Virus record (IMG/VR): IMGVR_UViG_3300031251_000099
Coordinates: 1 to 24,228 of that record
DNA length: 24,228 nt
Strand: one strand, 5' to 3'
Source: a virus
Shown: in pieces, positions 1 through 24,228 of the stretch
Numbering within the stretch: the first letter of the stretch is position 1
Layout: the number at the start of each line of letters is the position of its first letter
Notes under the pieces: model-generated
Told to the model about the DNA's origin: nothing
The model's database searches: none
The model's input: only the letters and a program-made list of their open reading frames with translations
Program-made: the position numbers and the translations under genes

Positions 1-127
1 GGTTGTAATTATTGCTTGCGTCTTTCCATAGCTTGTAGCCATTGCCAAGCCATCCTGATGTATATGCAATACTATTTGATACTTGTGTATCTGTGCAAAG
101 ACAACCACTAAGTAATGCTGTACCTGC
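1..127. repeat. Terminal overlap of circular contig, left copy
   Basis: These 127 bases are identical to 24102-24228. The length equals a common maximum assembly k-mer, and a protein-coding frame passes straight through the join, so I read it as the overlap left by assembling a circular or circularly permuted genome. It is not a biological terminal repeat. The non-redundant circle is 24,101 bp. Confidence 0.95.
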
Positions 128-997
128 ATTTAAACCAGTGAAGAAACCACATATAAGCCTATTACTTGTACCTCCAAGGTTAGTACAAGCAGTACCATTA
201 GTTTTTGGATAAATACCATAAGTAGTATCAAGTACCCAAGTACTGCCAGCAGCACAAGTTGCACTACACCACATTGCAACATCTTTTGCAGTTGGGGTTG
301 CAACAATATTTACATATTTACTTGCTAAACAAGTACCATTTTCAATAACAACACCAGTTACACAAACACCTGCTGTATTAGTTTCTAAAACCTTTGTTGC
401 TCCAAAGTGCAGTGCCACACAGCCACAATTACAAGTACCACCAGCATTAGTACCAACACCACCTTTAATAAAAATATTACCACCAGTTGTACCACCTGCA
501 CCGCTTACAAGATTAGCATTACCACCACAAATTACAACATCACCACCAGTTGCAGCAGTACCAGCAGCACCACAAGCATAACCACCAATTATATATGTAT
601 CACCACCGCACATTGCAGTGCCAACAGTAGCTGTACCAGCAATTACACATACATCACCTGCACAGCTATTACCAGCGTAAACAAAGTTTCTTGGCTGGCC
701 AATAATACTTATATTGTATTGCTGTCCACAGGTATTTGGTAAGGTTATTGTTCTACTTGCACCAGATAATAGGGTAATATTACCACTGCAAATACTGGTA
801 GCACAGACATTACCAACAAAGACTACATTACTGCAAACATTTTGTGTAGTACCTGTAAGTGCTAAATAATTAGTAGTAATTACAGGGGTTGTTCCACCTG
901 CACCACCAGCAAAGGTTATACCACCAACATTTGAATAAATCCTGGCATTTCTTGCAATGCTTGGTACTGCTATATTATATGTGTTAACTGTATTCAT
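1..997 (-). CDS. Cysteine-rich tail fibre, N-terminal part (continues at 24101)
   Basis: This is the first third of a fibre gene that starts at ATG 997 and crosses the contig join. The frame continues without a stop at 24101 and ends at 22009, giving 3090 nt and 1029 residues. Only residues 1-332 lie here. They are low in charge and rich in Gly, Thr, Ala, Val and Asn, with glycine-rich stretches around residues 30-40 and 140-190 that suggest beta-structured shaft repeats. About 20 cysteines occur in 332 residues, which is extreme beside neighbouring tail genes. The start lies 3 bp past the stop of the tail hub gene, so the two are co-transcribed. Position after hub and tape measure, with a C-terminal S74 chaperone in the other part, supports a host-recognition fibre. 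The receptor cannot be told from sequence. Confidence 0.85.
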   Translation of the reverse strand, partial: MNTVNTYNIAVPSIARNARIYSNVGGITFAGGAGGTTPVITTNYLALTGTTQNVCSNVVFVGNVCATSICSGNITLLSGASRTITLPNTCGQQYNISIIGQPRNFVYAGNSCAGDVCVIAGTATVGTAMCGGDTYIIGGYACGAAGTAATGGDVVICGGNANLVSGAGGTTGGNIFIKGGVGTNAGGTCNCGCVALHFGATKVLETNTAGVCVTGVVIENGTCLASKYVNIVATPTAKDVAMWCSATCAAGSTWVLDTTYGIYPKTNGTACTNLGGTSNRLICGFFTGLNAGTALLSGCLCTDTQVSNSIAYTSGWLGNGYKLWKDASNNYN

Positions 998-1000
998 ATG

Positions 1001-3046
1001 TTATAAAAAATTAAAGGGTAAGTTATCTGCAAGACTTTCTACCATTGTAAGGGTATTGCTGTTATCGGCATAATTAATACTAATTGCCATTGGTACTAAT
1101 TTTTTGCCACTTAGGTAAGTGTTGTATGTCAGGTAACCAAGATAACTTGGTACTAAGTTTACATCTGCTGTTAGCTTTACTGTTGGGTTCTGATAATTAC
1201 TTAAGTAAGAATTTAATAGAAGTTGTTCAATAGTTGCTGTGTTGCCATTACGTGTCCAGTTTGGCACAGGGTACATACCATCACTTATACTACCATACTG
1301 ACTTGGAAAACCAGTAGTATTAGTACCGTTTAAAAGTGTAATGGTTTGCCCATCATTCTTAGCCTTGGGGTCAAGATAACCTGTATATTCTACATCGGTT
1401 GTTGCTATGCTGTTGCCAAGGTTATCACTTATTTCAAGTTTTAAATCACTTATACGTATGTCTTTTACTGCTGCACTATAATCTGTGCCACCAATATCTT
1501 TATCACTGAAGACATATGCACCTGTAAGTAATACTTGCAAAGGACTGTTAAGCCAAGTATTCAAAGGCATTAGCTGAAAATCTACGTATTTTTTACTTGT
1601 ACTAAAGTATGCCTTGTTGTAAATCCACTGGTCACTTATTGGATTTGCAAATGTGTTATCATCATAATACGTAAGTTTAAATGTATTTAAATTTGTAAGG
1701 GTACTTGCTGAAGCTGTCCACATAAAGTTACCCCAAGTTTGATTATTACCACTTCTAAGAAGCAAGTATAATGCTGCATATTTAATGTTTGGGTTTGGGT
1801 TTTCTGTTGGGTCTGCTTCCCTTGTCTTTGTTCTGAAATAAGCCTTACAGCTTATCTTTATCCAATAACAATTATTTATACTAATGCTATTGGACATAAT
1901 AAAAGGTTTTACTTTAAAGTTCAAAGAACTTGTGGCAAAGTTTGTACCTGTTGCCAAGTACTTCATATAATAAGCACTACTTGAAGTATTAGTACTACCT
2001 GTGCCTTTCATCAGCGCAAAGAAGCCAATGCCACCATAATTAGCAGTTTTGCTTTGGTTATAATTATATTCTGTCCAGCCATACTGTGCATCTGCAACAG
2101 TTGTTAACCTACCTGTTTGGCTGCTGAAATCTGAACTACTTGCACTGAAATTATTAAGGGTATTCATATTGTAAGCACTATACTTAATAACTTCTTTGTT
2201 AATACTCGGTAATATTTCAAGCTGTTGATTATCTGTAAAGAATTTAATGGTACTTAAGTCACCAAGGTTAGTGGTAATGCTATCAGTACTGATATAAGCA
2301 TATGTACTACTGTTGAACTTCTTAAAACTTGCTGGTGATGTTAAGAGGGTGTTAAAATCATAGATAAACAAGCTACCTTGGTCTTGTACAATGCTTGCAC
2401 CATATGGTTGAAGTATTGCTTCAAGTACTTTTCTCAGTGTTTGTGGTACACCATCTTCATCATAAAAATTTTCACATATTCTATTGGACATATGTAAAAT
2501 AGTATTACTTGCAATGGTTGGAAGATTAGCAGCAGTAGTACTAAGACCTACGTATATGTAATTCCAAGGCAAGCCAAGTCTATTTAAGATTATTTGAAGT
2601 ATTTGCCATTCACTTTTTAAACCAGTGTATCTATTGCCAGCAGCATCTACAAAGTTCATACGTGACAATAGTGCAAAGCCATCATTAGCAGTAAAGCTAA
2701 CAGGGTAATTATTAATTGCATTAAAGTTTTCCCTGTATAATTCAGAATCTAAGTAACCTGTCCAAATCATACTACCATTTTTGGTAAGTTTTACCAAGTA
2801 GTGCAGCATATCATTTGTATAGAGGTTCATAAATTGTCTATCAGTAGTACTGATTAAATTAAGTGTTGCACCTGCTGCCCTAACTGCATCAAATTTTTTT
2901 GCTTCAGGATAATCAACTATAAAGGGGTTCTGGTCACCACGTATTTCTGTGTTAACTGTTGCGCCAGTGTAAAATAATTGCACTTGATAGCTATCATTAG
3001 CCACTTGGCTTTTGAAATTCATATAATATAAGTTATTCCAAGCCAT
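1001..3046 (-). CDS. Tail hub / distal tail protein
   Basis: This 681-residue protein lies between the tape measure gene (2 bp away) and the fibre gene (3 bp away). In siphoviruses this position holds the distal tail or tail-associated hub protein. It opens with MAWNNLYYMNFKS and continues with beta-rich sequence around residues 30-110 (TEIRGD, DAVRAAGATLNL, MIWTGYLDSELY). That pattern is typical of the large hub proteins of Bacteroidota phages, whose N-terminal half resembles the gpD/Dit-like hub fold. The rest is aromatic and Asn/Ser/Thr-rich with no enzyme motif that I recognise. It has only about three cysteines, in sharp contrast to the fibre downstream. The role is inferred from order and general character, and a receptor-binding or carbohydrate-binding role for the C-terminal half cannot be excluded. 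Confidence 0.7.
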   Translation of the reverse strand: MAWNNLYYMNFKSQVANDSYQVQLFYTGATVNTEIRGDQNPFIVDYPEAKKFDAVRAAGATLNLISTTDRQFMNLYTNDMLHYLVKLTKNGSMIWTGYLDSELYRENFNAINNYPVSFTANDGFALLSRMNFVDAAGNRYTGLKSEWQILQIILNRLGLPWNYIYVGLSTTAANLPTIASNTILHMSNRICENFYDEDGVPQTLRKVLEAILQPYGASIVQDQGSLFIYDFNTLLTSPASFKKFNSSTYAYISTDSITTNLGDLSTIKFFTDNQQLEILPSINKEVIKYSAYNMNTLNNFSASSSDFSSQTGRLTTVADAQYGWTEYNYNQSKTANYGGIGFFALMKGTGSTNTSSSAYYMKYLATGTNFATSSLNFKVKPFIMSNSISINNCYWIKISCKAYFRTKTREADPTENPNPNIKYAALYLLLRSGNNQTWGNFMWTASASTLTNLNTFKLTYYDDNTFANPISDQWIYNKAYFSTSKKYVDFQLMPLNTWLNSPLQVLLTGAYVFSDKDIGGTDYSAAVKDIRISDLKLEISDNLGNSIATTDVEYTGYLDPKAKNDGQTITLLNGTNTTGFPSQYGSISDGMYPVPNWTRNGNTATIEQLLLNSYLSNYQNPTVKLTADVNLVPSYLGYLTYNTYLSGKKLVPMAISINYADNSNTLTMVESLADNLPFNFL

Positions 3047-3048
3047 AA

Positions 3049-4734
3049 TTAAGATATTCTATTTATTCTATTATTATAATTTGAAAGTACACCAACAAGG
3101 CTTGTACCATCTATTTTAAAAGTTACTTGTCCACCACCCGCAACACCTGTATTTAATGATTTAAATAAGTTCTGTTGCTGTCCTTGGTTTAATATCATTT
3201 CACCAGCATTTACCCTTGCTAATTGGTGGTCACCAGAATAACTATTACCACCCATTATACCACCAGTACTGAACTTTGGAAGTTTAGACCACAAAGCCAT
3301 AACTACAGTAATACCAGCAGCAGCAGCAACAAGACCTGCAATACCTAATGTACCTTGGTTTGCAGGGTTCTTTGGGTTTAATGCATTAATAACACTGTTT
3401 GCAAGTGCTTGTGCAAGTAAACCCATAATTACTTTACGTATACCATCAAGCATATTTGTTACCATATCTTTAAAACTTGCTTTACCACCATTAGCCATAG
3501 CTATAAAAGCATCACTAATACTATCTAAAGCACCTGTAAATTCTTTTGCAACAAATTTTGCATCATTAATAGTATCTATCATTCTTTGAAAATAATCTAT
3601 ACCTTTTTGCATTTCCTTTTCAGGTGGCATTGGTAATGGTATTGCCTTTAAACTACTTGTATCAAGTTTACCAAAACCCTGACTTTTATCTATTGCATTT
3701 TGTGCTTTCCACCAATTTTTATCTGCTTCTATTTGCCTTTTATCTTTATCAATATATGCTTGTAGTTCTGCATCAAGTGCATCAAGACTTTCTGCTTTCT
3801 GTTGTTTAATTAAGTCAAGCTGTGCTTGTAATTCACCAGTTATTGCGTGATGTTTCTTATTAGTACTTGTCACTGCATCGGTATATTCAGCTTCAGCAGC
3901 ATTAATTTGAATCTGATAAGAATTATATTCTTTCATCAAATCATTTTTTTGCTGTACCTTCTTAATACCACCAGATTCAAGTACAAATTTTTGCTGCTCG
4001 TCTTTAATATGTTCTATTGTCAAGTCTTTGATGCTTTCCATCTTTTTACGGTATTCATCTAAAAACTTCATTCTTTCAGCAGCACTGTAAGTTTCCTTAT
4101 CAGTCATTTTTTCCTGTAATACACTGGCATCACGTTTAAGCGTGCTTATGTTCAATTCATAAGTAATGTTATCCTTACTCATTTTTATCATCAAGTCACT
4201 TAACTGCTTTGCAACTGCAAGGTTTTCTTTAAGTCTGTCAACAGCACCTGTAAATGCTTCTTTTGCACTGGCTGCTGCTCCGGCAAAGTCACCCTTGAAT
4301 AATTTTATAAGTGCTTCACCAAGCATTTTAAGTGTACCTAAAACTGTTTGTACCACTGCTTTTATAGCATTTATTGCACGTGTGAAAATATTACTACCTT
4401 CTTGACTTTTACTAAACCAAGTAACAAGGCTTACCAATGCTGCAACAATTGCCAGTAATGGTATTGCCAGCATTGCAGTTTTTAATGCACCCAAACTTGG
4501 AAGCATACCCATTATGCCTTTTCCAACACCACCAAAGCCTTGTGTAAGTTTAGTAAGTCCACCAAGCTGGTCTGTAAGGGGTTTGGTAAGTCCATTAAAT
4601 GCAGATTTTATACCATCAGTAGCACTTGCACTTGCGGTTTGCAGGTCTTTAGTCTTTGCTTTGGCTTTGTCTATGCCATCTGTGAAGCCAGCAGCATTAA
4701 GTGTTAAGGTTGTTAATAGGTCAAACTTTGCCAT
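3049..4734 (-). CDS. Tail tape measure protein
   Basis: The tape measure sets tail length and passes into the host envelope during DNA injection. The protein has 561 residues. The N-terminus (MAKFDLLTTLTLNAAGFTDG) has the usual tape-measure opening. A hydrophobic segment near residues 85-110 (MLAIPLLAIVAALVSLVTWF) could span a membrane, and long charged helices follow (about 160-350). A second hydrophobic stretch lies at about 460-485. The C-terminus carries the typical GGIMGGNSYSGDHQLARVNAGEMILN motif region. It contains no cysteine. At 561 residues it predicts a short tail, roughly 80 nm by the usual 1.5 angstrom per residue rule. It follows the frameshifted chaperone gene and has its own copy of the GTATTTATA motif 20 bp upstream. 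Confidence 0.92.
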   Translation of the reverse strand: MAKFDLLTTLTLNAAGFTDGIDKAKAKTKDLQTASASATDGIKSAFNGLTKPLTDQLGGLTKLTQGFGGVGKGIMGMLPSLGALKTAMLAIPLLAIVAALVSLVTWFSKSQEGSNIFTRAINAIKAVVQTVLGTLKMLGEALIKLFKGDFAGAAASAKEAFTGAVDRLKENLAVAKQLSDLMIKMSKDNITYELNISTLKRDASVLQEKMTDKETYSAAERMKFLDEYRKKMESIKDLTIEHIKDEQQKFVLESGGIKKVQQKNDLMKEYNSYQIQINAAEAEYTDAVTSTNKKHHAITGELQAQLDLIKQQKAESLDALDAELQAYIDKDKRQIEADKNWWKAQNAIDKSQGFGKLDTSSLKAIPLPMPPEKEMQKGIDYFQRMIDTINDAKFVAKEFTGALDSISDAFIAMANGGKASFKDMVTNMLDGIRKVIMGLLAQALANSVINALNPKNPANQGTLGIAGLVAAAAGITVVMALWSKLPKFSTGGIMGGNSYSGDHQLARVNAGEMILNQGQQQNLFKSLNTGVAGGGQVTFKIDGTSLVGVLSNYNNRINRIS

Positions 4735-4754
4735 AAAAATTAATATTATCTATG

Positions 4755-4770
4755 CTTATAAATACAAAAA
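4755..4770 (-). promoter_or_regulatory. GTATTTATA motif before tape measure gene
   Basis: The minus strand reads TTTTTGTATTTATAAG, 20 bp before the ATG at 4734. It is an exact example of the motif repeated before many genes in this genome. It lies between the stop of the chaperone extension (4779) and the tape measure start. Confidence 0.6.
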
Positions 4771-4778
4771 ACCCTGCT

Positions 4779-5395
4779 TTAAATCAGTGGCAAGTATTCA
4801 CGGTATTCTGTAGGTTCTCTGAACATTTTAAGCAGGTCTTCTGCTGCCCTGTTACGTTCTTCCTTGCTTGGCTGTACTTCTTTATCATCCCAATTAAACT
4901 TAAGTACATCAGTTAATTTTAGGTGTTCACTCCAAGGTGCTGCGGTGTAATAGCACATAAGTCTTACCTGTTCCCAATTATCTTTATATTGTTGGTAATA
5001 CTGTTCTAATAGTGCTTCAAGTTCAAAGACTTCCATAGTATCAAGAAAGTACTGAGGTTGTACACCCATACTTACTACTATACCATAGATTGTTTTAATA
5101 CTTAGATTTTCTTTACTTTTTTTTTGCTCTGCTGTTCTGGCTTTACCAAGCTGTTAAAAAACTTTTCTACTTGGTCTTGATTGTCATCTATAAGGTCTAT
5201 AAATTCATCAAAGCTGTACTTGAAGGTTTCCTTATTAGCTGCCTTCAGTATGCAATACATCATAGCAAGCTGGTCTGATATTTTTTGACTTTCAGTATAT
5301 TGTTTGCCTTGCATTTCTTCAAAGTACATCAAGGCACGAAAACTTTGTTTTATTTGGTATTCCGTTTTACCAAGGGTAAATTTTAATTCATTCAT
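4779..5395 (-). CDS. Tail assembly chaperone, -1 frameshift fusion (gpGT-like)
   Basis: This is the extended product made if ribosomes slip back one base on the A9 run at 5117-5125. I translated the join: after the slip the frame reads SKENLSIKTIYGIVVS and enters the second frame (MGVQPQYFLD...) with no stop. The product is about 205 residues. The second frame alone (4779-5069, 96 residues) has an ATG but no GTATTTATA motif before it, and it lies just after the first stop (5102). In lambda-like siphoviruses the gpG/gpGT pair made this way coats the tape measure protein before tail tube assembly. Order (tail tube, G, GT, tape measure) matches that arrangement exactly. The frameshift is inferred, not shown. 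Independent initiation at 5069 is the alternative. Confidence 0.8.
5102..5395 (-). CDS. Tail assembly chaperone, unshifted product (gpG-like)
   Basis: This 97-residue acidic protein (MNELKFTLGKTEYQIKQSFR...) resembles the short tail assembly chaperones of siphoviruses by size, position and its helical, charged C-terminal half. It lies between the tail tube gene and the tape measure gene. It ends with a lysine run, KKKVKKI, encoded by the nine-A slippery stretch, followed by TAA at 5104-5102. A terminator at 5432-5470 and a GTATTTATA motif at 5412-5426 precede it, so it probably starts a separate transcript from the tail tube gene. The start at 5395 is the first ATG after that motif (16 bp). 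Confidence 0.8.
   Translation of the reverse strand: MNELKFTLGKTEYQIKQSFRALMYFEEMQGKQYTESQKISDQLAMMYCILKAANKETFKYSFDEFIDLIDDNQDQVEKFFNSLVKPEQQSKKKVKKI
5117..5125 (-). other. Slippery A9 run, probable -1 ribosomal frameshift site
   Basis: In the zero frame the codons are AAA AAA AAA GTA, so A_AAA_AAA_G provides a classic slippery heptamer. A -1 slip avoids the TAA 12 nt further on and joins the two chaperone frames. I did not identify a strong downstream stimulatory stem-loop. Confidence 0.8.
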
Positions 5396-5411
5396 ATTGT
5401 TATGTATTTAC

Positions 5412-5426
5412 CTATAAATACAAAAA
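5412..5426 (-). promoter_or_regulatory. GTATTTATA motif before tail chaperone gene
   Basis: The minus strand reads TTTTTGTATTTATAG, 16 bp before the ATG at 5395 and directly behind the terminator at 5432-5470. A promoter is what would be needed at this point. Confidence 0.65.
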
Positions 5427-5431
5427 GCAAT

Positions 5432-5470
5432 AAAAAAAAATAGGGTTGCTAAGTGTGAACCTAACAACCC
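5432..5470 (-). terminator. Rho-independent terminator after tail tube gene
   Basis: On the minus strand an 11-bp stem (GGGTTGTTAGG with CTTAGCAACCC, two G-U pairs, loop TTCACA) is followed by a run of nine T. It lies 38 bp past the stop of the tail tube gene, insulating that highly expressed gene from the chaperone genes. Confidence 0.88.
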
Positions 5471-5507
5471 CAAATACATAACAAAAAAACAGAAAAAAAG
5501 AAGAAAA

Positions 5508-5960
5508 TTATGCGAATGACAAAGCACCAGTACCAACTATGTTGGCTGTGTATGTTACGTCTGCACCATCTTGTGAATTAATACTAAGTGCTGTGATAAT
5601 TCCACAACCACTAAATTTATTAGTAGTACAGCTTGTCCAGTTTGGTGCTGAACCAGCAGCACTTGCAAAGGCTACGTTTACAATACATCGGTTGTTAAAA
5701 TAACCCCATAATTTATTAAAGTTATTGGTTGTACCTGTTGTACCATAATTGTAAAGCTGGTCACTACTTACAGACCAACTAAATTTAGCTGGTGTATTTT
5801 CATCCCAGTTACCACTATCCTTACTTGAAGTTTTTCTTGTACTAAGGTCTATTTTTAAATCAGCTTTTGTACTAAAAGCCATTGGCATTACTGCTGTTGC
5901 GCCTGAAGATGCAAATAACATCATCTGGCCACCATATACTACACAACTTGTTTGACTCAT
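5508..5960 (-). CDS. Major tail tube protein
   Basis: This 150-residue protein lies between the tail-completion protein and the tail chaperones, the standard place of the tail tube subunit. The sequence is beta-rich with few charges and opens with MSQTSCVVYGGQMMLFA. A central segment (STKADLKIDLSTRKTSSKDSG..W) resembles tube proteins of Bacteroidota siphoviruses, in which tagged lysine/serine-rich loops precede a tryptophan-containing strand. It has the signature of a strongly expressed structural gene: its own GTATTTATA motif 33 bp upstream, a leader closely similar to that of the major capsid gene, and a strong terminator behind. It contains several cysteines, unusual for a tube protein but far fewer than the fibre. 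Confidence 0.82.
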   Translation of the reverse strand: MSQTSCVVYGGQMMLFASSGATAVMPMAFSTKADLKIDLSTRKTSSKDSGNWDENTPAKFSWSVSSDQLYNYGTTGTTNNFNKLWGYFNNRCIVNVAFASAAGSAPNWTSCTTNKFSGCGIITALSINSQDGADVTYTANIVGTGALSFA

Positions 5961-5993
5961 ATTAATATTTTTTAAATTTTACTCATTATTTTA

Positions 5994-6008
5994 TTATAAA
6001 TACAAAAA
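5994..6008 (-). promoter_or_regulatory. GTATTTATA motif before tail tube gene
   Basis: The minus strand reads TTTTTGTATTTATAA, 33 bp before the ATG at 5960. The 33-nt leader is very like that of the major capsid gene (AAAATAA..AG.AAAA...TTTAAA). Confidence 0.68.
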
Positions 6009-6040
6009 GATTTGGAATACATTAAAATCTACTGCGTTTT

Positions 6041-6412
6041 TTATACAACACTGTGTACTGTAAATTCAAGTTTCTGTGTAAAAATCTGGTCTGTTACTGT
6101 TTCTTCAATACTTGTAAGGTATATGTCTTTTATATTTATACCTGCATAAACACCACCAACCCTTGAAAGTGCATCAATAAGTTTACCACCAATGGTTATA
6201 CCTGTGCCATAATCAGCACTAAGTATATAAATGGTTACTACACTATCATAAGTGCAAGCATCACGTGTCCAGTTTACTGTACTACTTCTTTCAAAACCAA
6301 TAAAAGGTAATGGCGTATTTTCCGGTGCTTGTAATGGGTAAATTCTATTATTTACCAGTGTGTAAGTAGCACCACTGATAAGGGTAAATATGGCTTGGTT
6401 TAAATTAATCAT
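6041..6412 (-). CDS. Tail completion protein (DUF3168-like)
   Basis: This 123-residue protein starts with the hydrophobic helix MINLNQAIFTLISGATYTLVNNRIYPLQAPENTPLPFI. That opening and the 'iyp..ap..tplPfi' signature are typical of the DUF3168 / gp17-like tail completion family, which caps the tail tube at the head-tail interface. The central T/D-rich segment and 'IGGKLIDALSRVGG' fit the family's helix that follows the first beta strands. It lies between the HNH gene and the tail tube gene, with a GTATTTATA motif 14 bp upstream. The match is from recall of family pattern. Confidence 0.8.
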   Translation of the reverse strand: MINLNQAIFTLISGATYTLVNNRIYPLQAPENTPLPFIGFERSSTVNWTRDACTYDSVVTIYILSADYGTGITIGGKLIDALSRVGGVYAGINIKDIYLTSIEETVTDQIFTQKLEFTVHSVV

Positions 6413-6426
6413 ACTTCAAATATTTA

Positions 6427-6440
6427 CTTATAAATACAAA
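6427..6440 (-). promoter_or_regulatory. GTATTTATA motif before tail completion gene
   Basis: The minus strand reads TTTGTATTTATAAG, 14 bp before the ATG at 6412. It overlaps the final codons of the HNH gene, so in this one case the motif is partly coding. Confidence 0.6.
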
Positions 6441-6736
6441 TTATTATGAATTTTGTGGTGACATTCTTGGCATAGACTTTTAAGGTTATCATAATTAAAT
6501 CCAAGTTCTTGTTTTTCCTCTATATTTTCACCCTTACTTATTTCCTTTATATGGTGTACATCCTGCGCTGGTGTTAGCTTTCCAAGTTCCAGGCATTTTT
6601 CACATAATGGATTTTCTCTTAATTTTTGTAGTCTTAATTTCTTCCACCTAAGTGTATTATATACGTGTTTATGAATTTCATTTTTATTATTACTGTCATA
6701 AACCCTTGGCTTCCGGTTTAAATTAATTGTTGGCAT
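6428..6736 (-). CDS. HNH endonuclease
   Basis: This 102-residue protein has a full HNH nuclease core. C45-x2-C48 (CEKC), the HHIKEI motif, an asparagine and leucine in the YDNLKSLC segment, and a closing C-x2-C-H-x3-H (CQECHHKIH) together form a zinc-bound beta-beta-alpha metal fold. HNH proteins in HK97-like phages often work with terminase in DNA packaging, and those usually sit next to the terminase genes. Here the gene is between two neck genes about 4.6 kb away. Its ATG overlaps the stop of the gp10-like gene (TAATG), so it is translationally coupled within the neck operon. It could be a packaging cofactor or a homing-type nuclease that has settled between neck genes. Confidence 0.9.
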   Translation of the reverse strand: MPTINLNRKPRVYDSNNKNEIHKHVYNTLRWKKLRLQKLRENPLCEKCLELGKLTPAQDVHHIKEISKGENIEEKQELGFNYDNLKSLCQECHHKIHNNLYL

Positions 6737-7212
6737 TATTTCTTGTTAGCATATTTGGCTACAGTCTTTTCAAAGCTGGCTACTATTGCATCTTGTACAC
6801 CTGCTACTGCTTGGTCTTTTGTACTGTCAACTGCATCACTAAAAAAGTGACCAGCTTTAAGTTTTCCGGTAAATCTTTTGCTTTTCTTCTGTGTTCTGTC
6901 ATTTGTACCATATTCCAAGAACCTAATTATATAACCATCATAACCCTTTTCACCACCCTTAACACCTATCTTTTGACCTACTTTTGTCTGCATTGCTTGA
7001 TTCACAAAGCATTTAAGTAAATGATTATCTTTTAAATTATACCTGCTTTGGAAGTTGGCTTTAACCTGTTGCAAGATTATATTACCACTGTCTCTAAGAC
7101 CTTTTTTTACTATCTGTGACTGTATGGCTGGTGTAAGTTCATCAAAAAGTTTTCCAAGTTCTGTACTATTCAATAATTGAATACCTGTATTTTTTACATC
7201 ATAGGTTGCCAT
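6736..7212 (-). CDS. HK97 gp10-like neck / tail terminator protein
   Basis: This 158-residue protein fits the HK97 gp10 family. It has an N-terminal helix pair (ELGKLFDELTPAIQSQIVKKGLRDSGNIILQQVKANF) and the characteristic segment YIIRFLEYGTNDRTQKKSKRFTGKLKAGHFF, where 'FLEyGT' and the later aromatic 'HFF' are the family's hallmarks. A C-terminal helix closes the protein. Members of this family act at the head-tail joint. It follows the head-closure gene after 31 bp and its stop overlaps the HNH start. No GTATTTATA motif precedes it, so it is read from an upstream promoter. Confidence 0.82.
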   Translation of the reverse strand: MATYDVKNTGIQLLNSTELGKLFDELTPAIQSQIVKKGLRDSGNIILQQVKANFQSRYNLKDNHLLKCFVNQAMQTKVGQKIGVKGGEKGYDGYIIRFLEYGTNDRTQKKSKRFTGKLKAGHFFSDAVDSTKDQAVAGVQDAIVASFEKTVAKYANKK

Positions 7213-7243
7213 AATATTTACTATTTTCTATTATTTTTTATTA

Positions 7244-7564
7244 TTATGCATTAATCAATTCTACAGTAATTTCAAGGCTTTCACGGTAACCAATTTCAGT
7301 TATATTCAAAATTTTATACATTTGGTTATTATACTGTATTCTATCATTTGTGTAAATTGTTCTGTAGTATGTAATGAATGTAAAAATCTGTGAATTGAAT
7401 ATTTCGTAATTATTCATACCAAGGCTGCCAGCTTCTTTTTTAATACCAGCCTTTATTGTCATAACATTAGTATATGTGTCTTTGGTTGCTCCAAAGGCAT
7501 CACGTAATACTGAATATCTAAAAATAGATATTGTTTTTCTTAGGTTTCCGGCAATTATTGGCAT
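7244..7564 (-). CDS. Head closure / head-tail joining protein
   Basis: This 106-residue protein looks like the SPP1 gp16 / HK97 head-tail joining family. It has the opening 'GNLRKTISIFRYSVLRDAFGATKDTYTNV', where the family starts with 'lr..i.i......D..Gg....w....', and a beta-strand ending 'YKILNITEIGYRESLEITVELI', like the family's 'y.I..i.d....r.l.l.c...'. It plugs the connector after DNA packaging. The gene starts 2 bp from the stop of the connector gene, so the two are coupled. The length is normal for the family. Confidence 0.82.
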   Translation of the reverse strand: MPIIAGNLRKTISIFRYSVLRDAFGATKDTYTNVMTIKAGIKKEAGSLGMNNYEIFNSQIFTFITYYRTIYTNDRIQYNNQMYKILNITEIGYRESLEITVELINA

Positions 7565-7566
7565 AG

Positions 7567-7947
7567 TTATACTATATAAAAATTCTTATAAGGGTCAAGC
7601 AAAAACTTCAGTGTGTATGGTATTTCAACCCCTTGCGCAAAACTTACTATTTGTCTGTTCACATAAAGGTGCGCTGCAAGCAAGTATGTGCCTTGTACCA
7701 CAGCAATACTAACTTTACTGAATTTAGAATACGTATAACCTGACATAGTAACATTCATTGTTTTACCGGATAATATCAAAGTAATACCACTTTGTGTACC
7801 ACCTGTAACCATAACAAAGGGGTTACAATAACTTATTACTGCTGCTTCACTGGCATTTAAAATAGTTGTTAGTAAACTATCATCTGTAGTAAATGTTGGT
7901 TCTATATTTAGTTGCTGTTTTACTGCTGACAAGGTTGTGTAGTACAT
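7567..7947 (-). CDS. Head-tail connector (HK97 gp6-like)
   Basis: This 126-residue protein opens with MYYTTLSAVKQQLNIEPTFTTDDSLLTTILNASEAAVISYC. That is the standard pattern of gp6-like connectors: 'lsevK..L.i....dD..l...i..A...ve.y'. The C-terminus has a helical section (AVVQGTYLLAAHLYVNR) that also fits. The ring formed by this protein sits beneath the portal. It follows the major capsid gene, from which it is separated by a terminator, and it has its own GTATTTATA motif 19 bp upstream, so it starts the neck transcript. Confidence 0.85.
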   Translation of the reverse strand: MYYTTLSAVKQQLNIEPTFTTDDSLLTTILNASEAAVISYCNPFVMVTGGTQSGITLILSGKTMNVTMSGYTYSKFSKVSIAVVQGTYLLAAHLYVNRQIVSFAQGVEIPYTLKFLLDPYKNFYIV

Positions 7948-7966
7948 AATAATTAAGTTTATCTGT

Positions 7967-7982
7967 CTATAAATACAAAAAA
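7967..7982 (-). promoter_or_regulatory. GTATTTATA motif before connector gene
   Basis: The minus strand reads TTTTTTGTATTTATAG, 19 bp before the ATG at 7947. Its T run is also the T run of the capsid-gene terminator, so end and restart of transcription are fused at one site. Confidence 0.66.
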
Positions 7983-8007
7983 CCTCAGATAAAATATATC
8001 CGAGGTT
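7977..8007 (-). terminator. Rho-independent terminator after major capsid gene
   Basis: On the minus strand a stem (AACCTCgGATA with TATCtGAGGTT, one mismatch, five-base loop) is followed by TTTTTT. It lies about 50 bp past the capsid stop. Confidence 0.87.
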
Positions 8008-8017
8008 TCTTTATATT

Positions 8018-8035
8018 GTTCAAAGGAATTTGAAC
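8018..8035. other. Second hairpin behind major capsid gene
   Basis: GTTCAAA, the tetraloop GGAA and TTTGAAC form a perfect 7-bp stem between the capsid stop codon (8056) and the terminator. It has no T run and may protect the 3' end of the capsid message. Confidence 0.5.
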
Positions 8036-8055
8036 GGTTACCCACTAAGTTTCTA

Positions 8056-9303
8056 TTATTTCAAAGCTGCAAGTGCATAAGATACTGTACGTCTCCAAGC
8101 TGCATCAAAGTAAACATTAGCAATTATTCTGATGTTACCATTTACTGCTTGTGAATATGGGTCTACAGTTAAATCAATTCCACCCCATTGGCCAATAACT
8201 AAGTCACTGAAATCAGCAAACATAGTTGCTTTGGTTGAAGAACCTAATGAAGGCATATTAGAAGTTACAAGAGTCTTGTAGCCATTAACTGCACCATTAA
8301 CATCTTTGATGAAAATTGCTTGGTTACTTGCTTTTGCTGTGGTCTTCATAACACCATTGATTGAAGGGTGTACAAGATAAGCTGCTGTAGCCATATTGAT
8401 AGGTTTGTTTTGTGTTAATACATAAGATTCAAGACCTACGACATTTGCCCAAGTAGTTGTACCACTGATAAGGTTACCATTTGTACCACCTGCGGTAAAA
8501 GTTGTATTATAAAATACACCTGCTGGCTGTGTAGCTGTACCTGCTGCTGTTCCAAGAATAGTAGCTTCAAGTAATACCATAATTGCTTTCTGAATGTCAG
8601 CAACTAATAATGCTTCTGCACCAATACTGTCTTGTAACAAGAATCTTTTGCTTATATCAATGTAAGTAGTAATTCTTTTTGGTGATATATCTACTTTACT
8701 AAATGTACTTGCACCTGCTGTACTTGCGCCAGTTTCACTTGCCCAAGCTGCTGAACTACCAGCATAAATTGGGGTACTTCCATTGTTAACAAGTCCTGTT
8801 AAGAAGGTTGCACCAGCGTCTGCTAATACTGTACAAGCACGCAATGCGCCTAAAAGATTGAATTTCGTAATCTGAACAATTTCAGCACCATAGTTAGTAG
8901 TACCTGCGTTAATACCTGTACGGGTTTCAACTTCTTCTGTACCTACTGGTAATACTATTTGTCCTGTATATCCAAAACCTGATTTTCTCATTTCTTCCAT
9001 ACCAGCTTTAATAGTTGGGTGTGTAAGATAGTCCATACGACCTTCAGCAACTTCACGAACAGCTTTAAGTAAAGAAAATCTTTCTTCTTTTTGTCCATTG
9101 GTAATAACAGTTGCATTTCTTGCTTCCTGTACTTCAACTTTTTCAAGTTCTTTCTGTAATTCTTTATTGTCTGCTTTAAGGTTCTCTATTGTTATATTTT
9201 CAACAGCAGAAGCCTTGCGTTTTTCAACTTCAAGTAAATCAGAAATTTTTGCTATTTCTAATTCATTGGTTCTGATTTGATTTCTCAATTCTAACTTTGT
9301 CAT
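8056..9303 (-). CDS. Major capsid protein, HK97 fold
   Basis: This 415-residue protein has the two-part layout of HK97-type capsid precursors. Residues 1 to about 75 are a charged coiled coil (KLELRNQIRTNELEIAKISDLLEVEKRK...), the delta or scaffold domain, which the protease cut removes. The shell domain follows, with the family's features: 'RKSGFGYTGQIVLPVGTEEVETRTGINAGT', 'ILGTAAGTATQPAGVFYNTT', 'AYLVHPSINGVMKT' and the C-terminal 'IRIIANVYFDAAWRRTVSYALAALK'. The order portal, protease, capsid agrees. It has its own GTATTTATA motif 32 bp upstream and a terminator behind, as expected for the most abundant virion protein. Confidence 0.95.
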   Translation of the reverse strand: MTKLELRNQIRTNELEIAKISDLLEVEKRKASAVENITIENLKADNKELQKELEKVEVQEARNATVITNGQKEERFSLLKAVREVAEGRMDYLTHPTIKAGMEEMRKSGFGYTGQIVLPVGTEEVETRTGINAGTTNYGAEIVQITKFNLLGALRACTVLADAGATFLTGLVNNGSTPIYAGSSAAWASETGASTAGASTFSKVDISPKRITTYIDISKRFLLQDSIGAEALLVADIQKAIMVLLEATILGTAAGTATQPAGVFYNTTFTAGGTNGNLISGTTTWANVVGLESYVLTQNKPINMATAAYLVHPSINGVMKTTAKASNQAIFIKDVNGAVNGYKTLVTSNMPSLGSSTKATMFADFSDLVIGQWGGIDLTVDPYSQAVNGNIRIIANVYFDAAWRRTVSYALAALK

Positions 9304-9335
9304 ATTAATTTATTTAAATTTTTGCTTGTTATTTT

Positions 9336-9350
9336 CTTATAAATACAAAG
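9336..9350 (-). promoter_or_regulatory. GTATTTATA motif before major capsid gene
   Basis: The minus strand reads CTTTGTATTTATAAG, 32 bp before the ATG at 9303. It sits just upstream of the protease stop codon's intergenic gap and shares its leader type with the tail tube gene. Confidence 0.68.
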
Positions 9351-9357
9351 CATTTTA

Positions 9358-10008
9358 TTATTTGTAAAAGTTTGGTAAGTTTTTCTTCTTGAAGTTCTGA
9401 ATATATGCTTCAAATTCCTTATCCTTTTTAACTTCTATGGCTTGCTGTTCGTCTAATTCAAGTAATTCCTTGCTACGTAATTCTTCAAGCATATCAACAC
9501 TACGTTTACTAACTACTGTGTTAGGATTTGCAGCATTGAAAACAGGTGATACATCTATAACAGCACTGAACTTGTTAATAGTTCTTAGATACTGTCCATC
9601 ACTGCGCTTTTCCCATTTGTCGTTTTTATCACCAACAACAAAACCAAAACTACTTGCTGTAATGTCACCACGTGTTAAGTAACCATCAAGTTCTTGGTGA
9701 ACAGGACTACTATCTAATTTAAAACCATAGCTTAGATTATTACCATCACTACTAAGTTTAAGACTTCCAACACCCTTATTACTTCTTGCTAATATCTTAT
9801 CGGGGTTGTGATTAATCATAGCAAAAATATCATTGTCTTCAATCAAGCCTTGAAGTGCAGAAGGTGCAATTTGTTCATAAAAATTACCCTTATTGCTTCG
9901 TACTTCGTATGGCTGGTTGGTAGTTAATGCAACACCAAGTACTTCACCTGTGTCAGATTTTCTTAACTCTACTGCTATGTTTCTATATTCTTTATTGTTG
10001 TCTTCCAT
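9358..10008 (-). CDS. Prohead protease, HK97 family (U35)
   Basis: This 216-residue serine protease cleaves the capsid scaffold domain during head maturation. Visible features are 'YEQIAPSALQGLIEDNDIFAMINHNPDKILARSNKGVGSLKLSSDG', with the catalytic histidine in NHNPD, followed by 'GDITASSFGFVV', which carries the nucleophile serine (SSFGF). Both match the U35 herpesvirus-like protease fold. The C-terminal 40 residues are charged and helical, as is usual for a part that binds the scaffold. The gene lies 6 bp after the portal gene. Confidence 0.94.
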   Translation of the reverse strand: MEDNNKEYRNIAVELRKSDTGEVLGVALTTNQPYEVRSNKGNFYEQIAPSALQGLIEDNDIFAMINHNPDKILARSNKGVGSLKLSSDGNNLSYGFKLDSSPVHQELDGYLTRGDITASSFGFVVGDKNDKWEKRSDGQYLRTINKFSAVIDVSPVFNAANPNTVVSKRSVDMLEELRSKELLELDEQQAIEVKKDKEFEAYIQNFKKKNLPNFYK

Positions 10009-10014
10009 AATATT

Positions 10015-11346
10015 TTATTGTTTAGTACTACCACTGGTAGCAATAGTATTATTGTTTACAGGGGTTGTACCTGCTTTAATGTCGTTTAAATTATTATCCA
10101 AAGGCTGAATATTTTGATTTACAAAATGCCTGTTGCCACTTGGTACTGGATAATCACAGTCTAATGCCTGTCTGATTTCGTTTGTGCTGTAAACACCAAG
10201 ATTAAAGTACTTGGTAAATACGTCTGCTTGTGTACTTGCATCAAGTCTAAGTAAATTTGTAGTATCAAATTTTATCTTGGTGCTGCTGTAATCCACTGGC
10301 ATAACAATTTTTCTTGTTATTTCTGCTTCAATCTTTTCAATCAGTGGTAGTAAAGTATTATTTAAAAATTCTATTTGTTCTGCTTCATTGCCACCAGCAC
10401 TTGACTTAGGACTTAAGAAAAGTTTTGAAGGTGGTACACCAAAAAACTGTGCTACCTGTAAGGCTGAGTATTCACGTGATTCTATAAGCATACTGTCTTT
10501 CGGTGATGTTTGAATACTTTGATAATCAAAGCCACTATCCAATACTATCACTGAATTACCACCACTGTTAAGACCTGCATTTAAGTTAGTCAAGAATGCA
10601 TTCTTTGCACTACTGGCTTTATCTTGTGTAAGGTGGTTACCTGCTGAAGGTTTAATAACACCAGTTAAAATACCATTGCTACTAAAATAATTGTTGGCTT
10701 GTACTTCAGCACTGTAAGCTGTTCCAAGCACAAGGTTAGCATAGTTAAGTGTACTGATACCAACAAAATTATTTAAGCTAAAATTCATTATATGAATAAT
10801 ATCACTTTTATCAAATACCTGTGCATCTTGTACTGGCAGATTATAATAACTTGTTGCGTTCATTGCGTATTTAATGTCACCATTAACTGCAATAACATTT
10901 ATAGTGTTGGGGTCAAGTAGTACTAATTCGTTTACCTGTCCTTGTGAATCTCTACCTATTTTTATATAAGCATTACCATTAAGTAAAAGGTTTTGTACTG
11001 CCTGTTTCTTCAAGGTAAAGGCTGACATAAATTCATTTGGTGCAACATTTAATAAAGTATTTAGGGTGTTATCATTCTTATTCCACCAGTTACCCTTTTT
11101 ACTGTAATTAAAAATCGGCATAACTGCAATACTATCTGCAATAATGTTTACACTACGATTAACTACACTTAGTTTTAAAGACTTACTTACTGTATATGTA
11201 TCAAGGCTGCTGAAGTTCAAAGTACCGTATATAGGATTACTACTACTGAATTGCTGACTAAGTTCTGCACGCTGTTCTACTTCTTTATTAACATCAATTG
11301 TTGAATTTGTTGAAGTATTAAATATTCTTTGAAATATATTTGGCAT
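10015..11346 (-). CDS. Portal protein, HK97 family
   Basis: The portal forms the ring through which DNA enters and leaves the head. The sequence has the family's typical pieces: 'VNRSVNIIADSIAVMPIFNYSKKGN', 'LLNVAPNEFMSAFTLKKQAVQNLLLNGNAYIKIGRD', 'VLLDPNTINVI', 'IIHIMNFSLNNFVGISTLNYA' and 'VAQFFGVPPSKLF', the last being highly characteristic. I place the start at the ATG at 11346 (MPNIFQ, 443 residues). A GTG two codons earlier (11352) is possible. A GTATTTATA motif ends 12 bp before the chosen ATG. Confidence 0.94.
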   Translation of the reverse strand: MPNIFQRIFNTSTNSTIDVNKEVEQRAELSQQFSSSNPIYGTLNFSSLDTYTVSKSLKLSVVNRSVNIIADSIAVMPIFNYSKKGNWWNKNDNTLNTLLNVAPNEFMSAFTLKKQAVQNLLLNGNAYIKIGRDSQGQVNELVLLDPNTINVIAVNGDIKYAMNATSYYNLPVQDAQVFDKSDIIHIMNFSLNNFVGISTLNYANLVLGTAYSAEVQANNYFSSNGILTGVIKPSAGNHLTQDKASSAKNAFLTNLNAGLNSGGNSVIVLDSGFDYQSIQTSPKDSMLIESREYSALQVAQFFGVPPSKLFLSPKSSAGGNEAEQIEFLNNTLLPLIEKIEAEITRKIVMPVDYSSTKIKFDTTNLLRLDASTQADVFTKYFNLGVYSTNEIRQALDCDYPVPSGNRHFVNQNIQPLDNNLNDIKAGTTPVNNNTIATSGSTKQ

Positions 11347-11358
11347 AATCACGGTTTT

Positions 11359-11375
11359 CTTATAAATACAAAAAA
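11359..11375 (-). promoter_or_regulatory. GTATTTATA motif before portal gene
   Basis: The minus strand reads TTTTTTGTATTTATAAG, 12 bp before the ATG at 11346 and directly past the stop of the large terminase gene (11380). Confidence 0.66.
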
Positions 11376-11379
11376 GTTC

Positions 11380-13005
11380 TTAATAAATATTCATAGCACT
11401 ACTTGGATTTTCTAAGTACATACCAAGTGCATTTAACATTGCTGCAACACCATCTATTTTCTTAGACTTGCTGGCTTTGCTTATACTGTAATTACCCATA
11501 TGGTTTATACCAAGCTGCACATTATTCAACATCCACTGTGTTATGCTATTCTTCTGTATAACTATTCTACCGGACTTAATAAGTCTTTCAAATTCCTTTA
11601 TCGGTTTATTTAAACTACCTGCTGTTTGGCTGAAGGGTTCAAGGTTTAAACCTGCATCAGTTGCACTGATAGCAAACTGTGTACTGTTCCACCTGTCGTA
11701 ACTTAATTTATTTATTGGGTGCTTTGCGTTTACTTCCAAGATTCTTTTTAATATAAAATCGTAATCACACACATTACCAGAAGTTATATTAAGTTCTTGG
11801 TTTTGGCTGGCAGTCTTGAAAATCTCCAAGTTTATATTATTATTCTTGCTGTCATTTGGTAGATAATATTCATTAAAGAAATAAAAAATACCATCTAAAA
11901 TTAGCATATATGATACTGCTGTAATATCTGAAACGCTTGCTAAGTCCACACCACAGAAGACATCAAAATCCTGGAAAACCTGATTCTTTAAATCTATTTT
12001 TTGTAGTGCTGCTTTGATATATTTTTCTTCAATCCAGTCTTGTAGTACATTTGACTTAAGCCAAATATTAAAATTCTTTACAAGTACTGCTTGTTTTTCA
12101 CTGTTGTTATTTACTGCCTTGTTTACTTCACTTTCAAGAAAACCTGCGTTTACACTTACATTTAAATTTGGATTACTCTTAAGCCAGTTTGCAGGGTCTT
12201 CATAATTATCTTCTGCATCAAGTGTGTAGATAAGTGCAAACTGTTGTGCATCAACTTTACTACCATCAAGGATTTCTGTACAATACGTGCGCAACTGATA
12301 ACAAAAAGATTCTACACTAAAACCTGCTGTGGTAATTGCTAAAAAAAGTGGTTCTTCCCTGCCACCCTGTGAAGACTTTAATACACTATATACGCTATTG
12401 TCCTTGGCTTCGTGTAGTTCATCTATCAAAACAAAGCTGGCATTCAAGCCATCAAGTCTTTTTGCATCACTTGCGGTTACTATAAGTTCATTAAGTCCAC
12501 AGGTAATTTTATTGAAGTATTGCTTAAGGTGTTTTTCTTTGGGGTCAAGTTGTTGTGCAAACTGTTTAACCTTCTTAAAGTCTACATTCTTGGCTTGTTC
12601 CCTTGAATTTGCACTAATAACTATTTGTGCATCTTGGTCAAAGATAAGGTGGTATAATGCCAGTGCTGTTACAAGCTGTGACTTACCATTTTTTCTTGCC
12701 AATTCTATGTAGGCACTTCTGTATTTTTTTACGTTTTTTTCCTTGTTGTAAATTCCATAGATGTTAGCAATTATAAAGGTTTGCCAACTTTCAAGAAAAA
12801 ATTTTCGAGGTTTTTTCTGTTCAGTCAGGTCTAAAGAATTGATAAAATTTATTATGGTATCTACTTCATCTTGGTTATAAAAATACAAGGGGTTCTTCAG
12901 GTCTTGTAGAAATCTTTCACAAGCCTGTTTTACGTACTGGCAAGAAGGTATAGTACCACTGATAATATCATTTGCATACTGTGTTGCAATTTTAAGATTG
13001 TCCAC
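11380..13005 (-). CDS. Terminase large subunit
   Basis: This 541-residue packaging motor has both enzyme domains. The ATPase part has a Walker A-type loop at residues 103-109 (ARKNGKS) and Walker B at 192-197 (VLIDEL, with the catalytic glutamate). 'ISANSREQAKNV' (130-141) and 'AITTAG' (223-228, coupling motif) fit the Terminase_1 family. The nuclease part begins at about residue 350 with 'CGVDLASVSD' (D354 and D360 likely bind metal) and later 'YDRWNS'. The start overlaps the end of the small subunit gene by 14 bp. The family includes both cos- and headful-packaging members, so the mechanism is not decided by this gene. Confidence 0.95.
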   Translation of the reverse strand: MDNLKIATQYANDIISGTIPSCQYVKQACERFLQDLKNPLYFYNQDEVDTIINFINSLDLTEQKKPRKFFLESWQTFIIANIYGIYNKEKNVKKYRSAYIELARKNGKSQLVTALALYHLIFDQDAQIVISANSREQAKNVDFKKVKQFAQQLDPKEKHLKQYFNKITCGLNELIVTASDAKRLDGLNASFVLIDELHEAKDNSVYSVLKSSQGGREEPLFLAITTAGFSVESFCYQLRTYCTEILDGSKVDAQQFALIYTLDAEDNYEDPANWLKSNPNLNVSVNAGFLESEVNKAVNNNSEKQAVLVKNFNIWLKSNVLQDWIEEKYIKAALQKIDLKNQVFQDFDVFCGVDLASVSDITAVSYMLILDGIFYFFNEYYLPNDSKNNNINLEIFKTASQNQELNITSGNVCDYDFILKRILEVNAKHPINKLSYDRWNSTQFAISATDAGLNLEPFSQTAGSLNKPIKEFERLIKSGRIVIQKNSITQWMLNNVQLGINHMGNYSISKASKSKKIDGVAAMLNALGMYLENPSSAMNIY

Positions 13006-13285
13006 TGCGTTTTTCTAACTTCTGCTTTCTGATGCTGTCAACCATTTTGGTAAATGCATCACTGTCATCATTTATGTTTTTGGTCTTCTTAAGTTCCATA
13101 AGCATCTTGAAAATCTGTAAACTAAGTTGGTATATCAAGTATGTCTGGTGCTTTGAACCTGTTTTGTATTCGTCTATAAGGTCATTGAATAAACTGATAT
13201 TATTCAATACAAGCTGCTGTGCTGTCGGTTCAACACCATATGCATCAAGTTCTGCCTTAATAGTTTTTATGATTATTTTTTTCAT
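12992..13285 (-). CDS. Probable terminase small subunit
   Basis: This 97-residue helical protein lies directly upstream of, and overlaps, the large terminase gene. It has 'TAQQLVLNNISLFNDLIDEYKTGSKHQTYLIYQLSLQIFKMLMELK', compatible with the helical core of P27-type small subunits, and a basic tail (KLEKRSGQS). I see no clear DNA-binding helix-turn-helix, so assignment rests on position, size and helical pattern. Its start overlaps the stop of the next gene upstream (13282) by 4 bp, so translation is coupled. Confidence 0.6.
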   Translation of the reverse strand: MKKIIIKTIKAELDAYGVEPTAQQLVLNNISLFNDLIDEYKTGSKHQTYLIYQLSLQIFKMLMELKKTKNINDDSDAFTKMVDSIRKQKLEKRSGQS

Positions 13286-13569
13286 CTTAATGTTATTTGT
13301 GCTGTTGGTGTTATGCTTTGTTGTTGTGCTGCACTAAAATTATTGTCAAGTGCTTGTTGCCTCTGTTGCATATCATCAAAAAATATTCTATAAATTATTT
13401 CTTGTCCATTAATCAGTACATCTGATTTTATAATCTGTTGATTCTGCAAGCTATAGGCAAGTAGGTTACCCATTTGGAAAACAGCAGGTCTTATTGTGTT
13501 GGCAATGCTCAGTAATTCTTCTACTTCTACGTCTGTACTTGGTTCAACTTTAATTGTTATGTATTTCAT
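13282..13569 (-). CDS. Unknown protein upstream of terminase
   Basis: I do not recognise this 95-residue protein. It begins MKYITIKVEPSTDVEVEELLSIANTIRPAVFQMGN and ends in a glutamine-rich segment (NNFSAAQQQSITPTAQITLR). It is acidic at the front and has no cysteine or membrane segment. Its stop overlaps the start of the probable small terminase gene (ATGA), so it is the first gene of the packaging operon. A role in packaging, as an accessory to terminase, is only suggested by location. It is preceded by a 155-bp non-coding gap with an unusual GC-rich element. Confidence 0.65.
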   Translation of the reverse strand: MKYITIKVEPSTDVEVEELLSIANTIRPAVFQMGNLLAYSLQNQQIIKSDVLINGQEIIYRIFFDDMQQRQQALDNNFSAAQQQSITPTAQITLR

Positions 13570-13724
13570 AATTATAATTTTTTATAGTTTTTTATTATTA
13601 TTTACTTAATTTTTTTACCTGTTTTTTCACCCCGCCACCTGACTAAATTCTTCAAGGGGCACTATGGTGCGGGTTTCAGAGGTTTTTAATTTTATTTTGT
13701 CACCCCATTCCCCCTTACATCAAC
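13570..13724. other. Non-coding gap with GC-rich inverted repeat; candidate cos/pac site
   Basis: This gap stands immediately upstream of the packaging genes. Most is A/T-rich, but 13629-13674 is strikingly GC-rich. ACCCCGCCACC (13629-13639) can pair with GGTGCGGGT (13666-13674), and a smaller hairpin GCAC-TATG-GTGC lies at 13659-13670. TCACCCC occurs twice (13627 and 13700). No frame of fitting size is visible. Packaging signals commonly lie next to the small terminase gene, so I propose a cos or pac site. A structured RNA or a terminator for upstream genes is an alternative. Confidence 0.45.
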
Positions 13725-13916
13725 TTAACTTTTGTTCTTGGCTTCGCTGTCTGGCTTGGCAATTGTATTCTTATTATTACTTACTACACCTAATGCCTTC
13801 AATGCACGTACTACTTGCTGTAGTATGTATATGCATATACTATTAATAAAATAGATAGGACTACTAAGTACTACTAATATTATTGCTATGCTTATATTAA
13901 CTGCTCTGTTCATCAT
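13725..13916 (-). CDS. Small membrane protein
   Basis: This 63-residue protein begins MMNRAVNISIAIILVVLSSPIYFINSICIYIL, with hydrophobic residues 6-32 forming one long or two short membrane segments. A basic and polar tail ends in KPDSEAKNKS. The start overlaps the stop of the next upstream gene by 4 bp (ATGA), which favours a real gene. It is the last gene before the packaging-region gap. Function is unknown. Its character would suit a superinfection or lysis-related membrane peptide, but there is no motif to prove either. Confidence 0.55.
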   Translation of the reverse strand: MMNRAVNISIAIILVVLSSPIYFINSICIYILQQVVRALKALGVVSNNKNTIAKPDSEAKNKS

Positions 13917-14107
13917 TGCTGTATTGTATTATCTATGGTCTTATGTATGAAGTCTTCTATGTACCTGCTGTAGTTCAGCATCAGTATAATAGTTGTTTGG
14001 TCAACAGGATTATATGTACCTGTATCTGTAGCCTTAAGATTAACTAATGTATTAGTTATATAACATTGCAATGCCAATGCTTTCTTTAATTCGTCTGTTG
14101 TAATCAT
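13913..14107 (-). CDS. Small unknown protein
   Basis: This 64-residue helical, weakly acidic protein starts MITTDELKKALALQC. It has no recognised domain. Its ATG overlaps the stop of the gene before it (14104-14107) and its stop overlaps the start of the next, so it belongs to a tightly coupled run of small genes (14605 to 13725). Such runs in phages often hold early host-takeover or regulatory proteins. Coupling on both sides is the main evidence that it is translated. Confidence 0.6.
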   Translation of the reverse strand: MITTDELKKALALQCYITNTLVNLKATDTGTYNPVDQTTIILMLNYSRYIEDFIHKTIDNTIQQ

Positions 14108-14430
14108 AGTGTTTGTTTTAATCTGTGTGCCTCTCTGTACTTCTGGTCATATAATCTTTTTGTTTGTTTACCCTTTTGGCTTTGTCTGTACTTCTTAGCA
14201 ATTTCGTGCCTTCTTTTAAGTTGTTTATCTGTTGGTAATAACTTAACTGTTTTGCCTGTTACTTGCCTTTCTATGTACTGTAAGTAGTTCTTTAAAAACA
14301 TACTGTATGCTATCATATCTGAAGACTTATAGTAACTATCCTTATTAATGTTGCTTGGTAGTTGTTCTAAGAACTTCTGTACTTCAATTATCCTTTTTCT
14401 TGCTCGTATGACTTCATTACTAATAATCAT
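14104..14430 (-). CDS. Small basic unknown protein
   Basis: The protein has 108 residues, with a helical first half (VIRARKRIIEVQKFLEQLP) and a strongly basic second half (KLLPTDKQLKRRHEIAKKYRQSQKGKQTKRLYDQKYREAHRLKQ). The C-terminal part looks suited to nucleic-acid binding, but no known fold is recognised. It starts 4 bp past the stop of the 56-residue coiled-coil gene and overlaps the next gene by 4 bp. Function is unknown. Confidence 0.65.
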   Translation of the reverse strand: MIISNEVIRARKRIIEVQKFLEQLPSNINKDSYYKSSDMIAYSMFLKNYLQYIERQVTGKTVKLLPTDKQLKRRHEIAKKYRQSQKGKQTKRLYDQKYREAHRLKQTL

Positions 14431-14434
14431 ATGC

Positions 14435-14605
14435 TTATATCATATCCTTTGTATCATCAATAGTTATGCAGTATTGGTATCTTCTTTCACGTTCAACTTG
14501 CTTAAGTATTTCTTGCTTCTGTAGTCTTTCTAATTGCTCGGCATTAATCTTATTAAGCCTTTCAATTAGTTCTTTTTTGATTTCTGAATTTGTTCTGTTT
14601 TCCAT
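14435..14605 (-). CDS. Short coiled-coil protein, 56 residues
   Basis: ATG at 14605 opens a 56-codon frame ending at 14435: MENRTNSEIKKELIERLNKI, then a helix rich in E, K, Q, L and R up to about residue 42, then YCITIDDTKDMI. The heptad-like spacing of leucine and isoleucine suggests a coiled coil. A GTATTTATA-type motif lies 17 bp upstream and the next gene starts 4 bp after its stop. These two signs favour a real gene at the head of the small-gene run. Function is unknown. Confidence 0.6.
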   Translation of the reverse strand: MENRTNSEIKKELIERLNKINAEQLERLQKQEILKQVERERRYQYCITIDDTKDMI

Positions 14606-14622
14606 TTTGTTTTATGTGTTTA

Positions 14623-14635
14623 TTATAAATACTAC
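14623..14635 (-). promoter_or_regulatory. GTATTTATA motif before small-gene run
   Basis: The minus strand reads GTAGTATTTATAA, 17 bp before the ATG at 14605. The part upstream of the core differs from the TTTTTG form. Confidence 0.5.
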
Positions 14636-14652
14636 TGATTACTTGAAAAGTC

Positions 14653-15372
14653 TTATTCAACATTAAAAATAGTTGTACGTATATTCAATTGACTTGCAAT
14701 TGCTCGGTATTGAAGTAAACTATAACCTGTTTTTTCCATAAAATACTTGTTAAATCCGCTTTCTACAAAATCATTATCTATTAAGTACTGCCTTAAAAGC
14801 ACTAAAAAAATAGTCTTGGATTTATTCAGGATTTTTTGTTCTAACATTTTTCTGTCTATTTCTTCAATTATTTTTTCACGTATTTCTTCTTGAAGTATTG
14901 TTTTGTCTGCTGTTTCACTACTATCTAAGTAAATATTTTGGTCTTGGTTTGTGTCGGCATACTTGTAATTATGGTTGTCGCTGTAACCATAAATGTCTTT
15001 ACCATAGCTGTAATTTTGGTAATTAATATCTACTGGTATATTGCGTTTAAGCATTTCTTCGTGAATGACTTTCGTAATAAAATGGTTTTTAATGCCAAGG
15101 TACAAGTACTGCTGTGCTGCCTGTAATTTGGGTTGTTTAAGTCTTGGCAGAAGGTGTTGGTAGACGTGAATAATTATGTCTTGTCTAAAGTCTTCTGTAT
15201 TATACTTGGGGTTGTTGGCTTTAATACAGGTCTTAACAAGGTTTAATAAACTTGGGTACAACTTGGTAAAGCAAGATTGTCTTGTACTTGCACTTGTGGT
15301 ACTGGTATAACAGTAATAATATTTTTCTATTAGCTGTTGGTCTGTTGTTTTCCAAAGTCTATTATTTTCCAT
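14653..15372 (-). CDS. Sigma-70-like RNA polymerase factor
   Basis: The 239-residue product (start chosen at ATG 15372, MENNRLW; a longer frame begins at 15399) resembles a divergent sigma factor. Residues 36-74 (FTKLYPSLLNLVKTCIKANN, then NTEDFRQDIIIHVYQHL) match the helix pattern of region 2, in which 'DxEDlvQdvflkvw.hl' binds core polymerase. Residues 88-113 (QYLYLGIKNHFITKVIHEEM) match the next helix, 'wLy.iarN..id..R', that contacts the -10 DNA. After an acidic tyrosine/asparagine-rich linker, residues 200-232 could form a weak helix-turn-helix (TGYSLLQYRAIASQLNIR), a reduced region 4. It lies before the small-gene run and all late genes, the position for a late-transcription switch. It overlaps the gene upstream by 11 bp. 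A non-sigma helical regulator remains possible. Confidence 0.55.
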   Translation of the reverse strand: MENNRLWKTTDQQLIEKYYYCYTSTTSASTRQSCFTKLYPSLLNLVKTCIKANNPKYNTEDFRQDIIIHVYQHLLPRLKQPKLQAAQQYLYLGIKNHFITKVIHEEMLKRNIPVDINYQNYSYGKDIYGYSDNHNYKYADTNQDQNIYLDSSETADKTILQEEIREKIIEEIDRKMLEQKILNKSKTIFLVLLRQYLIDNDFVESGFNKYFMEKTGYSLLQYRAIASQLNIRTTIFNVE

Positions 15373-15841
15373 TGTAGTAAATTTTATCACGGTATTCAAT
15401 TTTATTAGCGTGCAGACTGCCTACCCATTTTTGAGTAATATAACCAGTACCCATAGTTGTACTTTTAAGCCATACTGGAAATACATAAAGTACTTCACTA
15501 CTACAATGCTCAAACCTACTTGAAATATCAAAGCTGATATAGCCATCAGGATAGAAGTTAAAATACAGTATAATTAACTTTGGGTCATTCTTAAGAAGTT
15601 CTTCAAAGTGCTGTAATTTGGTATCTTCAATCCAAGTATTGCCACTTATGTCTTTAAGTAGTAATTCACGTTCTTTAATTTCAATTGAATACCTATGACC
15701 AGTATTACCAGTAGCGTCTAAATCGTGGCTACAAAATAATGGCTTGTTTACTATCTTCTTGAAGTATTGTCTGAACATCTGAACAAATTGGCCACGTGTT
15801 CTTTCTTCTTGTAATTCAAATTCGTTTTTTTGGTTTTCCAT
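15362..15841 (-). CDS. Unknown protein upstream of sigma-like gene
   Basis: I take the start at ATG 15841 (MENQKNEFELQEERTRGQF, 159 residues), because a longer frame from 15886 would run through a GTATTTATA motif at 15855-15868. The N-terminus is charged and helical. The remainder alternates strands and short helices (RYSIEIKERELLLKDISGNTW, LIILYFNFYPDGYISFDIS, SEVLYVFPVWL). No family is recognised. It overlaps the sigma-like gene, so the two are co-expressed and may act together, for example as factor and co-factor. That link is inference only. Confidence 0.65.
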   Translation of the reverse strand: MENQKNEFELQEERTRGQFVQMFRQYFKKIVNKPLFCSHDLDATGNTGHRYSIEIKERELLLKDISGNTWIEDTKLQHFEELLKNDPKLIILYFNFYPDGYISFDISSRFEHCSSEVLYVFPVWLKSTTMGTGYITQKWVGSLHANKIEYRDKIYYNGK

Positions 15842-15854
15842 TTTAATAAGTTTT

Positions 15855-15868
15855 AAAATAAATACATC
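15855..15868 (-). promoter_or_regulatory. GTATTTATA-type motif before 15841 gene
   Basis: The minus strand reads GATGTATTTATTTT, 13 bp before ATG 15841. The core differs from the consensus in its last positions. It supports the shorter start of this gene and would make the sigma-like gene part of the same regulon. Confidence 0.45.
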
Positions 15869-15886
15869 AATATTTGGAAAAGTCAT

Positions 15887-16116
15887 AAAAAAACCAAACT
15901 TTATTTTACATAAGGTATTGGATTATAAATAATTATAATTTTTTATAAAAGTATTACTTTATGCCGGTTGCCAGGATTTTGGCTATAGGTTATTACTTGG
16001 GGTTGTGCTTGTAGAATCAATTACAAGACTTAGGTTAAATAATAATGGCTACACCTTATGTTGGTATAGCCATTAAAATAGACTTGGTAATATGGTCTTA
16101 AATCAATTCCTTGGAG
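15887..16116. other. Intergenic region with hairpins behind replication gene
   Basis: This is a 230-bp gap with no plausible gene. CTTGTA (16008-16013) and TACAAG (16022-16027) can pair. A longer hairpin lies at 16044-16074. I see no tRNA cloverleaf and no clear Bacteroidota promoter here. Confidence 0.5.
16044..16074 (-). terminator. Possible terminator after replication gene
   Basis: AATGGCTA and TAGCCATT form an 8-bp stem extended inward by ACC/GGT across a mismatch. On the minus strand it is followed by ATTATTTAA, only a moderate T run. It lies 43 bp past the stop of the replication initiator gene. Confidence 0.5.
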
Positions 16117-17178
16117 TTATGATTTAACCATATTTATTATTTCATCAACTTCATCAGGATTTACTCTCATTTTTTCAATCATTTGGATTATATCATCTAT
16201 AGTAATATCAATAGTATTGAACTTATAATTTAGCGTATAATTATTTCTATTATCTTCTGGAATATTTAATTTCTTAACGGTAATCATAACAATGACCTTT
16301 TCAAATGTTTGGGGTTTAATGTTTTTCAATTTATAGTTACCTATTATTATTTGTTGGAATAGTTTATTTAATTTGATTTGATTGGATTTATGATAAGGTG
16401 ATAATCCGTAATGATATTCTATTGAGTCATCATAAAAAATACTGAACTTAATATTATCTGTTGGTGTTATGGTTTCAATTTCCTTTGGCATTGTTTTAAC
16501 TTCAGTTTTAACAGCCAATACAGTTGTTGGTATAATGGTTGTTATGTCATCAATACAATCTTTATCTTCAATTTCTACTGGCTGTTCTTTTGGCTGTTCA
16601 TTATTCAAAAAAGAATCCAAGGAAACCAAACCCTTAGTGTCTTGATTTAAGGTTTTAATTTCTTCTTTGGTATAGTTAATATAATTACTGTTAGCAACAC
16701 TATCACCTACTATGATAGGATTGCTAACAGGGTATGATAGTTCTGCTAACAGGGGGGTGATAGGATTGCTAACAGGGGGTATGATAGCAACACTATCAGT
16801 GTTAGTGTTACTAACAGTGTTAGCAGAACTAACAGGGGTAGTATTCCTATCAGTGGTTATATTTTTCAAATAGTCCTTTTGTATGTTAGGTAAAATCACT
16901 TGATAGTTATCATCTTTCAATTCCAAGTAACCTAATTTAATAATATTGTCTACTGCCGTCTTTACGTCTTTTCTATTCTTTTCCCTGTAGAAGCTGTTTG
17001 AAATACTTCTTATACTTAGTCCGTAACCATCTGCACCTTCTTTATTACAGAAGAAATTGATTAATATAAGCTGTTCAAGTGGTTTTAAATCTAAGTTCAA
17101 GATTTGCTTCGCTGGTACTTGGTTGAACTTTATTTCTTTTAACTGTACCTTATCATATATTACTTTGCGCTGTGCCAT
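16117..17178 (-). CDS. Replication initiator with intragenic origin (lambda O-like layout)
   Basis: I choose ATG 17178 (MAQRKVIYDK, 353 residues), which follows the stop of the regulator gene by 1 bp; a longer frame from 17244 would overlap that gene. Residues 1 to about 95 look like a winged helix for DNA binding (LKPLEQLILINFFCNKEGADGYGLSIRSISNSFY, then VKTAVDNIIKLGYLEL). Residues 109-163 are a low-complexity linker rich in Ser, Asn, Pro, Thr and Val, encoded by 18-bp iterons. The C-terminal domain (about 265-353) is helical and charged, with 'DNRNNYTLNYKFNTIDITIDDIIQMIEKM'. Binding its own gene's iterons through the front domain and recruiting host replication proteins through the rear is the model from phage lambda O. 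No helicase, loader or polymerase gene is seen, so it must rely on the host. Confidence 0.75.
   Translation of the reverse strand: MAQRKVIYDKVQLKEIKFNQVPAKQILNLDLKPLEQLILINFFCNKEGADGYGLSIRSISNSFYREKNRKDVKTAVDNIIKLGYLELKDDNYQVILPNIQKDYLKNITTDRNTTPVSSANTVSNTNTDSVAIIPPVSNPITPLLAELSYPVSNPIIVGDSVANSNYINYTKEEIKTLNQDTKGLVSLDSFLNNEQPKEQPVEIEDKDCIDDITTIIPTTVLAVKTEVKTMPKEIETITPTDNIKFSIFYDDSIEYHYGLSPYHKSNQIKLNKLFQQIIIGNYKLKNIKPQTFEKVIVMITVKKLNIPEDNRNNYTLNYKFNTIDITIDDIIQMIEKMRVNPDEVDEIINMVKS
16688..16852. repeat. Iteron cluster, candidate replication origin
   Basis: An 18-bp unit, TGATAGGATTGCTAACAG, occurs at 16713-16730 and 16758-16775. Variants are at 16735-16752 (TTC for GAT) and inverted at 16688-16705. 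From 16782 to 16852 half-sites follow: TGATAG/CTATCA pairs at 16782-16798, CTAACAG at 16811 and 16829, and CTATCA at 16847. Spacings are 4-6 bp in the regular part. The cluster lies wholly inside the initiator gene. Repeats of this order and place are typical of an initiator-bound origin. Confidence 0.85.
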
Positions 17179-17179
17179 T

Positions 17180-17428
17180 TTATTTACTGTTAATACTATC
17201 GCTGTTATTTTTTTCTGTCCAAGCATTGAAAAATTCAATACCATTTTTACTTTCTATTGCCTTTACCATAGCTGTCATACCATCTAAGGTATTATCTGTG
17301 GTAAGCAATTCTACTATTACATCAGTTATGCTAACTTCATAGGCTTCTGCAATAGTTCTAATTTGTTTTTCTTGTTGTTCTGTCGGTCTAAACGACATTG
17401 CAATTTTTTTGGGTTTCTTGTCAAACAT
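17180..17428 (-). CDS. Ribbon-helix-helix DNA-binding regulator
   Basis: The protein has 82 residues. Residues 5-50 (KPKKIAMSFRPTEQQEKQIRTI, then AEAYEVSITDVIVELL) have the short beta strand and two helices of the ribbon-helix-helix class. The alternating residues of the strand (KIAMSF) would enter the DNA major groove as a dimer. The C-terminal 30 residues are polar. The gene lies 1 bp before the replication initiator and behind a 7-bp inverted repeat (17478-17506) that could be its operator. A role in controlling the replication operon or copy number is likely by position, as with small plasmid and phage repressors, but is not proven. Confidence 0.72.
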   Translation of the reverse strand: MFDKKPKKIAMSFRPTEQQEKQIRTIAEAYEVSITDVIVELLTTDNTLDGMTAMVKAIESKNGIEFFNAWTEKNNSDSINSK

Positions 17429-17477
17429 CTTCTTAAATTTTAAATATTGTTATGTTGTGCAATTCTGGTAAATGGTA

Positions 17478-17506
17478 GCAAGGTTTGAATTACACTAAGA
17501 CCTTGC
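17478..17506. promoter_or_regulatory. Inverted repeat between peptidase and regulator genes
   Basis: GCAAGGT (17478-17484) and ACCTTGC (17500-17506) form a perfect 7-bp inverted repeat with a 15-bp centre. No T run follows on either strand. It lies 50 bp before the ribbon-helix-helix gene and may be an operator for that protein. Confidence 0.45.
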
Positions 17507-17515
17507 ACCCATGCT

Positions 17516-17890
17516 TTATAATTTGGCTTTTACTTTAACTTCTTTAAATGTTTCTTGGAATAGTTTACCGTGTTCATCTTCAATTTCACCCAAAGCATTG
17601 CGTAATATATTGGTAAATGGTTCTGGTCTAAGTAATGCGTGCGCAACTTCGTGGCATATTATATCTTCAATCATACTATTTTTTAGTACTTCAACAGCAT
17701 AGGTTGTCATCTGTATTTGCTGTATATTATAGTTACAAGTACCCCAAGTATCAATAGTATCATTATATTCAAATGTCCAATCCTCGTTCAATGCATTACC
17801 ATACCTACCACAAATTTTTAAATTATTGATACCTAATATATGGTTTGCTCTGCGTTTCCATTTTAATAATCTTGCTTCCATTGTTTTCAT
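17516..17890 (-). CDS. SprT-like zinc metallopeptidase
   Basis: This 124-residue protein matches the SprT-like/Spartan-type fold in compact form. It has the zinc-binding motif HEVAH (in DIICHEVAHALL, about residues 80-84) and a third ligand histidine in 'DEHGKLFQE', preceded by a YGN..W segment typical of the family. In cells Spartan proteins cut proteins cross-linked to DNA. Phages carry SprT-like genes with no settled role. It is the first leftward gene of the replication operon, with a GTATTTATA motif (GGTG form) 28 bp upstream. Start at 17890 or 17881 cannot be decided, and the difference is three residues. Confidence 0.85.
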   Translation of the reverse strand: MKTMEARLLKWKRRANHILGINNLKICGRYGNALNEDWTFEYNDTIDTWGTCNYNIQQIQMTTYAVEVLKNSMIEDIICHEVAHALLRPEPFTNILRNALGEIEDEHGKLFQETFKEVKVKAKL

Positions 17891-17918
17891 ATTTTTCTGT
17901 AGTTTTATTTTACTACGA

Positions 17919-17933
17919 TTATAAATACACCAG
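17919..17933 (-). promoter_or_regulatory. GTATTTATA motif before leftward replication operon
   Basis: The minus strand reads CTGGTGTATTTATAA, 28 bp before ATG 17890. It is the GGTG form of the motif, shared with the two rightward copies at 18310 and 18922. Confidence 0.58.
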
Positions 17934-18236
17934 ACTTTCGCAAAATTCCAAAGAATTCATTAATAATGTACATTTGTTTATCAACATCACCAATAGCAAG
18001 ACAGTAAAGACTTTCAAGAGGCTATAATAATATTACGTATAATTTATTCGTATTAAATGTTCTGTAAAATAATGCTACGAAAACCCTATTATATAATATT
18101 AAAATGCTACGAAAGCCAGTTAATAGTATTATAATACCTTTTCAGGTGTAATTAAATATTATAATTATGAATAATAATGTTAAATAATACTTAGTAGATG
18201 TTGCTGTACTGCCCTGTAGATGTTGACAAAGTAGGC

Positions 18237-18267
18237 TTGTATATATAATATAGGTGTACTATCTTTG
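18237..18267 (+). promoter_or_regulatory. Bacteroidota-type promoter for winged-helix gene
   Basis: TTG at 18237-18239 is followed, after 20 bp, by TATCTTTG at 18260-18267. This matches the -33 (TTTG-like) and -7 (TAnnTTTG) elements of the main sigma factor of Bacteroidota. It lies about 75 bp before the ATG at 18341. Confidence 0.65.
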
Positions 18268-18288
18268 TACGTAAAATAAAGTTTGATT

Positions 18289-18321
18289 AAAAATGGAAAA
18301 TGGAAAATTCCGGTGTATTTA
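18289..18321 (+). repeat. 33-bp direct repeat, copy 1 (with GTGTATTTA motif)
   Basis: The copy is identical over 33 bp to 18901-18933: A-rich AAAAATGGAAAATGG, then AAAATTCCGGTGTATTTA. It ends 19 bp before ATG 18341. Its right end is the GTGTATTTA core of the genome's leader motif, so the repeat may be a duplicated promoter unit. It could also encode a 9-residue leader peptide (MENGKFRCI). Confidence 0.9.
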
Positions 18322-18340
18322 GAAGAAAAGAAGGAAGAAA

Positions 18341-18886
18341 ATGACAGCAGTAGAATTTAACAATAGGTATCAAGAACTAAACGCCAAGCTAACAAAGACA
18401 GGCTTGCTGGTGTTAAATTACTTTATTAATACTCCGGCAAACCTCAGTAAAAATCAGAAGCAAATAGCAGCAGACCTTGGCAAGTGCCGTGTTACTATTA
18501 ATAGAAGTATAGCAGCATTAGTAGAAGGTGGTTATATTGAATATAGTAGTAAATTTGCTTCAAATAGATACTTGAAACAAAATGTTACACCTAACTTAGA
18601 AGCTGCGCCAATAGAAGATAAACCAGAATGGGTAATAGTAGAATATCCAGACGAAGTATTACCAGAAGCCAACATAGAAAACTACAAGGAAATAATTAAG
18701 CATTTTAGAAGTAATGGCAGCGGGAATTATGAAAATTATCTTGCTGAATTTCCACACCACTATGATGCAGTCTATAAATATTATTATGATAAAGGTTATA
18801 TTAATATTGATAGTAAAAAAATGAATATTTGGAAGTTTTTCCATTTTGGTGATAAGCGTAAACATTATATGGGAGAATTAGCATAA
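18341..18886 (+). CDS. Winged-helix transcription or replication regulator
   Basis: This 181-residue protein is the main rightward gene. Residues 14-75 form a winged helix. A first helix (LTKTGLLVLNYFINTP) is followed by 'SKNQKQIAADLGKCRVTINRSIAALVEGGYIEYSSKF', the recognition helix and wing of the MarR/Crp-like type. A later segment (about 120-181) is charged, with many tyrosines, and resembles nothing known to me. Divergent from the lytic genes and probably expressed from a host-type promoter, it is the best candidate for the phage repressor. A host-directed regulator or replication protein is not excluded. The leader GAAGAAAAGAAGGAAGAAA is purine-rich. Confidence 0.65.
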   Translation: MTAVEFNNRYQELNAKLTKTGLLVLNYFINTPANLSKNQKQIAADLGKCRVTINRSIAALVEGGYIEYSSKFASNRYLKQNVTPNLEAAPIEDKPEWVIVEYPDEVLPEANIENYKEIIKHFRSNGSGNYENYLAEFPHHYDAVYKYYYDKGYINIDSKKMNIWKFFHFGDKRKHYMGELA

Positions 18887-18900
18887 AATAAATATTGTCT

Positions 18901-18933
18901 AAAAATGGAAAATGGAAAATTCCGGTGTATTTA
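18901..18933 (+). repeat. 33-bp direct repeat, copy 2 (with GTGTATTTATA motif)
   Basis: This is the second exact copy, 15 bp after the stop of the winged-helix gene. It extends into TATATGGG, so the complete motif CCGGTGTATTTATA lies at 18922-18935. It stands before the structured RNA region and the exported protein gene. Confidence 0.9.
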
Positions 18934-18936
18934 TAT

Positions 18937-19027
18937 GGGTAAAAGAAACCATTTTTATAAGTTTTTATGTGTGCTTGGCCATCCAACCAAGTACAGAATG
19001 CAGGGGTTAAAAGCCTCTGCATTTTTT
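18937..19027 (+). ncRNA. Candidate small structured RNA, about 90 nt
   Basis: The region between the second motif copy and a strong terminator folds into two hairpins. GTGCTTGG (18971-18978) pairs with CCAAGTAC (18987-18994, one G-U pair, loop CCATCCAA), and right behind it comes the terminator stem. A 44-residue frame (18905-19039) spans the region, but it runs through the terminator and would start upstream of the motif, so RNA seems likelier than protein. Possible roles are a regulatory small RNA, or a leader that controls the exported-protein gene at 19061 by attenuation. Confidence 0.5.
18997..19027 (+). terminator. Rho-independent terminator before exported-protein gene
   Basis: AATGCAGGGG (18997-19006) pairs with CCTCTGCATT (19014-19023) in a 10-bp stem with one G-U pair and a 7-base loop, followed by a T run to 19027. 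It ends 33 bp before the start of the exported-protein gene. Confidence 0.88.
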
Positions 19028-19060
19028 AAATTAAAATAATTACCTTTAAATAAAAAACAA

Positions 19061-19390
19061 ATGAAAAAATTATTAATTATTGTAGCACTTGTGCTTTGCA
19101 CACTAACCACCTTTGGACAACAACAAAAAGATACTGTTAGTTATATGAAGTTCACCCTTACCAATACAACTATGCAGCAGTTTTACAGCTTTGACTTTGG
19201 TCAAGGTAATGACAAGGATAAAACAAAGGCACTACTGGCGGAAATTTATGAAAATAAAGTACCCAAGTTTATTAGTGATGTTTTTGTATTGAATTACTTG
19301 GTAAACCATCACTATAAATTAATTAACAGCTTTGGTACTGCTACAATAAATGAACAGTACTACATTTACTTATTTCAGAAATCCAAATAA
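19061..19390 (+). CDS. Small exported protein (possible lysogenic conversion gene)
   Basis: The protein has 109 residues. Residues 1-20 (MKKLLIIVALVLCTLTTFGQ) are a signal peptide with basic start, hydrophobic core and the FGQ/QQ end common in Bacteroidota. The mature 85-90 residues are compact, with 'VSYMKFTLTNTTMQQFYSFDFGQGNDKDKTKALLAEIYENKVPKFISDVFVLNYLVNHHYKLINSFGTA', and probably act in the periplasm. No family is recognised. It is alone on the plus strand with regulatory elements upstream, outside the virion operon, as expected of a cargo gene active in the lysogen, for example altering the envelope or blocking superinfection. Confidence 0.72.
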   Translation: MKKLLIIVALVLCTLTTFGQQQKDTVSYMKFTLTNTTMQQFYSFDFGQGNDKDKTKALLAEIYENKVPKFISDVFVLNYLVNHHYKLINSFGTATINEQYYIYLFQKSK

Positions 19391-19418
19391 AAAAGGGTGA
19401 TATATTTATATCAACCCC
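19388..19418 (-). terminator. Terminator for 19472-19720 gene
   Basis: On the minus strand GGGGTTGATAT, the loop AAAT and ATATCACCC form a stem with one bulge, followed by TTTTTT. It sits between two converging genes. The T run favours the leftward gene; on the plus strand the hairpin lacks a T run. Confidence 0.72.
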
Positions 19419-19471
19419 TTGTAGATAATTAAAATTTGGTGGTTCTAATGCATCAACTTTTTTATAATTTT

Positions 19472-19720
19472 TTATAAATCTATAAAAAAATCCATTGAAT
19501 AAGTACCACGATTATTTTTCCAATAAGTAAACACAGAATCTTCCCTTTGCATTGTCAAGTAAGTATTACCACCCATTTTACCACCAGCAGGAAATGTTAA
19601 AATATTTCCACCAACTATTTTTTGCATTTGTTTTAATAGGCTTATTGCACCTGCTTCTGTCTTGTAGGTTGTTTGTTTAGTTCCGGAAATATCGTAAGAT
19701 GTTCTTTTAACTTTTTCCAT
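19472..19720 (-). CDS. Small unknown protein beside integrase
   Basis: The protein has 82 residues: MEKVKRTSYDISGTKQTTYK, 'ALISLLKQMQ'-like helix, then GGNILTFPAGGKMGGNTYLTMQREDSVFTYWKNNRGTYSMDFFIDL. It appears to be a mixed strand/helix domain. No motif is recognised. It is followed by a terminator at 19388-19418 and lies behind the integrase terminator, so it should have its own promoter, which I could not find. It might be an excisionase-like partner by location, but the sequence gives no DNA-binding motif. Confidence 0.6.
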   Translation of the reverse strand: MEKVKRTSYDISGTKQTTYKTEAGAISLLKQMQKIVGGNILTFPAGGKMGGNTYLTMQREDSVFTYWKNNRGTYSMDFFIDL

Positions 19721-19798
19721 TGTCTTGTAGTATTAGTGGTTACTGGTGCTTTACTTTTGATTATACGCCAAAACCGCCAAAAGGTTACATCATAGCAT

Positions 19799-19829
19799 AA
19801 AAAAAACCTGTAGTGCTTAATACTACAGG
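19799..19829 (-). terminator. Rho-independent terminator after integrase gene
   Basis: CCTGTAGT (19807-19814) and ACTACAGG (19822-19829) form a perfect 8-bp stem. On the minus strand a run of eight T follows (19799-19806). It lies 28 bp past the integrase stop. Confidence 0.9.
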
Positions 19830-19856
19830 CTTATAGAAGATATTTATTTTTGACTT

Positions 19857-21212
19857 TTATACACTTGCATAGGTTCTACGTATTTCTTCATACCTGTATT
19901 TTCTATCTGTCTTTACGTACAGCTTCAAAATTTCATAACTGCTTTGCCCTGCTATGCTTAGTATGGTGTGAAAATCCACCTTATTAATTACCATCATACT
20001 TAGTGCCGTATCTCTTAAATTATGGCTTGTAAGCAGCTTGCTTTTAACTTCAGTACTTTCTACTGCTGTCTTATTGGTTGGCTTCTTGGTTACTTGTATT
20101 TCTTCTAATTTGGCTTTTGCAAAGGCTGCTGCACTTATTTCTTTTATCTTGGTATTGTATGTGCCTTTCTTTATATTAAGGTGTAAGGTATCAAACTTAT
20201 ACTTTTTCAAGATGTTCTTGCAAACTGGCAGCAGTGGTATTTCTATTTCATTGTCTGGTTTTGTGTGCTGTGTCTTCTGTGGACTAATTACTAAGAAATC
20301 ATTATCTACCATATTCTTAGTAAGTCTGGTTACATCACTAAAACGTAATGCTGTATGTATTTGCAGTATCATTAAGTCATAGTATGGCTGCTGGTCATTT
20401 GTTGGCTTATATTTTAACAGTGCTTGTATTTCCAAGGCATTCAATGGGTTTGGCTTGGTAAAGGATTTCTTTACACCTTTCCAGCCTTTCTGCTTGAATT
20501 GGTCACTAAGGCTTATACCTAATTCTGCACGTCTGGCATAGAAATGATTTAAGAATACTATTAGTAGTTCAAAACTGGCAAATATGGTATTCTTAGCTAA
20601 GTCAGCATCAAAAAGGTACTGCCGGAAATTATCAGCAAAGACAGTGTTTATATCTTCAAAGAAATACCTTTTACTACTGGCTGTTTGAAAACCCTGCAAG
20701 CGGTTCTTAAGGTTCTTGAAGTTGGTAATAGTACCTATAGCTGTAGTTCCACCACTGATACGGTAATCTATATACTGCTGGCAGTAGTCTACTAAATCTG
20801 GTCTTATCTGTTTTTCTTCTGGTATAAGTTTCTTAAGTTGGTCATATCTTTTAAAATCTGGCAGGGTTCTTTGCTGGCTTTGATTCAAGAAAAATGTCTC
20901 TACTTCATTCTTTACAACATTTATTGCTGTGTTTTTATTAATATAGTCCTTGTCTGTGGCTTTAATACTTTCACTGGCTTTGCTCCAATCTTTTGGAAGA
21001 CAAAAAATATCTGTAGGTATTCTGGCTGGTGGTATTGGTTTATTGCCAAAACGTATTTTTTCAGACTTTACACGAATTTGCACATAGACTTTACAAAGAC
21101 CTTCTTTAGTTGGTTGCTTTGCCAAGATGATTTTTTTGAATGCAAGTTTATTACCTTTGAGGTGTGCAATTACCTTTAAATTCGTGGCTACATTACTTGG
21201 GTTTGTTTCCAT
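19857..21212 (-). CDS. int: Tyrosine recombinase integrase
   Basis: I choose ATG 21212 (METNPSN, 451 residues); a start at 21251 would add 13 residues. Residues 15-90 are an arm-binding domain like those of Bacteroidota integrases (AFKKIILAKQPTKEGLCKVYVQIRV...W). A core-binding domain covers about 135-245. The catalytic domain has R290 (in HTALRFSD), K313 (SPQKTQHTK), H397 and R400 (HNLRD) and the nucleophile Y432 (ILKLYVKTD). At the usual LGH position it has AGQ (Q423), replacing the second conserved histidine. This gives integration and, with a directionality factor, excision. The neighbouring gap carries six TAGTACA repeats, presumably its binding sites. The gene has a strong terminator behind it. 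Confidence 0.93.
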   Translation of the reverse strand: METNPSNVATNLKVIAHLKGNKLAFKKIILAKQPTKEGLCKVYVQIRVKSEKIRFGNKPIPPARIPTDIFCLPKDWSKASESIKATDKDYINKNTAINVVKNEVETFFLNQSQQRTLPDFKRYDQLKKLIPEEKQIRPDLVDYCQQYIDYRISGGTTAIGTITNFKNLKNRLQGFQTASSKRYFFEDINTVFADNFRQYLFDADLAKNTIFASFELLIVFLNHFYARRAELGISLSDQFKQKGWKGVKKSFTKPNPLNALEIQALLKYKPTNDQQPYYDLMILQIHTALRFSDVTRLTKNMVDNDFLVISPQKTQHTKPDNEIEIPLLPVCKNILKKYKFDTLHLNIKKGTYNTKIKEISAAAFAKAKLEEIQVTKKPTNKTAVESTEVKSKLLTSHNLRDTALSMMVINKVDFHTILSIAGQSSYEILKLYVKTDRKYRYEEIRRTYASV

Positions 21213-21451
21213 TTTAGTACAGTTTTTTTGTGGTGTATTTGTATGCCACAAGTATAGTACATTTCAGCCAATTTGTAGTACAAAAAACCTGTATTTTGAC
21301 AAAAGTAGTACAAAAAATAAGTGCAATCAGTCAAGCACTTAGCAGTTTAAAATAATTGTCATACAACTAATTTCAATTTTATAAGTAATTGATATTAAAC
21401 ATAATATAGGCTATAATCTATGTTTAGTACAGAATTTAGTACAGTTTTTTG
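21213..21451. other. Candidate phage attachment region (attP)
   Basis: TAGTACA occurs six times in the same orientation: 21215, 21255, 21276, 21306, 21425 and 21437. The two central copies share GTAGTACAAAAAA with 30-bp spacing. In the middle, TAAGTGC (21318-21324) and GCACTTA (21335-21341) form a perfect 7-bp inverted repeat with a 10-bp centre, like the core sites of tyrosine recombinases. Together with the integrase alongside, this resembles arm sites around a core. The exact crossover cannot be set without a host junction. Confidence 0.7.
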
Positions 21452-21488
21452 TTTGCCTATGCTTTGCAGCAGTTATTGGTAAATATAA

Positions 21489-21719
21489 CTATTCTTGCTG
21501 AAAACCTTTAACAGGGGTTGCAGGTTCTTGCTTGCCTTGGAAAAGTGTTAAACCCTGAAGGGTTGCCACCAGTGAAGCCAAAATAAAGACTATCTGTACC
21601 ACAGGGTGAAAGAAAATATACACCAATAGTACCAAGGCTACGATATACGACAAAACACGTTTACTACTTAGTCCACTGTCGGCAAGGAAAAGATTAACTA
21701 CGAATTGTAAAAAGGTCAT
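21489..21719 (-). CDS. Small membrane protein, possible holin
   Basis: The protein has 76 residues with two hydrophobic stretches: 'VLSYIVALVLLVYIFFHPVVQIVFILASLVATLQ' covers about residues 22-55, with a proline in the middle giving a hairpin. The front (MTFLQFVVNLFLADSGLSSKR) is amphipathic. The tail (FQGKQEPATPVKGFQQE) is polar. Small hairpin membrane proteins behind the tail genes are often holins or antiholins. The start is 1 bp from the stop of the membrane protein gene before it, so both are made together. The exact role is not proven, since no endolysin is visible nearby. Confidence 0.55.
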   Translation of the reverse strand: MTFLQFVVNLFLADSGLSSKRVLSYIVALVLLVYIFFHPVVQIVFILASLVATLQGLTLFQGKQEPATPVKGFQQE

Positions 21720-21720
21720 A

Positions 21721-21951
21721 TTAACTATTTTTTATTTTATCAACCTTGGCAAAAAACTTTGCAAATGCTTTTCTACTTCTTATATGTTGTCCAAGCCATT
21801 CACAGCTTATTTTTATCAAGTAACCTATAACAGCACCACAGGCTGCATAAATCATTGCGTTTTCTAATTGTGTTGTAAATATTGTGCCTAATGCACCACC
21901 AATAACTGGTAGATGTTCACGGATATTATTAATAAGTGTTTCAAGTAACAT
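21721..21951 (-). CDS. Small membrane protein, possible holin
   Basis: The start is taken at ATG 21951 (MLLETLINNI, 76 residues), since the earlier ATG at 21966 lies within the GTATTTATA motif, and the new start is 13 bp past it, like other genes. Hydrophobic residues run from about 15 to 45 (LPVIGGALGTIFTTQ, then MIYAACGAVIGYLIKI), giving two membrane segments, followed by a basic tail (GQHIRSRKAFAKFFAKVDKIKNS). This layout is common for small holins. It follows the fibre gene, where lysis genes are often found. Confidence 0.6.
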   Translation of the reverse strand: MLLETLINNIREHLPVIGGALGTIFTTQLENAMIYAACGAVIGYLIKISCEWLGQHIRSRKAFAKFFAKVDKIKNS

Positions 21952-21964
21952 AGATATTCTTTTC

Positions 21965-21978
21965 ATATAAATACAAAA
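21965..21978 (-). promoter_or_regulatory. GTATTTATA motif before membrane protein pair
   Basis: The minus strand reads TTTTGTATTTATAT, 13 bp before ATG 21951. It overlaps an upstream ATG (21966), which is therefore unlikely to be used. Confidence 0.62.
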
Positions 21979-22008
21979 TCCAAAATCAGATTATTTAATT
22001 TTTAGTCA

Positions 22009-24228
22009 TTATTTACTGATATTATTTAAGCAGGTCTTCAGGTCAATTATACAGCAAGTAAGTTCTTGCAAACCCTTTACCAAGTAAGGAATTAGTGCAG
22101 TATCAGTAATACCATATTTATCTGCTTCTTCATCATAATTTACAAATTTACAGATGTTCAAAGGCTGTGCTTGTTGTGCAATAAATCCTATTTGGTTGGT
22201 GTTGGTTGTGTCACCTGTCCAGACATAATTACTTACTTGCAAACTATTCAAAGTATCTAATGCACTTATACTTGTTGATTGAATACAGCATTTATAACGA
22301 CAATCAGAAGTGCTTACAAATTGCATTGTACCAGCATTATTAATAATACAGCCAACTACAGAAGGTGTATTATTATAAAATTTTACAAAAATATGGCATA
22401 AAGTTGTTTGTGTTGCACAACCTGCTTGTAAACTAAGTGCTGGTGTATTATTTGATAATGTTGTATTTTGAATACACATTAAACCATTACCACTATTTTG
22501 GTTTGCACACACAATAACACTGCCTGTATTGGTAATTGGTGTTAAGTAAATATTACAACTGGTCATTGCTATACAGCAAGAACTATTAACACAGGTGCAA
22601 CAATTTGTTAATTGTGTATTTGTACCGCATATTAATGTACCAGTTGTGCAAAGGGTTGTACAAGTACCACAAGATGCAAGACAACCATAAGCAGTACTGG
22701 TACAGCTTGTAGGGTCATATCTAAAATAGTTGGTGGTATTAAATACTGATTGCAAGCCACAGCTACCAATTTCTGTTACTCCAACACTACCAACTAAAGC
22801 AAGGCAATTTTCTTGAATTCTGGTGTTAACAGTAAGTGCACAGCTACCATAGCTATTACCACAAACAAAATATTTACCACCAGAATAGCAATACAAGGTG
22901 CAAACCTGCTGTTGGTATGCACTATTTGCAATACTATAGCAAGTTGTCATATATACAGCAGGATTTGTTATACAAACGCTTTGTGCAGGTATAACACAAA
23001 TAACATTATTATCTGAATAACCTTGATTTGGTGTATAGTTGCTACTTGACCAACAATTAGTAATTAATGGATTATTCAGACAATCATAAAGTACTGTTGT
23101 ACCATTTACAACATAAGTACCACATCGGTTATAATTAATACAGTAGCAGCAAGCAGTTTTGCAGTCAATATTGGCACATAAACTGTAATCTGTGTTAACC
23201 TTTATACTGGCCTGTACCACATAATTTTTAGCACCTGTAATAGTTAAATTTTTACTTGCCTGACAAGTTGCATAATAACTTAAACAAGCATTATTGGCTG
23301 CTGTAGTCTGTTGATAATAATCAAGAAAATTTGAAGTAGTTGCAACAGCAATAGTATGCATAGTACCAGCAGCACAAGCCAATGGAATACTAACACAACT
23401 TGCACCAACTATTTGTGCAATACTTGACAAACCACAGTTTTTTAAACTTATTTTTTCTGTACCTGTAGCATCTGCAATACTTATACAGTTATTATTAAGT
23501 GTAATATATGCATTATTCAATGATTGATTACTAATACAGTAACCAGCAATGCAACCACAAGTACTGTTAATTGTACCTGTTAAATAAGCATTGGTGCTGT
23601 ATAAACCATAACCATTAGCACCACTAATACCATCAAGTGAACCAAGTCTAACAACTTCCATTGCTGGTGTAATTGTTGTAGAATTTACACCATTATAAAC
23701 TTTAAGTGATGAACCGCAATAAGGGGTAAGGTACATCATAGACTGCCTTGCAGTATTTGTAGTGTTACCAAGTCTTACAAAAGGCATTTGGCTTGCACAA
23801 ATACCAGAAGCATTTTCATTTATATAAACCCTATTATTACGTGTATCTGCACTATATACTGTATATGTGTAACTGTAAACATTTGTGCACTGCATAGACT
23901 GTGCACGTATTATATCATTTGGTGCAAATGTCATATCACTACAACTTTGAAAATAATATTTACCATTACTTCCAAGTGTGAAGCCTGACAAGCCACACAT
24001 ACTATCAGTTATTACAAGGTCACCGTTACTTGCTTTAGTTTGGTTTATTATAAAAGTTTGTGCACAAAGATTTTCACGAACACTTAGGTTATCAATTTCG
24101 AGGTTGTAATTATTGCTTGCGTCTTTCCATAGCTTGTAGCCATTGCCAAGCCATCCTGATGTATATGCAATACTATTTGATACTTGTGTATCTGTGCAAA
24201 GACAACCACTAAGTAATGCTGTACCTGC
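22009..24228 (-). CDS. Cysteine-rich tail fibre with S74 chaperone, C-terminal part
   Basis: This is the continuation of the gene that starts at 997. It is open from the right edge of the window to the stop at 22009; the stretch 24102-24228 duplicates 1-127. It is not a separate gene starting at the internal ATG 24000. The final 99 residues (22009-22308) are an intramolecular chaperone of the peptidase S74 family: 'SDCRYKCCI' (where SDRRxKxxI is usual, with the self-cleaving serine), 'IGFIAQQAQPL', 'ALIPYLVKGLQEL' and a last helix. This domain helps the fibre trimer fold and then cuts itself off. The rest is beta-rich with some 55 cysteines in the last 663 residues, about one in twelve. Confidence 0.9.
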   Translation of the reverse strand, partial: AGTALLSGCLCTDTQVSNSIAYTSGWLGNGYKLWKDASNNYNLEIDNLSVRENLCAQTFIINQTKASNGDLVITDSMCGLSGFTLGSNGKYYFQSCSDMTFAPNDIIRAQSMQCTNVYSYTYTVYSADTRNNRVYINENASGICASQMPFVRLGNTTNTARQSMMYLTPYCGSSLKVYNGVNSTTITPAMEVVRLGSLDGISGANGYGLYSTNAYLTGTINSTCGCIAGYCISNQSLNNAYITLNNNCISIADATGTEKISLKNCGLSSIAQIVGASCVSIPLACAAGTMHTIAVATTSNFLDYYQQTTAANNACLSYYATCQASKNLTITGAKNYVVQASIKVNTDYSLCANIDCKTACCYCINYNRCGTYVVNGTTVLYDCLNNPLITNCWSSSNYTPNQGYSDNNVICVIPAQSVCITNPAVYMTTCYSIANSAYQQQVCTLYCYSGGKYFVCGNSYGSCALTVNTRIQENCLALVGSVGVTEIGSCGLQSVFNTTNYFRYDPTSCTSTAYGCLASCGTCTTLCTTGTLICGTNTQLTNCCTCVNSSCCIAMTSCNIYLTPITNTGSVIVCANQNSGNGLMCIQNTTLSNNTPALSLQAGCATQTTLCHIFVKFYNNTPSVVGCIINNAGTMQFVSTSDCRYKCCIQSTSISALDTLNSLQVSNYVWTGDTTNTNQIGFIAQQAQPLNICKFVNYDEEADKYGITDTALIPYLVKGLQELTCCIIDLKTCLNNISK
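24102..24228. repeat. Terminal overlap of circular contig, right copy
   Basis: This is an exact second copy of 1-127. It should be removed before the genome is circularised. Confidence 0.95.

Follow-up and report, generated by a model that had tools for sequence, protein, structure and literature searches.

A highly diverged ECF-like sigma factor as the probable reader of a late promoter motif in a small phage and its relatives

The window analysed here, which is the whole of virus record IMGVR_UViG_3300031251_000099 (24,228 nucleotides), has a probable promoter word, GTATTTATAnnAAA, that precedes its late genes, and the question raised by the gene at 14653–15372 (minus strand) is whether its 239-residue product is the factor that reads this word. 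The initial annotation had proposed such a pairing between a protein resembling a divergent sigma-70 region 2 and a 16-bp motif listed at 13 places. Both ends of the record overlap by exactly 127 bases, as expected after assembly of a circular genome of ~24.1 kb. The GC content is 33%, and phage-family matches among the structural genes comprise the terminase, portal, head maturation protease, major head protein and tape measure; an integrase is also encoded, which makes the phage probably temperate. The window thus probably represents the complete circle of a small, temperate siphovirus of Bacteroidota, the host being inferred from a related prophage (L065) that lies inside a Bacteroidales genome and points to Bacteroidota hosts for the window's kin. 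The record further encodes an unusually cysteine-rich tail-fibre-like protein (22009–24000, minus strand; 55 cysteines in 664 codons), whose frame crosses the ends of the circular record.

The 16-mer TTTTTGTATTTATAAG turned out to be over-specified: the window holds only two exact copies of it and eight places with up to three mismatches (3.2 expected), and its T-run, which is not conserved in relatives, is in part the U-tract of terminators ending there. Its core was nevertheless located at all 13 listed places, within ~5 bp and on the strands claimed. The exact 9-mer GTATTTATA is found at 11 places in the window (expectation 1.02; 0 of 100 shuffles reached this count), ten times on the minus strand, which is that of the late genes, and once on the plus strand. 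On the minus strand the core precedes the tape-measure gene 3049–4734 (core at 4757–4765), gene 5102–5395 (5413–5421, with a terminator hairpin at 5441–5472 in front), the tail-tube-like gene 5508–5960 (5995–6003), gene 6041–6412 (6429–6437), gene 7567–7947 (7968–7976, directly behind the terminator hairpin ACCTCGGATATATTTTATCTGAGGT at 7982–8006, whose T-tract extends into the motif), the major head protein gene 8056–9303 (9338–9346) and the portal gene 10015–11352 (11361–11369), the last two at the same positions in relatives. The first core of the late module, GTATTTATA at 14624–14632, stands directly behind the stop codon of the sigma-like gene. On the minus strand GTATTTATA is also found upstream of this module, before gene 17516–17890 (17920–17928); another copy precedes gene 21721–21951 (21966–21974), and the variant GTATTTATT at 15857–15865 precedes the sigma-like gene and the gene in front of it. 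On the plus strand the rightward gene 18341–18886 has the variant GTATTTAGA (18315–18323) in its leader; the leader sequence occurs twice, and its second copy contains GTATTTATA at 18927–18935, with no long reading frame behind it before 19061. This leader, taaaaatggaaaatggaaaattccggtgtattta, is ~34 bp long, and its two almost identical copies lie at 18290–18323 and 18901–18935, before and behind the rightward gene; it is possibly an operator.

Two gene starts were moved. The motif at 21966 overlaps the ATG of the longest reading frame there, so that translation probably begins at the ATG at 21951; the motif at 15857 falls within the longest frame (15362–15886), whose start is therefore probably the ATG at 15841, the more so as the L065 homologue of this gene (49% identical) aligns only from query residue 23 on. 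After these corrections the 9-mer ends about 14–34 nt before the ATG (12–33 bp in nearly all cases in the initial annotation), with the exception of the copy at 18927, which lacks a nearby frame. Three copies had been claimed to restart transcription behind terminators or gene ends; the window shows two clear terminator hairpins in such a place, and 30 were found across relatives.

The sigma-like protein, P0001, is strongly diverged. Searches with its single sequence (Pfam, PHROGs, PDB, phage tblastn, viral contigs) yielded nothing usable, and its match to TIGR02937 (sigma70-ECF; E = 6e-4, residues 35–231), at 19.4 bits against a curated cut-off of 42.9, does not pass that cut-off; alone, P0001 stays below every curated family cut-off. 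Usable matches came only from profiles of its family, which has 12 members. Four of the 12 match Sig70_bacteroi1 (NCBIfam, TIGR02985; best 1.4e-4), three match TIGR02937 and two match Sigma70_r2 directly (best 0.0038). Searched against 395 genomes of the same class, the family profile retrieved 13 further chromosomal Bacteroidota proteins (E from 3.6e-8 to 1e-6). Five of these were examined, and each is an ordinary ECF sigma factor with Pfam Sigma70_r2 and r4_2 domains. The only PDB sequence match is ECF SigL (E = 0.007), and three family members used as queries found no homologue in 50,697 phage records. In the predicted structure (mean pLDDT 72) a flexible linker connects the sigma-2 helices to C-terminal helices (residues 155–236), for which there is no separate structural match to region 4. 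The Foldseek list contains mostly sigma factors, the best match being to an isolated region 2, 4lup_C (target TM 0.76, rmsd 3.0, prob 0.92), followed by 2o7g_B (target TM 0.65, prob 0.90), and the modelled region 2 resembles that of sigma-E. Given E-values of 1.3–1.4 for these two matches, and none below 0.001 in the list, which is probably due to the flexibly joined domains, the fold agreement is of moderate strength; a second model, of the shorter homologue from L018, gave weaker fold matches than P0001. The profile search and structure prediction suggested in the initial annotation thus uncovered homology to sigma-70 region 2 through the family profile and a sigma-E-like region 2 fold, and the sigma-like assignment is strongly supported.

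The closest kin of P0001 are the Bacteroidota ECF sigma factors (TIGR02985, TIGR02937), with which it shares profile homology over region 2, weakening towards the end of the protein, and the layout of region 2, linker and C-terminal helices, with neither sigma-1 nor sigma-3 found. It differs from them in its divergence below the curated cut-offs, its long flexible linker and apparently reduced region 4, and its location in a phage beside late genes, where no anti-sigma partner was noticed. A further difference is seen in two relatives (L010:1–900 and L018:36–848), whose sigma-like proteins carry a C-terminal extension matching the I-HmuI-like NUMOD DNA-binding domain (Pfam PF22083, best 3e-9). 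In L096 a stop codon divides the sigma gene (2557–3132) into two adjacent frames, which reflects either a sequencing error or a broken gene; the late motifs of this phage are nevertheless intact.

About 30 related contigs were gathered by terminase, portal and sigma searches, and roughly twelve uncultivated relatives share the pair of sigma-like gene and motif. Fourteen contigs span the region immediately ahead of the terminase genes and the late module, and 13 of them encode a member of the sigma family there (window, L010, L014, L015, L018, L065, L161 (=L019), L087 (=L070), L088, L092, L094 (=L072), L096 and L163), and in the window, L014 and L019 a copy of the motif stands directly behind its stop codon. 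This neighbourhood and co-occurrence suggest the pairing, within one clade and not as many independent events. In the window the sigma gene is preceded by gene 15362–15841 (minus strand), which overlaps its start by 11 nt and is thus probably co-transcribed with it; the L065 homologue likewise lies immediately upstream of its sigma gene. In both phages, if not in every relative, the sigma gene is the second gene behind a copy of the motif, an arrangement that suggests positive feedback, possibly through the motif at 15857.

The motif itself is kept before the same genes of the relatives, namely those for the portal, the major head protein, the gene after the latter and tail proteins, in genomes that range from 27% to 50% GC. 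Word counting free of prior assumptions, carried out over the relatives' leaders as had been proposed, ranked GTATTTA among the most enriched pre-gene words in each of 13 related phages separately. The pooled set comprises 107 sites at most 60 nt from a same-strand gene start in 26 related contigs; a further 51 sites lie inside genes and 28 elsewhere, while leaders make up ~4% of the space. Relatives carry CGTATTTA or AAGTATTTA, without TTTG. When the base before the motif was compared with the sigma tree, one supported subclade agreed; the same group appears in the terminase tree, so the agreement is not independent evidence for co-evolution of sigma factor and motif. The motif is absent from the more distant terminase relatives, including outgroups of similar composition. 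At corresponding places one of these, L157, has GTCTATATA (728, 2666, 3900, 5995, 8233), and L164 (4362, 7134, 14974) and L166 have another recurrent word, CATAAATA; these words often stand behind terminators, as if each lineage had its own promoter word. L157, L164 and L166 show no sigma gene, and the contigs of L157 and L166 end just upstream of the terminase region.

According to the initial annotation, the same motif in related phages without the gene would refute the pairing, and one such phage exists. G001 (L069+L009), the nearest relative by terminase, is a complete circle, since its contig ends overlap by 127 bases, and it has the motif before at least nine genes; it contains neither a homologue of the sigma gene (unfiltered hmmsearch; hhalign across 92 reading frames) nor another sigma-like protein (Pfam and NCBIfam searches of the non-structural genes). 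G001 may receive the sigma factor in trans, may have replaced it with a protein that is unrelated or unrecognisable, or may depend on a different reader of the motif. The last would mean that the late promoter is real and is served by a host alternative sigma factor, or by a phage activator together with the host sigma, while the sigma-like protein has a different role, e.g. the redirection of host genes; Bacteroidota genomes do encode many ECF sigma factors. Against such a reader stands the distribution of GTATTTATANNAAA in the 4-Mb genome that hosts the L065 prophage, where nine of the ten copies lie within the prophage, on one strand. With a single copy outside, the motif is not a host promoter type, and this possibility was rejected. 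Moreover, the sigma gene is the only regulator-like gene found at its place in the 13 of 14 contigs, and no alternative reader common to all the phages was found, G001 and most relatives having essentially only structural genes in common. Another reader is therefore unlikely in our estimate, and the reading by the phage-encoded ECF-like sigma factor (14653–15372) is the probable one; it is on account of G001 that we do not put it more firmly. The early module of G001 is unrelated to that of the window. In a speculative scenario, which we consider rather unlikely, these phages domesticated a host ECF sigma factor as a late switch, and G001-like members lost the gene and now borrow the factor; if this were true, they would take it from a co-resident prophage or another phage, a form of sigma piracy.

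Whether the motif is a promoter at all can be judged from its anatomy. The 107 leader sites give the core consensus GTATTTA[T/A]A(A/T)nAAA and, upstream of it, a nearly pure A/T block at -15 to -13, with G or C at -15 in only 4 of the 107 sites (background 31%, p = 1e-12). In GC-rich relatives (n = 16, some blocks overlapping the end of the preceding gene) the upstream block approximates T...A.AWTT at -22 to -13, and its distance from the core, ~21 bp from centre to centre, is near the spacing of -35 and -10 elements. A terminator hairpin lies just upstream of 30 of the 107 motif sites, compared with 6 of 302 motif-free genes (Fisher p = 6e-14) and 23 of 1560 random positions. Downstream of a terminator, transcription has to start anew; what those gaps have in common is this word, which points to restart promoters. 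The position of the motif 11–41 nt before start codons in the pooled leaders, and the use of A-rich leaders for initiation in Bacteroidota (PMC6847099), would also fit a signal acting in RNA, for translation initiation or mRNA processing, with no promoter involved. However, the distance to the start codon varies while the spacing of A/T block, core and AAA is fixed (in 23 of 30 far sites the AAA keeps its distance from the core, not from the start codon), operon-internal genes lack the motif, and terminators precede the motif far more often than they precede other genes. The fixed internal spacing led us to reject a translation signal, and a role in RNA is altogether very improbable. That AT-rich DNA (33% GC) simply yields TATTTATA-like words, of which those before genes were picked out, might be suspected from the mild enrichment of the full 16-mer, but chance is excluded for practical purposes by the shuffles, the per-phage word enrichment and the leader-site counts together, as well as by the retention of the word before the same genes at 27–50% GC and its lack in outgroups of similar composition. 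Conservation in relatives, adjacency to terminators and near-absence from a host genome thus strongly support the promoter reading, and the motif very probably represents a phage-specific class of late promoters.

Comparison with known systems sets this class apart from the Bacteroidota housekeeping promoter, which has a -33 TTTG and a -7 TAnnTTTG element (PMC6847099). As the initial annotation had stated, the late motif is not of this form: the site alignment lacks the TA of TAnnTTTG, and the conserved core lies downstream of any TTTG. The contrasting class is represented in the window by the -7 element TATCTTTG (18260–18267, plus strand), through which the early rightward gene probably uses a promoter of the host type. 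The window contains 27 copies of the host -7 element TANNTTTG, fewer than the 46.8 of shuffled sequence, and the phage possibly avoids it. The analogy with T4 gp55 drawn in the initial annotation holds for the concept of a sigma-like phage protein serving late genes in many short units, and for a dominant -10-like element of the TATA type followed by A/T-rich DNA. It does not extend to the details: late promoters of T4 lack a -35 element and require gp33 and the clamp (PMC2988020), while P0001 looks ECF-like, with a sigma-4-like C-terminal part, and the promoters found here show a -35-like block, though a weak one. Foldseek matched the model only weakly to gp55 (7d7c, prob 0.47). Reverse-complementing the core TATTTATA gives the T4 word TATAAATA, in the opposite orientation to the genes; what stands in gene orientation is GTATTTATA with upstream blocks, and a T4-type late promoter on the other strand (TATAAATAC) was rejected since the genes behind the motif run the opposite way. 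In its working the system may be likened to the sigma switching of SPO1, and Xpf of PBSX, a prophage sigma factor, belongs to the self-activating sigma systems of prophages and plasmids. SigN of plasmid pBS32 is likewise a mobile-element sigma factor that switches on a regulon and its own gene, with positive feedback demonstrated (PMC6751061). Unlike the window phage, SigN and Xpf belong to Firmicutes, and the comparison concerns organisation.

The following mechanism may be envisaged. The early control region would be served by a promoter that is probably of the host type. Host core RNA polymerase, bound by the phage-encoded, highly diverged ECF-type sigma factor, would then transcribe the late genes: region 2 would read and melt GTATTTA[T/A]A(A/T)nAAA as a -10-like element, and a putative, reduced region 4 may contact the A/T-rich -35-like block 13–22 bp upstream. 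Both the binding of P0001 to core polymerase and its recognition of the motif are predictions. We infer the timing as well as the transcription start, which would lie about 5–8 nt downstream of the core. Encoded behind its own copy of the promoter, the sigma factor would reinforce its own expression in the window phage, and then activate a series of short late units. Several of these are closed by a terminator, behind which a new copy of the motif would restart transcription.

How phages of Bacteroidota control their late genes has received little study, and no description of a phage sigma factor for this phylum turned up in our literature searches. A compact pair of sigma factor and promoter, nearly silent in the host genome, would offer a testable model of host ECF sigma factors captured by phages, and would provide an orthogonal promoter system for work in Bacteroides. 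Moreover, one DNA word allows the late genes of many metagenomic phages to be recognised.
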